Positions 1-64,000 of a DNA stretch of 64,000 bases are shown one piece after another; the first letter of the stretch is position 1, and each line of letters starts with the position of its first letter. Both the position numbers and the translations under genes were made by a program. Below the pieces are notes generated by a model. That model saw nothing but the letters and a program-made list of their open reading frames with translations. It made no database searches and was not told where the DNA came from. This DNA is from Lutibaculum baratangense AMV1 (lineage in GTDB: Bacteria; Pseudomonadota; Alphaproteobacteria; Rhizobiales; Tepidamorphaceae), in NCBI RefSeq assembly GCF_000496075.1, contig NZ_AWXZ01000016.1, forward strand, positions 90,326-154,325. Direction: 5' to 3'.

Positions 1-71
1 CGATGGCGCGTCCGTCGATCATTCGTGCACCAATAAGATGCGAGCTGCCCAGCGGCTCGCCACCGAAGGCG
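1..71. other. Sequence downstream of smc, no gene seen
   Basis: This short stretch at the window edge lies 3' of the smc stop codon. I see no reading frame with recognisable content and no clear hairpin followed by a T-run. Reading frames that cross it in the opposite direction are GC-driven shadows of smc. Confidence 0.4.
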
Positions 72-3000
72 TCAGCTCGCCTCGCGCATGGCCTGCGCCT
101 CGTCTATGTCGACCGAGACGAGCTGGCTGATGCCGCGCTCGGCCATCGTCACGCCGAACAGGCGGTTCATGCGCGCCATCGTGATGGGGTTGTGGGTGAT
201 GATGAGGAAGCGCGTCTCGGTCTGCCGCGCCATCTCTTCCATCAGGTCGCAGAAGCGCTCCACGTTGGCGTCGTCGAGCGGCGCGTCCACCTCGTCGAGC
301 ACGCAGATCGGCGCCGGATTCGTGAGGAAAACCGCGAAGATGAGGGCCATGGCGGTCAGCGCCTGCTCGCCGCCCGAGAGGAGCGTCAGGACCTGCGGCC
401 GCTTGCCCGGCGGGCGCGCCACGATCTCAAGCCCGGCTTCGAGCGGATCGTCGGACTCCGTCAGCTGCAGCTCGGCGTCACCGCCGCCGAACAGGCGGGT
501 GAACAGGGCCTGGAAGTGACCGTTGACCACCTCGAACGACGCGAGCAGCCGCTCGCGCCCCTCCCTGTTGAGGCTCTGGATCGCCGCGCGCAGCTTCGCG
601 ATCGCCTGAAGGAGATCCTCGCGCTCGGCGACGAGACCGTCGTGCCGGGACCTCACCTCCTGCATCTCTTCCTCGGCCCGGAGGTTCACGCTGCCGAGCC
701 GCGCGCGCTCGCGCCGGCCGCGATCGAGCTCCGCCTCCACCGCCGAGGTATCCGGCAATGGCTCGTCCTCCGACACCCCCGCGCGCCTGAGAGCGGCTGC
801 GAGCGGCATGCCGAGCTGATCCTCGGCCGCCCGGTCGAGATCGCTCAGGCGATCACGCAGACCCTCGACCGTCGCCTCCTCGCGGGCGAGCACCTCTCGG
901 GCCTTGGAGAGCGAGGCTTCCGCCTCGTGCGCCACCCTGTCGGCCTCGGAAACACTGCTCTCTCCGGCCGCGAGGGCGTCGGCGGCTTTCCGACGCTCGG
1001 TCTCGGCCTTTTCGATCTCCTCAGCCACCTTCTCGCGTTGCCGGCGGAGCTCGTCGGGCTTGCCAGAGAGATCGTCGAACTCCCGCCCGATCTCCTCGCG
1101 ACGCCGTCTCAGCGTTCCGGCATGCTCGCCCGACTGTGCCGCGCGCTCCTGCCAGCGGGCGCGCTCCGTCGCGATCGCCTGGGCCCGCGATGCGCGCGCC
1201 TGTGCGTCGCGGGCGTGCGCATCGAGGGCGCCGCGCGCGTCCGTCACCCTGCCCCGCGCCGCCGCCACGTCGCGCCGCAGCGTATCGAGCCGGGCCTCCT
1301 CGCCCGCGTCGGGCGGTAGCGCCTCGAGATCGGCGGCGGCCTGCGCGTGCGCCTCCCTCGCAGCCTTCAGGTCCTCGCCGAGCGAGACCTGCTGCTCGGC
1401 CAGGACGTCGAGCCTGGCCGTCACCTGGCTCATGCGCCTGATCGCCTCGCCATGAGCGGCCGCCGCCTGGCGCGCCGTCTGCTGCGCCGGCTTCACGCCC
1501 GATCGCGCGTCGGCGGCCGTCTTTTCGCGCGACCGAAGTTCGTCCTGAGCCGCCTTCAGAGCCTCGCGCGCCGCGCCGAGCCTGCGATCGGCTACCGCCA
1601 TCGCCAGGTCGAGCTCGGCGATCCGGTTCTTCTGCTGCAGCCTCCGGGCTGCCGCGGTCGGGGCATCCGCCCCGGCCGTGAAGCCGTCCCACCGCCACAA
1701 ATCGCCGGCCCGGCTGACGAGGCATTGGCCCGCCGCGAGGCGCGGCTGAAGCGCCGCCCCCCGATCCGCGTCCACGATCCCCGTCATCGCCAGCCGTCGT
1801 GCCAGAACGCGAGGCGCCTCGACGTGGTCGGAGAGCGGTGTGACACCGTCCGGCAGGGGCGGATCGCCCTCGTGCGGTCCGAGCTCGCGCCAATGGATCG
1901 CATCGGCCTCGTCGGCCGAGCGGTCGAGATCCTCGCCGAAGGCCGCGCCGAGCGCCGCCTCGTAGCCCTTCTCGACCCGGATCTCGTCGAGGACCGAGGC
2001 AGACGCGCCACCCCATTCGGAGGCGAGGATGCGCGCGATCGTGTCGCGCTCCGTCCGCAGCGAGCCGAGCTCCTGTTCGGCCGCCTGCACCGGGCCGCGT
2101 GCCTCGCCTTCGGCGCGCCTCGCGTCTGCGGCCGCCGCGTCGGCCTCCGAGGCGGCAGCCTCCGCCTCCTCCTGCGCCTCCGCCGCCTTTCGAGAGGCCG
2201 ACTCCAGCCGATCGAGGTCGGCTTCGGCGACCGACGCCCGCAGCCTCTCGAGCTCGCGCGCGACATCAGCGGCCTGCCGCTCGAGCCGGGAAACCCCGTT
2301 CTGGCGGTCGTGCACAGCGGCGAGCAGGTGCTTCCGCCGCGCCGCGAGGTCGGCTGCGGCCCGCGTCGCCTCGGCGAGCGTGGCCTCGACATCCGAGAGC
2401 TCCGCCTGCGCGACGCCCAGCGCCTCGTCCAGGGCAGGCCGCCCCGCCTCGGCCGCCTCGCCAGCCGCCTTCAGCTGCACCGCTTCGGCATCGAGCGCTT
2501 CGATCGTGTGCTTGGTGGAAGCGGCGGCATGCTCCTCTCGCTGCAGGTCTGCCTCGGTCTGCGAAAGCCGCTCCTGCAGCTCCCGCGAGCGGGCGACCAG
2601 CCGCTCGCGCTCCCTGTCGAATTCGTCGCGTGTCACGGTGAGATGTCGCAGGGCTGCGGCACGATCGGCCTCGAGCTGCCTGAGCTTCGGCAGGTCGGCC
2701 GCGGCCCGGGCGCGCGTCGTCGCCGCGGCGGCCGCCTCCTTCGAAAGGTCGGCCACGGCCAGGTGAGCGGCGCGCACTTCCGCGAGCTTACCCTGCAGCT
2801 GGGCGAGCGCCTGCTTGCGCTTCAGGTACCAGAGGACCGTCTCGTGTCGCCGGATGTCGGCGGAGAGCTTGCGGTAGCGGGCGGCCTGCCTCGCCTGGCG
2901 AGAGAGCGCCTCGATCTGCGCGGAGAGCTGAGAGACGACGTCCTCGAGCCGATCGAGGTTCTGCTCCGCTCCGCGCAGCCGCAGCTCAGCCTCGTGACGG

Positions 3001-3527
3001 CGCGAGTGGAGGCCCGAGATCCCGGCCGCCTCCTCCAGGACGCGGCGCCGTGACTGCGGCTTCGCCGCGATGATCTCCGCGATCTGGCCCTGCCGCACCA
3101 TCGCGGTGGAATGGGCGCCGGTCGAGGCGTCGGCGAAGAGGAGTTGCACGTCGCGCGCCCGCACCTCCTTCCCGTTCACGCGGTAGACGGAGCCCGCCTC
3201 CCGCTCGATGCGGCGGACGACCTCGATCGTCTCGGCGGCGTTGAACTGGGCCGGTGCCCGCCTGTCGGAATTGTCGATCGTGAGCGAGACTTCGGCGGAG
3301 TTGCGGGCCGGCCTCGACCCGCCGCCCGAGAAGATCACGTCGTCCATGCCCGAGCCGCGCATGGACTTGTAGGAGCTTTCGCCCATCACCCAGCGCAGCG
3401 ATTCGACGAGGTTCGACTTGCCGCAGCCATTCGGGCCCACGATGCCCGTGAGCCCGGCCTCGATGACGACCTCGGAGGCGTCGAGGAAGGTCTTGAAGCC
3501 AGAGAGCCTCAGCCGCGTGAACTTCAT
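72..3527 (-). CDS. smc: Chromosome segregation protein SMC
   Basis: Structural maintenance of chromosomes ATPase, which compacts and segregates the nucleoid as a homodimer with ScpAB. The 1151-residue length fits bacterial SMC. The N-terminal ATPase half has a Walker A at residues 31-39 (GPNGCGKSN). Two long Ala/Glu/Arg-rich coiled-coil stretches flank a globular hinge at about 500-650. The C-terminal half has the ABC signature LSGGEQ at about 1050 and a Walker B (CVLDE) at about 1075. The ATG gives MKFTRLRLSGFKTF, the usual SMC start. It is the last gene of a minus-strand run dciA-dsbA-smc, with a 42-nt gap to the dsbA-like gene. Nothing is missing from the catalytic motifs, so the assignment is firm. 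Confidence 0.97.
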   Translation of the reverse strand: MKFTRLRLSGFKTFLDASEVVIEAGLTGIVGPNGCGKSNLVESLRWVMGESSYKSMRGSGMDDVIFSGGGSRPARNSAEVSLTIDNSDRRAPAQFNAAETIEVVRRIEREAGSVYRVNGKEVRARDVQLLFADASTGAHSTAMVRQGQIAEIIAAKPQSRRRVLEEAAGISGLHSRRHEAELRLRGAEQNLDRLEDVVSQLSAQIEALSRQARQAARYRKLSADIRRHETVLWYLKRKQALAQLQGKLAEVRAAHLAVADLSKEAAAAATTRARAAADLPKLRQLEADRAAALRHLTVTRDEFDRERERLVARSRELQERLSQTEADLQREEHAAASTKHTIEALDAEAVQLKAAGEAAEAGRPALDEALGVAQAELSDVEATLAEATRAAADLAARRKHLLAAVHDRQNGVSRLERQAADVARELERLRASVAEADLDRLESASRKAAEAQEEAEAAASEADAAAADARRAEGEARGPVQAAEQELGSLRTERDTIARILASEWGGASASVLDEIRVEKGYEAALGAAFGEDLDRSADEADAIHWRELGPHEGDPPLPDGVTPLSDHVEAPRVLARRLAMTGIVDADRGAALQPRLAAGQCLVSRAGDLWRWDGFTAGADAPTAAARRLQQKNRIAELDLAMAVADRRLGAAREALKAAQDELRSREKTAADARSGVKPAQQTARQAAAAHGEAIRRMSQVTARLDVLAEQQVSLGEDLKAAREAHAQAAADLEALPPDAGEEARLDTLRRDVAAARGRVTDARGALDAHARDAQARASRAQAIATERARWQERAAQSGEHAGTLRRRREEIGREFDDLSGKPDELRRQREKVAEEIEKAETERRKAADALAAGESSVSEADRVAHEAEASLSKAREVLAREEATVEGLRDRLSDLDRAAEDQLGMPLAAALRRAGVSEDEPLPDTSAVEAELDRGRRERARLGSVNLRAEEEMQEVRSRHDGLVAEREDLLQAIAKLRAAIQSLNREGRERLLASFEVVNGHFQALFTRLFGGGDAELQLTESDDPLEAGLEIVARPPGKRPQVLTLLSGGEQALTAMALIFAVFLTNPAPICVLDEVDAPLDDANVERFCDLMEEMARQTETRFLIITHNPITMARMNRLFGVTMAERGISQLVSVDIDEAQAMREAS

Positions 3528-3569
3528 GCGCCGCCCCTCATGGGGAGGCGGCGCGCGACGTCAGCCGTC

Positions 3570-4244
3570 TCAGGACGGGAGGTGCTTCCGCAGGCGCTCC
3601 TCGAACTGCTCGAAGGGAAGCGCCCCCGCCACGACCTCGCCGTTGATGATGAAGGTCGGCGTCGAGCGGACATCGAACTCCTCGATTCCTCGGCTCTTCA
3701 CGACGTTGATCGTGTCGAGTATCTCCTGATTCGTCAGGCACGCCTCGAACTTCTCGCGCGTGAAACCGACCTGCTGCGCCATCCTGAAGAGGCCGGACTC
3801 GGGATCGCCCCCGAAAGCCCAGGCCTGCTGCGTCTGGAACAGTGCGTCGACGAAGGGGAAGTACTTGTCCTTGTCCTCGATGCAGCGCGCCAGCATGAAG
3901 GCCGCCGTCGCGACCGGATCGAGCGGGAACTCGCGGAAGATGAAATAGACCTGCCCCGTATCGATATACTGCTCCTTGAGCTTCGGGAAGGTCTCCTTGT
4001 CGAACTGGGCGCAGTGCGAGCAGGTCATCGAGGCATATTCCACGATCGTCACCGGCGCGTTGGGGTCGCCGAGCGTGTGCTCGTCCTCGACGCCCGCGGC
4101 CATCACGTCGTCCATCGAGACGGTGCGCGCCTCCTGTGCGCCGGCCGGGCCCGCGAGCCAGCCGAGACCGAGACCGAGCGTGCCCAGGCCGAGCGCGGTG
4201 CCCGCGGCGAGCTTCGAGATCATTTCCCTGCGGGTGAGCGACAT
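3570..4244 (-). CDS. DsbA-family thiol:disulfide oxidoreductase, exported
   Basis: A thioredoxin-fold protein of 224 residues with a CSHC active site at residues 75-78 after the strand VTIVEYASM, as in DsbA/DsbG-like periplasmic oxidoreductases of alphaproteobacteria. The start MSLTRREM was chosen because it gives a twin-arginine-like signal (TRREM, a long Gly/Leu core, then AGA before the mature part). The in-frame start upstream would add 15 residues with no signal character. An export signal plus CxxC implies that it oxidises or isomerises disulfides in envelope proteins; its partners are unknown. It sits between dciA and smc on the same strand, an arrangement often seen in Hyphomicrobiales, without a functional link that I can see. 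Confidence 0.88.
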   Translation of the reverse strand: MSLTRREMISKLAAGTALGLGTLGLGLGWLAGPAGAQEARTVSMDDVMAAGVEDEHTLGDPNAPVTIVEYASMTCSHCAQFDKETFPKLKEQYIDTGQVYFIFREFPLDPVATAAFMLARCIEDKDKYFPFVDALFQTQQAWAFGGDPESGLFRMAQQVGFTREKFEACLTNQEILDTINVVKSRGIEEFDVRSTPTFIINGEVVAGALPFEQFEERLRKHLPS

Positions 4245-4352
4245 ATGCTTCTTCCTCGTTACCGTCGTCTGCGATATTTGGGCACGCAATGCCCGCCTTT
4301 CGAGGCAAGAAAGCGGCGGATGCCGGTGCTGGCAAGCCCCTTGGCCGCCCGA

Positions 4353-4862
4353 TCAAGCGCTCGTGTCCGGCCGCACCTGCCGGGCGAGGCGCGCCAGCGC
4401 CTCGCGTAGCTCGGGGTCGGCGATTTGCGACAGGTCGGGCGTTTCGGCGCCGCCCGATGCCCCCTCCAGCCTCGGCTCGACCTTGTGGGCACGGGACCTC
4501 TCGCCCACAGGAGCCTGCCGGACCTTCACCTTCGCGACGGCCGGCCAGCCGAGAAAGGCGTTCACCCGGTCGACGATCTGCCGCGTCATGTGCTGGATCT
4601 CGAGAGCGTCGCCACCTTCGGCCCGCACCACGAGCGTCGCGGGTCGCGGCGCCTCCTCGTTCTGGCGCGGCCACGTGATCTTCTCGGGTCGGCTGCGCTC
4701 GGCCAGCTCCGGCCCGACGATGTCGCGCCAATGCATGAGGATCGCGGCAGAGCCGAAGCCCGCCTTCGCCACGATCGGCTTCAGCAGAGGGTCGGCGAGC
4801 CGGTCGAGACGCGCGGGCCCGTTCGGCTGGCGCTTGCGCGAGGCAGGTGCATCTTTATGCAT
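4353..4862 (-). CDS. DciA/DUF721-family replication protein
   Basis: A 169-residue DUF721 (DciA-like) protein. The family includes DciA, which helps load the replicative helicase DnaB in bacteria that lack DnaC. The N-terminal half carries the typical core: LADPLLKPIVAKAGF, then HWRDIVGPELAERSRP and a segment LEIQHMTRQIVDRVNAFLG. The C-terminal third is low-complexity and charged. The start at MHKDAPAS was taken because it directly precedes the conserved core; a much longer upstream frame is antisense to mutY and is not coding. It is divergent from mutY, with 63 nt between the starts, and is followed by the dsbA-like gene after 108 nt. The helicase-loading role is inferred from the family. 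Confidence 0.85.
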   Translation of the reverse strand: MHKDAPASRKRQPNGPARLDRLADPLLKPIVAKAGFGSAAILMHWRDIVGPELAERSRPEKITWPRQNEEAPRPATLVVRAEGGDALEIQHMTRQIVDRVNAFLGWPAVAKVKVRQAPVGERSRAHKVEPRLEGASGGAETPDLSQIADPELREALARLARQVRPDTSA

Positions 4863-4925
4863 GGGCTCTCCGCCGTGCGCCGGGCGACGTGAACCGGCGC
4901 CCGCTCCCCTCCGAATCATCCAACC

Positions 4926-6044
4926 ATGACCCTCGACCAACGAAACGGCAACTTCGTGACCGCCCCTTCCGCCGCCGATCTCCTCGCCTGGTACGATCGC
5001 CACCGCCGCAGCCTTCCCTGGCGCGCCCCGGCGGGGGAACGGCCCGCCCCCTACCGCGTGTGGCTGAGCGAGATCATGCTGCAGCAGACGACGGTCGCCG
5101 CCGTCGCGGGGTACTTCGTCGACTTCATCCGGCGCTGGCCTTCCGTCGAGGATCTCGCCGCCGCCCCGACGGAGGAGGTGATGAGCGCCTGGGCGGGCCT
5201 GGGCTACTATGCCCGGGCACGGAACCTCCATGCCTGCGCAAAGGTCGTCGCGGAAGAGTTTGACGGACGCTTCCCCGATACCGAGCAGGGCCTTCGGGCA
5301 CTGCCGGGCATCGGCCCCTACACGGCCGGAGCGATCGCCGCGATCGCCTTCGACCGCCGGGCTGCGGCCGTCGACGGCAATGTCGAGCGCGTGATGTCGC
5401 GCGTCTTCCGGGTCGAGACGCCGATGCCGCAGGGCAAGCCCGAGATCCGCGCCCGGACCGAAGCTCTCGTGCCGGAGGACCGGCCGGGCGATTTCGCGCA
5501 AGCCCTGATGGATCTCGGCGCGACGATCTGCACGCCGAGGAAGCCCGCCTGCGCGCTCTGCCCGTGGATGGAGCCCTGCCAGGGGCGGGCCGCGGGCGTT
5601 GTCGAGACGCTGCCTCGCAAGGCGCCGAAAGCCGAGCGGCCGGTGAAGCGGGCGGCGGTGTTCTGGGCGGAGGCGCCGGACGGGTCGGTGCTCCTCGCGC
5701 GCCGCCCGCCGAAGGGCCTGCTCGGCGGCACGGAGGGGCCGTGGTCGAGCGAGTTGACCAGCGACACCGATCCGGCCGAGGCGCTCGTCCACGCGCCGTT
5801 TCCGGCCGACTGGGCGAGGCTCGCCGGCACGGTCGAGCACGGCTTCACCCATTTCACGCTTCAGATGACGGTCTTCGCGGCCACGGGGGTCGCGGCCGAG
5901 GCCCCGGCGGGCGCCCGCTGGGCGACACTCGACGAACTGAAGGAAGCGGGCCTGCCGACCGCGCTCATGAAGCCCGCCGCCCATGCGCTCGCCGCCCTGC
6001 ACGGGCCCGCGGCGGCGAAGCGGCTGAGGAAGCGGCCGAAGTGA
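4926..6044 (+). CDS. mutY: A/G-specific adenine glycosylase MutY
   Basis: A base-excision repair enzyme that removes adenine mispaired with 8-oxoguanine. The protein has 372 residues. The HhH-GPD core shows the catalytic glutamate in SEIMLQQTT (E49), the helix-hairpin-helix LPGIGPYTAGAI and the catalytic aspartate at D150 in AVDGNVERV. The iron-sulfur loop is complete, with Cys 202, 209, 212 and 218 (C-X6-C-X2-C-X5-C). The C-terminal third, from about 240, is the Nudix-like 8-oxoG recognition domain, with TVEHGFTHFTL near 310. It is transcribed away from dciA and runs convergent with ccrM, only 6 nt apart. All functional residues are present. Confidence 0.97.
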   Translation: MTLDQRNGNFVTAPSAADLLAWYDRHRRSLPWRAPAGERPAPYRVWLSEIMLQQTTVAAVAGYFVDFIRRWPSVEDLAAAPTEEVMSAWAGLGYYARARNLHACAKVVAEEFDGRFPDTEQGLRALPGIGPYTAGAIAAIAFDRRAAAVDGNVERVMSRVFRVETPMPQGKPEIRARTEALVPEDRPGDFAQALMDLGATICTPRKPACALCPWMEPCQGRAAGVVETLPRKAPKAERPVKRAAVFWAEAPDGSVLLARRPPKGLLGGTEGPWSSELTSDTDPAEALVHAPFPADWARLAGTVEHGFTHFTLQMTVFAATGVAAEAPAGARWATLDELKEAGLPTALMKPAAHALAALHGPAAAKRLRKRPK

Positions 6045-6050
6045 GGTCCG

Positions 6051-7181
<1,131 letters not shown>

Positions 7182-7221
7182 TCAATTCTACCTGTACGCA
7201 ACCGATGCACAGGATTGTCGG

Positions 7222-7269
7222 GATTCAGCGTAAAGGCCGGCTTAATCGTTAGGGTAAACAGGGGGTTAA
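7222..7269 (-). promoter_or_regulatory. Putative CtrA box and GANTC site upstream of ccrM
   Basis: On the minus strand, positions 7269-7254 read TTAACCCCCTGTTTAC, a near match to the CtrA consensus TTAA-N7-TTAAC. A GANTC site (GATTC/GAATC) is at 7222-7226, between this box and the ccrM start. Direct control of ccrM by CtrA, with feedback through methylation of its own leader, is established in Caulobacter. Here it is inferred from sequence only. Confidence 0.5.
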
Positions 7270-7283
7270 GCCCGCGAGCCGCG

Positions 7284-7910
7284 TCAGGCGACCTCGAGCT
7301 CGAGAGTCAGCTGCGAGATAGGCCGGAAGGAGCGGCGGTGCATCGGCGTCGGCCCCAGGCGGTCGAGCGCCGCGAGGTGCTCCCGCGTCGAGTAGCCCTT
7401 GTTCGTCTCGAAGCCGTAGCCCGGATGCACCCGTGCCATGCGCGCCATCATCCTGTCGCGCGCGACCTTCGCGACGATCGAGGCGGCGGCGATCGACTTC
7501 GACAGGGCATCGCCGTCGATGACCGCCTCGCCCCGGCACACGATGCGGGGCAGGTCCTTGCCGTCGACGAGAACGCTGCACGGCTTCTGGCACAGCCCCG
7601 CGATCGCCCGCCCCATCGCCTTCAGCGTCGCGCCACGGATGTTCAGCCGGTCGATCTCTGCGGCCGAGGCCGCGGCGACCGACACGCACGCCTTCGCCAT
7701 GATCTCGGCGAAGAGCCGCTCGCGCTCCGCCAACGGCAGGAGCTTGGAATCGGCAAGCCCCTTCGGCACGCGATCGAGGTCGAGGATCACGGCGGCGGCG
7801 ACCACGGGGCCGGCCAGCGGCCCCCTGCCCGCCTCGTCCACGCCCGCGACGAACCGCGAACCGTCCTTCAGGTGGCGGCGCTCGTGGCGCAAATGGGGGA
7901 GCTTGCTCAT
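7284..7910 (-). CDS. rnhB: Ribonuclease HII
   Basis: Cleaves the RNA strand of RNA-DNA hybrids and incises at single ribonucleotides in DNA. The protein has 208 residues from MSKLPHLRHE. The family hallmark VAGVDEAGRGPLAGPV places the first two acidic metal ligands at D25 and E26. Further conserved blocks are DSKLL, VSVAAAS, LNIRGATLKAMGRA, LVDGKDLP, ASIVAKVARDRMM and GYSTREHLAAL. The internal ATG was chosen because the 44 residues before it are Ala/Pro/Arg-rich and not part of the family. It is transcribed toward ccrM and divergent from the ATP synthase operon, with 292 nt between starts. Confidence 0.95.
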   Translation of the reverse strand: MSKLPHLRHERRHLKDGSRFVAGVDEAGRGPLAGPVVAAAVILDLDRVPKGLADSKLLPLAERERLFAEIMAKACVSVAAASAAEIDRLNIRGATLKAMGRAIAGLCQKPCSVLVDGKDLPRIVCRGEAVIDGDALSKSIAAASIVAKVARDRMMARMARVHPGYGFETNKGYSTREHLAALDRLGPTPMHRRSFRPISQLTLELEVA

Positions 7911-8097
7911 GGGAAGACGTTTCGGCGAGTCGGGAGCTCGTGGCAAGAGGTGTGGTGGCCGTGCTGTGGGGGTGGCGGCCGCCCCTGCCAACGCCTTCCG
8001 CGCGCGTGCGGCGCCGTGATGGCGCCCCTCGGCGGGTGGCACACCAAATTCTCAAAACGTGATAAGTTTCCGCCACTTACACCGAGGTCGAGCGTTC

Positions 8098-8126
8098 TTG
8101 ACACTCTCGGGAGCCGCAACTATGGT
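8098..8126 (+). promoter_or_regulatory. Sigma70-type promoter for the Fo ATP synthase operon
   Basis: TTGACA at 8098-8103, a 17-nt spacer, then TATGGT at 8121-8126. The -35 element is perfect and the -10 has four of six consensus bases. It lies about 77 nt upstream of the atpI start and on its strand, so it is the best candidate for driving atpI-B-E-F'-F. The rest of the 292-nt rnhB-atpI spacer shows no gene. Confidence 0.6.
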
Positions 8127-8202
8127 TCGCGCGGTTTTCGGGGCGGCTCGCTCCGGACCGCAAGAGCATGTGAGCGAACCGTCCCACGACGGAAGTGAGA
8201 CG

Positions 8203-8604
8203 ATGTCCGACGCAGGCCGCAACGGTCCGGATCAAGGTCCATCTCCATCCGAAGCCGTCGATCTCGAGACGCGCCGTCGCGCGCTCGGCGCGGGTCTGGC
8301 AGGGGCGCGAGAGCGCAACGCGCCGCCCGCCGCCTCAGAGCGCACCGACGGCGCTTTTGGGATCGCGATGCGTCTCGCCGTCGAGCTTGTCGCGGGCGTC
8401 GGCGTCGGCGGCGCGATCGGGTGGGGCCTGGACTGGTGGCTGGGCACGAAGCCGATCTTCTTCCTTCTGTTCCTCGGATTGGGAATAGCGGGCGGGATGA
8501 CAAACGTTTTTCGCTCCGCGCGCCGCATGAACGCGGCCGTGTCGGAGCGACAGAGGACAGAACGCACCGCCGGCGACAGCCCGTCGTCGCGGGACGAGGT
8601 TTGA
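8203..8604 (+). CDS. atpI: ATP synthase protein I
   Basis: A small membrane protein encoded first in Fo operons, thought to help assemble the c-ring. It has 133 residues from MSDAGRN, chosen over an upstream ATG because the extra residues have no family character. The N-terminal half is hydrophilic, with a basic ETRRRALGAGLAGARER segment. Two membrane helices follow (about 48-70 and 80-100) around the conserved GWGLDWWLGTKP turn, then a charged tail. The next gene, atpB, begins 13 nt after the stop codon, so the two are almost certainly co-transcribed. Confidence 0.85.
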   Translation: MSDAGRNGPDQGPSPSEAVDLETRRRALGAGLAGARERNAPPAASERTDGAFGIAMRLAVELVAGVGVGGAIGWGLDWWLGTKPIFFLLFLGLGIAGGMTNVFRSARRMNAAVSERQRTERTAGDSPSSRDEV

Positions 8605-8617
8605 GGAGCTCTTAAGC

Positions 8618-9373
8618 GTGGCAACGCCATCTGCCGAGACCGGGGTCGTCCTCGACCCGATGCACCAGTTCGTCGTCCAGCCCATCGTGCCGCTCCATAT
8701 CGGCGGGCTCGACGTCTCCTTCACGAACTCCTCGCTCTTCATGGTGCTGGCGGTCGTCCTGATCAGCCTGTTCACGCTCGCTTCCGTCGGCTCCCGGTCG
8801 CTGGTGCCGGGCCGCATGCAGTCGCTGGCGGAGCTCTCCTACGAGTTCGTCGCGAACATGGTGCGCGAGAACGCCGGCACGGAAGGGATGAAGTACTTCC
8901 CCTTCATCTTCTCGCTCTTCATGTTCATCCTGTTCGCGAACATGCTGGGGATGATCCCCTACGCGTTCACGATCACGAGCCACATCATCATCACCTTCGC
9001 CCTCGCCCTCGCCGTCTTCATCGGCGTGACGGCGATCGGCTTCATGAAGCACGGCCTCGGCTATTTCCGCCTGATCGTGCCGCACGGCGCGCCGGCGGTG
9101 CTTCTGCCGCTGCTCGTGGTGATCGAGCTCATCTCCTACCTGACGCGGCCGATCAGCCTGTCGGTGCGACTTTTCGCCAATATGCTCGCCGGCCACACGA
9201 TGCTGAAGGTCTTCGCGGGCTTCGTCGTGATGATGGGCGTCCTCGGCGGCTGGCTGCCGCTCCTGGCGATGGTCGCCTTCACGGGCCTCGAGTTCCTCGT
9301 CGCGTTCCTGCAGGCCTACGTCTTCGCGATCCTCGCCTGCATCTATCTCAACGACGCGCTGCACCTGCACTGA
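8618..9373 (+). CDS. atpB: ATP synthase Fo subunit a
   Basis: The membrane stator subunit that forms the proton half-channels against the c-ring. The protein has 251 residues and starts at GTG with GAGGAGCT about 8 nt upstream. Five to six hydrophobic helices are visible. The essential arginine is in the conserved block [19 protein letters not shown] at about residue 180. The C-terminal helix ends in [16 protein letters not shown], as in the alphaproteobacterial family. It is the second gene of the Fo cluster. Confidence 0.97.
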
Positions 9374-9441
9374 GGCAGCGCCGGCGCTTCACCCGACTTC
9401 CGCGCAAACACCAAGCAACTTCCCTTCGAAGGAGACTGACC

Positions 9442-9669
9442 ATGGAAGCAGACGCAGCTAAGTTCATCGGTGCGGGCCTCGCCTGCGTGGCTCTCGCCGG
9501 CGCCGGCCTCGGCATCGGCCAGATCTTCGGCAACTACCTCTCGGCCGCCCTGCGCAACCCGTCGGCCGCGCCGGCCCAGTTCCCGAACCTGCTGCTCGGC
9601 TTCGCTCTCGCCGAGGCGACGGGCCTCTTCGGCCTCGTGGTGGCCCTGATGCTGCTCTTCGTCGTCTAA
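9442..9669 (+). CDS. atpE: ATP synthase Fo subunit c
   Basis: The proteolipid that forms the rotating c-ring. The 75-residue hairpin has two membrane helices joined by the polar loop [13 protein letters not shown]. The proton-carrying carboxylate is E58 in helix 2 ([12 protein letters not shown]). The first helix is rich in glycine (GAGLGIG), as expected for tight ring packing. A strong Shine-Dalgarno (GAAGGAGA) precedes the ATG. Nothing in the sequence suggests a sodium-binding variant, since the Gln/Ser/Thr signature of sodium c-rings is not apparent. Confidence 0.97.
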
Positions 9670-9733
9670 GACGGCGCCCGGCACCCGAAGGACATAAGAG
9701 CGCGCCCGCTTTCTTGAGGAAGCGGGCGACAAC

Positions 9734-10363
9734 ATGAAGAGCATCGAAATGGCGCGTTTCGTCGTCGCTCAGGCGGACGAAGGACTGACGAGCCCGAGCG
9801 TGGCCCAAGAGCTCGACCTCGAGCTCACCGAGGAGCTCCACGAGGAGGTCGGGGTCGCCGAAGACCATCAAGATTCCGGCATGCCCCAGCTGGCGACGGA
9901 GACCTACGCGTCGCAGCTGTTCTGGCTCGCGCTCTGCTTCGTCGTCCTCTACCTCATCATGTCGCGCGCGGCGCTTCCGCGCATCGCGACGGCCATCGAG
10001 AACCGCCGCGACCGCATAGCGAGCGATCTCGACACCGCGGCACGACTGAAGGAGGAGACCGACGAGGTCATCGCGACCTACGAGGCCGAGCTCGCCCAGG
10101 CCCGTGCGAAGGCCAACCAGATCGCGGGCGACACGCGCGACCGCATCAACCAGCAGCTTGCGGAAGAGCGTGGCGAGGTCGAGGAGCGGATGGCCGAGCG
10201 CACCGCCGCGGCCGAGAAGCACGTGGCCGAGGTGAAGGCGCGCGCCCTCGCCGAAGTCGACAGCGCCGCGATCGACGCCACGAGCGAGATCGTCGATCTC
10301 CTCATCGGCAACCGCCCCACCGAGGCCGAAGCGGCCGCGGCCGTGAAGGCCGTCCGCAGCTAA
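9734..10363 (+). CDS. atpG: ATP synthase Fo subunit b'
   Basis: One of two non-identical b-type stator subunits found in alphaproteobacteria and photosynthetic bacteria. It has 209 residues, longer than its partner, because of an acidic soluble N-terminal extension of about 55 residues before the single membrane helix (QLFWLALCFVVLYLIMS). A long Ala/Glu/Arg coiled coil after the helix reaches up to F1. The ATG at 9734 is open to question: MARFVVAQ, a few codons downstream, is an alternative start. It is adjacent to atpF, as expected for a b'/b pair. The symbol atpG is used in some genomes for b'; atpF2 is also common. Confidence 0.9.
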   Translation: MKSIEMARFVVAQADEGLTSPSVAQELDLELTEELHEEVGVAEDHQDSGMPQLATETYASQLFWLALCFVVLYLIMSRAALPRIATAIENRRDRIASDLDTAARLKEETDEVIATYEAELAQARAKANQIAGDTRDRINQQLAEERGEVEERMAERTAAAEKHVAEVKARALAEVDSAAIDATSEIVDLLIGNRPTEAEAAAAVKAVRS

Positions 10364-10375
10364 GGGAAGCCGATC

Positions 10376-10861
10376 ATGCTCGCGACACCCGAATTCTGGG
10401 TACTCGTCTCCTTCATCCTCTTCGTGGCGCTCATCGTCTATCTGAAGGCACCGGCGCAGATCACCGGTGCGCTGGACAAGCGCGCGGACCGGATCCGCAA
10501 CGAGCTCGACGAGGCGCGCCGCCTCCGCGAGGAGGCGCAGAGCCTGCTCGCGGAATACCAGCGCAAGCGCCGCGACGCGGAGAAGGAGGCGGCGGAGATC
10601 GTCTCCAACGCCAAGGCGGAAGCCGACCGGATGAAGACGGAAGCCCGCCAGCAGATGGAAGAGATGGTCGCGCGCCGCGAGCGCATGGCCGAGATGAAGA
10701 TCGCCCAGGCCGAGGAGCAGGCGATCGCCGACGTCCGCGCCGCAGCGGCGGACGCCGCCGTCGCGGCCGCGAGCCGCATCCTGCAGGACAAGGTGTCGGG
10801 ACAGACCGCCGATGGTCTGATCGACCAGTCGATCACGCAGGTGAAGGCCCGGCTTCAATAG
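10376..10861 (+). CDS. atpF: ATP synthase Fo subunit b
   Basis: The second b-type stator subunit, which pairs with b' to hold F1 against rotation. It has 161 residues. One N-terminal membrane helix (FWVLVSFILFVALIVYL) is followed by the conserved KRADRIRNELDEARRLREEA coiled coil that continues to the C terminus. It starts 12 nt after the b' gene, and a strong intrinsic terminator follows. The F1 genes are not in this window, consistent with the separate Fo and F1 operons of alphaproteobacteria. Confidence 0.96.
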   Translation: MLATPEFWVLVSFILFVALIVYLKAPAQITGALDKRADRIRNELDEARRLREEAQSLLAEYQRKRRDAEKEAAEIVSNAKAEADRMKTEARQQMEEMVARRERMAEMKIAQAEEQAIADVRAAAADAAVAAASRILQDKVSGQTADGLIDQSITQVKARLQ

Positions 10862-10892
10862 GCCGCTTCCGCCTCGGCCCACAGCGTACTCG

Positions 10893-10922
10893 AAAGCCCC
10901 GGCACGTCCGGGGCTTTTCTTT
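10893..10922 (+). terminator. Intrinsic terminator of the Fo operon
   Basis: AAAGCCCCGG, loop CACG, then TCCGGGGCTTTTCTTTT. The stem of about 9-10 bp is GC-rich and followed by a T-rich tract, placed 31 nt after the atpF stop codon. The A-rich 5' flank means it could also work for gcvPB transcripts arriving on the minus strand. Confidence 0.9.
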
Positions 10923-11005
10923 TGCGGGCGGCCACAGCCCGTCCGAACTCGCTCGCGGCCGGCAGAAGCTCGCCCGAGGTGGGGCTTCCGCCGCTCGCGC
11001 GGGGC

Positions 11006-12586
11006 CTACTCGGCGGCGTCCGCCTGGGGGCGGCGTGGGAGCCAGCACAGGATCGGCTTGCGGGCCGCAGTCGTCTCGTCGAGGCGGCGGCGGGGGGCGT
11101 AGCGCGGCGCGTCGGCGAAGCGTGCCCGGTCGCCCCGCTTGGCCGCGATCACGAGATCCCGCAGCGTCGCGACGAACAGGTCGAGGCTCGCCTTCGACTC
11201 CGACTCCGTCGGCTCGATCAGCATCGCGCCGTGGACGACGAGCGGGAAATAGATCGTCATCGGGTGGAAGCCCTCGTCGATCAGCGCCTTCGCGATGTCG
11301 AGCGTCGAGATGTCGCTCTCGTAGAGGAACCCATCGTCGAACAGCACCTCGTGCATCGAGGGATGGTCTGGGAACGGCACGCTCATCAGGTCCGAGAGGC
11401 ACGCGCGGACGTAGTTCGCGGACAGCACCGCATCCTCGGCCGCCTGCCGCATGCCGTCCGAGCCGTGGCTCATCATCCAGGCGAGCGCCCGGACGAACAT
11501 GCCCATCTGGCCGTGGAAGGCCGTCATCCGCCCGAAGGGCCGCGTCTCGTCGCCCTCCGCGGCATGCTCGACAAGGTCGAAACCCTGCTCGCCGTTCGAG
11601 ACGACCCAGGGCAGCGGCGCGAAGGGCGCGAGCGCTTCGGACAGGACGACCGGTCCGGCGCCGGGCCCGCCGCCGCCATGGGGCGTCGAGAAGGTCTTGT
11701 GCAGGTTGATGTGCATCGCGTCGACGCCGAGGTCGCCCGGGCGGACACGCCCCTGGATGGCGTTGAAGTTCGCGCCGTCGCAGTAGAAATAGGCGCCGGC
11801 TTCGTGCACGGCCTTCGCGATCTCGATCACGTCGGGCTCGAAGAGGCCGCAGGTGTTCGGGTTCGTCAGCATCAGCGCCGCGACCTGGGGGCTCATCTTC
11901 GACCGGACAGCTTCGGGGTCGACGGTGCCGTCCTCCCGTGCGGGCACCGTCTCCACCTTGTAGCCGAGGAGCGCCGCGGTTGCGGGATTCGTGCCGTGGG
12001 CGGATTCCGGCACGAGTACGATCGAGCGTGCATCGCCCTTCGCCTGATGCGCGGCCTTGATCGCCATCATGCCGCAGAGCTCGCCATGCGCGCCGGCCTT
12101 CGGCGACATGGCGACCGCCGGAAGGCCAGTCGCGACCTTGAGCCAATGGGCGAGCGTGTCGATGAGCTCCAGCGCCCCCTGCACCGTCGAGACCGGCTGC
12201 AGCGGATGGATGTCGGAGAGGCCCGGCAGCCGCGCCACCGCCTCGTTGAGGCGGGGGTTGTGCTTCATGGTGCAGGAGCCGAGCGGGTAGATCCCGGAAT
12301 CGATCGCGTAGTTCGAGCGCGACAGCCGCACATAGTGCCGCATCGTCTCCGGCTCCGACAGGCCCGGCAGGTCGAGGGGCTTTCGCCGCTCGAGCCCGCC
12401 GAGCCTGAGGCTCTCCTCCTCCGAGCCCGCCGGCAGGTCGACGCCAGTCTCGCGCTCCCTGCCATATTCGAAGATCAGCGGCTCCTCGATCCGCAGGCCG
12501 CGGTTGCCGGTGAAGGTGTCGAGGCGGTCGGCCGGCTCGGTGCCGGCCTCGCCCGCGGTCTGGCGACCCTGGCGGTTCATGGTCAT
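11006..12586 (-). CDS. gcvPB: Glycine dehydrogenase (decarboxylating) subunit 2 (P-protein)
   Basis: The PLP-carrying half of the split P-protein of the glycine cleavage system; it decarboxylates glycine and passes the aminomethyl group to GcvH. It has 526 residues. The PLP lysine is in [20 protein letters not shown], and the upstream block [16 protein letters not shown] is also typical. The ATG at 12586 overlaps the gcvPA stop by 4 nt (ATGA), so translation is probably coupled; a second ATG at 12580 is possible. It is the last gene of the riboswitch-controlled gcvT-gcvH-osmC-gcvPA-gcvPB operon. Confidence 0.96.
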
Positions 12587-13926
12587 GCGAGCACCTCCTT
12601 CAGGCACGAGGCGAAGACGTCGATGTCCTCGTCGGTGTTCGTTTCCGTGGCCGCGACGACGAGGAGGTCGTCGAGCCCCTCGCCGGGACGCAGGCGGCTC
12701 ATCGGCACGCCGCCGAGCACGCCCTTCCCCGCCAGCGCCTCGGCGATCTCGGCGGCGGGCTTCGGGAGGCGGACGGTGAACTCGTTGAAGAACGCCTTGT
12801 TGAGCACCTCCACGCCCGGCACCTCGGCCAGCGCGTCGGCGAGCCTGGTCGCCCTGGCATGGTTGAGCCGCGCCAGGCGTTCGAGACCGACGCCGCCGAG
12901 CAGTGTCAGGTGGACCGTGAAGGCGAGCGCGCAGAGGCCCGAATTCGTGCAGATGTTCGAGGTCGCCTTCTCGCGGCGGATGTGCTGCTCGCGGGTCGAC
13001 AGCGTCAGCACGTAGCCGCGCTTGCCCTCCACGTCGACCGTCTCGCCGCAGACACGGCCCGGCATCTGGCGCAGGAACTTCTGGCGCGTCGCGAAGAGGC
13101 CGACATACGGGCCGCCGAAATTGAGGCCGTTGCCGAGCGACTGGCCCTCCGCGACGACGATGTCGGCCCCTTGCGCGCCTGGCGGCACCATCAGCCCGAG
13201 CGAGACGGCCTCCGTGACGACGGCGACGAGGAGCGCGCCGGCCTCGTGCGCCCTCTCCGCGATCGGCTTCAGGTCGACGGGATGGCCGAACACGTCGGGC
13301 GTCTGCACGACGACGCAGGAGCACGTGCCGTCGATCGCCGAGAGGAGATCCTCGCCACCCTCCGGTGTCGGCGTCAGGAACACGGTGTCGTGAGAGGAGA
13401 GGCGCGACGTCGTCTCGACGACCGCGGCGTAGTGCGGGTGGAGGTTGCCGGCGACGACGGCCCTGCTGCGCTTCGTGAGGCGGTGCGCCATCAACACGGC
13501 CTCGGCCGTCGCCGTCGAGCCGTCATACATCGAGGCGTTCGCGACCTCCATGCCGGTGAGCTCGCAGACCTGCGTCTGGAACTCGAAGAGCACCTGCAGC
13601 GTGCCCTGGCTGATCTCGGGCTGATACGGCGTATAGGAGGTCAGGAACTCCGAGCGCTGGATCAGGTGGTCGACGGTCGCCGGCACGTGGTGGCGATAGG
13701 CGCCGGCGCCGCAGAAGAAGGCCGCGTCGCCCGCGGCGAGGTTGCGGCGGGCGAAGCGCCGAAACCGGCGCTCGACCTCGATCTCGCTCTTCGCGGCCGG
13801 CAGGTCGACCGGGCCGTCGAGCCACGCCGCGCGCGGGACGTCGGCGAACAAATCGTCGATCGAGCCGACACCGATCCGGTGGAGCATGGCGGCGCGGTCG
13901 TCCGCGCTAAGGGGCAGGTAGCGCAA
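12583..13926 (-). CDS. gcvPA: Glycine dehydrogenase (decarboxylating) subunit 1 (P-protein)
   Basis: The N-terminal half of the two-subunit glycine decarboxylase. The family start is recognisable as [19 protein letters not shown], but no ATG precedes it. The minus strand shows GGAGG, 7 nt, then TTG, so I place the start at TTG 13926, giving 447 residues, the usual length. Conserved blocks include [14 protein letters not shown] [33 protein letters not shown] and [16 protein letters not shown]. It begins 2 nt after the osmC-like stop and overlaps gcvPB by 4 nt. Confidence 0.95.
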
Positions 13927-13928
13927 GA

Positions 13929-14417
13929 TCAGGCCTCCGCGCTTTCGGTGATGTGACTGACGACGAGGGGCTCGAGAGCTAGCTCGGTCTTCACCGAGTT
14001 GGCGATGAAGCAGCGCTCGTGCGCGTCCTCGTGGAGCTTGTTGAAGGTCTCCGCATCCGGAGCCTCGCCGGCAAAGACGACCCGCGGCCTGAGCGTCACC
14101 CGCTCGAGCCAGTAGCGGCCGGAGGCGAGACGGCCCATCGTGCCGCTCGCCTCGTCCCGGTAGGCCTCGACGGCGAAGCCCGCGTGCCGCGCGAGATCGA
14201 GGAACCAGAGCATGTGGCAGGACGCGAGGGCGGCGACGAAGGCCTCCTCGGGATCGACCGCGTCCTCGCGCGACAGCGGCGGACGGACGACGGAGGGCGA
14301 GGCCGAGCCCGGCACGGTGAGCCCCCCGTCGAAATGCCACTCATGCGCGCGGGAGTAGCGGCCGGCGAGGAAATCTCCCTCGCGGCGCCAGACGACGATC
14401 GCATCGTGCGCGGACAT
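13929..14417 (-). CDS. OsmC/Ohr-family protein in the gcv operon
   Basis: A 162-residue OsmC-fold protein. The family reduces organic hydroperoxides through two cysteines. Here the two expected positions are in [15 protein letters not shown] and in [12 protein letters not shown], with the usual spacing. An Arg-rich N-terminal segment and a [14 protein letters not shown] helix support the family call. It sits between gcvH and gcvPA, with gaps of 6 and 2 nt, so it is made together with the glycine cleavage enzymes under glycine control. A role in protecting lipoyl or flavin thiols from peroxides would make sense there, but this is only an inference. Confidence 0.85.
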
Positions 14418-14423
14418 CTCGCG

Positions 14424-14798
14424 TCAGGCCTCCGCCTCGACGTGCGCCTTGTAGGCGGCCTCGTCCATCAGCGCCTCGAGCTCGCTCGCGTCCGACAACC
14501 TGAGCTTGAAGAACCATCCCTCGCCCGCCGCGTCGGCGTTCACCTTCGCGGGCTCTCCCTCGAGCGCGCCGTTCGTCTCGACGATCTCGCCGGAGACGGG
14601 CGCATAGACCTCGCTCGCGGCCTTCACCGATTCGACGACGGCCACCTCGTCGCCCTTGGCGACGGTCTTGCCGACCTCCGGCAGCTCGACGAAGACGACG
14701 TCGCCGAGCTGCTCCTGCGCATAGGTGGTGATGCCGACGGTCGCCACCTCGCCCTCGACGCGCACCCATTCGTGGTCCTTGGAATAGCGGGTCGTCAT
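14424..14798 (-). CDS. gcvH: Glycine cleavage system H protein
   Basis: The lipoyl carrier that shuttles the aminomethyl group between P-, T- and L-proteins. It has 124 residues. The lipoylated lysine is in [19 protein letters not shown], about residue 60. The N terminus [17 protein letters not shown] is the classic H-protein start, and [22 protein letters not shown] near the end is also typical. It is the second gene of the operon, 34 nt after gcvT. The L-protein (lpd) is not in the window. Confidence 0.97.
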
Positions 14799-14832
14799 GT
14801 CTGTCTCTCTCCTCGGCCTTCCGGCTCTACGA

Positions 14833-15981
14833 TCAACGCGCGTAACGGTGGGGGACGAAGGGCAGCGGCACGATGCGCGCCGGAGCGGCCTTGCCGCGGA
14901 CGACGAGATCGAGCGTGTCCGCTCCGAGCGCGTCGCGGCTCACATAGCCCATGGCGACCGCCCCGCCCGCGGACGGGCCGAAGCCGCCGCTCGTGACGAT
15001 GCCGACGACCTCCTCGCCGCGCCGGATCTCGGCGCCTTCGCGGGCGATCGAGCGACCTTCGGGCTTCAGGCCGACACGGCGGCGCGAGGGGCCTTCGGCG
15101 ATCTCGCGCAGGATGCGCGGCGCTCCTGGGAAGTCGCCGGCCTCGCGCCGGCGCTTCGGGATCGTCCAGTCGAGGTCGGCCTCGATCGGGCTCGTCGTTT
15201 CGTCGAGTTCGTGGCCGTAGAGGCAGAGGCCCGCCTCGAGCCGCAGCGAGTCGCGGGCGCCGAGGCCCACCGGCATCACCCGCTCGTCGGCGGCGAGCAG
15301 GTCCCAGAGCTCGCCGACCTTGTCGTCCGGCACGGAGATCTCGAATCCGTCCTCGCCGGTATAGCCGGAGCGCGTGACGATCGCCTGCCCCACCCCGTCG
15401 AGAGCGAGCTCTCGTGCCTCCATGAAGGCGAGCGAGGCGATGTCGGGGTGGAGCGCCCTCAAGACGCCGGCGGAGGCCGGCCCCTGCACGGCGAGCAGCG
15501 CGAGCGACGGCGCGGGCGTGAGGCGAACGCCGGCCGGCAGCCTGCTGGAGAGATGGGCGAAGTCCACGTCCTTCCGCGCGGCATTCACCACGAGCAGGAG
15601 CGTGCCGTCGCGGTCCCGGTCGGCGGGCCGCATCACCATCAGGTCGTCGATGACGCCGCCCTCCTCGTTGAGGAGAAGCGTGTAGCGCATGCGGCCGGGC
15701 TTCAGGCTGGCGATATCGCCGGGGACCAGGGTCTCGAGTGCTTTCGCCGCCGCCTCATGATCGGGCCCCAGGAGCAGTGCCTGGCCCATATGCGAGACGT
15801 CGAAGAGACCCGCCTTCTCGCGGGTCCACTGGTGCTCGGCGACGATGCCGCGATACTGCACCGGCATCTCGTAGCCGGCGAAGGGCACGAGCTTCGCGCC
15901 GGCGGCGGCGTGGCGACCGTGAAGAGGCGTTCGCTTGAGGTCTTCGGGAGTGCTGGACGTTTCGGGCGGCTGACCGGCCAT
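14833..15981 (-). CDS. gcvT: Glycine cleavage system aminomethyltransferase (T-protein)
   Basis: Transfers the methylene group to tetrahydrofolate and releases ammonia. It has 382 residues from MAGQPPETS. Family blocks include [61 protein letters not shown] and [20 protein letters not shown]. The internal ATG was preferred: starting at 16035 would run the frame back to the edge of the riboswitch. It is the first gene of the operon, about 57 nt downstream of the tandem glycine riboswitch. Confidence 0.96.
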
Positions 15982-16038
15982 GGGAACCCCGCGATGTCGG
16001 ACACATCGGGCCGCCTGTCGAAAGGCGAACCACACGAT

Positions 16039-16230
16039 GCCCCCTCTGTCGCAGGACCTGAGAGATTTCGCCGCGGCAGATCCCGCGAGCTTACCCCCGT
16101 CGGTGAGCCGGCGACGCGATGCCGCCGGCTGCTTTCCAGAGTCTCATCCCCCTGCGGTCCCTGGTGCCTGAGAGTTTCCGGGGCCGGTTGCTCCTTCGGC
16201 GCCGGCCGCGAGGGCCGGTCTCTCCCGCAG
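16039..16230 (-). promoter_or_regulatory. Tandem glycine riboswitch upstream of gcvT
   Basis: On the minus strand two glycine aptamers follow one another. The first begins GGGAGAGACC near 16226 and contains GCCGAAGGAGCAACC and CTCTCAGGCACC. The second has GGGGATGAGACTCTGGAAAGC, ACCGACGGGGGTAAGC and ATCTCTCAGGTCC, and ends GACAGAGGGGGC near 16039. The two are joined by a short linker, as in known cooperative tandem riboswitches. Its position just before gcvT indicates glycine-induced expression of the whole operon, the usual ON-switch behaviour. Confidence 0.93.
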
Positions 16231-16333
16231 GATTCGACTGAACGCCGGTCGAGTTTCGAGTGCCGGCCCGGCCTTGTCAACCACAGTCGAACGGGAGGGT
16301 GAGGCCGGCGCCGGGGATTCGTCGCGAGACCCC

Positions 16334-16957
16334 CTAGCGGCCGGAGCGGTCGTCGAACCCGGTGTAGATCACGTAGTGGTTGATGATGTCCTCGGCCGGG
16401 ATCTGGTAGGCGCCGGCCTGCTCCACATACGAATAGTCCGCTGAGTTCTCGCCCTGCGGCACCGTCACCGAAACGGTCGATCCCTTGCTCCAGACGGCCT
16501 GTCCGCCCGGCCGCACGAAGGCGGTGCGCACGGGCATCTGGAAGGTGCCGGGCTGCCCGGCGGGGCCGAGGATGACTCGTCCGGCGACGCCGTACTTGAT
16601 CGCCACCGCGCCGGTGCCCTCGAAGGTGCACTCGCGCGCGGTCCGGCTGATCGAGCCCTGGTAGATCAGGTAGGCCGGATCGCCGTCATGCCCACGGGCG
16701 TAGACGCGATGGGTCTCCGTGCCGTCGCGCACCGCCATCGGGGGGCAGGCGATGGCCGGCCGAAGCGCCGGCGCGTTCGGGTCGATCGGGACGGGATCGT
16801 CCTCGCCGGGCGTGCCGAAGACGAAGGCGCCGAGGCCACGCGTCGACTGGTTGAAGTCGCGACCGGCCTGCGTGTCGCAACCGGCGAGCGCGAGGGCACT
16901 CAGGATCACGAGCGCCGGAGCGAGGGCGGAAGGGCGGTCGACGCGGGGACGCAACAT
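16334..16957 (-). CDS. Putative lipoprotein, function unknown
   Basis: A 207-residue protein with a signal peptide and a lipobox LALAGC (cysteine near residue 27), so it should be lipidated and anchored in the envelope. The mature part starts with a hydrophilic stretch, then a Pro-rich linker (VPIDPNAPALRPAIACPP). A beta-rich domain with two further cysteines (in IACPP and RECTF) follows, which could form a disulfide. I do not recognise a named family. It is convergent in direction with nothing close by; it lies upstream of the gcv riboswitch on the same strand and divergent from ispH. Confidence 0.75.
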   Translation of the reverse strand: MLRPRVDRPSALAPALVILSALALAGCDTQAGRDFNQSTRGLGAFVFGTPGEDDPVPIDPNAPALRPAIACPPMAVRDGTETHRVYARGHDGDPAYLIYQGSISRTARECTFEGTGAVAIKYGVAGRVILGPAGQPGTFQMPVRTAFVRPGGQAVWSKGSTVSVTVPQGENSADYSYVEQAGAYQIPAEDIINHYVIYTGFDDRSGR

Positions 16958-17045
16958 CGTTCTTGGGGCTCCAGCCTTTCACCAGATCTCAACGGACAGG
17001 CCCGGCCTTATAGCAAAGCCTTTCCTGCCATGCACGCGCCTCGGC

Positions 17046-17074
17046 TTGACAGCGCCGGCGCGGACCACAGTATT
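17046..17074 (+). promoter_or_regulatory. Possible promoter for ispH
   Basis: A perfect TTGACA at 17046-17051 is followed, after 17 nt, by AGTATT at 17069-17074. The -10 match is weak, so this is a candidate only. It lies 63 nt upstream of the ispH start and on its strand. Confidence 0.35.
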
Positions 17075-17136
17075 GCCGCGACGTTCGGCGATCCTCGCAC
17101 GAACCTTCTGTCCGCGCATATTCCAACGGTGTCTCC

Positions 17137-18090
17137 TTGGCCAAGCCCCCGCTCAAGATCCTGCTCTGCAGCCCGCGCGGCTTCTGCGCCGGCGTCGATC
17201 GCGCCATCCAGATCGTCGAGCTCGCCCTGAAGCGCTTCGGCCAGCCTGTGTACGTGCGCCACGAGATCGTGCACAACCGCTTCGTGGTCGACAGCCTGAA
17301 GGCCAAGGGCGCGATCTTCGTGGAAGAGCTCGACGAGATTCCGGACACCGACGCGCCGGTGATCTTCTCCGCGCACGGCGTCGCGAAGGCCGTGCCCGCG
17401 GCCGCGAAGGCCCGCAACCTGTTCCAGCTCGACGCCACCTGCCCGCTCGTCACGAAGGTCCACCGCGAGGCCGAGATCCACCACCGGAAGGGCCGGCACG
17501 TCATCCTGATCGGCCACGCCGGCCACCCCGAGGTCGCAGGCACGATGGGCCAGCTTCCAGACGGCGCGGTGACGCTCGTGGAAACCGTCGAGGATGCCGA
17601 GCGCCTCGCGCCGGAGGACCGCGACCTCGCCTACATCACCCAGACGACGCTCTCCGTCGACGACACGCGGGCGATCATCGAGGTCCTGCAGCGGCGTTTT
17701 CCCGGCATTCACGGGCCGCACAAGGAAGACATCTGTTACGCGACGACGAACCGGCAGGAGGCCGTCAAGGCGGTCGCGCCCCGCGCCGGCGCCATGATCG
17801 TCGTCGGGGCGCCGAACTCCTCGAATTCGAAGCGCCTGGTCGAGGTGGCGGAACGCAGCGGCTGCCCCCGGGCCGAGCTCGTGCAGCGGGCGACGGAGAT
17901 ACCTGCCGACCTCTTCGCGGGCCTGACGACGCTCGGCATCACCGCCGGCGCCTCCGCTCCCGAGCAGCTCGTCGAGGAGGTGATCGCGGCCTTCGCGGAG
18001 CACTACGAGATCGACCTCGAGATGGTGTCTACCGCGGACGAAGACGTCGTCTTCAACCTTCCGCGCGCCCTGCGCGAAGCGGCCGCATAG
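17137..18090 (+). CDS. ispH: 4-hydroxy-3-methylbut-2-enyl diphosphate reductase
   Basis: The last enzyme of the MEP isoprenoid pathway; it reduces HMBPP to IPP and DMAPP with a 4Fe-4S cluster. It has 317 residues. The three cluster cysteines are visible as C11 ([13 protein letters not shown]), C102 ([12 protein letters not shown]) and C200 ([11 protein letters not shown]). The conserved [13 protein letters not shown] and [17 protein letters not shown] blocks are present. The frame begins at TTG (17137), giving [10 protein letters not shown]; no ATG or GTG lies closer to the conserved start. It is followed 4 nt later by thrB. Confidence 0.97.
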
Positions 18091-18094
18091 GACG

Positions 18095-19060
18095 ATGGCG
18101 GTCTACACGGAGGTTCCCGACGAGGAGCTGAACCGCTTCGTCGCCGACTACGACATCGGCACCGCCGTCTCTTTCAAGGGGATCGCAGAGGGGGTCGAGA
18201 ACTCGAACTTCCTCCTGAAGACGACGGAAGGGGTGTTCGTGCTGACGCTCTACGAGCGGCGCGTCGATCCTGCCGACCTGCCCTTCTTCATCGGCCTCCT
18301 CGAGCATCTCGCCGCGCGGGGCGTCACCTGTCCGCAGCCGCTTCGCGACCGCGGCGGGAACGTGCTGAAGACGCTGTGCCGGCGCCCCGCGGCTTTGATG
18401 ACCTTTCTCGAAGGAGTGTGGGTGCGACGCCCGACGGTCGAGCACTGCCAGGCACTGGGAGGGGCGCTGGCCTCGCTCCACGAAGCGGCCGCGGACTACG
18501 ATGGGCGGCGGGCAAACGCGCTCTCGGTCGACGGCTGGCGTCCGATCTTCGCCGCCGTGGCCGACCGCGCCGATTCCGTCGCGCCGGGCCTCTCGGCGGA
18601 GATGGAGACGGAGATTTCCTTCCTCGAGACGCATTGGCCCCAGGACCTGCCGGGCGGGATCATCCACGCAGACCTCTTTCCCGACAACGTGTTCTTTCTC
18701 GGGAACACGATCTCGGGCCTGATCGACTTCTACTTCGCCTGCCGCGACATGCTGGCCTACGACCTGGCGATCTGCCTCAACGCCTGGTGCTTCGAGCCGG
18801 ACATGTCGTTCAACCTGACGAAGGGCCGTGCGCTGATGAACGCTTATGCCCGTCGCCGCCCGCTCGGCGAGGCGGAGATCGCCGCTTTGCCGATCCTCGC
18901 GCGCGGCGCGGCGATGCGCTTCTTCGTGACGCGGCTCTACGACCTCGTCAACCATCCGCCAGGCGCCTTCGTGCGTCCGAAGGACCCGATGGAATACGCC
19001 AAGCGAATCCGCTTCCACCGCAGCGTCACCAACGCGCGCGAGTACGGGCTCGGCCTATGA
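18095..19060 (+). CDS. thrB: Homoserine kinase (ThrB2, APH-type fold)
   Basis: Phosphorylates homoserine in threonine biosynthesis. It belongs to the aminoglycoside-phosphotransferase-like type typical of alphaproteobacteria, not the GHMP type of enterics. It has 321 residues and starts [12 protein letters not shown]. The N-lobe shows [13 protein letters not shown] and the catalytic loop is [11 protein letters not shown] (HxDxxxxN). The metal-binding DF follows in [18 protein letters not shown]. It begins 4 nt after ispH and overlaps rnhA by 4 nt (ATGA), so the three genes form one transcript. Confidence 0.95.
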
Positions 19061-19530
19061 GCGGCAAGACGCGCATCGAGATCTGGACCGACGGCGCCTG
19101 TTCGGGGAACCCCGGCCCCGGAGGCTGGGGGGCCGTGCTGCGCTCGGGCGAGCACGAGAAGGAACTGAAGGGCGGCGAGGCCCACACCACGAACAACCGC
19201 ATGGAGCTGATGGCGGCGATCCGCGCGCTGCAGGCCCTGAAGCGTCCTTCGGCGGTCGCGATGCACGTCGATTCGCAGTATCTGCGGGGCGGCATCACCG
19301 GCTGGATCCACAACTGGAAGAAGAACAGCTGGCGCACCGCGGACAAGAAGCCCGTGAAGAACTCCGACCTCTGGCAGGAGCTCGATCAGGCGATCAAGAC
19401 ACACGACATCGAGTGGCACTGGGTGCGCGGCCACGCGGGCGACGCCGGCAACGAGCGGGCGGACGAACTGGCACGCGAGGGCATGGCGCCGTTCAAGAAG
19501 GCGAAGGCCGCCGCCGCTACCGGTGGCTAG
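19057..19530 (+). CDS. rnhA: Ribonuclease HI
   Basis: Degrades the RNA of RNA-DNA hybrids. It has 157 residues. Catalytic acidic residues are in [27 protein letters not shown] and [12 protein letters not shown], and the last one is in [19 protein letters not shown]. The basic handle [19 protein letters not shown] is present, as in E. coli RNase HI. Its ATG overlaps the thrB stop (ATGA), which argues for coupled translation. It converges with the TRAP permease gene, 15 nt away. Confidence 0.97.
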
Positions 19531-19545
19531 CGGCCCCGGTCGCCA

Positions 19546-22191
19546 TCAGGCCGTGGCGGCCTCCGTCGTCGGCCCGCCCGCCCTCTTCTCCTGCGCCAGC
19601 CGCCGCCGCTGCAGGACGACGATGAGAGCCAACAGGAGCAGTGCGGGGATCCAGGGAAGTTCCCGCGGCGGCTGATCGTTCTCGACCTGCAGCGCGGCGA
19701 TGCGCACGGGCTCGTCGGCGTAGAAGTCGAAGTCCTGGAGGCGCTGGAACATGGTGGTGCCGGGCATCGGCTCCTCCAGGATCACCTGGTCGCCCTCCAC
19801 CACCGGCGCGAGACCGGGCCGGGCCAGGCGCTCCTCGCCCTCGCCCTCCTCGCCGAGTGGCACCATCACGGTGAGCTCGCGCTGCCGGCCGGTCATGAAG
19901 TCGGGGCCGGTGATGATCACGCGCAGCCGCGCGTCCGCCGGCTCCTCGCCCGCATCCTCGATCACCCGGGCCGGCTCGAGATTCACCAGCGGCGGCCAGA
20001 TCTGGTCGATCCAGAAGCCCGGGCGGAAGAAGGTGAAGGCGATCAGCAGGAGCGCGAGGGACTCCCAGACCCGGCACTTCGTGATGAACCAGCGCTGCGC
20101 CGCCGCCGCGATCAGCAGCGAGGCGGTGAGAGCGGTCGCGCAGGTCAGGAACAGGTCGAGCGGCCCCTCGATGCCGATGAGCAGGAGCTTCGTGTTGAAG
20201 ATGAACATGAACGGCAGGATCGCGGTCCGCGACTCGTAGATGAAGGCCTGCACGCCGGTGCGTATCGGGTCGGCGCGCGATATCGCCGCCGCCGCGAAGG
20301 AGGCGAGGCCGACCGGCGGCGTCACGTCCGCCATGATGCCGAAATAGAAGACGAAGAGGTGGACCGCGATCAGGGGGACGATCAGCCCGGACTGGGCACC
20401 CACCTCGACCACGACGGGAGCCATGAGCGAAGAGACGACGATGTAGTTCGCCGTCGTCGGCAGCCCCATGCCGAGGATCAGGCTGATGATCGCGACGAGG
20501 ATCAGCATGATCAGGACGTGGCCGCCCGACAGGAACTCGACGAACTGCGCCATGACCTGGCCGACGCCGGTGAGGGTGACGGTGCCGACCACGATGCCGG
20601 CCGCCGCCGTCGCCACGCCGATGCCGATCATGTTGCGGGCGCCGGTGATCAGGCCCTGCACAAGGTCGTCGAAGCCCCGCCACATCTCCGCCGTCACGGC
20701 CCGCTGGCGCCGGAACAGCGCGAGGATGGGGCGCTGCGTCACGACGATGAAGATCATGAGCACCGTCGCGTAGAAGGCCGAGGTCGCCGGCGAGTAGTGC
20801 TCGATGATCAGGCACCACACGAGCACGATGATCGGCAGGAGGAAATAGAGCCCGGTGCGCGCCACCATGCCGGGCGCGCGCAGCGTCACGACGGATTCGG
20901 GATCGTCCATCTCGAGGTCGGGCCGCTTCGAGGCGTCCCACAACAACACGAGATAGGCGACGAGGATCAGCGCGATCAGGACCTCGCGCGACTGCGGGCC
21001 GAAGACCGACTGGATGCCGAGCACGAGGTAGTAGGTGACGGCGGCGACGATCAGGATCGACAGGAAGACGATTGCGCCGCGCAGGAATCGCATCCGCTTC
21101 GAGTGCTCGCTCGGCGGCCGCTCGATGCCGGTCATTCCTGCCTTCAGCGCCTCGAGATGCACGATGTAGATGAGCGCGATATAGGTGATGAGGGCCGGCA
21201 GGAGGGCGTGGCGCAGCACCTCGACGTAGGGGATGCCGACATACTCGACCATCAGGAACGCGGCCGCGCCCATGACCGGCGGCATGATCTGGCCGTTGAC
21301 CGAGGCTGCGACCTCGACCGCGCCGGCCTTCTCGCCGGGATAGCCGACGCGCTTCATCAGCGGGATCGTGAAGGTTCCCGTGGTCACGACATTCGCGATC
21401 GAGGACCCTGAGATGAGCCCGGTCAGGCCGGAGGAGAGGACGGCCGCCTTGGCCGGCCCGCCGCGGAAGTGCCCGAGCAGCGAGAAGGCGACCTGGATGA
21501 AGTAGTTGCCGGCGCCCGCCCGCTCGAGCAGCGCGCCGAACAGGACGAACAGGAAGACGAAGCTCGCGGAAACGCCGAGCGCGACACCGAACACGCCCTC
21601 CGTCGTGAGCCACATGTGAGACATCGCCCGGCGGAACGAGGCGCCGCCCCACTGCAGGACGTCGGGCACCCACGCGGCGCTGCCGAAGAACACGTAGGAG
21701 AGGAAGACGACGCCGACGATCGGCATGGCGGGCCCGAGCGAGCGGCGCGCGCCCTCGAGCAGGAGAACGAGGCCGGCGCCGGCCACGACGAGGTCGAGGG
21801 TCGTCGGCAGGCCCGGCCGGCGCGACAGCTCGGAATAGAAGAGGAAGATGTAGCCCGCGCAGAACGCCGCCGTGATCGCGAGCACCCAGTCGACGAGAGG
21901 GATATGCCGCCGCGGGCTCGACCGGAACGCCGGGAAGGCGAGGAACGCAAGGAAGAGGGCAAAGGCGAGGTGGATCGACCTCACCTCCGTGTCGTTCAGG
22001 ACGCGCACGTAGCGCGAGACCATGAAGGGCAGCGGCGAGGCGACCCAGAGCTGGAAGAGGGACCAGAGAAGCGCGGTGCCGGCAACCACCAGTGCCACGG
22101 TTCTCGACGACGGCGCCCGGGCTCCGACATCCGACGTGGCGAACTCGTCCGCGTCGCCTCCGGCCCTGCCTTCCCGCTCGGTGTTGCTCAT
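19546..22191 (-). CDS. TRAP transporter permease, fused 4TM/12TM (TAXI type)
   Basis: The membrane component of a TRAP transporter in which the small DctQ-like and large DctM-like parts are one protein. It has 881 residues. Several hydrophobic helices form the N-terminal part, and the DctM-like core includes GLISGSSIANVVTTGTFTIP and the pseudo-repeat GMGLPTTANYIVVSSLMAPV. An additional soluble domain of roughly 150 residues near the C terminus (about 720-850) ends in one further helix and a basic tail; this is longer than minimal family members. It is preceded by its TAXI substrate-binding protein, 75 nt upstream, on the same strand. The substrate cannot be read from the sequence. Confidence 0.93.
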   Translation of the reverse strand: MSNTEREGRAGGDADEFATSDVGARAPSSRTVALVVAGTALLWSLFQLWVASPLPFMVSRYVRVLNDTEVRSIHLAFALFLAFLAFPAFRSSPRRHIPLVDWVLAITAAFCAGYIFLFYSELSRRPGLPTTLDLVVAGAGLVLLLEGARRSLGPAMPIVGVVFLSYVFFGSAAWVPDVLQWGGASFRRAMSHMWLTTEGVFGVALGVSASFVFLFVLFGALLERAGAGNYFIQVAFSLLGHFRGGPAKAAVLSSGLTGLISGSSIANVVTTGTFTIPLMKRVGYPGEKAGAVEVAASVNGQIMPPVMGAAAFLMVEYVGIPYVEVLRHALLPALITYIALIYIVHLEALKAGMTGIERPPSEHSKRMRFLRGAIVFLSILIVAAVTYYLVLGIQSVFGPQSREVLIALILVAYLVLLWDASKRPDLEMDDPESVVTLRAPGMVARTGLYFLLPIIVLVWCLIIEHYSPATSAFYATVLMIFIVVTQRPILALFRRQRAVTAEMWRGFDDLVQGLITGARNMIGIGVATAAAGIVVGTVTLTGVGQVMAQFVEFLSGGHVLIMLILVAIISLILGMGLPTTANYIVVSSLMAPVVVEVGAQSGLIVPLIAVHLFVFYFGIMADVTPPVGLASFAAAAISRADPIRTGVQAFIYESRTAILPFMFIFNTKLLLIGIEGPLDLFLTCATALTASLLIAAAAQRWFITKCRVWESLALLLIAFTFFRPGFWIDQIWPPLVNLEPARVIEDAGEEPADARLRVIITGPDFMTGRQRELTVMVPLGEEGEGEERLARPGLAPVVEGDQVILEEPMPGTTMFQRLQDFDFYADEPVRIAALQVENDQPPRELPWIPALLLLALIVVLQRRRLAQEKRAGGPTTEAATA

Positions 22192-22266
22192 CGCCAGCCC
22201 TCGAAACAGGCCGGATCCGCCGGCCCCGGGTGGAGGGGGCTCAGGCGCCCCCTCCGGTGAGCGGGA

Positions 22267-23226
22267 TCACATCCAGCCCTGCTCCTCGTAGTACTTCTGG
22301 GCGCCCGGATGGAGCGGCGCGGACAAGCCCTCGGACACCATCTGCTCCTGCTTGAGCACGCCGAAGGCCGGGTGCAGGCCCTTGAAGGCCTCGAGATTCT
22401 CGAAGACCGCCTTCACGACCGTGTAGACGACCTCCTCGGGCACGTCGGCCGAGGCGACGAGCGTCGCGCCGACGCCGAACGTCTCGACGTCCTCGTCGGT
22501 GCCGCGATACATGCCGCCGGGGATCGTCGCGTGGAAGTAGTAGTCGTTCTCCTCGAGAAGTTCGTCGACCTCGGGGCCCGTCACCGGCACGACGACGGCG
22601 TCACAGGTCGTGGTCGGCTCCGTGATGCCCGCGGAGGGATGGCCGACCGAGTAGACGAAGGCGTCGATATTGTTGTCGCAGAGCGCGGCCCCCTGCTCGG
22701 CCGGCTTCAGCTCGGAGGCGACCTGGAAGTCCGCCTGCGTCCACCCCTTGCGCTCCATCAGGAGGTCCATCAGCGTGCGCTGGCCCGAGCCCGGATTGCC
22801 GATGTTGACGCGCTTGCCGTTCAGGTCGTCGAAGGTCTCGATGCCGGCATCCGCCCGGGCGACGACCGTGAAAGGCTCCGGATGGAGCGAGAAGACGGCG
22901 CGGAGGCTCTCCACCGGCTGCCCATCGAACTGCGCGGCGCCGTTCACCGCGTTGTACTGCACGTCGGACTGGGCGATGCCGAAGTCGAGATCGCCGGCAC
23001 CGATGAAGTTGACGTTCTCGATCGATCCACCCGTCGACTCGGCCGAGCAGCGGATGCCGTGATCGCGCCGGCCCTGGTTGACGAGACGGCAGATGGCGCC
23101 GCCGGCCGGGTAGTAGACGCCCGTGACGCCGCCCGTGCCGATGGAAATGAACTGCTGCTGCGCCGAGGCGCCGCCGGTGCCGATCGTCATTGCCGCCGCT
23201 GCGGTCAGCATTGCCAAGCGTTTCAT
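22267..23226 (-). CDS. TAXI-family TRAP substrate-binding protein
   Basis: A periplasmic receptor of the TAXI type, 319 residues from [13 protein letters not shown]. The signal peptide ends around GGASAQQ. The family hallmark [21 protein letters not shown] follows directly, then STGGSIENV, and later [14 protein letters not shown]. The start was chosen because it gives a proper signal peptide and has GAGGGAGT-like Shine-Dalgarno spacing (GAGGGAGTAGTC). It pairs with the downstream fused permease. Glutamate or other organic acids are known ligands of some TAXI proteins; here the ligand is unknown. Confidence 0.93.
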
Positions 23227-23512
23227 GACTACTCCCTCTGGTGTCCACTGCAGCTGGAGGTTCGACCCCGCGACGCGCGTGACCGACCCTGAAATTGCGG
23301 GCGATGTGGTTCGCAGGAGCCGCACCACGTCCCGTTCAGAACTCTAGTCTCAGCCGCAAATCGGCTGCGAGACAACCCCGAATCTGTCGGTCACGTGGCG
23401 GCACGACGCCCGCCAGGTGACGGATCTAGGGCAGCAACACGTCTCCGGCGACGTTTCGCTCGCCCCTTTTCTCTCCCCTTCGAGCAGCCGTCGATGGGCG
23501 GGCTCCGGGAGA

Positions 23513-24325
23513 TCAGCCGTCGCGGCCGTTCGTGAAGAACTCCGGGCGAAAGTCATGGATTTCGCGCAGGAGCGTGACGAGACGCCCGGCGGAGTAAGCC
23601 GCGGATGCCTCTCCCTTCGCGGCGGTGGCCGACGCCGCGGATCCGACGGCGCCGGCCGCATTGAGATCCTCCATCGCCCAGGACATGCCGGTGCCGCCTA
23701 TCCCCGCGAAGATCCCGTAGCGGCGCTCGATCGCTTCCGACGCGGACGGGAAATCCGCGACGCGGTCGCGACGGACGAGGTCCGGCTCGAGGCGCAGCAT
23801 GAGGGAGGTCTCGACATCTCCCGCATGGATGCCGTGCCTGAGCTCGTGCTGGGCGAAAAGCCCGGCCGGCTGGCCGAGACGCATCCAGTTCGTCGCCACG
23901 ACGAGCATCTCGAAGTCGAGCCTCAGGGTGCGCCCCGCGATCGACATGGCTTCGCTGTTGCCCCCGTGGGAGGACAGGATCACGAGCTTTCGGATGCCCG
24001 CCCGAAGAACGCCGGCGCCGATCTCCACGATCATGGCCGACAGGATCTCGGCGGACAGGCTGATCGTGCCGGGGAACGCCCGGTGCTCGTCGCTCTTGCC
24101 GTAGGGCAGCGTCGGCAGGACGACAACCGGCAGGTCCCCCGGCATCGCCTCGAGCGCGCGGCCGAGAAGCCCCTCGCCGATCATCGTATCGGTGCCCAGA
24201 GGGAGGTGCGGCCCATGCTGCTCCGTCGCCGCGATCGGGAGAACGGCGATCCAGTCCGCCGTCTCGGCGCCGGCGAGGTCTTCCGTCATCAGTTCGTCCC
24301 AGTGTCGGCTCGGCGGGATGCGCAC
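23513..24325 (-). CDS. Creatininase-family amidohydrolase
   Basis: A 270-residue metal-dependent amidohydrolase of the creatininase superfamily. Metal ligands are visible in ATEQHGPHLPLGTD, SSHGGNSEAM and HAGDVETSLML. The family includes creatininase, MftE-type peptidases and FAPy-deformylases; the sequence alone does not pick one. It is transcribed toward the TAXI receptor and TRAP permease, with a 286-nt gap that shows no other gene, so a role in processing the imported compound is possible. It is divergent from the ABC ATPase gene, with 124 nt between starts. Confidence 0.85.
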   Translation of the reverse strand: MRIPPSRHWDELMTEDLAGAETADWIAVLPIAATEQHGPHLPLGTDTMIGEGLLGRALEAMPGDLPVVVLPTLPYGKSDEHRAFPGTISLSAEILSAMIVEIGAGVLRAGIRKLVILSSHGGNSEAMSIAGRTLRLDFEMLVVATNWMRLGQPAGLFAQHELRHGIHAGDVETSLMLRLEPDLVRRDRVADFPSASEAIERRYGIFAGIGGTGMSWAMEDLNAAGAVGSAASATAAKGEASAAYSAGRLVTLLREIHDFRPEFFTNGRDG

Positions 24326-24449
24326 GTCGGGATCCTCCTCGTCAGCGGCGGCCCACGCTATTCGTCGCCCCCGACCGTGGCAACGGCATCATCGGGACGA
24401 GGGGCTCGCGTCGTGGCGTGGATCGCAAGCCGATGATAGCCTCTCGCCC

Positions 24450-25253
24450 ATGAGAACAGAGGCCTCCGTGATCGAGCATCCCCCTGCCCCTCCGACCGGC
24501 CGCCCCGCGATCACGCTCACCGGGGTGTCGAAGCGCTTCGACACCGGCACGCTGGCGCTCGACGGGCTGAACCTGCGCGTGGCCGAGGGGGAATTCCTGA
24601 GCCTGCTCGGCCCTTCCGGCTGCGGCAAGTCGACCGCGCTGCGGCTCATCGCGGGGCTCGCCGAGCCGAGCTCCGGCACGGTCACGCGGGAGGCGGGCGC
24701 AAGCGAGATCGGCTTCGTCTTCCAGGAGCCGACGTTGATGCCGTGGGCGACCGCCTTCGGAAATGTCTGGATGCCGCTCAGGCTGAAGGGTGTCGGCCGG
24801 CGGCAGGCCCGGGATCCGGTCATGGAGGCGCTCGAGCGGGTGGGGCTTCAGGACTTCGCGGGGGCCTATCCGAGAGAGCTCTCGGGAGGCATGAAGATGC
24901 GCGTCTCGATCGCCCGCGCCCTCGTCGGCAGGCCGAAGATCCTCCTCATGGACGAGCCGTTCGCGGCGCTCGACGAGATCACACGCTTCCGGCTGAACGA
25001 CGAACTGCTCGAACTGTGGCGGAAAGCGGGGTGGACCGGGGTCTTCGTCACGCACTCCGTCTTCGAGTCCGTGTTTCTCTCGCAGCGGGTGGCCATTCTC
25101 TCCGCGCGGCCGGGCCACGTCGTGGAGGAACTGGAGATAGACGAGCCTTATCCTCGCGACGAGGGATTCCGCACGTCCCCCTCCTACGCACACCACTGCC
25201 GCGCGGTCTCGCACGCGCTGCGGCGTGCCACCGTCGACATCCGGGCTGCCTGA
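24450..25253 (+). CDS. NitT/TauT-type ABC transporter ATPase, orphan
   Basis: A 267-residue ABC ATPase of the nitrate/sulfonate/taurine class (SsuB/TauB-like). Walker A is GPSGCGKST, the Q-loop lies in FVFQEPTLMPWATAFGNVWMP, the signature is LSGGMKMRVS and Walker B is ILLMDEPFAALDE, followed by the switch histidine in VFVTHSVFESVFLSQR. No permease or binding protein gene is adjacent, so the partner subunits must lie elsewhere. The ATG at 24450 was taken because it starts close before the ATPase fold. It is followed after 68 nt by a marR gene and is divergent from the creatininase-family gene. Confidence 0.9.
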   Translation: MRTEASVIEHPPAPPTGRPAITLTGVSKRFDTGTLALDGLNLRVAEGEFLSLLGPSGCGKSTALRLIAGLAEPSSGTVTREAGASEIGFVFQEPTLMPWATAFGNVWMPLRLKGVGRRQARDPVMEALERVGLQDFAGAYPRELSGGMKMRVSIARALVGRPKILLMDEPFAALDEITRFRLNDELLELWRKAGWTGVFVTHSVFESVFLSQRVAILSARPGHVVEELEIDEPYPRDEGFRTSPSYAHHCRAVSHALRRATVDIRAA

Positions 25254-25321
25254 GAGCGTGGCGTCGGTCCCAGGCCCAGTCCGGATGCCCCGCCACCCTG
25301 GTCGGCTACGGAAGAGATCAC

Positions 25322-25810
25322 GTGAAGCGCTGGTATGAGGAGTCGGTCGGCCTGCACCTGACCCGTGCCGCGCGGCTGCACAGGTCCCGCGCGCAGGCGA
25401 TCCTGCGCGAGATGGGTCTCTATCCCGGCCAGGAGACCGTTCTGCAGGTGCTGCTCGAGGATGACGGCCAGCCCATGTCGACGCTCGCGCGCGAACTGAA
25501 GGTCCGGCCGCCGACGGTCACGAAGATGGTGACGCGCATGGCGGCCCAGGGCCTGCTCGTCCGCCTGGCGTCCGAGCGGGACGCCCGCAGCGCGACGGTG
25601 CACCTGACGCAGGCCGGGCGCGAGCGTGCGACCGAGCTCAAGCAGCGCTGGAAAGCGCTCGAACAGGAGACGCTGGCGAAGCTCGACGGCAAGGACCGGA
25701 AGCGGCTCGTCAAACTTCTGTCGGCGATCGAGAAGGCGCTCGCGGAAGAGCCCCCCAGGAGGCCCAAGACAGCCAAGACGGCGGCACGGTCGGACGAGGA
25801 ATCGGACTGA
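25322..25810 (+). CDS. MarR-family transcriptional regulator
   Basis: A 162-residue winged-helix regulator. The core has LYPGQETVLQVLLEDDGQPMSTLARELKVRPPTVTKMVTRMAAQGLL (the helix-turn-helix at about 45-90), then the wing with RLASERDARSATVHLTQAGRE. A long C-terminal helix ends in a Lys/Arg-rich tail. I chose the GTG at 25322 (VKRWYEESVG), preceded by GGAAGAG; no in-frame ATG fits. MarR proteins usually respond to small aromatic compounds and often control neighbouring genes; the target here is unknown. It lies between the orphan ABC ATPase and modE. Confidence 0.9.
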   Translation: MKRWYEESVGLHLTRAARLHRSRAQAILREMGLYPGQETVLQVLLEDDGQPMSTLARELKVRPPTVTKMVTRMAAQGLLVRLASERDARSATVHLTQAGRERATELKQRWKALEQETLAKLDGKDRKRLVKLLSAIEKALAEEPPRRPKTAKTAARSDEESD

Positions 25811-25872
25811 GGGTCCTCCCGCGCGTCCTCCCGCGCTTGCAAAGGGTCCCAGGGGGCGCGACTGTCGCGGGC

Positions 25873-26244
25873 ATGGCTACCTCCTCTCCGATCCTCGGCC
25901 CACGCCTGCGCATCGTGCTCCGCCCGAACGTGGCGATCGGCCCCGGCAAGGCCGACCTCCTCGAAGCGATACGAGAGACCGGCTCCATCTCGGCGGCGGG
26001 TCGCCGGATGAAGATGAGCTACAAGCGCGCGTGGCAGCTGATCGAGGCGATGAACACCTCGTTCGACACGCCCCTGGTCGAGACCGCGACCGGCGGGCGC
26101 GCCGGCGGCGGCGCCGTCCTCACAGCGCTGGGCGAGGAGGTGCTGCTGCGCTACCGCAAGATGGAGGCGAAGACCCGCGAGGTGGTGGAGGTCGACCTGA
26201 TTGCCCTGCGCGAGCGGTTGCCCGCCGGAGGTCAGACGACGTGA
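25873..26244 (+). CDS. ModE-like molybdate regulator, DNA-binding domain only
   Basis: A 123-residue protein that matches the N-terminal winged-helix domain of ModE (LysR-type HTH). Diagnostic blocks are GKADLLEAIRETGSISAAGRRMKMSYKRAWQLI and TPLVETATGGRAGGGAVLT. It ends right after this domain and has no Mop (molbindin) domains, so it cannot bind molybdate in the way that E. coli ModE does. It directly precedes modABC and a Mo-box, which supports control of that operon. The start MATSSPILGP was taken over an ATG 12 codons upstream because it fits the family. Confidence 0.88.
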   Translation: MATSSPILGPRLRIVLRPNVAIGPGKADLLEAIRETGSISAAGRRMKMSYKRAWQLIEAMNTSFDTPLVETATGGRAGGGAVLTALGEEVLLRYRKMEAKTREVVEVDLIALRERLPAGGQTT

Positions 26245-26267
26245 CGTTGGACGACGTCGACAATCCG

Positions 26268-26291
26268 CGTTATATCCAGATGAATATAGCG
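26268..26291 (+). promoter_or_regulatory. Mo-box (ModE operator) before modA
   Basis: CGTTATAT, 8 nt, ATATAGCG. This near-perfect dyad has the same 8+8+8 layout as the E. coli modA operator (CGTTATAT-N8-ACATAACG). It starts 24 nt after the modE-like stop codon and ends 17 nt before the modA ATG. Binding at this place would block transcription of modABC when molybdate is plentiful. Confidence 0.85.
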
Positions 26292-26308
26292 TTCCCACGG
26301 AGGGTCCG

Positions 26309-27079
26309 ATGGGCCATCTCGTCCGCCACGTGCTGCCTTTCGCGCTCCTCCTCGCCGCGCTCGCACTGCCCGCACGGGCGGAGCCGCCGACCGTGTTCGC
26401 CGCGGCGAGCCTGACGGACGCGATGGAGGCCGTGGGGCGGGCTTATCAGGAGGAAACCGGAGAGGCGGTGCGCTTCTCCTTCGCCTCCTCCTCGACGCTC
26501 GCACGGCAGGTCGAGGCGGGCGCGCCCGCCGATATCATCATTTCCGCAAACGAGCAGTGGATGGACTATCTGCAGGAACGGGAGATGATCGATCCGACCA
26601 CGCGAATGAGCCCGATCTCGAACGGCCTCGTGCTCGTGGCGCCGCGGGACGGAGGCGTCGACGAGGTCGACATAACGGCCGAGACCGATCTCGCGGCGCT
26701 CCTCGGCACGAACGGGAGGCTCGCCGTCGGCGATCCCGACCATGTGCCCGCCGGGATCTACGCGAAGCAGTCGCTCGAGGCGCTCGGGTTCTGGGGTGCT
26801 CTCGAGCAGAGGCTCGCGCGCGCCGACGACGTGCGCGCCGCGCTCACCCTCGTCTCGCGCGGAGAGGCGTCCCTCGGGATCGTCTATGCGACCGACGCGC
26901 AGGTCGACGGGGGCGTGAAGGTCGTCGGCCACTTTCCCACCGACAGCCACGATCCGATCACCTATCCGTTCGCGGTCGTGGCCGATGCCCCCAGCGGAAG
27001 CGCGGCCCGGCTGTTCGACTTCCTGACCGGAGAGGAGGCCCTTGCGATCTACGAGCGTCACGGCTTCCGGCGGAACTGA
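26309..27079 (+). CDS. modA: Molybdate ABC transporter substrate-binding protein
   Basis: The periplasmic molybdate/tungstate receptor, 256 residues. A signal peptide (MGHLVRHVLPFALLLAALALPARA) precedes the conserved FAAASLTDAMEAVGRAYQ. Further ligand-site blocks are FSFASSSTLARQVEAGAPADI, DHVPAGIYAKQSLEALG and VYATDA. The ATG at 26309 has CGGAGGG about 6 nt upstream and gives the signal peptide at the right place. It is the first gene of modABC, 4 nt before modB. Confidence 0.96.
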   Translation: MGHLVRHVLPFALLLAALALPARAEPPTVFAAASLTDAMEAVGRAYQEETGEAVRFSFASSSTLARQVEAGAPADIIISANEQWMDYLQEREMIDPTTRMSPISNGLVLVAPRDGGVDEVDITAETDLAALLGTNGRLAVGDPDHVPAGIYAKQSLEALGFWGALEQRLARADDVRAALTLVSRGEASLGIVYATDAQVDGGVKVVGHFPTDSHDPITYPFAVVADAPSGSAARLFDFLTGEEALAIYERHGFRRN

Positions 27080-27083
27080 CGGC

Positions 27084-27770
27084 ATGCTCACGGACGCCGA
27101 ATGGGAGGCCTTGGTCCTCAGCTTCAAGATCTCCACGGTCGCCGTGCTCTGCGCCCTCCCCCTCGCCGTCCTCGTGGCCGCGCTCCTCGCGCGCGGCCGC
27201 TTCCCCGGCCGATCCCTCCTCGACGGCATCGTGCTGATGCCGCTCGTCCTCCCGCCGGTCGTGGTGGGCTACCTCCTGCTCGTCACCTTCGGCACCCGCG
27301 CGCCCCTGGGCGCCTGGCTCCACGAGACCTTCGGCTGGCGCTTCGTGTTCTCGTGGACGGGAGCGGCGCTCGCGGCGGCGATCGTCACCTTTCCCTTCCA
27401 GGTGCGCGCCATCCGCCTCGCGATCGAGGCGATCGACCGCGACATCTCGGCGGCGGCCGAGACGCTGGGCGCGGGGCCTGTCGACCGTTTCTTCTCGATC
27501 GTGCTCCCGCTCGCGCTGCCGGGCGTCGTCGCCGGCGCCATCACCGCCTTCGCGGCGAGCCTCGGCGAGTTCGGGGCCATCATCACCTTCGTGTCGAACG
27601 TCCCCGGCGAGACCCGCACCCTGCCGCTTGCCATCTACACGGCAATCCAGTCGCCCGGCGGCGAGGCACAGGCCGCACGGCTCGCGGCGATCTCGATCGG
27701 TCTCGCGCTCGCGGGGCTCCTGCTGGCAGAGCTGGCCGCGAAGCGCCTCGAACACATGATCGGCCGATGA
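27084..27770 (+). CDS. modB: Molybdate ABC transporter permease
   Basis: The membrane channel subunit, 228 residues with five to six helices. The cytoplasmic EAA-loop that contacts ModC is AAETLGAGPVDRFFSIVLP, followed by GVVAGAITAFAASLGEFGA, as in ModB/CysT-type permeases. The ATG at 27084 gives MLTDAEWEALVLSFKIS, which is the typical ModB start. Its stop overlaps the modC start by 4 nt (ATGA). Confidence 0.96.
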   Translation: MLTDAEWEALVLSFKISTVAVLCALPLAVLVAALLARGRFPGRSLLDGIVLMPLVLPPVVVGYLLLVTFGTRAPLGAWLHETFGWRFVFSWTGAALAAAIVTFPFQVRAIRLAIEAIDRDISAAAETLGAGPVDRFFSIVLPLALPGVVAGAITAFAASLGEFGAIITFVSNVPGETRTLPLAIYTAIQSPGGEAQAARLAAISIGLALAGLLLAELAAKRLEHMIGR

Positions 27771-28888
27771 CGCTGCGTCTCCGGATCGGCCACCGGTTCC
27801 CCGGATTTCAGGTCACGGCGTCGTTCGAGGCGCCGCCCTCCGGCATCACCGGCCTCTTCGGCCCCTCGGGCTCCGGCAAGACGACGGTCATCAATGCGAT
27901 CGCCGGCCTCCTGCGACCCGACGAGGGCGCGATCGAGCTCGACGACCGTGTCCTGCTCGACCGGGCGACAGGCATCGATGTTCCCGCCCGCCGGCGGCGC
28001 ATCGGCTACGTCTTTCAGGATGCGAGGCTCTTTCCCCACCTGAGCGTGCACTCGAACCTCCTCTACGGCTGGCGCCGCTCGCCCGTCCGGCTGCCCCAGC
28101 ACGAGATCGACGGCGTGATCGAGATGCTGGGCATCGCTCACCTGCTCGAGCGCAAGCCGCACAGGCTGTCGGGCGGCGAGAAGGGGCGGGTGTCGCTCGG
28201 GCGCGCCCTCCTGTCCAATCCCGACCTCCTGCTCCTCGACGAGCCGCTGGCGGCGCTCGACACGGCACGGCGCCACGAGATCCTGCCTTATCTCGAGCGG
28301 CTGAAGGCGGAGGCGCGCGTGCCGATGGTCTATGTCAGCCACTCGATCGAGGAGATCACGAGGCTCGCGGACATGCTGGTGGTGATGAACGGGGGCCGGT
28401 CCGTCGTCTCCGGGCCGGTGGCCGAGATCATGTCGCGGCTCGACCTCTTCCCGCTGACGGGGCGGTTCGAGGCGGGCGCGGTCGTCGACTGCCGGGTCGA
28501 GGCGCACGACGCGCGCCACGGCATGACCAGTCTCCTCTTCGAGGGGGGCCGGTTCCTCGTGCCCCGGCTCGCGGCGGAGCCCGGCCACGCCCTGCGCGCG
28601 CGCATCCGTGCCCGCGACGTCATCGTCGCGACGGAGGAGCCCCGCGGCCTGAGCGCCAACAACGTCCTGCCGGCCATCGTGCGGGAGATCCGGCGCGATC
28701 AGGATCCGTTTGCCGAGATCGCGCTCGACTGCGGCGGCACGAGCCTCGTCGCGCGCATCACCCAACTCTCCCTCGACCGGCTCGGATTGGCCCCCGGCAC
28801 GAGCGTCTACGCGATCGTCAAGGCGCTGAACGTGGAGACGCGAGGCTCCTTGCCGGCGCCCCGCCGCGCGGGCGGCGAGAGCGCCTGA
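27767..28888 (+). CDS. modC: Molybdate ABC transporter ATPase
   Basis: The ATP-binding subunit, 373 residues. Walker A is GPSGSGKTT, the Q-loop GYVFQDARLFPHLSV, the signature LSGGEKGRVSLGRA and Walker B LLLLDEPLAALD. The C-terminal 90 residues are a TOBE/Mop domain (LSANNVLPAIVREI and LARITQLSLDRLGL-like VARITQLSLDRLGL) that may sense molybdate. Its last 71 nt overlap the 3' end of the convergent P-type ATPase gene. The start overlaps modB by 4 nt. Confidence 0.96.
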   Translation: MTLRLRIGHRFPGFQVTASFEAPPSGITGLFGPSGSGKTTVINAIAGLLRPDEGAIELDDRVLLDRATGIDVPARRRRIGYVFQDARLFPHLSVHSNLLYGWRRSPVRLPQHEIDGVIEMLGIAHLLERKPHRLSGGEKGRVSLGRALLSNPDLLLLDEPLAALDTARRHEILPYLERLKAEARVPMVYVSHSIEEITRLADMLVVMNGGRSVVSGPVAEIMSRLDLFPLTGRFEAGAVVDCRVEAHDARHGMTSLLFEGGRFLVPRLAAEPGHALRARIRARDVIVATEEPRGLSANNVLPAIVREIRRDQDPFAEIALDCGGTSLVARITQLSLDRLGLAPGTSVYAIVKALNVETRGSLPAPRRAGGESA

Positions 28889-31577
28889 CCCGGCGCGCGA
28901 TCACCTTCTCCCCCTCGACCAGGAAGAGCAGCACGAACCCGGCCGCCACCGCCATCGCCCAGGCGAGCGGCGGCAGGGACGCCGTCCCGAAGATCGCCTG
29001 CGAAACCGACCACTCGGTGAACCCGATCTGCAGGAGTGAGACGAGACCGATCGCACCGATCGCATAGGGGCTGCCGAAGAGTCCCTTCCGGTTCAGGATC
29101 GATCCGGTGAGGGAGCGGCTGTTCAGGAGATACCCCGCCTCCATCGCCACGATGGCGTTGACCGCGAGGGATCGACCCTCCTCGAGGCCGTAGCGCGCCT
29201 CGCCCCAGAGGAAGAGGGAGAACGAGACGGCGGTCATGATCGCGCCCACGAAGGCGATGCGCCAGACGAGGAACGGCGAGAGGAGCGGCGCCGCAGGTGG
29301 GCGCGGCGGGCGCTGCATCGTCGTCGGCTCGCCGGGCTCGAAACCCAGAGCCAGCGCCAGGGTGACCGTCGTCACCATGTTGATCCAGAGGATCTGCAGG
29401 GCGGTGACGGGCAGCGCGAGTCCCACGAACAGTGCGAAGAGAAGCACCATCGATTCGCCCGCGTTCGTCGGCAGAATGAAGGCGATCGACTTCTGCAGGT
29501 TCGCATAGACCGTCCTCCCCTCCTCGACCGCATGACCGATCGAGGCGAAGTTGTCGTCGGCGAGCACGATCTCGGCGACCTGCTTGGCGGCCTCCGAGCC
29601 CTTCTGGCCCATGGCCACCCCGACATCGGCCCGCTTCAGCGCGGGGGCGTCGTTCACGCCGTCCCCCGTCATGGCGACGACGTCCCCGCGCGCCTGCAGC
29701 GCCTCGACGAGGCGCAGCTTGTGCTCGGGCGTCGTGCGGGCGAACACGTCGACCTCGGCCACCGCCTCCGAAAGGCCGGCGTCGTCCATCGCGTCGAGAT
29801 CCGCCCCCGTCAGCGCACGATCGCCCACGAGGCCGAACCGCGCGCCAATCGCCCGCGCCGTGGCCGCATGGTCGCCTGTGATCATCTTCACCGCGATGCC
29901 GGCCTCGCGACACTTGGCCACCGCTTCCATCGCCTCCTGCCGCGGCGGATCGGAGATCCCGACGAGGCCCAGCAGCACGGCTCCCGGCAGGTGCTCGTGG
30001 CCGAGCCCGTGCGGATCGGCCTCCGGCCGCAAGGCGATCGCCAGGACGCGGTGACCGAGATCGGCGAGTTCCGAAACCCGGTCGTGCCAGCACGCGCCGT
30101 CGATCGGCCGGTCGCCCTCCGCCGTCCGCTCGTAGCCGCAGAGCGCGATCACGCGCTCCGGCGCACCCTTGATGTGGATCGTATGGGCCCCGCCGCCGAG
30201 GTCGTTCAGCGTCGCCATGTAGGCGTGGCCGGAGTCGAACGGGATGACGTCGACACGGCTGCGCGCCTCGCGCACGGTAGCCGGATCGACCGCAACCTTG
30301 TGCGCGAAGGCGAGGAGCGCCCCCTCCATCGGATCGCCCGCGACGTGCCAGTGGGGATCGCCCTCGTGGATCTGCGCGTCCGACGCGAGGGCCGCGGCGG
30401 CGGCGATCTGCGCCAGGAGGTCGCGTCCGCCGTCCTCCGAAGCATCGGGCGAGAGGGCGCGCACCTCCCCTTCCGGTCCGTAGCCGGAGCCGCTGACGGC
30501 GAACATGCCGTCGGCGGTGACGACCCTTTCCACCATCATCTCGTTGCGCGTCAGCGTGCCCGTCTTGTCGGTGCAGATCACGGTGATCGAGCCGAGTGTC
30601 TCGACGGCGGGAAGACGGCGCACGATGGCGTTGCGCCTCGCCATGCGCTCGACGCCGATCGCCAGCGCGATCGTCAGGATCGCGGGCAGACCTTCCGGCA
30701 CGGCGGCCACGGCGATGCCCACCGTCACGAGCAGCATCTCGTCGGCGCTGAACGAAGCCACGAGGGTTCCGTAGGCGAACATGCCGACCGAGGCGGCGAG
30801 GATAACGAGGGTGAGCAGCTTTCCGAAGCGGTCGATCTTCCGCAGAAGCGGCGTCGTGAGCGTCTGGACGGTCTCCAGCAGGCGTCCGATACGGCCGATC
30901 TCCGTGGCGCTGCCGGTGGCGACGACCACCCCCTGGCCCTGCCCCCGCGTGGCCATGGTGCCGAAGAACGCCATGTTCGCCCGGTCGCCGAGCGGGGCCT
31001 CGACGGCGAGGTCGCCCCTCTCCTTGCAGGTCGGTACCGACTCGCCCGTCAGCACGGCCTCCTCGATCTCGAGCCCCCGCGCCGAGAGCAGCCGAAGATC
31101 GGCGGGCACCCGGTCACCCGCCTCGAGGAACACGATGTCGCCCGGCACGAGGCGTGTCGCCTCGATCTCGCGGCGGCTTCCGTCGCGCAGCACGTTCGCG
31201 TGAGCTTGGAGAAGGCGCCCGATGGCCGCGAGCGCGCTCTCCGCCTTCCCCTCCTGGACGAACCCGACGATCGCGTTGATGACGACGACCCCCGCGATCA
31301 CGGCCGCGTCCGAGAAGTGCCCGATCAGCATCGTGATCAGCGAGGCGGCGAGGAGGATGTAGATGAGGACGTTGTTGAACTGGGCGAGGAAGCGCAGGAC
31401 CGGGCTGCGCTGCCGCTCCCGGGGCAGGCGGTTCTCGCCGTAGCGCTCGAGCCGCCGGCCCGCCTCCTCCTCCGTCAGCCCCCGGTCCGTCGTCTCGAGC
31501 CGCCCCAGCACATCGGCGGCCGGCAGCGCATGCCATGCCGGCGCGGCGTTACCTGCCTCGGCGGAGGTGTCCGACAT
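28818..31577 (-). CDS. P2-type cation-transporting ATPase
   Basis: A 919-residue P-type ATPase of the P2 class. The phosphorylated aspartate is in CTDKTGTLTRNE (about residue 337). Also present are TGES (about 177), the M4 motif VAAVPEGLPA (about 294) and the hinge TGDGVNDAPALK. An N-terminal cation-ATPase domain and six C-terminal membrane helices are evident. In M6 the SERCA-like sequence reads LWINMVTTVTLALALGFEP, without the aspartate that coordinates Ca2+ in true SERCA-type pumps; this resembles CtpF-like proteins. The ion is therefore uncertain. I start at MSDTSAEAG because the preceding 11 codons look unrelated. The 3' end overlaps modC by 71 nt. Confidence 0.92.
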   Translation of the reverse strand: MSDTSAEAGNAAPAWHALPAADVLGRLETTDRGLTEEEAGRRLERYGENRLPRERQRSPVLRFLAQFNNVLIYILLAASLITMLIGHFSDAAVIAGVVVINAIVGFVQEGKAESALAAIGRLLQAHANVLRDGSRREIEATRLVPGDIVFLEAGDRVPADLRLLSARGLEIEEAVLTGESVPTCKERGDLAVEAPLGDRANMAFFGTMATRGQGQGVVVATGSATEIGRIGRLLETVQTLTTPLLRKIDRFGKLLTLVILAASVGMFAYGTLVASFSADEMLLVTVGIAVAAVPEGLPAILTIALAIGVERMARRNAIVRRLPAVETLGSITVICTDKTGTLTRNEMMVERVVTADGMFAVSGSGYGPEGEVRALSPDASEDGGRDLLAQIAAAAALASDAQIHEGDPHWHVAGDPMEGALLAFAHKVAVDPATVREARSRVDVIPFDSGHAYMATLNDLGGGAHTIHIKGAPERVIALCGYERTAEGDRPIDGACWHDRVSELADLGHRVLAIALRPEADPHGLGHEHLPGAVLLGLVGISDPPRQEAMEAVAKCREAGIAVKMITGDHAATARAIGARFGLVGDRALTGADLDAMDDAGLSEAVAEVDVFARTTPEHKLRLVEALQARGDVVAMTGDGVNDAPALKRADVGVAMGQKGSEAAKQVAEIVLADDNFASIGHAVEEGRTVYANLQKSIAFILPTNAGESMVLLFALFVGLALPVTALQILWINMVTTVTLALALGFEPGEPTTMQRPPRPPAAPLLSPFLVWRIAFVGAIMTAVSFSLFLWGEARYGLEEGRSLAVNAIVAMEAGYLLNSRSLTGSILNRKGLFGSPYAIGAIGLVSLLQIGFTEWSVSQAIFGTASLPPLAWAMAVAAGFVLLFLVEGEKVIARRVRRSRRPRGGAPARSLASPRSAP

Positions 31578-31962
31578 CGCGCAACCATCTCCCTGGCGGT
31601 CCTGGAACATCGCCTCAGGTGATAGCGCGGGAGCCTTTTCCTGTCCTTTTGGGGCTTCTACCTAGGCTGGATGGCCGGTGCCGTCAGAGGCCGAAAAGCC
31701 AGCCGACCAGGGCAGAGCCAGGTCGAGGGGGCGCTTCGATCGCGCACGTGATCACGGGCTCGCGGAACGCCGCCAGAAGCACCCCACGACGGCGGCATTC
31801 GCGCCGGCGCGTGCCGCCTGGACGCGCACTCTTCCTCGGTGCGGGGCGTCCGTCGGAGCGACGTCGGGCTGGAGAAGCGGTGGACGCCACGCTGGAGGCC
31901 ATGTCCTCCCCCGGACCGCTCTTGCAGACGATCCGGAGGAAGACATTTCGTTCACGAAGGTT
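31578..31962. other. Non-coding spacer of about 385 nt
   Basis: Between the start of the P-type ATPase and the end of the DUF533 gene, both on the minus strand. A 72-residue minus-strand frame (31684-31902) ends in GSALVGWLFGL, but it is Arg/Ala/Pro-rich with no recognisable domain, so I do not call it a gene. I see no tRNA-like or riboswitch-like structure and no strong terminator. Confidence 0.4.
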
Positions 31963-32676
31963 TCATCGATCGCGCGCCGAGACGGCCGTCGCCTCGAGAT
32001 GCGCGACGAGATCAGGCTCGAGCTTCAGCGCGCTCGACAGTCTCGCGAGGAACGCCTTCTCCTGCGGCGTGTCGGGATCGATCGCCAGCCGAGCCGCAAG
32101 CCAGGTCTCGGCGGCTAGCTCCGGCGTGCTCGCCTCCCGGGCGAGCGCCTCGACGTCGTCGGCCTGACCGAGTGCCTCGATCAGGAAGGAGCGCCCCTCC
32201 TCGCCGAGGTCCGCGTGACCGAGAACCTCCTCCAGGCGCGCGGTCTCCTGCGGGTCGATACGGCCGTCGGAGCGCGCCGCCGCGATCATCGCGCGGATCA
32301 TCAGCTTGCTCTGCGCCTCCTGCACCGCAGGGTCGACGGCGGCGAACTTCGAATGCGCGGGCGGCTGCTCCGGCACCGTGGATCCGGCGCTGCCCGGCTG
32401 GTTTCCGGCCTGCCAGTTCGCATAGGCCTTGTAGGCCATCCCGCCGAGCAGGGCGAGGCCGCCCCACTTGATCACCGACTTGCCGAGCTTTCGACCACCC
32501 TTGGTGCCGAGGAGCATCGCCGCGAGGCCCGCGGTGGCCGCGCCGCCCGGGATCCGGGCGCCGCCCAGCATGCTCTGCACCTGCGCCATCACGTCGCCGG
32601 CCGCGCCGGACTTCGCGGGCACCTGGCCGGACTTCTGGTTGAGGAGCTGGCCGAGAATGGCCTTCGTGTCGAGCAT
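31963..32676 (-). CDS. DUF533 / TerB-family protein
   Basis: A 237-residue protein with a hydrophobic, Gly-rich N-terminal half (LGGARIPGGAATAGLAAMLLGT, then KWGGLALLGGMAYKAYANW) and a helical C-terminal half. The second half resembles the TerB/tellurite-resistance-like metal-binding helical domain: KLMIRAMIAAARSDGRIDPQE with an acidic loop that could bind a divalent ion. It matches the DUF533 family (E. coli YebE). The precise role is unknown; it is probably inner-membrane associated. It is transcribed toward the P-type ATPase after a 385-nt spacer, so they need not be co-transcribed. Confidence 0.85.
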   Translation of the reverse strand: MLDTKAILGQLLNQKSGQVPAKSGAAGDVMAQVQSMLGGARIPGGAATAGLAAMLLGTKGGRKLGKSVIKWGGLALLGGMAYKAYANWQAGNQPGSAGSTVPEQPPAHSKFAAVDPAVQEAQSKLMIRAMIAAARSDGRIDPQETARLEEVLGHADLGEEGRSFLIEALGQADDVEALAREASTPELAAETWLAARLAIDPDTPQEKAFLARLSSALKLEPDLVAHLEATAVSARDR

Positions 32677-32778
32677 GAGCGGCTTCCTATCGCTTGGACG
32701 TGGTCGTCACGAGATAGGAAGCCTGGACTCGATCGGGAAGACGTGCGCGGGTGACGAAGCCTCCCGCACCGACGATGC

Positions 32779-35700
32779 TCAGCCGGCCTGCGTCGCCGCC
32801 TCCTGCGCCTCGACCTCGCGGATCGCCTCCTCCTCCCGCTTCTTCCGCTCGGCCGTGCCGGCGCGATCGGAGGCGAGGAACGTGTAGATCACCGGCAGCA
32901 CGAACAACGTGAACAGCGTGCCGATCGACATGCCGGCGACGATCACGAGCGAGATCGACATGCGGCTCGCCGCGCCGGCGCCCTGCGCGAGAAGCATCGG
33001 AATGAGGCCCGCGACCATCGCCGCCGTGGTCATCAGCACGGGGCGAAGCCTCAGCTGTGCGGCGATCTCCACCGCCTCCATCCTGGACTTGCCGTGGAGC
33101 TCCTGCTGCTCGCGCGCCACCTCGCAGATCAGGATCCCGTGCTTCGTGATGAGCCCGATCAGCGTGACGAGGCCGATCTGCGAGTAGATGTTCAGGCTCG
33201 AGATGCCCATCGCCAGCGGAATGAGCGCACCCACGATCGACAGCGGCACGCTGACGAGGATGACGAGCGGGTCCCTCAGGCTCTCGTACTGCGCGGCGAG
33301 CACGAGGTAGATGATCACGAGGGCGAAGCCGAAGGTCATGTAGAGCTTGCTACCCTCCTGGATCTCCTGGCGCGACTGCCCGGAATAGTCGACCGAGAAC
33401 CCGGCCGGCAGAGTCTCCGCCTGCTCCTGCAGGAAGGCGATGGCGTCACCCGTGGTCAGCCCGATCATCGGCACGCCCGAGATCGTCGCCGAGTTCAGCT
33501 GGTTGAACCGGTTGAGGCTCGCCGGCACGACGTCGTGCTCGAGCGTGACGACGCTCGACAGAGGCACCATGGCTCCCGATGCCGCGCGGACATAGTAGCC
33601 GCCGAGATCCTGCGGCGTCAGCCGCTCCGTCCGCGGGGCCTGAGGGATGACCTGATAGGCGCGGCCGGTGATGTTGATGAGGTTGACGTAGTTGCCGCCC
33701 GCCATCGTCGCGAGCGTCGTCGCCACGTCGCGCATCGTCACCCCGAGAGCGCCGGTCTTTTCCCGGTCGATGTGGATCACGGTCTGCGGCGAGTCGTATT
33801 TCAGGTCGGAATCGACGAACAGGAACTGTCCGCTCTGACGGGCCGCCGCGAGCAGGTCCTCCGTCACCTGCGCGAGCTGCCGGTAGTCGGCCGTCGTCTG
33901 TACCACGAATGAGACGGGGTAGCCGCCGCCCGTCGACGGGAGCGCGGGCGGAGAGAAGACAGAGCCCGTGACGCCGGGGATCTTGTTCAGCTCGCCCTGG
34001 ATGGCGCCTGAGAGCTGCCGGGCCCCGCTCTCGCGCTCCTCCCAAGGCGTCAGCACGCCGATGCCGATGCCACGGCTCGTCGTGTTGTCGAGGCCGGTGA
34101 TCGTGAACACCGTGCTCGCCTCCGGGACCACCGAGAACGCGTCGCGCACGTCGGCTGCGTAGTGGTTCATGTAGTCGATATTCGCCTTGGACGGCCCGTT
34201 GAACATGGTCAGGAGCGCGCCCTGGTCCTCCTCGGGCGCGAGCTCCTGCTGGATCTGCGGGAACAGCCAGCCGATGCTCGCGATGACGAGAAGGGCGAAG
34301 ACGATCGTCGTGAAGCGGTCGTTGAGCGAGCCGCGGAGCATCTTGCCGTAGCGCCGCTGGACGGCGGCGAAGCGCCGGTCGAGCCAGCCGGCGAACCCGC
34401 CGCGCCCTTCCGAGTGCTTCAGGATGCGCGAGCTCATCATCGGCGACAGGGTGAGCGCCACGATGCCCGACACGATGACGGCGCCGGCGAGCGTCAGCGC
34501 GAACTCCGAGAAGAGCGCTCCCGTCAGTCCGCCCATCAGCGCGATCGGCGTGTAGACCGCGGCGAGCGTGATGGTCATCGAGATGACGGGTGCCGCGATC
34601 TCGCGCGTGCCCTTGATCGCGGCCTGGAAGGGCGTGAGCCCCTCCTCGATGTGCCGGTGGATGTTCTCCACCACGACGATCGCGTCGTCGACGACGAGGC
34701 CGATAGCCAGCACCATGGCAAGGAGCGTCATCAGGTTGATCGAGAACCCGAGCGCGAACAGTGCCGTGCCGACGCCTATCAGCGACAGCGGGATCGTCAC
34801 GATCGGGATCGCGACCGAGCGGAAGGAGCCGAGGAACAGGAAGATCACGACGATGACGATGATCGCGGCCTCCGCGACCGTCATCATCACCTCCTCGATC
34901 GAGGACGTGATGAAGGTCGTGGAGTCGTAGACCATCTGCGAGTTGAGACCCTCGGGCAGGTCCCGTTGGATCCGCGGCAGCTCCTCCTTCACGGCGGCCA
35001 CGACGTCGATCGAGTTCGCGTCCGAGGCGACCTGGATGCCGATGAAGACGGCTTCGTTCCCCTCGACGACGACCGAGCTGTCGGCGCTCTGCGAGCCGAG
35101 CTCGATGTCGGCCACGTCGCCGAGCCGCACGAGCTCCCTGCCGTCGTTGCGCACGACGAGACGGCGGAATTCGTCTTCCGACGTCGCGTCGGTCAGTGCT
35201 CGGTTCGAGATGACGTCGAAGTAGCCTTTCGTCGTGCCGGCGGCGGCCGAATAGTTGTTCGCCTGCATCGCCGAGACGACCTCGCCGGCCGTGAGCTTGT
35301 ACTGCGCGAGCTTGCGCGGATCGAGCCAGACGCGCATCGCGAAGGTGCGGCTGCCGAGAATGTCGGAAGACGCGACGCCCGGAACGACCGACAGTCGCGG
35401 CTGCACGACGCGGGTGAGATACTCGGTGATCTGCTCCTGGCTGAGGTTCGGCGAGGAGAAGGCGATGTAGGCCGCGGCGAAGCTCTGGCCCGTCGACTTG
35501 ACGAGGACCGGATCGTTGATGTCGCTCGGCAGCTGCGCGCGGACGGCGTTCACCTTCGCCGTCACGTTCGTCATCGCGGCATTGCCGTCATAGTTGAGCG
35601 GCACGGCGACGGTCACGACGCTGATGCCCTGGGCGCTGCGCGAGGTGATGTAGTCGACCCCCTCCGCGCTCGCGACCGACTTCTCGATCGGCTGGGTCAC

Positions 35701-35880
35701 GAAGCCCTGCATCAGCTCCGCGTCGGCGCCCGGAAAGGTCGTCGTGATCGAGATCGAGGTGTTCTCGAGCTCGGGATACTGCCGCACCTGCAGGCTCGAG
35801 AGCGAGTAGAGCCCGACGAAGAAGATCAGGAGGCTCACCACCACCGCGAGCACGGGACGGCGAATGAATGTGTCGAACAT
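32779..35880 (-). CDS. RND (AcrB-type) multidrug efflux permease
   Basis: An HAE1-type proton-driven efflux pump of 1033 residues. The start [19 protein letters not shown] is the typical cytoplasmic N terminus plus TM1. The proton-relay aspartates are in [17 protein letters not shown] (about 395-405). The second half repeats the fold, with [22 protein letters not shown] and [19 protein letters not shown]. It is the last gene of a tetR-adaptor-permease operon, 24 nt after the adaptor. No outer-membrane TolC gene is encoded next to it, so it must use a shared one. The substrate range cannot be read from sequence. Confidence 0.95.
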
Positions 35881-35904
35881 GTCGAAGGATCCTCGCCTGC
35901 GGCG

Positions 35905-37026
35905 TCAGTACCTGGAGTTCTCGACGTCGGGATCCGGGATGGCACCTTCCGTGACCTCGACGGCCGTGCCGTTCGAGAGCTTGAGCTGTCCGCTCGTCAC
36001 GACGAGATCGCCGGGCGCCACGCCCTCCTCGATCACCACGTTGCCGTCGCGCCGAGGCCCGGCCTTCACCGTCACCCGTTGCACTGTCGGGTGCTCCTGG
36101 TCGCCCTCCTTGGGGCGCACGACATAGATGTAGTCGCCGTAGAGGTTGTAGCTGACCGCCTCCTCGGGCACGACCGTCACCTCGCGGCTGTCGGCGAGCT
36201 CGATCTCGACATTCACGAACATGCCGGGAAGCAGCCTCTCGTTCTCGTTCGGCACGTTGCCCTCGACCGTCACCTGGCCGCTGCCGGGGTCGACCCTGGG
36301 CTCGGTGGAGGTGACCTCTCCCACGAAGGTCTCGCCGACCCACGCATCCGTGGTCACCCTGATCGGGCGGCCGGGCACGACCTCGTCGATGTCGCGCTGG
36401 GTGACGGAGAACTCGACGTTGAGCGTGGTCAGGTCCTGCAGGTTCACGATCGCGGTGCCCGGCTGGATGTACTGCCCGAGATCGACCTGCCTGATGCCGA
36501 GACGGCCGGAGAACGGGGCGCGGACCGTCTTCTTGTCGATCTCGGCGTTCAGTGCCGCCACCTGCGCCTGCTGCGCCTGCATCTGGTAGAGGTTCTGGTC
36601 GAGCGTCGCCTGGCTCACGACGGTGCCGGCCTCGAGCGACCTCGTGCGATTGTAGTTCGCCTCCGCCAGGTCGAGATTGGCCTGAGCCGCTGCGAGGTTC
36701 GCTTCCTGAATGTCGCTGTCGAGGCGAAGGATGGGGGCGCCCTGCTCCACCGTATTGCCGGACTCGAAGAAGATCTCCTCGATAACGCCGGCGACCGACG
36801 GCGTCACGTCGGTGCCGCTGCCCGCGCGCAGCGTGCCGATCGCGGGCACCGTCGTCTGCCAGCTCACCTGCTCCGCCTCGACGGCACCGACCTGGATGAC
36901 GGAAACCTGCCGGGACTGCAGGACCTGTGCGATCATCTGGTTCTTGTATTGTATGAAGAAGTAGACGCCCGCGCCGATCGCGCCGACGATCACCAGCATG
37001 ACGATGAAACGAACCAGCCGTCGCAT
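35905..37026 (-). CDS. RND efflux periplasmic adaptor (membrane fusion protein)
   Basis: The HlyD/AcrA-type adaptor joining the pump to the outer membrane channel. It has 373 residues from [15 protein letters not shown], a single N-terminal anchor helix. Next come the barrel-sandwich half [21 protein letters not shown], the coiled-coil hairpin ([19 protein letters not shown] with its return strand) and the second half-lipoyl motif [20 protein letters not shown]. The family-typical PEEAVSYN segment is near the end. The start was preferred over one 16 codons upstream because it begins with the basic anchor. Confidence 0.94.
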
Positions 37027-37087
37027 GAGAAAGTCTCCAGGGTCCGGCGTCGTGCGCGGCGCCGATGGTCGCAAGGGGTCGTGTCTT

Positions 37088-37657
37088 CTAGTCCCATGTC
37101 CAGGCGTGGCCGGCGGCGCGCCTTGCGAGGCGGGCGAGGATCGCTTCCACCTCGCTCTCCTCGAAGGGGCTGACGCCGAGCACGTCCCACATCATCAGCA
37201 TGTCGCGGGCGAGCCAGACGATGTAGGCGTCGAGGGGATCGCTCGAGGTCGCGGCGATCTCCTCGCGAACCTCGCTGAGACGCGCCTTGATCGGATCGAG
37301 AAGCGACGGGTTTTCCGCCGAAGCGGCGAGAATGGCGAGCCCCGCCCGGCGATCGATCAGTTCGTTCTTCTCGACGGCCAGGATCTCGCGCAGCGCCTTG
37401 TTGGGGCCGGCGACCACCTCCGACCTCACCTCCTCCCGCCGACGGTCGATCCGGTCCGTCATCGAATCGACCATGGCGCGAAGAAGCGCGTCCTTGTTCG
37501 GGAAGTTGTAGAGAAGGCCGCCTTTGGACAGGCCCGCCTCGCGCGCCACCGCGTCGAGCGTCAGATGCGCGGCACCCTCGCGGGCGACGACACGTTCCGC
37601 CGCCTCCACGATGGCCGCCTGACTCTGCGGATTGCGAACTCTCTTGCGCCCAGCCAT
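37088..37657 (-). CDS. TetR-family repressor of the RND operon
   Basis: A 189-residue TetR regulator. The HTH lies in [20 protein letters not shown], followed by [16 protein letters not shown], and the C-terminal ligand domain is TetR_C-type with [14 protein letters not shown]. It is the first gene of the tetR-adaptor-permease operon, 61 nt before the adaptor, and the palindrome 14 nt upstream is the natural site for autorepression. The start [16 protein letters not shown] gives the typical short basic arm; the longer frame upstream is not coding. Confidence 0.92.
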
Positions 37658-37671
37658 TGCACTGCAACAGT

Positions 37672-37687
37672 TACCGTCCAGACGGTA
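37672..37687. promoter_or_regulatory. Palindromic operator for the TetR regulator
   Basis: TACCGTC, CA, GACGGTA: a perfect inverted repeat of 7 bp with a 2-nt spacer, centred 23 nt upstream of tetR. It lies in the 137-nt region between the divergent tetR and GNAT genes. The form is typical for AcrR/TetR-type operators, so it probably controls the efflux operon and perhaps also the acetyltransferase. Confidence 0.75.
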
Positions 37688-37794
37688 CAGATAATGCCGC
37701 AGCTGCAGCAGTGTCAAGAACCGGGCCTTCACGCCTCCGCGAACGTGGTAAAGAGCCTTTGCACCGCACTGCTTGGATCGACGAAAGCGCCCGA

Positions 37795-38253
37795 ATGAGC
37801 ACGACGCATTTCCGCCCCGCGACGACGGACGACCTGCCGCAGATCGTGGCGATGCTGGCCGACGACGCGCTCGGGCGGGAACGCGAGGACGCGAGCGTGC
37901 CGCTTCTGCCGGCCTATATCGAGGCCTTCGCGGCCATCTCGGCCGACCCAAACGAGCTTCTGGCGGTGGCGGAATCCGACGGGGAGCTGGTGGGCTGCCT
38001 TCAGCTCAGCTTCCTGCCCGGGATCTCCCACAAGGGTGCCTGGCGCGGCCAGATCGAGGGTGTGCGCATCGCGGCCGTCCGTCGAGGCACGGGCCTCGGC
38101 CGGGAGATGATCTCGTGGGCGATCGAGCGATGTCGAGAGCGCGGCTGCCGGATCGTCCAGCTCACCACGAACGCGTCGCGCACAGATGCGCGGCGATTCT
38201 ACGAGAGCCTCGGCTTCGAGGCGACGCATGTAGGGATGAAGATCACGCTGTAG
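37795..38253 (+). CDS. GNAT-family N-acetyltransferase
   Basis: A 152-residue acetyltransferase. The acetyl-CoA-binding motif A is IEGVRIAAVRRGTGLGREMISWAIERC, of which RRGTGLG is the key part. Motif B is visible as TNASRTDARRFYESLGFEATHVGMK. The substrate is not known. The gene is divergent from tetR, whose operator lies between the two, and it converges with matB. The ATG at 37795 begins MSTTHFRPATTDDLPQI, the usual GNAT beginning. Confidence 0.88.
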   Translation: MSTTHFRPATTDDLPQIVAMLADDALGREREDASVPLLPAYIEAFAAISADPNELLAVAESDGELVGCLQLSFLPGISHKGAWRGQIEGVRIAAVRRGTGLGREMISWAIERCRERGCRIVQLTTNASRTDARRFYESLGFEATHVGMKITL

Positions 38254-38265
38254 ACGTCGCCGGGA

Positions 38266-39783
38266 CTAGCCGGCGTAGAGATCCCCGAACTCCTCGCGCA
38301 GCAGGTTCTTCTGAACCTTGCCCATCGTGTTGCGGGGCAGCTCGTCGACGAAGACGACGCGCTTGGGGATCTTGAAACGGGCGAGCCTGCCGTCGAGAGA
38401 CGTCTGGATGTCGCGCTCGGTCGGCTGCGAGCCCTTCCGCGCGACGACGACGGCCGTGACCGCCTCGCCGAAGTCGCGGTGCTTCACGCCGATCACAGCG
38501 GATTCGAGAACGCCGTCGAGCTGGTCGATCTCGCTCTCGATCTCCTTGGGATAGACGTTGTAGCCGCCGGAGATGATGAGGTCCTTCGCCCGGCCGACGA
38601 TGTGGACGTAGCCGTCGACGTCGATCTTGCCGAGGTCGCCGGTGATGAAGAAGCCGTCGTCGCGAAACTCTTCAGCCGTCTTCTCCGGCATCTGCCAGTA
38701 GCCGAGGAAGACGTTCGGGCCCCTCACCTCCAGGCCTCCGATCTCGTCGGTCGCAAGCGCTGCGCCGGTGTCCGGATCGGCGACCCTCAGCTCCACCCCC
38801 GGCAGCGGAAAGCCGACGGTGCCGGGCCGCCGGTCGCCGTCATAGGGGTTCGAGGTGTTCATGTTCGTCTCGGTCATGCCGTAGCGCTCGAGGATGCGGT
38901 GGCCCGTCCGCGCCTCGAACTCGGCATGCGTCTCGGCCAGGAGCGGCGCGGATCCAGACGTGAACAGCCGGACATGGGCGGCCGCCTCCCGCGTGAGGCC
39001 GGGATGGTCGAGAAGCCTCGTGTAGAAGGTCGGCACACCCATCATGCTCGTCGCCTGCGGCAGGAGACGCAGGACCTCGTCGGCATCGAACTTCGGCAGG
39101 AAGATCATCGAGCCGCCGGCGAGCATCAGCGTGTTCGTCGCCACGAACAGCCCGTGCGTGTGGAAGATCGGCAGGGCGTGCAGCAGCACGTCCTTCTCCG
39201 TGAAGCGCCAGTAGTCCTTCAGCGTCGACGCGTTCGACAGGAGGTTGCCGTGCGAGAGCATGGCCCCCTTCGATCGACCGGTGGTGCCGGACGTGTAGAG
39301 GATGGCGGCGAGGTCGTCCGGGCCGCGGGCGACGGGCGCGCTCGCGCCTTCCGTACCTTCCGCGGCGTCCATCAGGGTGCCCTCGCCCTTCGTGCCGAGC
39401 GAGGCGACGGCGGCGACGCCGGCTGCGTGAGCGACCTTGCTCAGGGACTGGAGGAGCGCGGGCCGACAGACGAACAGCGCCGCCTGCGCGTCGGACAGGA
39501 AGTAGGAGATCTCGCTCTCGGTGTAGCCCGTGTTGAGCGGCAGGTAGACGGCGCCGGCCTTCAGCGTGCCGACATAGAGCGCGATCGCCTGCCACGACTT
39601 GTCGACCTGCACCGCCACGCGGTCTCCCGGCCGGATGCCCAGCCCGTGCAGCGCATCGGCGAAGCGCGCGGCGAGCGCGAATGTCTCGCCGTAGGAGACG
39701 GTTTCTCCGTCCGCCAGGATGAAGAGCGGCTTGTTCAGGTCGGGCACGGCCCGTTCCAGTGCCGCGAAGAGCGTATCAGGCAT
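38266..39783 (-). CDS. matB: Malonyl-CoA synthetase
   Basis: Activates malonate to malonyl-CoA with ATP and CoA. It is a 505-residue ANL-superfamily ligase. The P-loop is LYTSGTTGRSKGAMLSHGN. Further motifs are ERYGMTETNMNTSNP (A5), the hinge TGDLGKIDVDGYVHIVGR and the C-terminal catalytic lysine in ELPRNTMGKVQKNLL. The malonyl-CoA synthetase identity is supported by the TEYNMNTSNP-like tail of A5 and by the malonyl-CoA decarboxylase upstream, which it overlaps by 8 nt. It is the last gene of the malonate TRAP operon. Confidence 0.95.
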   Translation of the reverse strand: MPDTLFAALERAVPDLNKPLFILADGETVSYGETFALAARFADALHGLGIRPGDRVAVQVDKSWQAIALYVGTLKAGAVYLPLNTGYTESEISYFLSDAQAALFVCRPALLQSLSKVAHAAGVAAVASLGTKGEGTLMDAAEGTEGASAPVARGPDDLAAILYTSGTTGRSKGAMLSHGNLLSNASTLKDYWRFTEKDVLLHALPIFHTHGLFVATNTLMLAGGSMIFLPKFDADEVLRLLPQATSMMGVPTFYTRLLDHPGLTREAAAHVRLFTSGSAPLLAETHAEFEARTGHRILERYGMTETNMNTSNPYDGDRRPGTVGFPLPGVELRVADPDTGAALATDEIGGLEVRGPNVFLGYWQMPEKTAEEFRDDGFFITGDLGKIDVDGYVHIVGRAKDLIISGGYNVYPKEIESEIDQLDGVLESAVIGVKHRDFGEAVTAVVVARKGSQPTERDIQTSLDGRLARFKIPKRVVFVDELPRNTMGKVQKNLLREEFGDLYAG

Positions 39784-41140
39784 TCGTCGGTGCCGTTGTC
39801 TTTCTTTCGGGAACGTTCCGCAGGAGGCGGCGGACGGCGGGAGCGACGGCCACCGTGCCCTCGTTGGCGAAGGCCTCGTGGTTCCTCTCGATCTGCTTGG
39901 GATCGTAGAGATAGTTCACCATCAGCCCGGCCGCGTCCGCGATGCCCTTCGGCGAGGTGTCGCCGAAGGGGTTGATCCGCTCGAGCCTCGCGCCGTTGCC
40001 GAGATGGAAGCGGGCCACCGGATCCGGCAGGCGGCCGCGGCCGTCCCGCGCCCTGAGGAAGTAGTGCGCCGCCAGCGCGCAGAGGAGCGGCTGCACCAGC
40101 TTGCGGCTGTCCTCGTCGAGCCACCATTCGGGCTCCTCGAGCGTCGCGAGCAGCCTCTCGTCGGCGTCCGTCAGGGCGTCGGACTGGGGATTTGCACGCT
40201 CACGGTCGAGCCACCGGCGAAAGCCCGGCACCGGCGAGAGCGTGACGAACGTCCGGAGGTTCGGGAAGGCGCGCTCGAGGTCCTCGACCACCTGCTTGAT
40301 CAGGAAGTTGCCGAAGGAGACGCCCTTCAGGCCCTTCTGGCAGTTCGAGATGGAGTAGAAGACGGCCGTCGTCGCCTCCTCGGCGTGGATCGGCCCCCGC
40401 TCCTCCGCGAGGATCGGCTGGATCGCGCCCGGCATGTCCTTCGTCAGGGCGACCTCGACGAAGATCAGCGGCTCGTCGACGAGGGCTGGATGGAAGAAGG
40501 CATACAGCCGGCGGTCCGGCGGATCGATGCGCCGGCGCAGATCGTCCCAGCCGTTGATCGCGTGGACGGCCTCGTAGCGGATGATCTTCTCCAGCGTCGA
40601 GGCCGGCATGCTCCAGTCGACGCGCCTCAGCACGAGGAACCCCCGGTTGAACCAGGACGACAGAAGGTGCGAGAAGTCGCGGTCGACGACTTCGAAGTCC
40701 TTGTGCACCGGCAGCCGGTCGACGAGGTCGGCCCGCATGGCGACGAGCGCGGCCGTGCCGCCCGGCGCCCGGTTGAGGCGGCGGAACAGCTCCTGCCGCC
40801 GCGGCTCCGAGGCGTGGTGCAGCTTCTGCGCCGCCCCCACGACCGCCGGATCGTCGATATAGGCCCGCGCCGCCGCCGACAGCTTCTCGGGATCGGCGCC
40901 GAAATCCTCCGCGAGAGCGCGGAAGAAGGCCGTTCGCCCGGCGTAATCGAGCTCGGCATATCCGTCGAGCAGATCTCGAGCGATCGCAATCCCGGATGCC
41001 TCGCCGCGCCCGCCGAGAAGCTCGTTCGCGAGCACGACCACATCGCGCCCGCTCGGCCGCCTCTCGCGCCTGTCGATGATGCCCCGCCCACGCTCGACGA
41101 TCGTCGAGAGCAGGTCGTTGAAGAAGAAGGATGTCGTCAC
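39776..41140 (-). CDS. Malonyl-CoA decarboxylase
   Basis: Converts malonyl-CoA to acetyl-CoA and CO2. The 454-residue protein matches the MCD family: an N-terminal helical domain and a C-terminal GNAT-like catalytic domain. Recognisable segments are EAVHAINGWDDLRRRIDPPDR, RLYAFFHPALVDEPLIFVEVAL, and the catalytic region AVFYSISNCQKGLKGVSFGN with LSPVPGFRRWL after it. The active-site Ser and His are expected in SISNCQKGL and in AHYFLRA. It lies 3 nt after dctM and overlaps matB, so uptake, activation and decarboxylation of malonate are one operon. MatA is a synonym in Rhizobium. Confidence 0.93.
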   Translation of the reverse strand: MTTSFFFNDLLSTIVERGRGIIDRRERRPSGRDVVVLANELLGGRGEASGIAIARDLLDGYAELDYAGRTAFFRALAEDFGADPEKLSAAARAYIDDPAVVGAAQKLHHASEPRRQELFRRLNRAPGGTAALVAMRADLVDRLPVHKDFEVVDRDFSHLLSSWFNRGFLVLRRVDWSMPASTLEKIIRYEAVHAINGWDDLRRRIDPPDRRLYAFFHPALVDEPLIFVEVALTKDMPGAIQPILAEERGPIHAEEATTAVFYSISNCQKGLKGVSFGNFLIKQVVEDLERAFPNLRTFVTLSPVPGFRRWLDRERANPQSDALTDADERLLATLEEPEWWLDEDSRKLVQPLLCALAAHYFLRARDGRGRLPDPVARFHLGNGARLERINPFGDTSPKGIADAAGLMVNYLYDPKQIERNHEAFANEGTVAVAPAVRRLLRNVPERKTTAPTNA

Positions 41141-41143
41141 GGC

Positions 41144-42454
41144 TCACCCCATGAGTGCGGTCGGAAGCCAGGTGGCGATCCCCGGAAAGATGCACAAGAG
41201 AAGAATACCAACGACCATGCAGATCACATAGGGCAGAGATCCCTTGAGGATCGTCGACAGCGGGATGTCCGGCGCGATCCCGTTGATGACGTAGAGATTG
41301 AGCCCGACGGGCGGCGTGATCAGCCCGATCTCCATGTTGATCGTCAGCACGACGGCGAACCAGTAGGGATCGAAGCCTGCCTGCGTGACGAGCGGCAGGA
41401 GGATGGGCGCCGTCATCAGGATCACCGCCACCGGCGGGAGGAAGAAACCGGCGACGAGCAGGAAGACGTTGATGATGCCCATCAGCACCCAGCGGTTGAC
41501 GTCCATGTCGGAGATCCACATGGCGATCGACTGGGTGATGAAGAGCGACGACAGGGCGAAGGCGAACAGCTCGGACGCGCCGATGATCATCATGATCATC
41601 ACCGATTCCTTGATCGTCGTCCGGAAGATGTTCGTCAGTCGCGACGGCTGCCAGATACGATAGATGACGGCCGCGAGGATGATGCAGAACAGGGCTCCGG
41701 CCCCGGCCGCCTCCGACGGCGTGGCGACGCCGCCGTAGAGCACGTAGAGGATGCCGACGACGATCAGCAGGAAGGGCAAGACCCGCGGCAGCGCCTGCAT
41801 GCGCTCGCGGAAGGTGAAGCGGCGCGCCATCTGCTCGAAGGAATAGCCCTTCATCCGGCACGAGATGATCGTCCAGATCATGAACAGGGCCGTCAGCATC
41901 ACGCCGGGAAGGATACCGGCGAGGAACAGCCGGCCGATCGAGGTCTCGGTCGCGATGCCGTAGACGATCATCGTCACCGACGGCGGGATGAGAATGCCGA
42001 GCGTGCCGCCGGCCGCGATCGAGCCGGCGGCGATGGATTTCGGGTAGCCGCGCTCGACCATCGCCGGGATGCCCATCTTGCCGATCGCCGCGCATGTCGC
42101 GGGCGAGGAGCCGGAGAGGGCCGAGAAGAGCGAACAGGCGCCGAGATTGGACAGGACGAGGCCGCCCGGCACCCGGTTCAGCCAGCGATCGAGCGCCTCG
42201 TAGAGGTCGCGTCCGGCGGGGCTCGAGGCGACCGAGGCGCCCATCAGGATGAACATCGGAATGGAAACGAGGCTGAACGTCGCGAGCCCCCCGAAGAAGG
42301 TCTCGCCGATGATTTCCATCGAGCCGAACCCGCTCGTCAGCAGGAGCGCCCCGATCGAGACGAGGCCGAGGGCGAAGGCGATCGGCATGCCGGTCGCCAG
42401 CAGCGCGAAGAGCGCGATGAGGAGGAGCGCCCCCGAGACGCTGGGACTCGTCAT
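41144..42454 (-). CDS. TRAP transporter large permease (DctM), malonate operon
   Basis: The 12-helix transport subunit, 436 residues from MTSPSVSGALLLIALFALLATG. Diagnostic blocks are LFSALSGSSPATCAAIGKMGIPAM and the equivalent in the second half, PVAVILMTAPILLPLV. The ATG overlaps the dctQ stop (AATGA), which confirms the start. It is followed 3 nt later by malonyl-CoA decarboxylase. Malonate or another C3-C4 dicarboxylate is the expected substrate from context. Confidence 0.94.
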   Translation of the reverse strand: MTSPSVSGALLLIALFALLATGMPIAFALGLVSIGALLLTSGFGSMEIIGETFFGGLATFSLVSIPMFILMGASVASSPAGRDLYEALDRWLNRVPGGLVLSNLGACSLFSALSGSSPATCAAIGKMGIPAMVERGYPKSIAAGSIAAGGTLGILIPPSVTMIVYGIATETSIGRLFLAGILPGVMLTALFMIWTIISCRMKGYSFEQMARRFTFRERMQALPRVLPFLLIVVGILYVLYGGVATPSEAAGAGALFCIILAAVIYRIWQPSRLTNIFRTTIKESVMIMMIIGASELFAFALSSLFITQSIAMWISDMDVNRWVLMGIINVFLLVAGFFLPPVAVILMTAPILLPLVTQAGFDPYWFAVVLTINMEIGLITPPVGLNLYVINGIAPDIPLSTILKGSLPYVICMVVGILLLCIFPGIATWLPTALMG

Positions 42455-42972
42455 TTCAGCTCCTCCATCGGCAGCTCGCTGGCGGTCAATCGTTCGCCCT
42501 GCCGGAGCTTCAGCATCTCGGCGGTGTATTGCAGCGCGAGAAGGCCGATGCCCAGCGGCAACGGCAGCGTCGGGATCCACAGCGGCAGAGCCCAGACGGT
42601 CGAGGTCTTCCAGCCGCGCGTCAGCGCCTCGTAGAAGAAGATGCCCCCCGACCAGGCGAGGAGGATGCAGAAGACGAGCCCCGCGATCGCCCCCGCCAGC
42701 TCGAGCCAGAAGCGGGGCCCCGGCGAAAGCATGTTCGGCAGGACCTCCACGCCCACATGGCCGCGGTCGATGAGGACGGCGGGGGAGCCGATGAAGGTCG
42801 CCGCGACGATCGAGTAGATGACGAATTCCGTCTGCCAGACCGTCGACGCGTTCAGGAAGTATCTGACGACGATCATCTGGCACGTCACGAGCACGGCGGC
42901 CGCGAGCAGCAGCATCGCGAGGATGCCGCCCGCGCGCGACAGCGCGCTAACGATGGCGATATAGGCTCTCAC
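42451..42972 (-). CDS. TRAP transporter small permease (DctQ)
   Basis: The four-helix small subunit, 173 residues. An ATG at 43002 is in frame, but the GTG at 42972 (MRAYIAIVSALSRAGGILAM) has AGGAG 6 nt upstream and starts right at the first helix, so I prefer it. The family motif VWQTEFVIYSIVAATFIGSP and ALPLWIPTLPLPLGIGLLAL are present. It overlaps dctM by 4 nt and follows the receptor gene after 95 nt. Confidence 0.9.
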   Translation of the reverse strand: MRAYIAIVSALSRAGGILAMLLLAAAVLVTCQMIVVRYFLNASTVWQTEFVIYSIVAATFIGSPAVLIDRGHVGVEVLPNMLSPGPRFWLELAGAIAGLVFCILLAWSGGIFFYEALTRGWKTSTVWALPLWIPTLPLPLGIGLLALQYTAEMLKLRQGERLTASELPMEELK

Positions 42973-43067
42973 CCGCCGCTCCTCACCTGGGCAGACTGGC
43001 ATGACGAAGGGTGCCGGCGAGCCTACGCCGACACCCTCGGTTCAATCGGTTCGGGACCCGCCGCCCG

Positions 43068-44066
43068 TCACTCGACCTCGAGCGCCATGTCGATGAGCTC
43101 CTGCCCACCATCCACGTTCTCGGCGAACTGCTTGTAGGAGCTCTCCTGCGCGAGCTCGAGCCAGGCGTTGTAGTCGTCCTCGCTCATGCGGGCGATCTCG
43201 ACGCCGTTCTCCGAAAAGACCTTCTCGAGCTCCTGGTCGACCTTCTGCGCCTCCTCGGCGAAGTACTGCTCGGAGGTCTCGCCGGCCGCCATGAGCGCCT
43301 GCTGCTGCTCCTCGTTCAGGCGATCCCACGAACGCTTCGACATGAGGATCGGCTCGTACATGAACCACAGCGCGTTCTCGCCCGGGACGGTCAGGCACTT
43401 CACCTGCTCGTAGAGGCGGTAGGAGATGAAGGAGCCCGACGACGTGTTCGCGGCGTCGAGAACGCCCGTCTGCATGCCCGTGTAGACCTCCGAGGAGGGC
43501 ATCGAGGAGATCGACGCTCCCGCCGCGGCGAGCATCTGCTCGAAGGCGGGACCGGCGGCGCGGGTCACCTGGCCCTGGATCGAGTCCGGACCGGTGATGC
43601 AGTTCTCCTTCGACGCGAAACCGCCGGCGAGCCAGGCGTCGGCGATGACGACGACATTGTTCTCCTCGATCGTCTTCTTGATCTCCTCCATGAAGGGAGA
43701 ATCGTTCAGGCGCTGCGCGCGCTCATGGTTGCGCACGAGGCCGGGCATCAGCGTCGCGGAGAACTGGGGCACGCGTCCGGAGGCATAGTCGAGCGGGAAG
43801 GCCGACAGATCGAGCTGACCGCTCGTGAGGGCACCCCACTGCTCGTTCGGCTTGAAGAGCGATGCGCCGGGATAGATCTGGATCTGGAGGCCGACATCGG
43901 CCGCTTCCACCTCGCGCTTGATGATCTGTACCATCTCGTCGCGGATGTCGCCCTGGCCGCCCGGCCACTGGTGCGAGGCTCGCAGCGTCGTCTGCGCGCC
44001 CGCAGAGGCCGTCATGGCGATCACGGTCGCGGCGCCCGCGAGAGCGAGCGTGGCAATGCGTCTCAT
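43068..44066 (-). CDS. TRAP transporter substrate-binding protein (DctP)
   Basis: A periplasmic DctP-family receptor of 332 residues. A signal peptide (MRRIATLALAGAATVIAMTASAGA) leads into TTLRASHQWPGGQGDIRD. The conserved arginine that binds the substrate carboxylate is expected in the GQVTRAAGPAFEQ region, and the family block ALWFMYEPILMSKRSWDRL is present. A strong Shine-Dalgarno (GGAGGAAAC) precedes the ATG at 44066. As the first gene of dctPQM-mcd-matB it probably binds malonate. Confidence 0.93.
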   Translation of the reverse strand: MRRIATLALAGAATVIAMTASAGAQTTLRASHQWPGGQGDIRDEMVQIIKREVEAADVGLQIQIYPGASLFKPNEQWGALTSGQLDLSAFPLDYASGRVPQFSATLMPGLVRNHERAQRLNDSPFMEEIKKTIEENNVVVIADAWLAGGFASKENCITGPDSIQGQVTRAAGPAFEQMLAAAGASISSMPSSEVYTGMQTGVLDAANTSSGSFISYRLYEQVKCLTVPGENALWFMYEPILMSKRSWDRLNEEQQQALMAAGETSEQYFAEEAQKVDQELEKVFSENGVEIARMSEDDYNAWLELAQESSYKQFAENVDGGQELIDMALEVE

Positions 44067-44218
44067 CTGTTTCCTCCGGTCATTACTGCGGCTTTTCGCC
44101 TTCTGCGGAAGAAACCGAGCATGGTTTGTCTCGACCGTCAACGTCGTCTAAGACCTGCTCGACCGCGGGCAGCCTCAGGCCGAGGCAGCAAGCCCCGACC
44201 TTCATCGACGGAGTCGAC

Positions 44219-45721
44219 ATGGACGCCAACGACGTTCTCACCGCTGCAGGCCTCGATCCCTCGAACCTTCAGGAGGGCGACCTCCAGGTCACGAGCCCGA
44301 TCGACGGACAGGTCATCGCGCGGATGCAGCAGCACCGGCGGGCGGAGGCCGAGGTCGCCGTCGCGCGTGCCGCCGCGGCTTTCGAGACGTGGCGGGCAGT
44401 GCCGGCGCCGCGGCGCGGCGAACTCGTCCGCCTTCTCGGCGAGGAGCTTCGCACGGCGAAGGATCCGCTCGGCCGGCTCGTGACGCTCGAATGCGGGAAG
44501 TCCTTCCAGGAGGGGCTGGGCGAGGTCCAGGAGATGATCGACATCTGCGACTTCGCCGTCGGCCTGTCCCGCCAGCTCTACGGGCTGACCATCGCCTCCG
44601 AGCGCCCCGGTCATGCGATGAGCGAGCGCTGGCACCCGATCGGCGTCTGCGGCGTCATCACCGCCTTCAACTTTCCGGTCGCGCCGTGGGCGTGGAACGC
44701 CGCCCTGGCCATCGTGTGCGGCGACCCGGTCGTCTGGAAGCCGTCGGAGAAGACGCCCCTGACGGCGCTGGCCACGAAGGCCATTTTCGACCGCGCCGTC
44801 TCGCGCTTCGGCGGCGACGCGCCGGAAGGCCTGCTGGAGGTGCTCGTCGGTGGCCGCGACGTGGGAGAGGCCCTGACCGACGATCCGCGCGTGCCAGTCG
44901 TCAGCGCCACCGGTTCGACGCGGATGGGTGCCCAGGTCGGCCCTCGCGTCGCCGCCCGCTTCGGCCGGTCGATCCTCGAACTCGGCGGCAACAACGCGAT
45001 GATCGTGACGGCCTCGGCCGACCTCGATCTCGCCGTGCGGGCGATCCTGTTCGCCGCGGTCGGCACGGCCGGCCAGCGTTGCACCACGCTGCGGCGCCTG
45101 ATCGTCCACGAGGACGTGAGGCAGGAGCTCGTCCAGCGGCTGAAGGCCGCCTACGAGCAGGTGCGCATCGGCGACCCGATGGTCGAGACGAATCTCGTCG
45201 GGCCGCTGATCGACCGCGACGCGTTCGACAGCATGCAGAAGGCGCTCCAGACGGCGAAGGCAGAGGGCGCGACCGTCCACGGCGGTGAGCGGGTCCTGGC
45301 CGACGAGGCGCCGTGGGCGTTCTACGTCAGGCCCGCGATCGCAGAGATGCCGAGCCAGACCGGGATCGTGCGCGAGGAGACCTTCGCGCCGATTCTCTAT
45401 GTCATGGGCTACCGGGAGTGGGACGAGGCGATCGCCATCCATAACGACGTGCCGCAAGGGCTCTCGTCCTGCGTCTTCACGCGCGATCTCGGCGAGGCGG
45501 AGCGCTTCGTCTCCGCGCTCGGCAGCGACTGTGGCATCGCAAACGTGAATATCGGTCCGAGCGGTGCCGAGATCGGCGGGGCGTTCGGCGGCGAGAAGCA
45601 CACGGGCGGCGGTCGCGAGTCCGGCTCCGACGCCTGGAAGGGCTACATGCGTCGCCAGACCGTGACCGTGAACTATTCCGGCGCGCTTCCGCTCGCGCAG
45701 GGCATCAAGTTCGAGCTCTGA
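44219..45721 (+). CDS. ALDH7-type aldehyde dehydrogenase (piperideine-6-carboxylate dehydrogenase-like)
   Basis: A 500-residue NAD-dependent aldehyde dehydrogenase. The nucleophile is in GTAGQRCTTLRRL and the general base in ILELGGNNAMIV. The C-terminal IGGAFGGEKHTGGGRESGSDAW segment is characteristic of the ALDH7/antiquitin group, which oxidises alpha-aminoadipic semialdehyde (piperideine-6-carboxylate) in lysine catabolism. The ATG at 44219 has GGAG upstream and begins MDANDVLTAAG. It is divergent from dctP, with 152 nt between starts. Involvement in malonate use is not supported; lysine catabolism is the better family-based guess. Confidence 0.88.
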   Translation: MDANDVLTAAGLDPSNLQEGDLQVTSPIDGQVIARMQQHRRAEAEVAVARAAAAFETWRAVPAPRRGELVRLLGEELRTAKDPLGRLVTLECGKSFQEGLGEVQEMIDICDFAVGLSRQLYGLTIASERPGHAMSERWHPIGVCGVITAFNFPVAPWAWNAALAIVCGDPVVWKPSEKTPLTALATKAIFDRAVSRFGGDAPEGLLEVLVGGRDVGEALTDDPRVPVVSATGSTRMGAQVGPRVAARFGRSILELGGNNAMIVTASADLDLAVRAILFAAVGTAGQRCTTLRRLIVHEDVRQELVQRLKAAYEQVRIGDPMVETNLVGPLIDRDAFDSMQKALQTAKAEGATVHGGERVLADEAPWAFYVRPAIAEMPSQTGIVREETFAPILYVMGYREWDEAIAIHNDVPQGLSSCVFTRDLGEAERFVSALGSDCGIANVNIGPSGAEIGGAFGGEKHTGGGRESGSDAWKGYMRRQTVTVNYSGALPLAQGIKFEL

Positions 45722-45731
45722 ACGACAGGCA

Positions 45732-45756
45732 CGGCGGCGGCATTATTCCGCCGCCG
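45732..45756. terminator. GC-rich hairpin between two convergent genes
   Basis: CGGCGGCGG, loop CATTATT, CCGCCGCCG: a perfect 9-bp stem just after the ALDH stop and overlapping the last codons of the convergent hydrolase. There is no T-run on either side, so it may be a pause or Rho-dependent end point and not a classic intrinsic terminator. Confidence 0.4.
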
Positions 45757-46714
45757 CCGGCTCCGCCCGCGCCGCGAGCCTTTCTTGCAGCCATCGGCGC
45801 ACATGGGCGTTCGTGCGTCTGGCCATCCGGGTCATCAGGCGGTTGAAGGCGTGCGGCGCCTCGGGGGCGACGACCAGCTCCGCCTCCCCGCCCTGCTCGC
45901 GCCACCGCTCGGCGAGCATCCGCGAATCGTCCAGGAGCGGGTCGAGCGTCCCGACGAGGATGATCGCGGGCGGCATGCCAGTAAGGTCGGCGTAGAGCGG
46001 GGAGAGCTCGGGGCTCCGACGCTCCGCGTCGGTGAGGCCCGGCGTCAGTTTCTGAAGCCCCTCGCGAAGCGACGGCCCGTGCAGCACGAGACTGTCCGGC
46101 CCGGCGCGCCGGGCGCTCGGCGTGGCGGTCAGGTCGAAGGCGCCGTAGAACAGCACGATGCCCTTCAGGCGATCGAAGTCGGCGCGACTGCCTTTCAAGC
46201 CCAGCGCCGCGCAGGCGGCGAGGTGGGCGCCGGCGGACTCGCCGCCCATGAAGACATCCCGGGCGCCGAACTCCCTCTCGCCGTGCGAGAAAACCCAGTC
46301 CGCTGCTGCCGTGCACTCCGCGATGATGCGTTGCAGCGAAACCCGGGGCATCAGACCGTAGTCGACGCTCACGACGGTCATGCCGCAGCGCTGCGCGATG
46401 CGCAGGTTCACGGGGTCGTCCATCCGCGCATTGCCGACCGACCAGCCGCCGCCGTGGTAATCGACATAGACACCATGCGAGCGGCCTTGGGGCTTCAGCA
46501 CGCGCAACCTCACCCGCACGCCGCGATGATCGATCGCGCGCGTGCTGATCGTGACGGTGCGGTCGTGGCGCGGCATCACATGCTGCGTGGCCGCTATCAT
46601 GGTCTGGACGAGCAGGCGATCCCAGGGCATCGGGGCGCGAAAGCGCGGCATCCACTCGAGGCGTCGGTTCACCCGCCGTGCCTCGGCGACCTCTTCGTCC
46701 GAGAATTCAAGCAT
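45743..46714 (-). CDS. Alpha/beta hydrolase, HSL (hormone-sensitive lipase) type
   Basis: A 323-residue esterase/lipase of the GDXG/HSL group. The oxyanion motif is YHGGGWSVGN, the nucleophile elbow GGESAGAHLAA, the acid in GTLDPLLDDSRM and the histidine in APEAPHAFNRLM. I chose the ATG at 46714 (MLEFSDEEV), which has GGAG 8 nt upstream, over an ATG 18 codons earlier. The substrate is unknown; short-chain esters are typical for this class. It converges with the ALDH gene. Two TGC-rich repeats lie just upstream of its start. Confidence 0.88.
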   Translation of the reverse strand: MLEFSDEEVAEARRVNRRLEWMPRFRAPMPWDRLLVQTMIAATQHVMPRHDRTVTISTRAIDHRGVRVRLRVLKPQGRSHGVYVDYHGGGWSVGNARMDDPVNLRIAQRCGMTVVSVDYGLMPRVSLQRIIAECTAAADWVFSHGEREFGARDVFMGGESAGAHLAACAALGLKGSRADFDRLKGIVLFYGAFDLTATPSARRAGPDSLVLHGPSLREGLQKLTPGLTDAERRSPELSPLYADLTGMPPAIILVGTLDPLLDDSRMLAERWREQGGEAELVVAPEAPHAFNRLMTRMARRTNAHVRRWLQERLAARAEPAAAE

Positions 46715-46732
46715 CTTCGCGACTCCGCCATG

Positions 46733-46776
46733 CTGCACCGCAACAAAATGGGTCGTCGAGCGCTGCACTGCAACAA
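46733..46776 (-). promoter_or_regulatory. Pair of TGC-rich direct repeats upstream of the hydrolase
   Basis: On the plus strand CTGCACCGCAACAA (46733-46746) and CTGCACTGCAACAA (46763-46776) are 13/14 identical and spaced by 30 nt. They lie 19-62 nt before the hydrolase start. The form recalls TGCA/GCAACA boxes of PhaR-type polyhydroxybutyrate regulators; the link is inferred only. Confidence 0.35.
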
Positions 46777-46838
46777 GGAAGGCGCCAGCACGGGCTGAGA
46801 AGAGGGCCCGGTGCGGTTGCGGGCGGAGGCGTCAGCGC

Positions 46839-46866
46839 AAAAAACGAAGGCGCCGCAAGGGCGCCT
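46839..46866 (-). terminator. Intrinsic terminator of the 69-residue gene
   Basis: Read on the minus strand: GGCGCC, loop CTTGC, GGCGCC, then TTCGTTTTTT. A 6-7 bp GC stem followed by six T's, placed 26 nt after the stop of the small gene at 46892. Confidence 0.75.
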
Positions 46867-46891
46867 CCGCAAGATAGAATGTTCGCGAAGC

Positions 46892-47101
46892 TCAGGCCTC
46901 GCTGGCAGCCGCGCCGGCTGCGCCCCCGTCAGGGTGCTTCTCGAGGAACTTCCGCTCGGCGGTCAACAGGCGACGCGCCTTCGCGCGATGCGCCTTCTTC
47001 GTCTCGGCCGGCATTTCCTTCCAGTCCTTCGCGGTCGTCTCCGCCAAGCGGATGGCCACGAAGTTGACGAGGGCAGGCGTCAGGTCAGGCAGTGCGTTCA
47101 T
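46892..47101 (-). CDS. Small basic protein, function unknown
   Basis: A 69-residue protein, MNALPDLTPALVNFV followed by a Lys/Arg/Glu-rich helix (KKAHRAKARRLLTAERKFLEKHP) and an Ala/Gly tail. I take the ATG at 47101, because AGGAG is 7 nt upstream; an upstream TTG would add two residues. A clear terminator follows the gene, so it is a single-gene unit and probably real. I recognise no domain. It lies between prfC and the hydrolase, on the same strand as both. Confidence 0.65.
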   Translation of the reverse strand: MNALPDLTPALVNFVAIRLAETTAKDWKEMPAETKKAHRAKARRLLTAERKFLEKHPDGGAAGAAASEA

Positions 47102-47215
47102 TTTCAACTCCTATGCCCCGAAAGGACCGGGATGGTCCCCATGAGTGCACGGACGCAAGATAATGGCGAAGTGTGGCAATGGCTAGGCCGTAAGGGCAAA
47201 CGCGCCGTCGGGGGG

Positions 47216-48835
47216 TCACCCGCGCTCCCGCGTCGTCTGGAACACGAGCTTCGGCCAGTCCTTCTCCGTGCGCTGAAGCTCCCACCGCGAGGGGGCGAGG
47301 AACACCGGCGCGCCGTAGCGGTCTTCCGCGAGCCGGATCCGGTTGCTCTCGAGGAAGCGCTTGAGCTCGGCCTTGTCCTCGGAGGCCACCCAGCGGGCGG
47401 AATCGAAGTTCGCCGCCTCGAAACGGATCTCGACGCCGTATTCCTGCTCGATGCGCGAGCCGAGCACATCGAGCTGCAGCGGCCCCACGACACCGACCAG
47501 CCAATCGGCACCGATCATCGGGCGGAAGACCTGGGCCACCCCCTCCTCCGCCAGATCGGTGAGCGCGCGACCGAGCTGCTTCGCCTTCATGGCGTCGGAG
47601 AGGCGCACGCGACGGATGATCTCGGGCGCGAAGTTCGGGATGCCCGTGAACTTCAGATCGTCTTTCTCCGTCAGCGTGTCGCCCACCGACAGCGTGCCAT
47701 GGTTGGGGATGCCGACGACGTCGCCCGCCACCGCCTCGTCGGCCGTCTCGCGGTCCTGGGCGAAGAAGAACATCGGGTTCGAGACGGTGATGTCCTTGCC
47801 GAGGCGCATGTTCTTCAGCTTCATCCCCCGCTTGAAGGTGCCCGAGCACAGACGCACGAAGGCGATGCGGTCCCGGTGGTTCTTGTCCATGTTCGCCTGG
47901 ACCTTGAACACGAAGCCCGAGACCTGATCGCGTTCGGGCGTCACCGGGCCGGGCTCGGCCGGCTGCGTGCGCGGCGGCGGGGCCCATCGCGACACGGCCG
48001 CAAGAAGCTCCGCGACGCCGACGCTCTTGATCGCCGAGCCGAAGAAGATCGGCGTCAGGTGTCCCGCGCGGTATGATTCCAGGTCGAATGCCGGAAGGGC
48101 CTCGCGCGCGAGTTCGAGATTCTCCACGGCCCCCGCATAGGCCGGATTAGCCATCCATCCCTCGTGTGCGGACAGTTCCTCGTCGTTCTCCCAGGAGAGG
48201 CCGTTCGGCTGCCCGTCGGCCCCGAGCATTCGTTTCTCGTGGAGGTCGAGCACGCCCTTAAAGTCGACGCCCATGCCGACCGGCCAGACCGCAGGCGTCA
48301 CGTCGAGCGCAAGCGTCTCCGCGATCTCGTCGATCAGTTCGAGCGGGTCGCGCGCCTCGCGATCGATCTTGTTGACGAAGGTGATGATCGGGATGTCGCG
48401 CAGCCGGCAGACCTCGAAGAGCTTGAGCGTCTGGCTCTCGATGCCGCGCGCGGCGTCGATCACCATGATCGCGGAGTCGACGGCGGTCAGCGTCCGATAC
48501 GTATCCTCCGAGAAATCCTGGTGGCCCGGCGTGTCGAGCAGGTTGAAGGTGATGCCGTCCTGCTCGAAGGTCATGACCGAAGAGGTGACGGAGATGCCGC
48601 GCTTCTGCTCGATCTCCATCCAGTCGGACCGGGTGCGCCTGCGCTCGCCGCGAGCCTTGACATGCCCCGCCAGCCTGATGGCCCCTGAGGCATACAGGAG
48701 CTTCTCCGTCAGCGTCGTCTTGCCCGCGTCGGGATGCGAGATGATGGCGAAGGTGCGCCGGTTGGCGAAATGGTCTTGAGCCGCGGACCGCGGGACAGCG
48801 TGTTCCGCGGCGGCGGGTTCGGGGTGTGCGGTCAT
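47216..48835 (-). CDS. prfC: Peptide chain release factor 3
   Basis: A translational GTPase that recycles RF1/RF2 and takes part in translation quality control. It has 539 residues from MTAHPEPAAAEH. G1 is ISHPDAGKTTLTEKLL, G2/switch includes RGISVTSSVMTFEQ, G3 is DTPGHQDFSEDTYR and G4 FVNKIDREARD. The C-terminal part shows RMKLKNMRLGKDITVSNPMFF-like domain 2 and EYGVEIRFEAANFDSARW. A 22-codon longer start at 48901 cannot be excluded; the Shine-Dalgarno is weak for both. It stands alone with spacers on each side. Confidence 0.95.
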   Translation of the reverse strand: MTAHPEPAAAEHAVPRSAAQDHFANRRTFAIISHPDAGKTTLTEKLLYASGAIRLAGHVKARGERRRTRSDWMEIEQKRGISVTSSVMTFEQDGITFNLLDTPGHQDFSEDTYRTLTAVDSAIMVIDAARGIESQTLKLFEVCRLRDIPIITFVNKIDREARDPLELIDEIAETLALDVTPAVWPVGMGVDFKGVLDLHEKRMLGADGQPNGLSWENDEELSAHEGWMANPAYAGAVENLELAREALPAFDLESYRAGHLTPIFFGSAIKSVGVAELLAAVSRWAPPPRTQPAEPGPVTPERDQVSGFVFKVQANMDKNHRDRIAFVRLCSGTFKRGMKLKNMRLGKDITVSNPMFFFAQDRETADEAVAGDVVGIPNHGTLSVGDTLTEKDDLKFTGIPNFAPEIIRRVRLSDAMKAKQLGRALTDLAEEGVAQVFRPMIGADWLVGVVGPLQLDVLGSRIEQEYGVEIRFEAANFDSARWVASEDKAELKRFLESNRIRLAEDRYGAPVFLAPSRWELQRTEKDWPKLVFQTTRERG

Positions 48836-48992
48836 GAAGATGTCGGCCGTTGCGCTCGCGCGATGGATCGGGGCCACCACCGGTGGCTCCGGATCACGCA
48901 TGTCGGGAAACTACGGCCAAGATAGGCACTTTGGCCGCAGCTGTGTAGGGCAAAGCGCGGGGATCACCGGCTCGGGCGAGATTGCGGCCTGT

Positions 48993-49067
48993 TCAGACGA
49001 GACCGAGCAGCGAGAGGATCACGACGACGACGACGACCAGTCCGATAAGATAGATGATGTTGTTCAT
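48993..49067 (-). CDS. 24-residue single-helix membrane peptide
   Basis: MNNIIYLIGLVVVVVVILSLLGLV: one strongly hydrophobic helix preceded by two asparagines, with no charged residue at all. The ATG at 49067 has GGAG about 8 nt upstream (GGAGCCTTGGG). Peptides of this form (MNNIIY..GLVVVV..LS) occur widely in alphaproteobacteria as small hypothetical membrane proteins, often missed in annotation. A longer frame that begins at 49217 lacks conservation and Shine-Dalgarno, so the short one is the likely product. The function is unknown. Confidence 0.7.
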   Translation of the reverse strand: MNNIIYLIGLVVVVVVILSLLGLV

Positions 49068-49224
49068 CCCAAGGCTCCTTGCGCTGCTCTGACGGTGCAA
49101 CAAGTCGGCGAAGCGGTGGAGGTTCCAATTCATCTTCAGAAGGACGGACCGACCGGAGCGACCGCCTCGGCTCGAGCCGCGAGGACGGTCGCCGCGCCGG
49201 CTGCGGACGGGCTCCAACGACCTT

Positions 49225-49668
49225 CTAGTTACCGGCCCGGGCGAGCGCGTCGGCGAAGGCCGCCTTTGCTTTGCCGGGATGCTTCACGGCCGCAGCCTCG
49301 GAGAGGTTCGAGCTGTCGTCCCCGACCTGGATGACGCCCACCATGCCCATCGCATAGTGCGGGAGGCACTTGTAGCCATAGATGCCGGGGGTTTCGAAGG
49401 TCACGTCGACCTCCTCGTTGATCTTCCCCTTCCAGGTCTGGCCGCCCTCGGGAACCATGCCCGGAATGCTCTCGGCATTGTGCCCCTTGTCGCTCGCGAT
49501 GAACTTCACCGTGTCGCCGGGCGCCACCCTGAGGAAAGGCGGCTCGAACACCATCACCCCGCGCTCGGCCTTGTTCAGCATCCTGACCTCGTGCTCGGCG
49601 GCAGCCGCGCCCTGCGCGGCGGCAAGCGCAAGCGCGAACGCTGCGGCTGCCGCGATCTGCCTGATCAT
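49225..49668 (-). CDS. Pseudoazurin (blue copper electron carrier)
   Basis: A periplasmic type 1 copper protein of 147 residues that carries electrons, typically to nitrite or nitrous oxide reductase. The signal peptide ends at AAAAEHE. Copper ligands are the His of DKGHNAESIPG and the Cys, His and Met of YKCLPHYAMGMVG. The sequence MLNKAERGVMVFEPPFLRVAPGDTV is the usual pseudoazurin beginning. No denitrification genes are close by in the window, so the electron acceptor is unknown. It is the last chromosomal gene before the tRNA remnant and island junction. Confidence 0.93.
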   Translation of the reverse strand: MIRQIAAAAAFALALAAAQGAAAAEHEVRMLNKAERGVMVFEPPFLRVAPGDTVKFIASDKGHNAESIPGMVPEGGQTWKGKINEEVDVTFETPGIYGYKCLPHYAMGMVGVIQVGDDSSNLSEAAAVKHPGKAKAAFADALARAGN

Positions 49669-49876
49669 GGACTTCTCCTTCTTGAAGGCTCTTGCGGTGC
49701 TACCGGGCGCCGCACAACGGGCGCCCCAAGTCGCCCTGGCTGGGCGACGCGCGGGAGATTTCGCATATGCGAAGGAGAGCGGCGTTGCGCTTCGTCAAAG
49801 TGCGGGGGGAATGGCAGGTTTTGTCACTCGCCGGGACCGGCCGACCCCGGTTGCCACGTCATCGCAATGGCCAACG
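49669..49876. other. Spacer before the tRNA-Met terminator, no gene seen
   Basis: About 208 nt between pseudoazurin and the tRNA terminator. Frames on both strands here lack recognisable content. The part nearest to pseudoazurin holds its Shine-Dalgarno (AAGGAGAAGTCC on the minus strand). Confidence 0.4.
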
Positions 49877-49923
49877 AAAAAGGCCTGCCGGACACGGTCC
49901 AGAGGACGATGTCGGGCAGGCCT
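49877..49923 (-). terminator. Terminator of the original tRNA-Met gene
   Basis: On the minus strand AGGCCTGCC (49923-49915) pairs with GGCAGGCCT (49889-49881) across a 25-nt loop, followed by TTTTT at 49881-49877. It stands just 3' of the tRNA-Met remnant on the same strand. Its presence shows that the left side is the undisturbed chromosomal end of the tRNA gene. Confidence 0.8.
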
Positions 49924-49927
49924 CGAG

Positions 49928-49975
49928 TGGTTGCGGGGGTAGGATTTGAACCTACGACCTTCAGGTTATGAGCCC
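49928..49975 (-). tRNA. 3' half of tRNA-Met (CAT), remnant at attL
   Basis: The minus strand reads CTCATAA (anticodon loop with CAT), CCTGA, AGGTC, the T-arm GTAGG-TTCAAAT-CCTAC, the acceptor 3' strand CCCCGCA and ACCA. The matching 5' half (TGCGGGG... and a D-arm) is absent upstream, where island sequence begins. The remnant cannot fold into a full tRNA. Such halves arise when an integrase inserts in the tRNA and rebuilds a complete copy at the other end, so the intact gene should lie at the right end of the island, outside this window. Confidence 0.85.
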
Positions 49976-50130
49976 CATGCAGGGCTATAGACCCCAACAA
50001 GCGCCAATGCCGAACAGTCGCATTTACAGGGATTTAGGGCCAGTCGTCTGTTGAAAATCGTTGGCGAATGGGGCATGTTGATGGGAGCAAGTGTCCCCAA
50101 TTTGTCCCCGCGCGTCCCCGAGGCCCCGCC

Positions 50131-51333
50131 ATGCCCACCATCGAAAAGCGTGTCCGCAGCGACAACGGCGATACCTACTATCGCGTCCGCGTGCGGGTGC
50201 GCGGGCTGCCCGAGAAGCAGAAGACCTTCAAGCGCCTGACGGATGCGAAGCTGTGGGCGCAACAGACGGAAGCGGCCATCCGGCGCGGCGAAGTCCAGAA
50301 CGTCGTTCCGGCCGCGAAGGGCAAGACGCTCGCCGACGTGATCGAGCGCTACAAGAAGCGCGTGCTGCCGCACCGGGCGGAAAGCACCCAGCGGGCGGCG
50401 GTGACCTATCTCGCCCATTGGGAGAAGGTGCTCGGTGCCTATGGGCTGACCTACATCACGGCCGATCTGATTGAAGCGGAGCTGGAGAAGCTGGCCGCCG
50501 CCGGAGACACACGGCGCAAGAGTGAGGAAGGCGAACCGGCTGGCAAGCCGAAGAGTCGCAAGACGATCAAGCATTACCGGGACACGTTGGCGCTGCTGAT
50601 GAAGCACGCCAAAGCGTGGGGCTGGGCGACCCAGAACCCCATGGAGGGGGTGACGCCCATCACCAACATTCGGGATGAGCGCACGCGGTTCCTGAGTGAT
50701 GCGGAACGCGCCGTCCTGCTCGACGCCTGCAAGGCGAGCGACAACGATCAGCTGTTCAACATCGTGGTGTTCGCGCTTTCGACCGGCGCGCGGAAGAGCG
50801 AAATCCTCGGCCTGACGCTGGCCGACGTGGACCTCCAGCGCGGCTCGGCGATCTTTCGGGACACGAAAAACGGCGACACGCGGGCCGCGCCCCTCGCCCG
50901 CCATCTGCGGGAGCTGCTGACGGGACAGGTGGCGAAGGCGGAAGCCCTGTATGCCGCGCTGTCCCATGCGCCAAAGACGCGCTGGCTGTTTCCGCGCGCA
51001 GATGGGGTGCTGCCCATCGATATTCGCACCGCGTGGGAAAACGCCCGCGACAAGGCGGGACTGGTGGACTTCCGCTTCCATGACCTGCGGCACTCGACGG
51101 CCAGCTACCTCGCCATGAAGGGCGCGAGCCTGGTGGAGATTGCGGAGGTGCTTGGTCACCGCACGCTTCAGATGGTGCGCCGCTACGCGCACCTGTCCGA
51201 AAGCCACGTCAAGGGGCTGGTGGAAAGCCTGGGCGAGGACATCTTCGAGGGCGCGGCGGACGGCGCGCGACCTGCGAAGGAATTGAACAGGGCCGGAAGT
51301 TCGGTCATAAGGAAAGTCCCTGCTCCTTTATAG
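50131..51333 (+). CDS. Tyrosine recombinase (island integrase)
   Basis: A 400-residue phage-type integrase that probably inserted this island at tRNA-Met. The catalytic set is R221 in STGARKSEILG, H317 and R320 in HDLRHSTASYL, H343 in EVLGHRTLQMV and Y352 in RRYAHLS. An N-terminal arm-binding/SAM-like part (residues 1-170) begins MPTIEKRVRSDNGDTYYRVR. The ATG at 50131 was selected for this start; an ATG 21 codons upstream adds unrelated sequence. It begins about 155 nt inside the tRNA remnant and points into the island. Confidence 0.95.
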   Translation: MPTIEKRVRSDNGDTYYRVRVRVRGLPEKQKTFKRLTDAKLWAQQTEAAIRRGEVQNVVPAAKGKTLADVIERYKKRVLPHRAESTQRAAVTYLAHWEKVLGAYGLTYITADLIEAELEKLAAAGDTRRKSEEGEPAGKPKSRKTIKHYRDTLALLMKHAKAWGWATQNPMEGVTPITNIRDERTRFLSDAERAVLLDACKASDNDQLFNIVVFALSTGARKSEILGLTLADVDLQRGSAIFRDTKNGDTRAAPLARHLRELLTGQVAKAEALYAALSHAPKTRWLFPRADGVLPIDIRTAWENARDKAGLVDFRFHDLRHSTASYLAMKGASLVEIAEVLGHRTLQMVRRYAHLSESHVKGLVESLGEDIFEGAADGARPAKELNRAGSSVIRKVPAPL

Positions 51334-51355
51334 GCCCCGAACCATGAGGTAACCC

Positions 51356-51577
51356 ATGGTTGACTACAGGGACCTGGCGACCGTGAAGCAGGTAGCGGCG
51401 GAAGCGCCGTTCATCACGGAAGCCACGCTGCGCTGGTGGATATTCCATGCGGAGACGAATGGATTGAAGCCCGCGCTGCTGAAGATCGGTGGCCGGGTCT
51501 ATATCGACCGCGCCGAATTCAACAAATGGCTGGAGAGCCAGCGTCTGGCTCCCAAGCCGTTGAAGCCCGCGGCCTGA
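51356..51577 (+). CDS. Small helix-turn-helix (excisionase-like) protein
   Basis: A 73-residue protein with a MerR/AlpA-like winged helix: VKQVAAEAPFITEATLRWWIF is the HTH, and LLKIGGRVYIDRAEFNKWLES is the typical wing-plus-recognition end of excisionase-type proteins. GAGGTAACCC precedes the ATG. It starts 22 nt after the integrase stop. Its place and form suggest an excisionase (recombination directionality factor) or a regulator of the island; this is inferred. Confidence 0.75.
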   Translation: MVDYRDLATVKQVAAEAPFITEATLRWWIFHAETNGLKPALLKIGGRVYIDRAEFNKWLESQRLAPKPLKPAA

Positions 51578-51600
51578 CACGGCCTTGATCAACGACTGGA

Positions 51601-51628
51601 GCCCCGCCCCCGTGCGGGGCTTCTTTCG
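51601..51628 (+). terminator. Terminator after the integrase pair
   Basis: GCCCCGC, loop CCCCGT, GCGGGGC, then TTCTTTCGTT. It stands 23 nt after the small HTH gene and separates integrase transcription from the toxin-antitoxin unit. Confidence 0.85.
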
Positions 51629-51642
51629 TTCGAACTCACCCC

Positions 51643-51671
51643 TTGCATAAAGTCCATATATGTACCATACT
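51643..51671 (+). promoter_or_regulatory. Promoter of the Xre/RES toxin-antitoxin pair
   Basis: TTGCAT at 51643-51648, a 17-nt spacer and CATACT at 51666-51671. The region is AT-rich compared with its surroundings, with overlapping ATAT/GTAC and CATGTA short repeats that could serve as the autoregulatory site of the antitoxin. It is 31 nt before the antitoxin start. Confidence 0.6.
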
Positions 51672-51701
51672 AAGCATGTAACCCACTATTGGAGGCCAGC
51701 C

Positions 51702-52106
51702 ATGGCTGCGCACGGACAACCAGCACCTGCGATTGATCGCAAAGGCCTTTCTGGCCCGGCGCTGCGGACGTTCTTTCGCATTGCCGAGCTATGGGACCTG
51801 TCGGTCGACGAGCAAATGACGCTTCTCGGCGTGACCGCGCGCTCGACCTTCTTCAAGTGGAAGAAGGACCCGAATACGGCGCTGCCGAAGGACACGCTGG
51901 AGCGCATCTCGTACATCCTCGGGGTCTACAAGGCTCTTCAGATCCTGCTTCCCGACGAGACGGCAGCAGACGCTTGGGTCAAGCGGCCGAACCAAGCCCC
52001 TCTCTTCGCCGGGAAGTCGGCGCTCGATCGGATGCTGTCCGGTCAGGTAGCCGACCTGTTCGTCGTCCGCCAATACCTCGACGCCCAGCGCGGCGGTTGG
52101 GCATGA
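51702..52106 (+). CDS. Xre/MbcA/ParS-type antitoxin
   Basis: A 134-residue protein of the MbcA/ParS/Xre (DUF2384) antitoxin family. The N-terminal Xre-like helical domain has LRTFFRIAELWDLSVDEQMTLLGVTARSTFFKW. The C-terminal toxin-binding part includes LERISYILGVYKALQILL and ends with LSGQVADLFVVRQYLDAQRGG. An ideal GGAGG lies upstream. Its stop overlaps the toxin start (ATGA). Such antitoxins neutralise RES-domain toxins and repress the operon. Confidence 0.9.
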   Translation: MAAHGQPAPAIDRKGLSGPALRTFFRIAELWDLSVDEQMTLLGVTARSTFFKWKKDPNTALPKDTLERISYILGVYKALQILLPDETAADAWVKRPNQAPLFAGKSALDRMLSGQVADLFVVRQYLDAQRGGWA

Positions 52107-52792
52107 CGTTGCCGGTCGCCCACATCGACTGGAAGCCGTGCTGGCGGATCATCCCCAGCCGGTTTCCTCCGATTCAGCTGTTCGAGCGGGTGACCGAGCC
52201 GGACGACCTCGAAGCCATTTTCGAGCTAGAGTCGCTCACCAACCCTCGTCTGCGCGATGAAGTGGGCGAAATCAGCCTCGTGCCGCCGGAGGACCGGATA
52301 AGCGGCCCCGGCACCAGCATCATCATGGCGGCTTTCACGCACCTCAATCCCGATGGGAGCCGCTTCACTGACGGGACTTTCGGCGTGTTCTACGCCGCCA
52401 ATGACCTGGAGACGGCCATTGCCGAGACGAGGTACCACCGTGAGCGCTTCATGCTGGCCACCGCGCAGGCGCAAATGGAACTCGACATGCGGGTCTATGT
52501 CATCGACCTCGCGGGCGATCTCCACGACCTGAGGGGACAGAAAGCCGCCTATCCGCTCGTCTATCACAACGACAACTACGCTGCGGCCCAGCACCTGGCC
52601 AAGTCGCTGCGCAAGGACGGCTCGAACGGCGTTGCCTACGAAAGTGTGCGGCGTGACGGCGGGGAGTGCGTGGCCGTGTTTCGCCCGCCCCTGCTCTCCA
52701 ACGCACGGCAAGAGCGGCACCTTTGTTACGTCTGGGACGGCGCGCGGATAACGACAGTCTACGAGAAGCGCGAGCTCGGTAACGGGCGATAA
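52103..52792 (+). CDS. RES-domain toxin
   Basis: A 229-residue RES-family toxin. The family degrades NAD+ and stops growth unless bound by an Xre antitoxin. The hallmark residues lie in CWRIIPSRFPP (Arg), FGVFYAANDLETAIAETRYHRERF (Tyr and Glu) and, later, SNGVAYESVRRDGGECVAVF (Ser). The gene is translationally coupled to the antitoxin (ATGA overlap). It may stabilise the island or act as an abortive-infection partner for the restriction operon that starts 24 nt further. Confidence 0.92.
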   Translation: MTLPVAHIDWKPCWRIIPSRFPPIQLFERVTEPDDLEAIFELESLTNPRLRDEVGEISLVPPEDRISGPGTSIIMAAFTHLNPDGSRFTDGTFGVFYAANDLETAIAETRYHRERFMLATAQAQMELDMRVYVIDLAGDLHDLRGQKAAYPLVYHNDNYAAAQHLAKSLRKDGSNGVAYESVRRDGGECVAVFRPPLLSNARQERHLCYVWDGARITTVYEKRELGNGR

Positions 52793-52816
52793 GAAGTTGA
52801 AGCCGAAGGGGGCATC

Positions 52817-54949
52817 GTGAGCAATCTCAACATCAGCAATTTCATTTGGAACATTGCCGACGATGTTCTTCGGGATGTCTACGTGCGGGGGAAATACCGC
52901 GACGTCATCCTGCCGATGACGGTGATCCGGCGTTTGGACGCGGTGCTTGAGCCGACGAAGGACGCAGTGCTGTCAATGAAGGCCCGGCTCGACAAAGCGG
53001 GCGTGGCGAACCAGCACGCAGCGCTTTGCCAGGCTTCCGGCGAGGCGTTCTACAACACCTCGCAATTCAGGCTGAGAGACCTCGCGGCGCGCGCTCGCCG
53101 TCAGCAGCTCAAGGCCGACTTCGAGGCATATCTCGATGGGTTCTCGCCCAACGTCCAAGAGGTGTTGGATAAGTTCAAATTCCGCAATCAAATCCCGACT
53201 CTGATCGAAGCGGACGTGCTTGGCTTCTTGATCGAGAAGTTCCTCGATCCCTCGGTCAATCTCAGTCCGAAACCGGTGTTGCACACGGATGGCACCGTTC
53301 GATTGCCGGGCCTCGACAACCATTCGATGGGAACGATCTTCGAGGAGCTGATCCGTCGGTTCAACGAAGAAAACAATGAGGAGGCTGGCGAACACTTCAC
53401 CCCGCGCGACGTGGTGGAGCTGATGGCCTATCTCATTTTCATGCCGATCGCCGACGACATCCAGTCCGGCACTTACCTCGTCTATGACGGCGCCTGCGGC
53501 ACGGGGGGCATGCTGACGGTGGCCGAAGAGACGCTCGTGAAGTTGGCCACCGATCACGGGAAGGAGGTGTCGGTCCACCTCTACGGACAGGAATCGCAGC
53601 CCGAAACCTTCGCCATCAGCAAGGCCGACCTGATCTTGAAGGGCGAAGGCGTCGAAGCCGAGAACATGAGGTTCGGCTCGACGCTGTCATCGGATGCTTT
53701 CCCGTCGCGTGAATTCGATTTCATGCTCTCCAACCCGCCCTACGGAAAGTCTTGGAAGACCGACCTGGAGCGGATGGGGGGAAAGAAGGACCTTCGGGAC
53801 CCCCGTTTCGTCATCGAGCATGGTGGCGATCCCGAGTACAGCCTGATCACGCGCTCCAGCGACGGCCAGATGGTTTTCTTGGCCAACCTGCTGAGCAAGA
53901 TGAAGTCGGCGTCACCGCTCGGAAGCCGAATTGCCGAAGTCCACAACGGCTCCTCGCTCTTCACCGGGGATGCGGGCTCGGGCGAAAGCAACGTCCGCCG
54001 CTGGGTCATCGAGAACGATTGGCTGGAAGCCATCATCGCCCTGCCGCTGAACATCTTCTACAACACCGGTATCGCCACCTACATCTGGGTCCTGAGCAAT
54101 CGCAAGTCGGAGAGCCGCAGGGGCAAGGTACAGCTCATCGACGCCACGTCCTGGTTCAAGCCCCTCCGAAAGAACCTCGGGAAGAAGAACTGCGAACTCG
54201 CGCCTGACGACATCATCCGTATCTGTGAGGCGTTCCTCCAGTCGAAGGAGGACGAGACATCGAAGATTTTCCCGAACGAAGCGTTCGGCTACTGGAAAGT
54301 AACGGTCGAGCGCCCGTTGCGCCTGAAAGTCGAGCTGACGGATGCCCGCTTGCGGGCCTTCCGCAAGGCTTGCGCTGAGGCGGGAGAACAAGACGTGGTG
54401 CGCGCCGTCGAGTCCATGGCCGAGGTCAGTGGCCCCGGCCCGCACATGGATTTCAACGCCTTTATGGCTGAGGTTGAGGACGCAGCCAGCGACCTGGGCG
54501 TTCGCATGACGGCGAAGCGCCAAAAGCTACTTATGTCGGCGCTCGGACAGAAGGATGCCTCAGCTGAACCGGTCATCCGCAAGGCGTCGAAGCCAAAGGC
54601 CGGAGCGGATGCGGGGCACGGCGCACTGTACGGCAGCTACCACATGACCGTCGGCGGCAAAGCCGCTGTTGTCGAATATGAGCCCGACACTGAGCTGAGA
54701 GATACCGAACAGGTACCGTTCCTCGAAGACGGCGGCATTGAAGCGTTTTTCCGGCGCGAAGTGCTGCCGCACGCCTCCGATGCCTGGATCGATGAATCGA
54801 AGACGGTGATCGGATACGAAATTTCGTTCACGCGGCATTTCTACAAGCCGCAGCCCTTGCGCACGCTCGATGAGATCGAAGCGGACATCCGAGCGCTGGA
54901 GAAAGAGACGGAGGGCCTGCTCGAAGACGTCCTCGTGGGAGGGCACTGA
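52817..54949 (+). CDS. hsdM: Type I restriction-modification methyltransferase subunit
   Basis: The modification subunit, 710 residues, starting at GTG ([19 protein letters not shown]). It is a gamma-class N6-adenine methyltransferase. SAM motif I is [11 protein letters not shown] (from residue 223) and the catalytic NPPY is at 306-309 in [10 protein letters not shown]. The N-terminal HsdM_N domain is clear. The last 200 residues go beyond the usual length of about 500-520 and end in a helix ([19 protein letters not shown]); comparable long forms exist in a subgroup of type I systems. It starts 24 nt after the RES toxin and begins the tight restriction operon. Confidence 0.95.
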
Positions 54950-54951
54950 GC

Positions 54952-56748
54952 ATGGCAACACAACGCTACTCGGTCACGCCGCACCCCATCGAGACGCTCC
55001 TGACCTGGGTGAAGTCCGGCGAAATCGCGATCCCCGAAATCCAGCGCCCCTTCGTTTGGGACGCGACGAAGGTCCGCAACCTTCTCGACTCCCTCTATCA
55101 AGGCTATCCGGTCGGCTATCTCATCGCCTGGCGCAATCCCTCGGTGCGACTGAAGGATGGCACGACGTCGTCGGGCAAGCGCATCCTCATTGACGGGCAA
55201 CAGCGGGTCACGGCGCTCATGGCGGCCCTTCTGGGGCAAGAGGTGCTGACGAAGGACTACGAGACCGTCCGGATCAGGATCGCCTTCCATCCCGTCGAGG
55301 AGCGGTTCGAAGTGTCGAACCCGGCCATCCGAAAGGATGCCGCCTGGATTCCCGATCTTGCTGCCGTCTTCTCGCCGGACGCCAGCCTCACCGAGCTGAC
55401 CGACGACTACTCCGAGCGCAACCCCAGTGCCGACCGGAAGCAGGTCTCGCGCATCCTCGAACGGGTCCGCAAAGTCATCAACAACCACGTCGGCATCATC
55501 GAGCTGGCTGAAGACCTCGACATCGAAACGGTGACGGAGATTTTCATCCGCGTGAACTCCGCGGGTGCGTCGCTCAGCCAAGCCGATTTCGCCATGTCGA
55601 AGATCGCGGCGAATGACACCTATGGCGGCAACATGCTGCGCAAGGCCATCGACTATTTCTGCCATCTGGCCGTCGCGCCCGAGTTTCTCTCGCGAATCGA
55701 GAAGGGCGACAAGGCGTTCGCCGCTTCAGAGTTTCTGCCGAAGATGCGGTGGCTGAAAGACGTCAACGACGACCTCTACGATCCCTCCTACACCGACATG
55801 CTGCGCGTGGCGTTCACCTCCGAATTCCGGCGCGGAAAGCTTCAAGACCTGGTCGCCCTGCTGTCAGGGCGCAACTTCGAGACCAAGCAGTATGAGGAAG
55901 CCGTTGCCGAGGAAGCGTTCGCGCGACTTAAGACCGGCGTCCTCAATTTCATGAACAAGACCCATTTCGACCGCCTGACGATGATCCTGCGGTCGGCGGG
56001 CTTCATCACGTCCGGCCTGATCCGGAGCCAGAACGCGATCAACTTCGCCTACATCCTCTATCTGCGCGGTCGGGCCGAGGGCATGCCCGCTGCTGACATC
56101 GAGCGGCTGGTGCGGCGCTGGTATGTCATGTCGCTGCTTCGTGGCCGCTATTCGGGCAGCCCAGAGACCGCCTTCGACTTCGACATCCGCCAGATCGAGG
56201 CGCGTGGCCTGACGGCCTATTGCGAAGCGGTCATCGACGCCGAACTGCCTGACAGCTTCTGGAGCACCCTGTTGCCGCAGGAGATGGAAACCTCTTCAGC
56301 CTCCAGCCCCTATTTCCTTGTCTACCAGGCGGCGCAGGCGAAGCTCGGCGACCTCGGGTTCCTGTCGCGCGACATCACGGTCCGCGACCTGCTGCTGAAC
56401 CGCAGCGACGTTCACCACGTCTACCCGCGCAACCATCTGAAGAAGCAAGGTATGGCGCGGGGCCGGTACAACCAGATCGCCAACTTCGTGCTCGCCCAAA
56501 GCGAGATCAACATCGTCATCGGCGACAGGGCGCCCGAGGTCTACTTCGCCGAGCTGGCTGACCAGTGCAACGGCGGGATCAAGAAGTACGGCGGCATCAC
56601 CACCTTGGACGAATTGCGAGCCAACCTCTCGATGAGCTGCCTGCCCGAAACGATGCTCGACGGCGAAATCCCCGACTTCGGTGAATTCCTAGACATGCGC
56701 CGCCACCTGATGGCGACGAAGATCAAGACCTATTTCGAGGGGCTGTAG
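54952..56748 (+). CDS. DUF262 plus HNH protein (GmrSD-like), inside the R-M operon
   Basis: A 598-residue protein. The N-terminal DUF262 (ParB-like NTPase) domain shows [19 protein letters not shown] (from about residue 24) and the nucleotide-binding [11 protein letters not shown] at 80-90, with [16 protein letters not shown] later. The C-terminal part has [15 protein letters not shown] (from 486) and [17 protein letters not shown], an HNH/DUF1524-like nuclease motif. This is the domain pair of type IV GmrSD enzymes, which cut modified phage DNA. It lies 2 nt after hsdM and 1 nt before hsdS, so it is made with the type I system. Confidence 0.88.
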
Positions 56749-56749
56749 G

Positions 56750-58153
56750 ATGGACGCGTTGAAGAGCTATCCCGCCTATCGCGACAGTGGGCTGCCGTGG
56801 CTCGGCAAGGTCCCGGAACATTGGGATGTTCGCCGCAACGGACGCTTGTTCGCTGAACGCGTCGAGACCGGCTTCGAGGATCTACCGATCTTGGAGGTAT
56901 CGCTGCGGACCGGCGTTCGGGTGCGCGACATGGAGAATGGCGCCCGGAAGCAGCAGATGGCGGACCGCAGCAAGTACAAGCGGGCGGCCAAGGCCGACAT
57001 CGCGTACAACATGATGCGCATGTGGCAGGGCGCAGTGGGCGTCGCGCCAGTGGATGGCCTTATCAGCCCCGCCTACGTGGTCGCACGGCCCTTTCCCGAG
57101 GTCGATCCGCGCTACTACACCTATCTCTTCCGAACGTCCGCTTACATGCGCGAAGTGAACAAGTTCTCGCGCGGGATCGTCTCGGACCGCAACCGGCTCT
57201 ATTGGGACGAGTTCAAGCAGATGCCGTCGGCGTTTCCTCCAACGGAGGAGCAGACCCGCATCGCCGACTTCCTCGACGATCACGGCCGGCGGACAACTCG
57301 CCTGATCCGCAACAAGCGGCGGCTGATCGGGCTTTTGAACGAGCAGAAGCAGGCGATCATCAATCGGGCCGTCACGCGCGGCCTGAACCCCGACGCCCCG
57401 ATGAAATCTACCGGCATCGACTGGATGCCCGAGGTTCCGGCGCATTGGGACGTGAAACCGCTCAAACACTGGCTACGGGAACGCGCCAAGGCGCTCGGGG
57501 ACAAAACTCCGTCCGAGTACGAGTTCGATTATCTCGACATCAGCTGTGTTGGCACCGGCTTTCTGACGGCCCAGCCAGAACGTATGAAATTTGAGAATGC
57601 CCCGTCCCGCGCGCGGCAGATTGTTCAGAAGGGCGACACAATCCTTTCGACGGTCCGGACATACCTCAAAGCGGTCTATTTCATTGACGGCGACTGGCCG
57701 GACCTGATCGCTTCCACAGGCTTCGCTGTACTGCGCCCCGTCGAGCGGGTGGAGCCCCGATTGCTCGGCTATGTGCTACAGAGCAGCACCTTCATCGAAC
57801 GTGTCATCCGTGCGTCCATCGGAGTTGCCTATCCAGCGATTTCAGAGGGGCGTCTGGGCACGCTTCATGTCGCGTTTTCCCCTGATCTCGCCGAACAGAA
57901 AGCCATCCTCGATCATATCGCGGCTGAAACCGCCACCTTCGACAAGGCAATCGAGAAAGCTCAGAGCGAGATCACACTGATCCGTGAATACCGTGAGCGC
58001 CTGATTGCCGATGTCGTCACCGGCAAGCTCGACGTTCGCAATATCGAGATCGCTGCGCCCGTGGACGATCCAATCGCCAACGAGGACGACGCGCTGGAGG
58101 AATTTGACGGAGACGAAGCCGAAGTAATGGAGGGGGCGGATGCCGAAGAATAG
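56750..58153 (+). CDS. hsdS: Type I restriction specificity subunit
   Basis: Determines the DNA target of the restriction complex. The 467-residue protein has two target-recognition domains, each followed by a long conserved helix. The first begins SGLPWLGKVPEHWDVRRNG and the second SIDWMPEVPAHWDVKPLKHW-like GIDWMPEVPAHWDV; the two helices include PTEEQTRIADFLDD and LAEQKAILDHIAAETATFDKAI. This two-fold layout suggests a bipartite recognition sequence. The hsdR frame starts 14 nt before its stop codon. A target cannot be predicted by reading. Confidence 0.93.
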   Translation: MDALKSYPAYRDSGLPWLGKVPEHWDVRRNGRLFAERVETGFEDLPILEVSLRTGVRVRDMENGARKQQMADRSKYKRAAKADIAYNMMRMWQGAVGVAPVDGLISPAYVVARPFPEVDPRYYTYLFRTSAYMREVNKFSRGIVSDRNRLYWDEFKQMPSAFPPTEEQTRIADFLDDHGRRTTRLIRNKRRLIGLLNEQKQAIINRAVTRGLNPDAPMKSTGIDWMPEVPAHWDVKPLKHWLRERAKALGDKTPSEYEFDYLDISCVGTGFLTAQPERMKFENAPSRARQIVQKGDTILSTVRTYLKAVYFIDGDWPDLIASTGFAVLRPVERVEPRLLGYVLQSSTFIERVIRASIGVAYPAISEGRLGTLHVAFSPDLAEQKAILDHIAAETATFDKAIEKAQSEITLIREYRERLIADVVTGKLDVRNIEIAAPVDDPIANEDDALEEFDGDEAEVMEGADAEE

Positions 58154-61100
58154 GCCCGCCATTCCGGCCGAGACGAAGCGCGAGGTTCTTTTCGAGGCAC
58201 GGCACCATTGCGCCGTCTGCTGCGAGGGGCTTCCGCTGGAATACGCCCACATCATTCCGTGGCGCGACACGCAGGACCATTCGGCTGAAAATCTCATTGC
58301 CTTGTGCGCGAACTGCCACGAACGCGCGGACAAGGAAAACTGGGGCGCGCGATATCTCAAGAAATACAAGCAGGATCCCTGCATCCTGGCGCGCGGGGTT
58401 CCCCCGCCGATGACACCTGACCAGAAGGCGATGATCGATCTCATCGTCGCTCGCGACCCGGACTCGATGACCGAGCGCGAGAGGCTGCGGCTGGTCTCCA
58501 TGGTGGCAGCCTATGCCGGCGTCGCCGTATCGAACGTGTCCGTTGTCTCGGTGACTTCGGCAAACAGCTCACGGGTGCGGATAAGCCTGCCGCGCGAGGG
58601 CGCGGAGCGCTTGCTGCGGGGCTTCCGCGACGCTGATCCACGACTGCAAGCATTTCTAGGCGAGGCTGATTTGGTACGGGTGGAGCCTGGACCACAGGGC
58701 GAGGGAGGACCGCGCGTGACCAGACACACCGACACGAGTGAAAAGGGCCTCGAAACCCTGATCGTCCGCTCGCTGATCGACGAGGCCGGATATGTCGCCG
58801 GAGAGTCGAAGGACTTCGACAGGGACCACGCGGTCGATACCTCGAAGCTTTTTGTCTTCCTGAACGCCACGCAGCCGAAGGTATTGGAGGCACTCGGCAT
58901 CAGCGAGGACGGACCGAAGCGGCTACAATTCCTGCACCGGCTGCAAGGCGAGATCGCGAAGCGTGGCGTCATCGACGTGCTGCGCAACGGGGTGAAGCAT
59001 GGCCCAGGGTCCGTGGAGCTGTTCTATGGCACGCCGACGCCCGGCAACGCCAAGGCCGAGGCGCTGTTCGCCTCGAACGTCTTCAGCGTGACCCGCCAGC
59101 TGCACTACTCCAAGGATTCGACCAAGCTGTCGCTCGACGCGGCGTTGTTCATCAACGGCCTGCCGGTCGCGACCTTCGAGCTGAAGAACAGCCTGACCAA
59201 GCAGACGGTCGAGGACGCGATCGAGCAATACAAGCGGGATCGGGACCCCAAGGAGCTGTTGTTTCAGTTCGGCCGCTGCGTCGTCCACTTCGCCGTGGAC
59301 GACCACGAGGTGCGCATGTGCACGCACTTGAAGGGCAAGGCGTCGTGGTTCCTGCCGTTCAACAAGGGCTGGAACGACGGCGCGGGCAACCCGCCGAACC
59401 CGAACGGACTGAAGACGGACTACCTCTGGAAAGAGTACCTGACGAAGCGGAATCTCACCGACATTCTGGAAAACTACGCCCAGGTGGTCGAAGAGGTGGA
59501 CGAACGCGGAAAGAAGAAACCGCCAAAGCAGGTCTTCCCGCGTTTCCATCAGCTGGACGTGGTGCGGAAGCTGCTCGCCGATGCCAAAGCACAGGGCGCA
59601 GGCAAGCGCTACCTGATCCAGCACTCGGCGGGCTCAGGCAAGAGCAACTCGATTGCCTGGCTCGCCCATCAGCTGATCGGGCTGGAAACGGCGGGCAAGA
59701 CGACGTTTGACTCCGTCATCGTGGTCACCGACCGGCGCGTGCTGGACAAGCAAATCCGCGACACGATCAAGCAGTTCGCGCAGGTGTCGTCGGTCGTGGG
59801 CCACGCCGAGAAGTCGGGCGACCTGCGGGCATTCCTGACGGCGGGCAAGAAGATCATCATCACGACGGTGCAGAAGTTTCCCTTCATCCTCGATGAAATC
59901 GGCGACGAGCACCGCGGCCGGACCTTCGCCATCATCATCGACGAGGCTCACTCCAGCCAGGGTGGGCGCACGGCAGCAAAGATGAACATCGCGCTCGCAG
60001 CGAATGGCGCGGAGGAGGAAGAGGAGACGGTCGAGGACGCCATCAATCGTCTGATGGAAGCGCGGAAGGTCCTCCCAAACGCCAGCTATTTCGCATTCAC
60101 CGCCACGCCGAAGAACAAGACGCTGGAGGTGTTTGGCGCGCCCGCTCCGCAGGGGAACAAGGTCAAGCACGTGCCTTTCCACAGCTACACGATGAAGCAG
60201 GCTATCCAGGAGGGCTTCATCCTCGACGTGCTGAAGCACTACACGCCGGTCGACAGCTACTACCGCCTCATGAAGACAGTGGAGGACGATCCTCAGTTCG
60301 ATACGAAGCGAGCGCAGAAGAAGCTGCGAAAATATGTCGAGTCACACGACCATGCGATCCGGAAGAAAGCCGAGATCATGGTCGATCACTTCCACGACCA
60401 GGTGATGGCGCACCGGAAGATCGGCGGGGCGGCCCGCGCGATGGTCATCACCAACGGGATTCAGCGGGCCATTCAGTACTTTCACGCTTTTCAGGCTTAC
60501 CTGAAGGAGCGCAAGAGCCCGCACCAGCCCATCGTCGCTTTCTCGGGCGAGCATGAATACGGGGGCCAAAAGGTCACCGAAGCGACGCTGAACGGCTTCC
60601 CGAGCAGTCAGATTGAGGAGCTGATCCAGAAGGACCCGTACCGCTTCCTGATCGTCGCGGACAAGTTCCAGACAGGCTATGACGAGCCGCTGCTGCACAC
60701 GATGTATGTGGACAAGACACTGTCCGGCGTTAAAGCCGTGCAAACGTTGTCGCGCTTGAACCGGGCGCATCCGCAGAAACACGATACCTTTGTGCTCGAT
60801 TTCATGAACGACTTCGAGGCGATCAAGGCATCGTTCGAGCCGTACTATCGAACCACGATCCTCAGCGAGGAAACCGACCCCAACAAGCTGCACGATTTGA
60901 AGGCGGCTCTCGATGGTTATCAGGTTTATGCATGGGATCAGGTTGAGGACCTGGTGGCGCTTTACCTTGGAGGCGCGGACCGGGACAAGCTCGACCCGAT
61001 ACTCGACGCGTGTGTCGCTGCCTACAAGACCGACCTCGACGAGGATGGACAGGTCGATTTCAAGGGCAAAGCGAAAGCGTTCACGAGGACCTATGGGTTC

Positions 61101-61661
61101 CTGGCTGCGATCCTTCCCTACAGCAATGCAAGCTGGGAGAAGTTGTCCATCTTTCTCAATTTCCTGACGCCCAAGCTACCGGCCCCAGAAGAACAGGACC
61201 TCTCGAAAGGAATTCTCGAAGCGATCGATATGGACAGCTACCGCGTCGAGGCGCAGGCCGCGATGGCCATCGTGTTGCCCGACGCCGATGCGGAAATCGG
61301 CCCGGTGCCTGCCGTTGGCGGCGGCCGCAAACCCGAGCCCGAACTTGATCTGCTGAGTAACATCCTCAAGACCTTCAATGAGATGTTCGGGAACATCGAC
61401 TGGAAGGACCGGGACAAGATCGGGAAGGTGATCGCCGAGGAGCTTCCAGCCAAGGTATCATCCGACCGAGCGTACCAGAACGCCATGAAGAACTCAGACA
61501 AGCAGAACGCGCGGATCGAGCACGACAAGGCGCTTGAACGCGCCGTCATCGAGCTACTTTCCGACCATACGGAGCTCTTCAAGCAGTTCAGCGACAATCC
61601 ATCGTTCAGAAAATGGCTAGCGGAGACGATCTTTGCTGCCACCTATTCGGATGCATCTTGA
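58140..61661 (+). CDS. hsdR: Type I restriction endonuclease HsdR with N-terminal HNH-adaptor fusion
   Basis: A 1173-residue frame in two parts. Residues 1-75 are an HNH nuclease with zinc cysteines: CAVC (C24, C27), H37 in YAHIIPW, N51 in ENLIALC and CANCHERAD (C56, C59). Residues 85-190 are a small alpha-beta part with VSVVSVTSANSSRVRISLP and GAERLLRGF. From 193 the normal HsdR begins: PD-(D/E)xK as ATFELKN (E347, K349), Walker A GSGKSNS (about 498-504), DEAH at 601, RLNRAHPQK of motif VI. A GTG at 58716 with its own GGAGG could start a separate HsdR of 981 residues. The ATG at 58140 also has GGAGG upstream. Confidence 0.93.
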   Translation: MPKNRPAIPAETKREVLFEARHHCAVCCEGLPLEYAHIIPWRDTQDHSAENLIALCANCHERADKENWGARYLKKYKQDPCILARGVPPPMTPDQKAMIDLIVARDPDSMTERERLRLVSMVAAYAGVAVSNVSVVSVTSANSSRVRISLPREGAERLLRGFRDADPRLQAFLGEADLVRVEPGPQGEGGPRVTRHTDTSEKGLETLIVRSLIDEAGYVAGESKDFDRDHAVDTSKLFVFLNATQPKVLEALGISEDGPKRLQFLHRLQGEIAKRGVIDVLRNGVKHGPGSVELFYGTPTPGNAKAEALFASNVFSVTRQLHYSKDSTKLSLDAALFINGLPVATFELKNSLTKQTVEDAIEQYKRDRDPKELLFQFGRCVVHFAVDDHEVRMCTHLKGKASWFLPFNKGWNDGAGNPPNPNGLKTDYLWKEYLTKRNLTDILENYAQVVEEVDERGKKKPPKQVFPRFHQLDVVRKLLADAKAQGAGKRYLIQHSAGSGKSNSIAWLAHQLIGLETAGKTTFDSVIVVTDRRVLDKQIRDTIKQFAQVSSVVGHAEKSGDLRAFLTAGKKIIITTVQKFPFILDEIGDEHRGRTFAIIIDEAHSSQGGRTAAKMNIALAANGAEEEEETVEDAINRLMEARKVLPNASYFAFTATPKNKTLEVFGAPAPQGNKVKHVPFHSYTMKQAIQEGFILDVLKHYTPVDSYYRLMKTVEDDPQFDTKRAQKKLRKYVESHDHAIRKKAEIMVDHFHDQVMAHRKIGGAARAMVITNGIQRAIQYFHAFQAYLKERKSPHQPIVAFSGEHEYGGQKVTEATLNGFPSSQIEELIQKDPYRFLIVADKFQTGYDEPLLHTMYVDKTLSGVKAVQTLSRLNRAHPQKHDTFVLDFMNDFEAIKASFEPYYRTTILSEETDPNKLHDLKAALDGYQVYAWDQVEDLVALYLGGADRDKLDPILDACVAAYKTDLDEDGQVDFKGKAKAFTRTYGFLAAILPYSNASWEKLSIFLNFLTPKLPAPEEQDLSKGILEAIDMDSYRVEAQAAMAIVLPDADAEIGPVPAVGGGRKPEPELDLLSNILKTFNEMFGNIDWKDRDKIGKVIAEELPAKVSSDRAYQNAMKNSDKQNARIEHDKALERAVIELLSDHTELFKQFSDNPSFRKWLAETIFAATYSDAS
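58701..58718 (+). promoter_or_regulatory. Internal ribosome-binding site and GTG at the HNH/HsdR junction
   Basis: GAGGGAGG at 58701-58708, then 7 nt, then GTG at 58716-58718, in frame with the long reading frame. Translation from here gives MTRHTDTSEKGLETLIVRSL, the usual N terminus of HsdR. The spacing is optimal, so a short HsdR may be made next to the fused form. Confidence 0.65.
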
Positions 61662-61665
61662 AGGC

Positions 61666-62244
61666 TCACGCGACGCCATCGCGCACGGCGCCGCGTCCGC
61701 CAGGCAGGTGCCGATAAAGGGTAGCGACGGATACACCGAGCTCCCGCGATACGTCTTCCATGGTGATGGTGGGGTCGGAGAGCATACCTTTCGCCATTGC
61801 AATCTTTTTCGTCGTCATCTGCTTCGGCCTGCCGCCGCGACGCCCGCGAGCGCGCGAGGCCGCGAGACCTGCCATCGTCCGTTCCTTGATGATGCTGCGC
61901 TCAAACTCGGCCAGGGCGCCGAAGACGTGGAAGACGAAACGACCACCGGCGCCGCTGGTGTCGATTGCCTCGGTCAGGCTGCGAAATGCGATGCCGCGCG
62001 CCTGAAGGACCTCCACCGTCTCGATCAGCTGCTTCAGCGAGCGCGACAGACGGTCGAGCTTCCAGACCACCACCGTGTCGCCTTCGCGAGCGAACTCAAG
62101 CGCCGCCTTCAATTGGGGGCGCTCACGCTGCGCGCCGGAGGCCTGCTCGACGAACACCTTTTCGCACCCAGCCTGCGTCAGAGCGTCCAGCTGGAGCTCG
62201 GGCTTCTGGTCCAGTGTTGATGTGCGGGCGTAGCCGATGAGCAT
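61666..62244 (-). CDS. Serine recombinase (Tn3 resolvase / Pin invertase type)
   Basis: A 192-residue small serine recombinase. The N-terminal catalytic domain begins MLIGYARTSTLDQ, with the nucleophile Ser9, and continues through VVVWKLDRLSRSLKQL, GGRFVFHVFGALAEFERSI and KERTMAGLAASRARGRRGGR. The C-terminal HTH is MEDVSRELGVSVATLYRHL. Such enzymes resolve Tn3-type transposition cointegrates or invert DNA next to surface and tail genes. The start at 62244 gives the exact family N terminus. It is convergent with hsdR (4 nt apart) and lies downstream of the lectin-type gene on the same strand. Confidence 0.93.
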   Translation of the reverse strand: MLIGYARTSTLDQKPELQLDALTQAGCEKVFVEQASGAQRERPQLKAALEFAREGDTVVVWKLDRLSRSLKQLIETVEVLQARGIAFRSLTEAIDTSGAGGRFVFHVFGALAEFERSIIKERTMAGLAASRARGRRGGRPKQMTTKKIAMAKGMLSDPTITMEDVSRELGVSVATLYRHLPGGRGAVRDGVA

Positions 62245-62498
62245 GCATGTCCTCTCAAAACTCAACGTATATGGTACCAAATTGAGATGTTGGTTTCGAG
62301 AAGCTTTTTTGATAGCCTAAAGCAATGAGAGGTGCGCCGCCCGCCTCGGGCGGCGCCAGCCCTCTCAAAAACGGACGATTTTTCAATATTCCATATCGTA
62401 GTGACCTCTGTCAGAACATATACGCCGACGACATTCGCCGCGAATATTAGATTCGCTTCCGTTCTGAACCGATTTTTGCGAATTGTTTTAAATTTTAA
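62245..62498. other. AT-rich spacer with resolvase-side repeats
   Basis: About 254 nt between the recombinase and the surface-protein gene. CCTCTCAAAA occurs near 62250 and again at 62362-62371, and TGAGAGG is inverted at 62327. CTCAA...TTGAG (about 62259-62286) forms a further dyad close to the recombinase start, possibly its own operator or a res subsite. A plus-strand frame (62332-62583) through here is Pro/Arg-rich, then Phe/Asn-rich, with no domain, and is not accepted as a gene. Confidence 0.5.
62327..62368. repeat. 42-nt GC-rich palindrome in AT-rich surroundings
   Basis: TGAGAGG (62327-62333) and CCTCTCA (62362-62368) flank a perfect 10-bp stem, GCGCCGCCCG (62335-62344), loop CCT, CGGGCGGCGC (62348-62357). 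The GC-rich hairpin stands out sharply in an AT-rich region. The outer arm continues into TCTCAAAAACGG, which resembles part of Tn3/Tn21-type terminal repeats. It could be a recombinase site, an element end or a transcription stop. Confidence 0.6.
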
Positions 62499-64000
62499 TT
62501 ACGGAAACTTTCGGACACATCGAACGTTATATGATGCTACTTTTGCCCAGCCAGAGCTTCCGCCGCCTGGGAAACTTCTATAAAAACCCCACGCAGATCC
62601 ACTTGTCATGTTATCAGGGTCGTGGAAGTTTGTTTGCGTTGATGACCAATAAGTACCATCCGGGAAGCCACCTATTGCGGCACGGTTAGCGTACAATACC
62701 GCCAATTCATCTCTTGCCGGCAAATACCAAGCTGATCCAATTGAGCGACACAAGGCGGCAGCAGGATGGGCCGCGCTTGAATTAGCAATCATGGCATCCG
62801 TGTTGGCAGCTCCGTTAGTGAAACTACTCGTACCATTCGTGTGGGAGTTTGTCGTTTTATGAGATCTCGCACCCGAATTAGACGGCGTCGTGTAAAGGCC
62901 ACTTCCCGCATACACTGTACCATTTCCACAGTTTTGTCCAATAACGTTGCAAGTTCCAACTGAGCATGACTGATGCGCATACGATCCAGAAAGAGTTCCA
63001 GAATTACATTCGCGCTGTTGGCTACTGCAGGATCCGCCGAATGGCGCTGTTGCGGACTGGAATGCAGTTACAATTGCGCCGTGATTTACAGTACCGCCCC
63101 ATGGCAGCGCACATATACCTATCATTGTTGTAGCTGACCATGTCGTGCTGTAAGTGCCAAGCGTAACAGTGGCTGTGCTGGCAGTACCGTAACTGGAGGA
63201 GGTGGTTATACGCAGCCGCAGCGATTGCCCTGGATTGATCGGCGCAGACGTCACCCATGGGCCGCCTGCTACTTGTAATTGAGGACCTCCCGTTCCCGAG
63301 ACGGAGACAGTCAATGGGCCGTCGAACCCGGAGGTTGTTATTACCTCTGACTGAACCTGCGTGCCGACTGACTGATTGGCTAGGTTGGGAAAGCTGAAGC
63401 TATTTGGAGTAGTATCCTGTGAACGTGTTGTGATAGTCCAAGTCTGGTGGTAACTAGACAGACTGAGAGTAGTGCTGTTCTGGGTATTAAATGTTGATGC
63501 GGCTTGCATCCGGAGTGCCACGCTGTTCCCGGCCTCAACATTTGCTGAAGCGCCTTGCAAAGTGCCGTTTACAAGGATACTCGCTCCGTTTGACACTGTG
63601 GCTGTCCTAACACCAAAGACCCCCCCCAAAGTTATAGCATTTGATGTATAGATTTGCCCAGGCGTGGCATTGCTGACAGCGTTGAAAGCGCCTGTTGCGG
63701 TCGGTGCGGCACCCACTTCGACCCAAGATGTACCGGTACAGAGCAGAATAGCTTTTTGCGCTGAAAGATAGCGTAGAAGCCCTTCGTTGTTCGGATTGCA
63801 GGTTGGATTGTCTCCGAGCTGAAGCCCCTGCTGATGGCGGGTCGGCTGACTGAATACAGTTTCTCCGGTGGAGTCCACACGAGCACTCGGCAAGCAGCCT
63901 TGTAGGTTAGCAGAAGGGTGCTGGGGACCACCCAGCATGCCCTGATTACCGCAGGCGGAGACGGAAGTCAGCGATGCATCTACGGCTGATTGAAGCGATC
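62499..64000 (-). CDS. Surface or tail-type protein with repeats and a DUF1566 (lectin-like) end, 5' part outside window
   Basis: The frame stays open to the window edge (SLQSAVDASLTSVSACGNQG before an internal ATG at 63938), so at least 499 residues are here and the true start is beyond 64,000. Counted from that ATG: a segment NEGLLRYLSAQKAILLCTG at 51-69, two beta-rich repeats of about 88 residues (85-171 and 183-271) that both end in TW..TT, and a Cys-rich part (275-340) with CALPWGGTVNHGAIVTAF. The end (385-479) is DUF1566-like: WYLPARDELAVLY, YWSSTQ and VRCVRKFP. This is a C-type-lectin-like fold seen in adhesins and phage receptor-binding proteins. GC is far below the rest of the window. 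Confidence 0.75.
   Translation of the reverse strand, partial: SLQSAVDASLTSVSACGNQGMLGGPQHPSANLQGCLPSARVDSTGETVFSQPTRHQQGLQLGDNPTCNPNNEGLLRYLSAQKAILLCTGTSWVEVGAAPTATGAFNAVSNATPGQIYTSNAITLGGVFGVRTATVSNGASILVNGTLQGASANVEAGNSVALRMQAASTFNTQNSTTLSLSSYHQTWTITTRSQDTTPNSFSFPNLANQSVGTQVQSEVITTSGFDGPLTVSVSGTGGPQLQVAGGPWVTSAPINPGQSLRLRITTSSSYGTASTATVTLGTYSTTWSATTMIGICALPWGGTVNHGAIVTAFQSATAPFGGSCSSQQRECNSGTLSGSYAHQSCSVGTCNVIGQNCGNGTVYAGSGLYTTPSNSGARSHKTTNSHTNGTSSFTNGAANTDAMIANSSAAHPAAALCRSIGSAWYLPARDELAVLYANRAAIGGFPDGTYWSSTQTNFHDPDNMTSGSAWGFYRSFPGGGSSGWAKVASYNVRCVRKFP

What the first reader, a model, noticed from the sequence alone, without database searches (positions are those of the whole stretch)
58140..61661. 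HNH-adaptor module fused in frame to HsdR, with a second translation start at the junction
The first 192 residues of the hsdR frame look like a complete stand-alone protein: an HNH nuclease with four zinc cysteines, then a small alpha-beta part (VSVTSANSSRVRISLP...GAERLLRGF...) like those found behind HNH domains in free-standing proteins. The normal HsdR starts exactly after it. Both parts have their own Shine-Dalgarno: GGAGG before ATG 58140 and GAGGGAGG before GTG 58716. One gene could therefore give two proteins, a dual-nuclease HsdR and a normal HsdR. The dual-nuclease form would carry both HNH and PD-(D/E)xK sites in one translocating motor. I know of no described type I enzyme with this layout.
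Basis: partly seen in the sequence, partly recalled or inferred. Interest (0 to 1): 0.85.

Follow-up and report, generated by a model that had tools for sequence, protein, structure and literature searches.

The report
HNH–TRADD-N cap on restriction motor
A bacterial anti-phage gene joins an HNH DNA-cutting domain, and a bridge domain predicted to be related to the animal cell-death adaptor TRADD, to the front of a complete type I restriction motor, so that one enzyme likely carries two different DNA-cutting sites.

The parts
58129..58133 (+). Shine-Dalgarno (GGAGG) of the fused gene, inside the end of hsdS
   Evidence: sequence; anti-SD duplex energy -10.6
58140..58409 (+). HNH nuclease domain, residues 1-90; catalytic-type His37 at 58248-58250, zinc ligands C24, C27, C56, C59
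   Evidence: Pfam HNH/HNH_2 above cut-off; mean pLDDT 88-98 in its 10-residue blocks except the first (74); Foldseek and VIA match to the Cap5 HNH
58413..58697 (+). TRADD-N-like bridge domain, residues 92-186, beta-alpha-beta-beta-alpha-beta; conserved turn serine S143 at 58566-58568
   Evidence: AlphaFold; 1f3v_A in Foldseek and VIA; hhalign 98.9% to adaptors of relatives, several of which match PF20694; S143 105 of 105
58698..58739 (+). variable linker between the module and HsdR
   Evidence: mean column conservation 0.36 for residues 181-200, the lowest of the 20-residue blocks (others 0.48-0.95)
58701..58708 (+). internal Shine-Dalgarno (GAGGGAGG) before the junction start
   Evidence: sequence; duplex energy -11.4, stronger than at all 50 other internal ATG/GTG codons tested in the gene
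58716..61661 (+). HsdR moiety from the possible second start (GTG, codon 193) to the stop codon
   Evidence: HSDR_N, SWI2_SNF2, T1R_D3; native starts of the closest unfused relatives lie within two codons
59136..59186 (+). PD-(D/E)xK nuclease triad D333, E347, K349
   Evidence: 105 of 105 conserved; role of these residues from established knowledge of HsdR
59625..59648 (+). ATPase motif I (Walker A), residues 496-503
   Evidence: invariant in 105 except A497; 111 of 111 rows by motif
59940..59951 (+). ATPase motif II (DEAH), residues 601-604
   Evidence: 105 of 105, 111 of 111
52817..54949 (+). hsdM, methyltransferase subunit of the same operon
   Evidence: HsdM_N and N6_Mtase
54952..56748 (+). 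GmrSD_N (DUF262) gene inside the operon
   Evidence: Pfam GmrSD_N E 1.6e-29; PADLOC HEC-05 E 1.3e-31
56750..58153 (+). hsdS, specificity subunit; its stop overlaps the start of the fused gene
   Evidence: Methylase_S; PADLOC Specificity_I E 2.4e-111

Best explanation
The gene at 58140-61661 encodes in one frame an HNH nuclease domain, a domain predicted to have the TRADD-N adaptor fold, and a complete HsdR, and the HsdR motor likely serves as the invader sensor that switches on the HNH effector through the TRADD-N bridge. Shown by sequence and calls: the three parts, their intact motifs, their place in a type I operon (hsdM, DUF262 gene, hsdS, fused hsdR), the wide occurrence of the fusion, and the reuse of the same module on other defence proteins. 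Predicted: the TRADD-N fold and its kinship. Inferred: in the resting complex the bridge would hold the HNH domain inactive. When the enzyme finds unmodified sites, the motors translocate and then stall or collide. This would bring two or more HNH domains together, as tetramer formation does for the Cap5 HNH effector of CBASS, so that the HNH cuts in addition to the PD-(D/E)xK site. That second cut would either shred the invader more fully or damage the host when restriction is failing. In the window's clade the internal start would make a mixture of capped and uncapped HsdR, limiting how many HNH domains a complex carries; this step is untested.
Against: No experiment. The window's own sequence matches neither TRADD-N Pfam model. 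The residue before the turn serine is Asn in 92 of 105, not the tiny residue described for TRADD-N. RRM-like folds are common, and several unrelated chains score higher than 1f3v_A in VIA; no Foldseek E-value is below 0.001. By sequence the nearest solved HNH proteins are IscB and McrA, Cap5 only at E 0.74, and NCBIfam's IscB model hits the HNH part at 3.9e-8, far under its cut-off, so the Cap5 analogy rests mainly on fold. The full-length model is poor (pLDDT 64.7, pTM 0.37), so nothing is known about packing of the cap on HsdR. The variable linker could also mean no coupling at all. Gating and oligomer activation are analogies. The dS values are near saturation, and four of the printed values are undefined.
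Confidence: 0.55

Rival explanations
1. The HNH domain is simply an extra, ungated cutter carried by the motor. It nicks or cuts DNA wherever HsdR reels it past, and the small domain is only a spacer or DNA-holding part.
For: Both active sites intact; linker variable and probably flexible; several non-HsdR partners are also DNA motors.
Against: The same module precedes proteins that are not DNA motors (TIR, NACHT, GAF, STAS, sigma-54 activator). The bridge has its own invariant serine and a recognisable adaptor fold.
Confidence: 0.25
2. The module is a mobile or homing-type HNH passenger that inserts at the start of defence genes and does little for the host protein.
For: Repeated gain or loss on the HsdR tree; partner switching; a near relative without the module starts at the same ATG overlap with hsdS (L055).
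Against: In the fusions named here it is N-terminal, in frame, and with the TRADD-N domain in tow; HNH residues stay conserved across 105 fused proteins while residues around them change; the named partners are mostly defence or signalling proteins, though a transporter-like one (P0078) was also listed; dN/dS is well below 1 wherever dS is defined.
Confidence: 0.1
3. The module gives the type I enzyme a second trigger, for example sensing of phage anti-restriction proteins or modified DNA, and the HNH acts as a suicide effector when the PD-(D/E)xK arm is blocked.
For: TRADD-N is proposed to be a regulated protein-protein interface (PMC8195603); its sequence changes fastest, as expected of a part in an arms race; the Cap5 HNH is a killing effector (PMC12804361).
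Against: No partner protein or trigger was identified; no experiment.
Confidence: 0.2
4. Artefact: two genes joined by a sequencing or assembly error.
For: None found.
Against: Independent contigs with the same length of frame (P0002-P0005) and 111 of 120 listed hits fused; 13 fused loci among the 35 fetched from genome assemblies.
Confidence: 0.01

Closest known systems
Bacterial HNH-TRADD-N proteins (Kaur et al. 2021, PMC8195603)
   Same: HNH effector at the N-terminus, TRADD-N in the middle, a different C-terminal part; TRADD-N at the joint of constant and variable regions (sections 9 and 12 read).
   Different: The paper's main text has no mention of HsdR (0 hits); its listed C-terminal parts are repeats, STAND, caspase, PAS, GUN4, bDLD3 or HTH, not restriction motors. 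I did not see its source data.
Type I restriction subunit HsdR (for example EcoKI, EcoR124I; recalled)
   Same: PD-(D/E)xK nuclease, SF2 motor, hsdM and hsdS in the same operon.
   Different: An extra N-terminal HNH and bridge of about 190 residues; score under the NCBIfam hsdR cut-off (204.4 against 284.55 bits).
CBASS effector Cap5 (HNH-SAVED)
   Different: SAVED ligand domain replaced by TRADD-N plus HsdR; no cyclic-nucleotide part seen; by sequence only E 0.74.
Human TRADD N-terminal domain (PDB 1f3v)
   Same: RRM-like fold over residues 92-189 and a serine in the beta2-beta3 turn.
   Different: 18% identity; no death domain seen; Asn rather than a tiny residue before the serine.
[not shown]
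   Same: The same module at their N-termini (P0022, P0031, L019, P0263, P0285, P0288); 60-61% identical to the window's in P0022 and P0031.
   Different: Different motor or enzyme behind the cap. Names are best PADLOC models; system neighbours were not checked.

Membership tests
TRADD-N superfamily | RRM-like two-layer alpha+beta fold (beta-alpha-beta-beta-alpha-beta) | tested here: met
   AlphaFold elements E96-103 H112-126 E134-140 E144-151 H152-163 H167-176 E178-183; 1f3v_A matched
TRADD-N superfamily | conserved serine in the beta2-beta3 turn | tested here: met
   S143, 105 of 105 fused HsdR; nearly invariant (90% or more) in the 46 rows of A1
TRADD-N superfamily | tiny residue, usually Gly, before that serine | tested here: not met
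   Asn in 92 of 105; Gly in most of the more distant HNH relatives aligned. Described as 'usually' glycine, so not strictly required
TRADD-N superfamily | match to a TRADD-N profile | tested here: inconclusive
   window sequence no match; 13 and 9 of 46 rows match PF20694 and PF13820 at E<=1; hhalign 98.9% between the HsdR adaptors and those of the matching kind
TRADD-N superfamily | single copy between two globular domains | tested here: met
   between HNH and HsdR
Type I HsdR | HSDR_N nuclease, SWI2/SNF2 motor, helicase domain 3 | tested here: met
   PADLOC REase_I E 4.2e-43
Type I HsdR | NCBIfam TIGR00348 curated cut-off | tested here: not met
   204.4 against 284.55 bits; so called HsdR by domains and operon, not by this model
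Type I HsdR | hsdM and hsdS in the operon | tested here: met
Type I HsdR | ATP-driven translocation and cleavage | not testable with these tools
   needs biochemistry
Cap5-like HNH effector | HNH fold as in Cap5 | tested here: met
   (fold); by sequence only E 0.74
Cap5-like HNH effector | C-terminal SAVED domain | tested here: not met
   no SAVED in the Pfam result; so it works like Cap5 at most in its HNH part and is not a Cap5
Gene with internal start (two products) | conserved start codon with ribosome-binding site at the junction | tested here: inconclusive
   9 of 9 clade loci yes, 5 of 5 other fused loci no; synonymous-shuffle p 0.04-0.39
Gene with internal start (two products) | both proteins made in cells | not testable with these tools
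   needs ribosome profiling or proteomics

The most novel reading that the evidence does not exclude
Probability: 0.4. Interest if true: 0.87.

Novelty: new variant of a known kind. Interest (0 to 1): 0.72.

Why it matters
Bacterial TRADD-N proteins were predicted in 2020-2021 to be immune signalling bridges, but I know of no invader-sensing partner tested for them (recalled, not searched). Here the bridge is joined to HsdR, a machine whose trigger (unmodified DNA), motion and cleavage are well understood, so the TRADD-N switch idea becomes directly testable. It would also mean that some type I enzymes are not only DNA cutters but two-nuclease immune sensors. The same cap on unrelated defence proteins suggests a common plug-in effector across defence systems that are currently catalogued apart.

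Tried and rejected
Sequencing error or split gene: rejected. A general two-start mechanism: rejected beyond the window's clade. Full-length structure (40 sequences): confidence too low for domain packing; no fold search was run on it. PD-(D/E)xK by simple motif matched only 85 of 111 rows, and the motif for the turn serine 106 of 111; the alignment shows the triad and S143 in 105 of 105, so these motifs were too strict.

TRADD-like_N search in the genomes of five fetched loci: matches in 3 of 5 genomes, two of them at the loci already in hand (L097 is L023's DNA, L098 is L021's) and one at the start of a contig (L096); 0 of 14 control genomes. So no independent TRADD-N set without HNH was obtained, and the hhalign compares two parts of the same HNH family.

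Genome counts (own genome included): module in 1 of 8 family genomes and 4 of 398 phylum genomes at E<=1e-12, the three others matching only residues 4-77, 4-78 and 4-106, the HNH part or little more; 2 of 297 in the phylum of L009's genome, that genome included. HsdR without the module: 22 of 385 class genomes match at E<=1e-60 and 57 of 398 phylum genomes at E<=1e-100. I printed the frame before the match for all 25 other loci and for 15 new loci, L069-L083. No cap was seen, but L058 and L062 were printed from the middle of a broken gene, and L043 and L051 reach a contig end. The remaining rows were judged only by open-frame length and not read. The module is thus rare per genome. Plasmids: 1 of 72,556 records, residues 1-83 only. 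Viral contigs: 3 loci, one an HNH-TRADD-N-PLD-type protein (L064, by sequence likeness to L019); L063 gave no frame and was not followed.

L055 as an empty site: its start and its hsdS overlap are clear, but its hsdR frame ends after about 280 residues near a contig end and it fills 29% of tree columns; its place inside the fused clade rests on branches of 80-99%. 'Loss' is tentative.

Rows dropped: in the HsdR tree 5 of 26 chosen metagenomic rows lacked my junction motif and 8 far unfused loci were left out. In the module tree 3 near-copies were left out beforehand (P0002, P0003, P0005) and 3 of 166 rows fell out for coverage; some 'other' rows (such as P0148) may be cut-off HsdR fusions, so 14 changes is likely too high and only 5 are forced by well-supported branches. 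One search used 105 rows chosen by length out of the 111. One search counted Met/Val loosely (104 of 120 rows had the motif) and is used only for single rows. One search skipped 1 of 15 chosen rows. Both trees are quick trees without bootstrap.

Papers: PMC8195603 abstract, sections 8, 9, 12 and passages; PMC7159879, PMC12839542, PMC12707154, PMC8432527, PMC3874165 and PMC12804361 passages only (abstract passages among the last); all others search listings only, including six of the eight papers. Supplements were not available. Searches for this layout in print.

Full report
What is there. The frame 58140-61661 (+) is open for 1173 residues. Residues 24-67 match Pfam HNH and HNH_2 above cut-off; 200-400 match HSDR_N, 470-699 SWI2_SNF2 and 833-888 T1R_D3-like. 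The gene is last in an operon of hsdM, a GmrSD_N (DUF262) gene and hsdS, and its ATG overlaps the end of hsdS.

How common it is. A search with residues 1-200 gave 195 proteins; of the 120 listed, 111 (query included) carry HsdR behind the module and 9 do not (recounted). A scan of genome assemblies gave 35 loci with the module or its HNH part, of which 13 read as full HNH-HsdR fusions. They come from alphaproteobacteria, Rhodanobacter and a MAG called Deltaproteobacteria; the search in the phylum of L009 added one more (L100). Per genome it is rare: 1 of 8 in the family, the window's own.

Is it intact. In 105 aligned full-length fusions: H37 105, C56 105, C59 105, H60 105, C24 104, C27 94; D333, E347, K349 105 each; GSGKS and DEAH invariant; S143 105. 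Ten of 111 rows have the first zinc cysteines spaced CxxxC. So both nuclease sites are kept across the family.

What the HNH is nearest to. By fold it is nearest to Cap5 and by PADLOC models to endonuclease effectors and SAVED-HNH (7.6e-5 to 8e-4). By sequence against solved structures it is nearest to IscB and McrA, with Cap5 at E 0.74. So the Cap5 analogy is one of fold and arrangement.

History. On a tree of 56 HsdR cores (35 fused, 21 unfused), the fused state needs at least 6 changes, 5 forced by well-supported branches. On a module tree of 163 rows, HsdR against other partners needs at least 14 changes, 5 forced (some labels unsure). Unfused HsdR of 84-87% identity exist. In one of these, L055, the hsdR start overlaps hsdS exactly as the module's start does in the window, which suggests in-frame gain or loss right behind the start codon. 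Between the window and L005, dN is 0.36 in TRADD-N, 0.16 in HNH and 0.06 in HsdR; dS is high, from 0.62 to 2.28 over the parts of that pair. The bridge changes fastest while staying under purifying selection.

The second start. In 9 of 9 clade sequences codon 193 is ATG or GTG and the anti-SD energy is -8.3 to -11.4; at most 2% of the 42-52 other internal ATG/GTG codons per gene are as strong. The linker residues differ between members (EGGPRV, VEGVRRM, VQGGREM, VQGGSRM) while the site is kept. But the linker's own residues explain part of it (p 0.04-0.39), the nine are related, and two protein-only clade members lack Met or Val there (P0011, P0017). The five fused loci outside the clade have nothing comparable. 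Native starts of the closest unfused relatives lie within two codons of codon 193, so the site may be a kept original hsdR start. I rate two products in this clade at about 50%.

Mechanism. Shown: the parts and their conservation. From papers: HsdR cuts when translocation is blocked, for example by collision (PMC3874165), and Cap5 needs tetramer formation to place HNH domains side by side (PMC12804361). Inferred: the collision or stall of capped motors brings HNH domains together and releases the TRADD-N hold, adding a second nuclease. The full-length model is too poor to support or refute packing.

Novelty. Text searches for TRADD-N with HNH, HsdR with HNH and fusion, TRADD-N with restriction-modification, Druantia with TRADD, and DISARM/DrmD with HNH gave no description of this layout in what I saw (passages of seven papers; six of the eight papers were not opened). 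HNH-TRADD-N itself is known. I file the finding as a new variant of a known kind.

Noticed in passing
window 54952-56748 (+): A GmrSD_N (DUF262) gene with a C-terminal HxxH-like stretch (by eye) sits between hsdM and hsdS; it is kept at 89-91% identity in five of the eight other clade loci (L002, L003, L004, L006, L007), only its start matches in L008, L005 has no match, and L012's contig ends upstream of hsdS.
   Followed up: partly
window 51660-52792 (+): Xre-type antitoxin and RES-domain toxin genes directly upstream of hsdM.
   Followed up: no
window 50068-51333 (+) and 61666-62280 (-): An integrase-like gene (by sequence only, not scanned) and a serine resolvase flank the operon; the module is absent from the seven other family genomes searched: probably a mobile island.
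   Followed up: partly
P0208 and P0211: The same HNH is followed by EAD11 instead of TRADD-N (for P0208; P0211 by its Pfam column), so the HNH also swaps adaptors.
   Followed up: partly
P0026: HNH-TRADD-N, TIR, PTS-HPr and EIIA-like parts in one 788 aa protein.
   Followed up: no
L064: An HNH-TRADD-N protein like the PLD-helicase fusion L019 lies on a contig of the viral collection.
   Followed up: no
L009 (Acidobacteriota MAG): HNH-TRADD-N fused to a sigma-54 activator with a Fis-type HTH, which points to a transcriptional response.
   Followed up: no
window 62499-63998 (-): A long open frame rich in Thr, Ser and Asn runs off the window end; not scanned, not identified.
   Followed up: no
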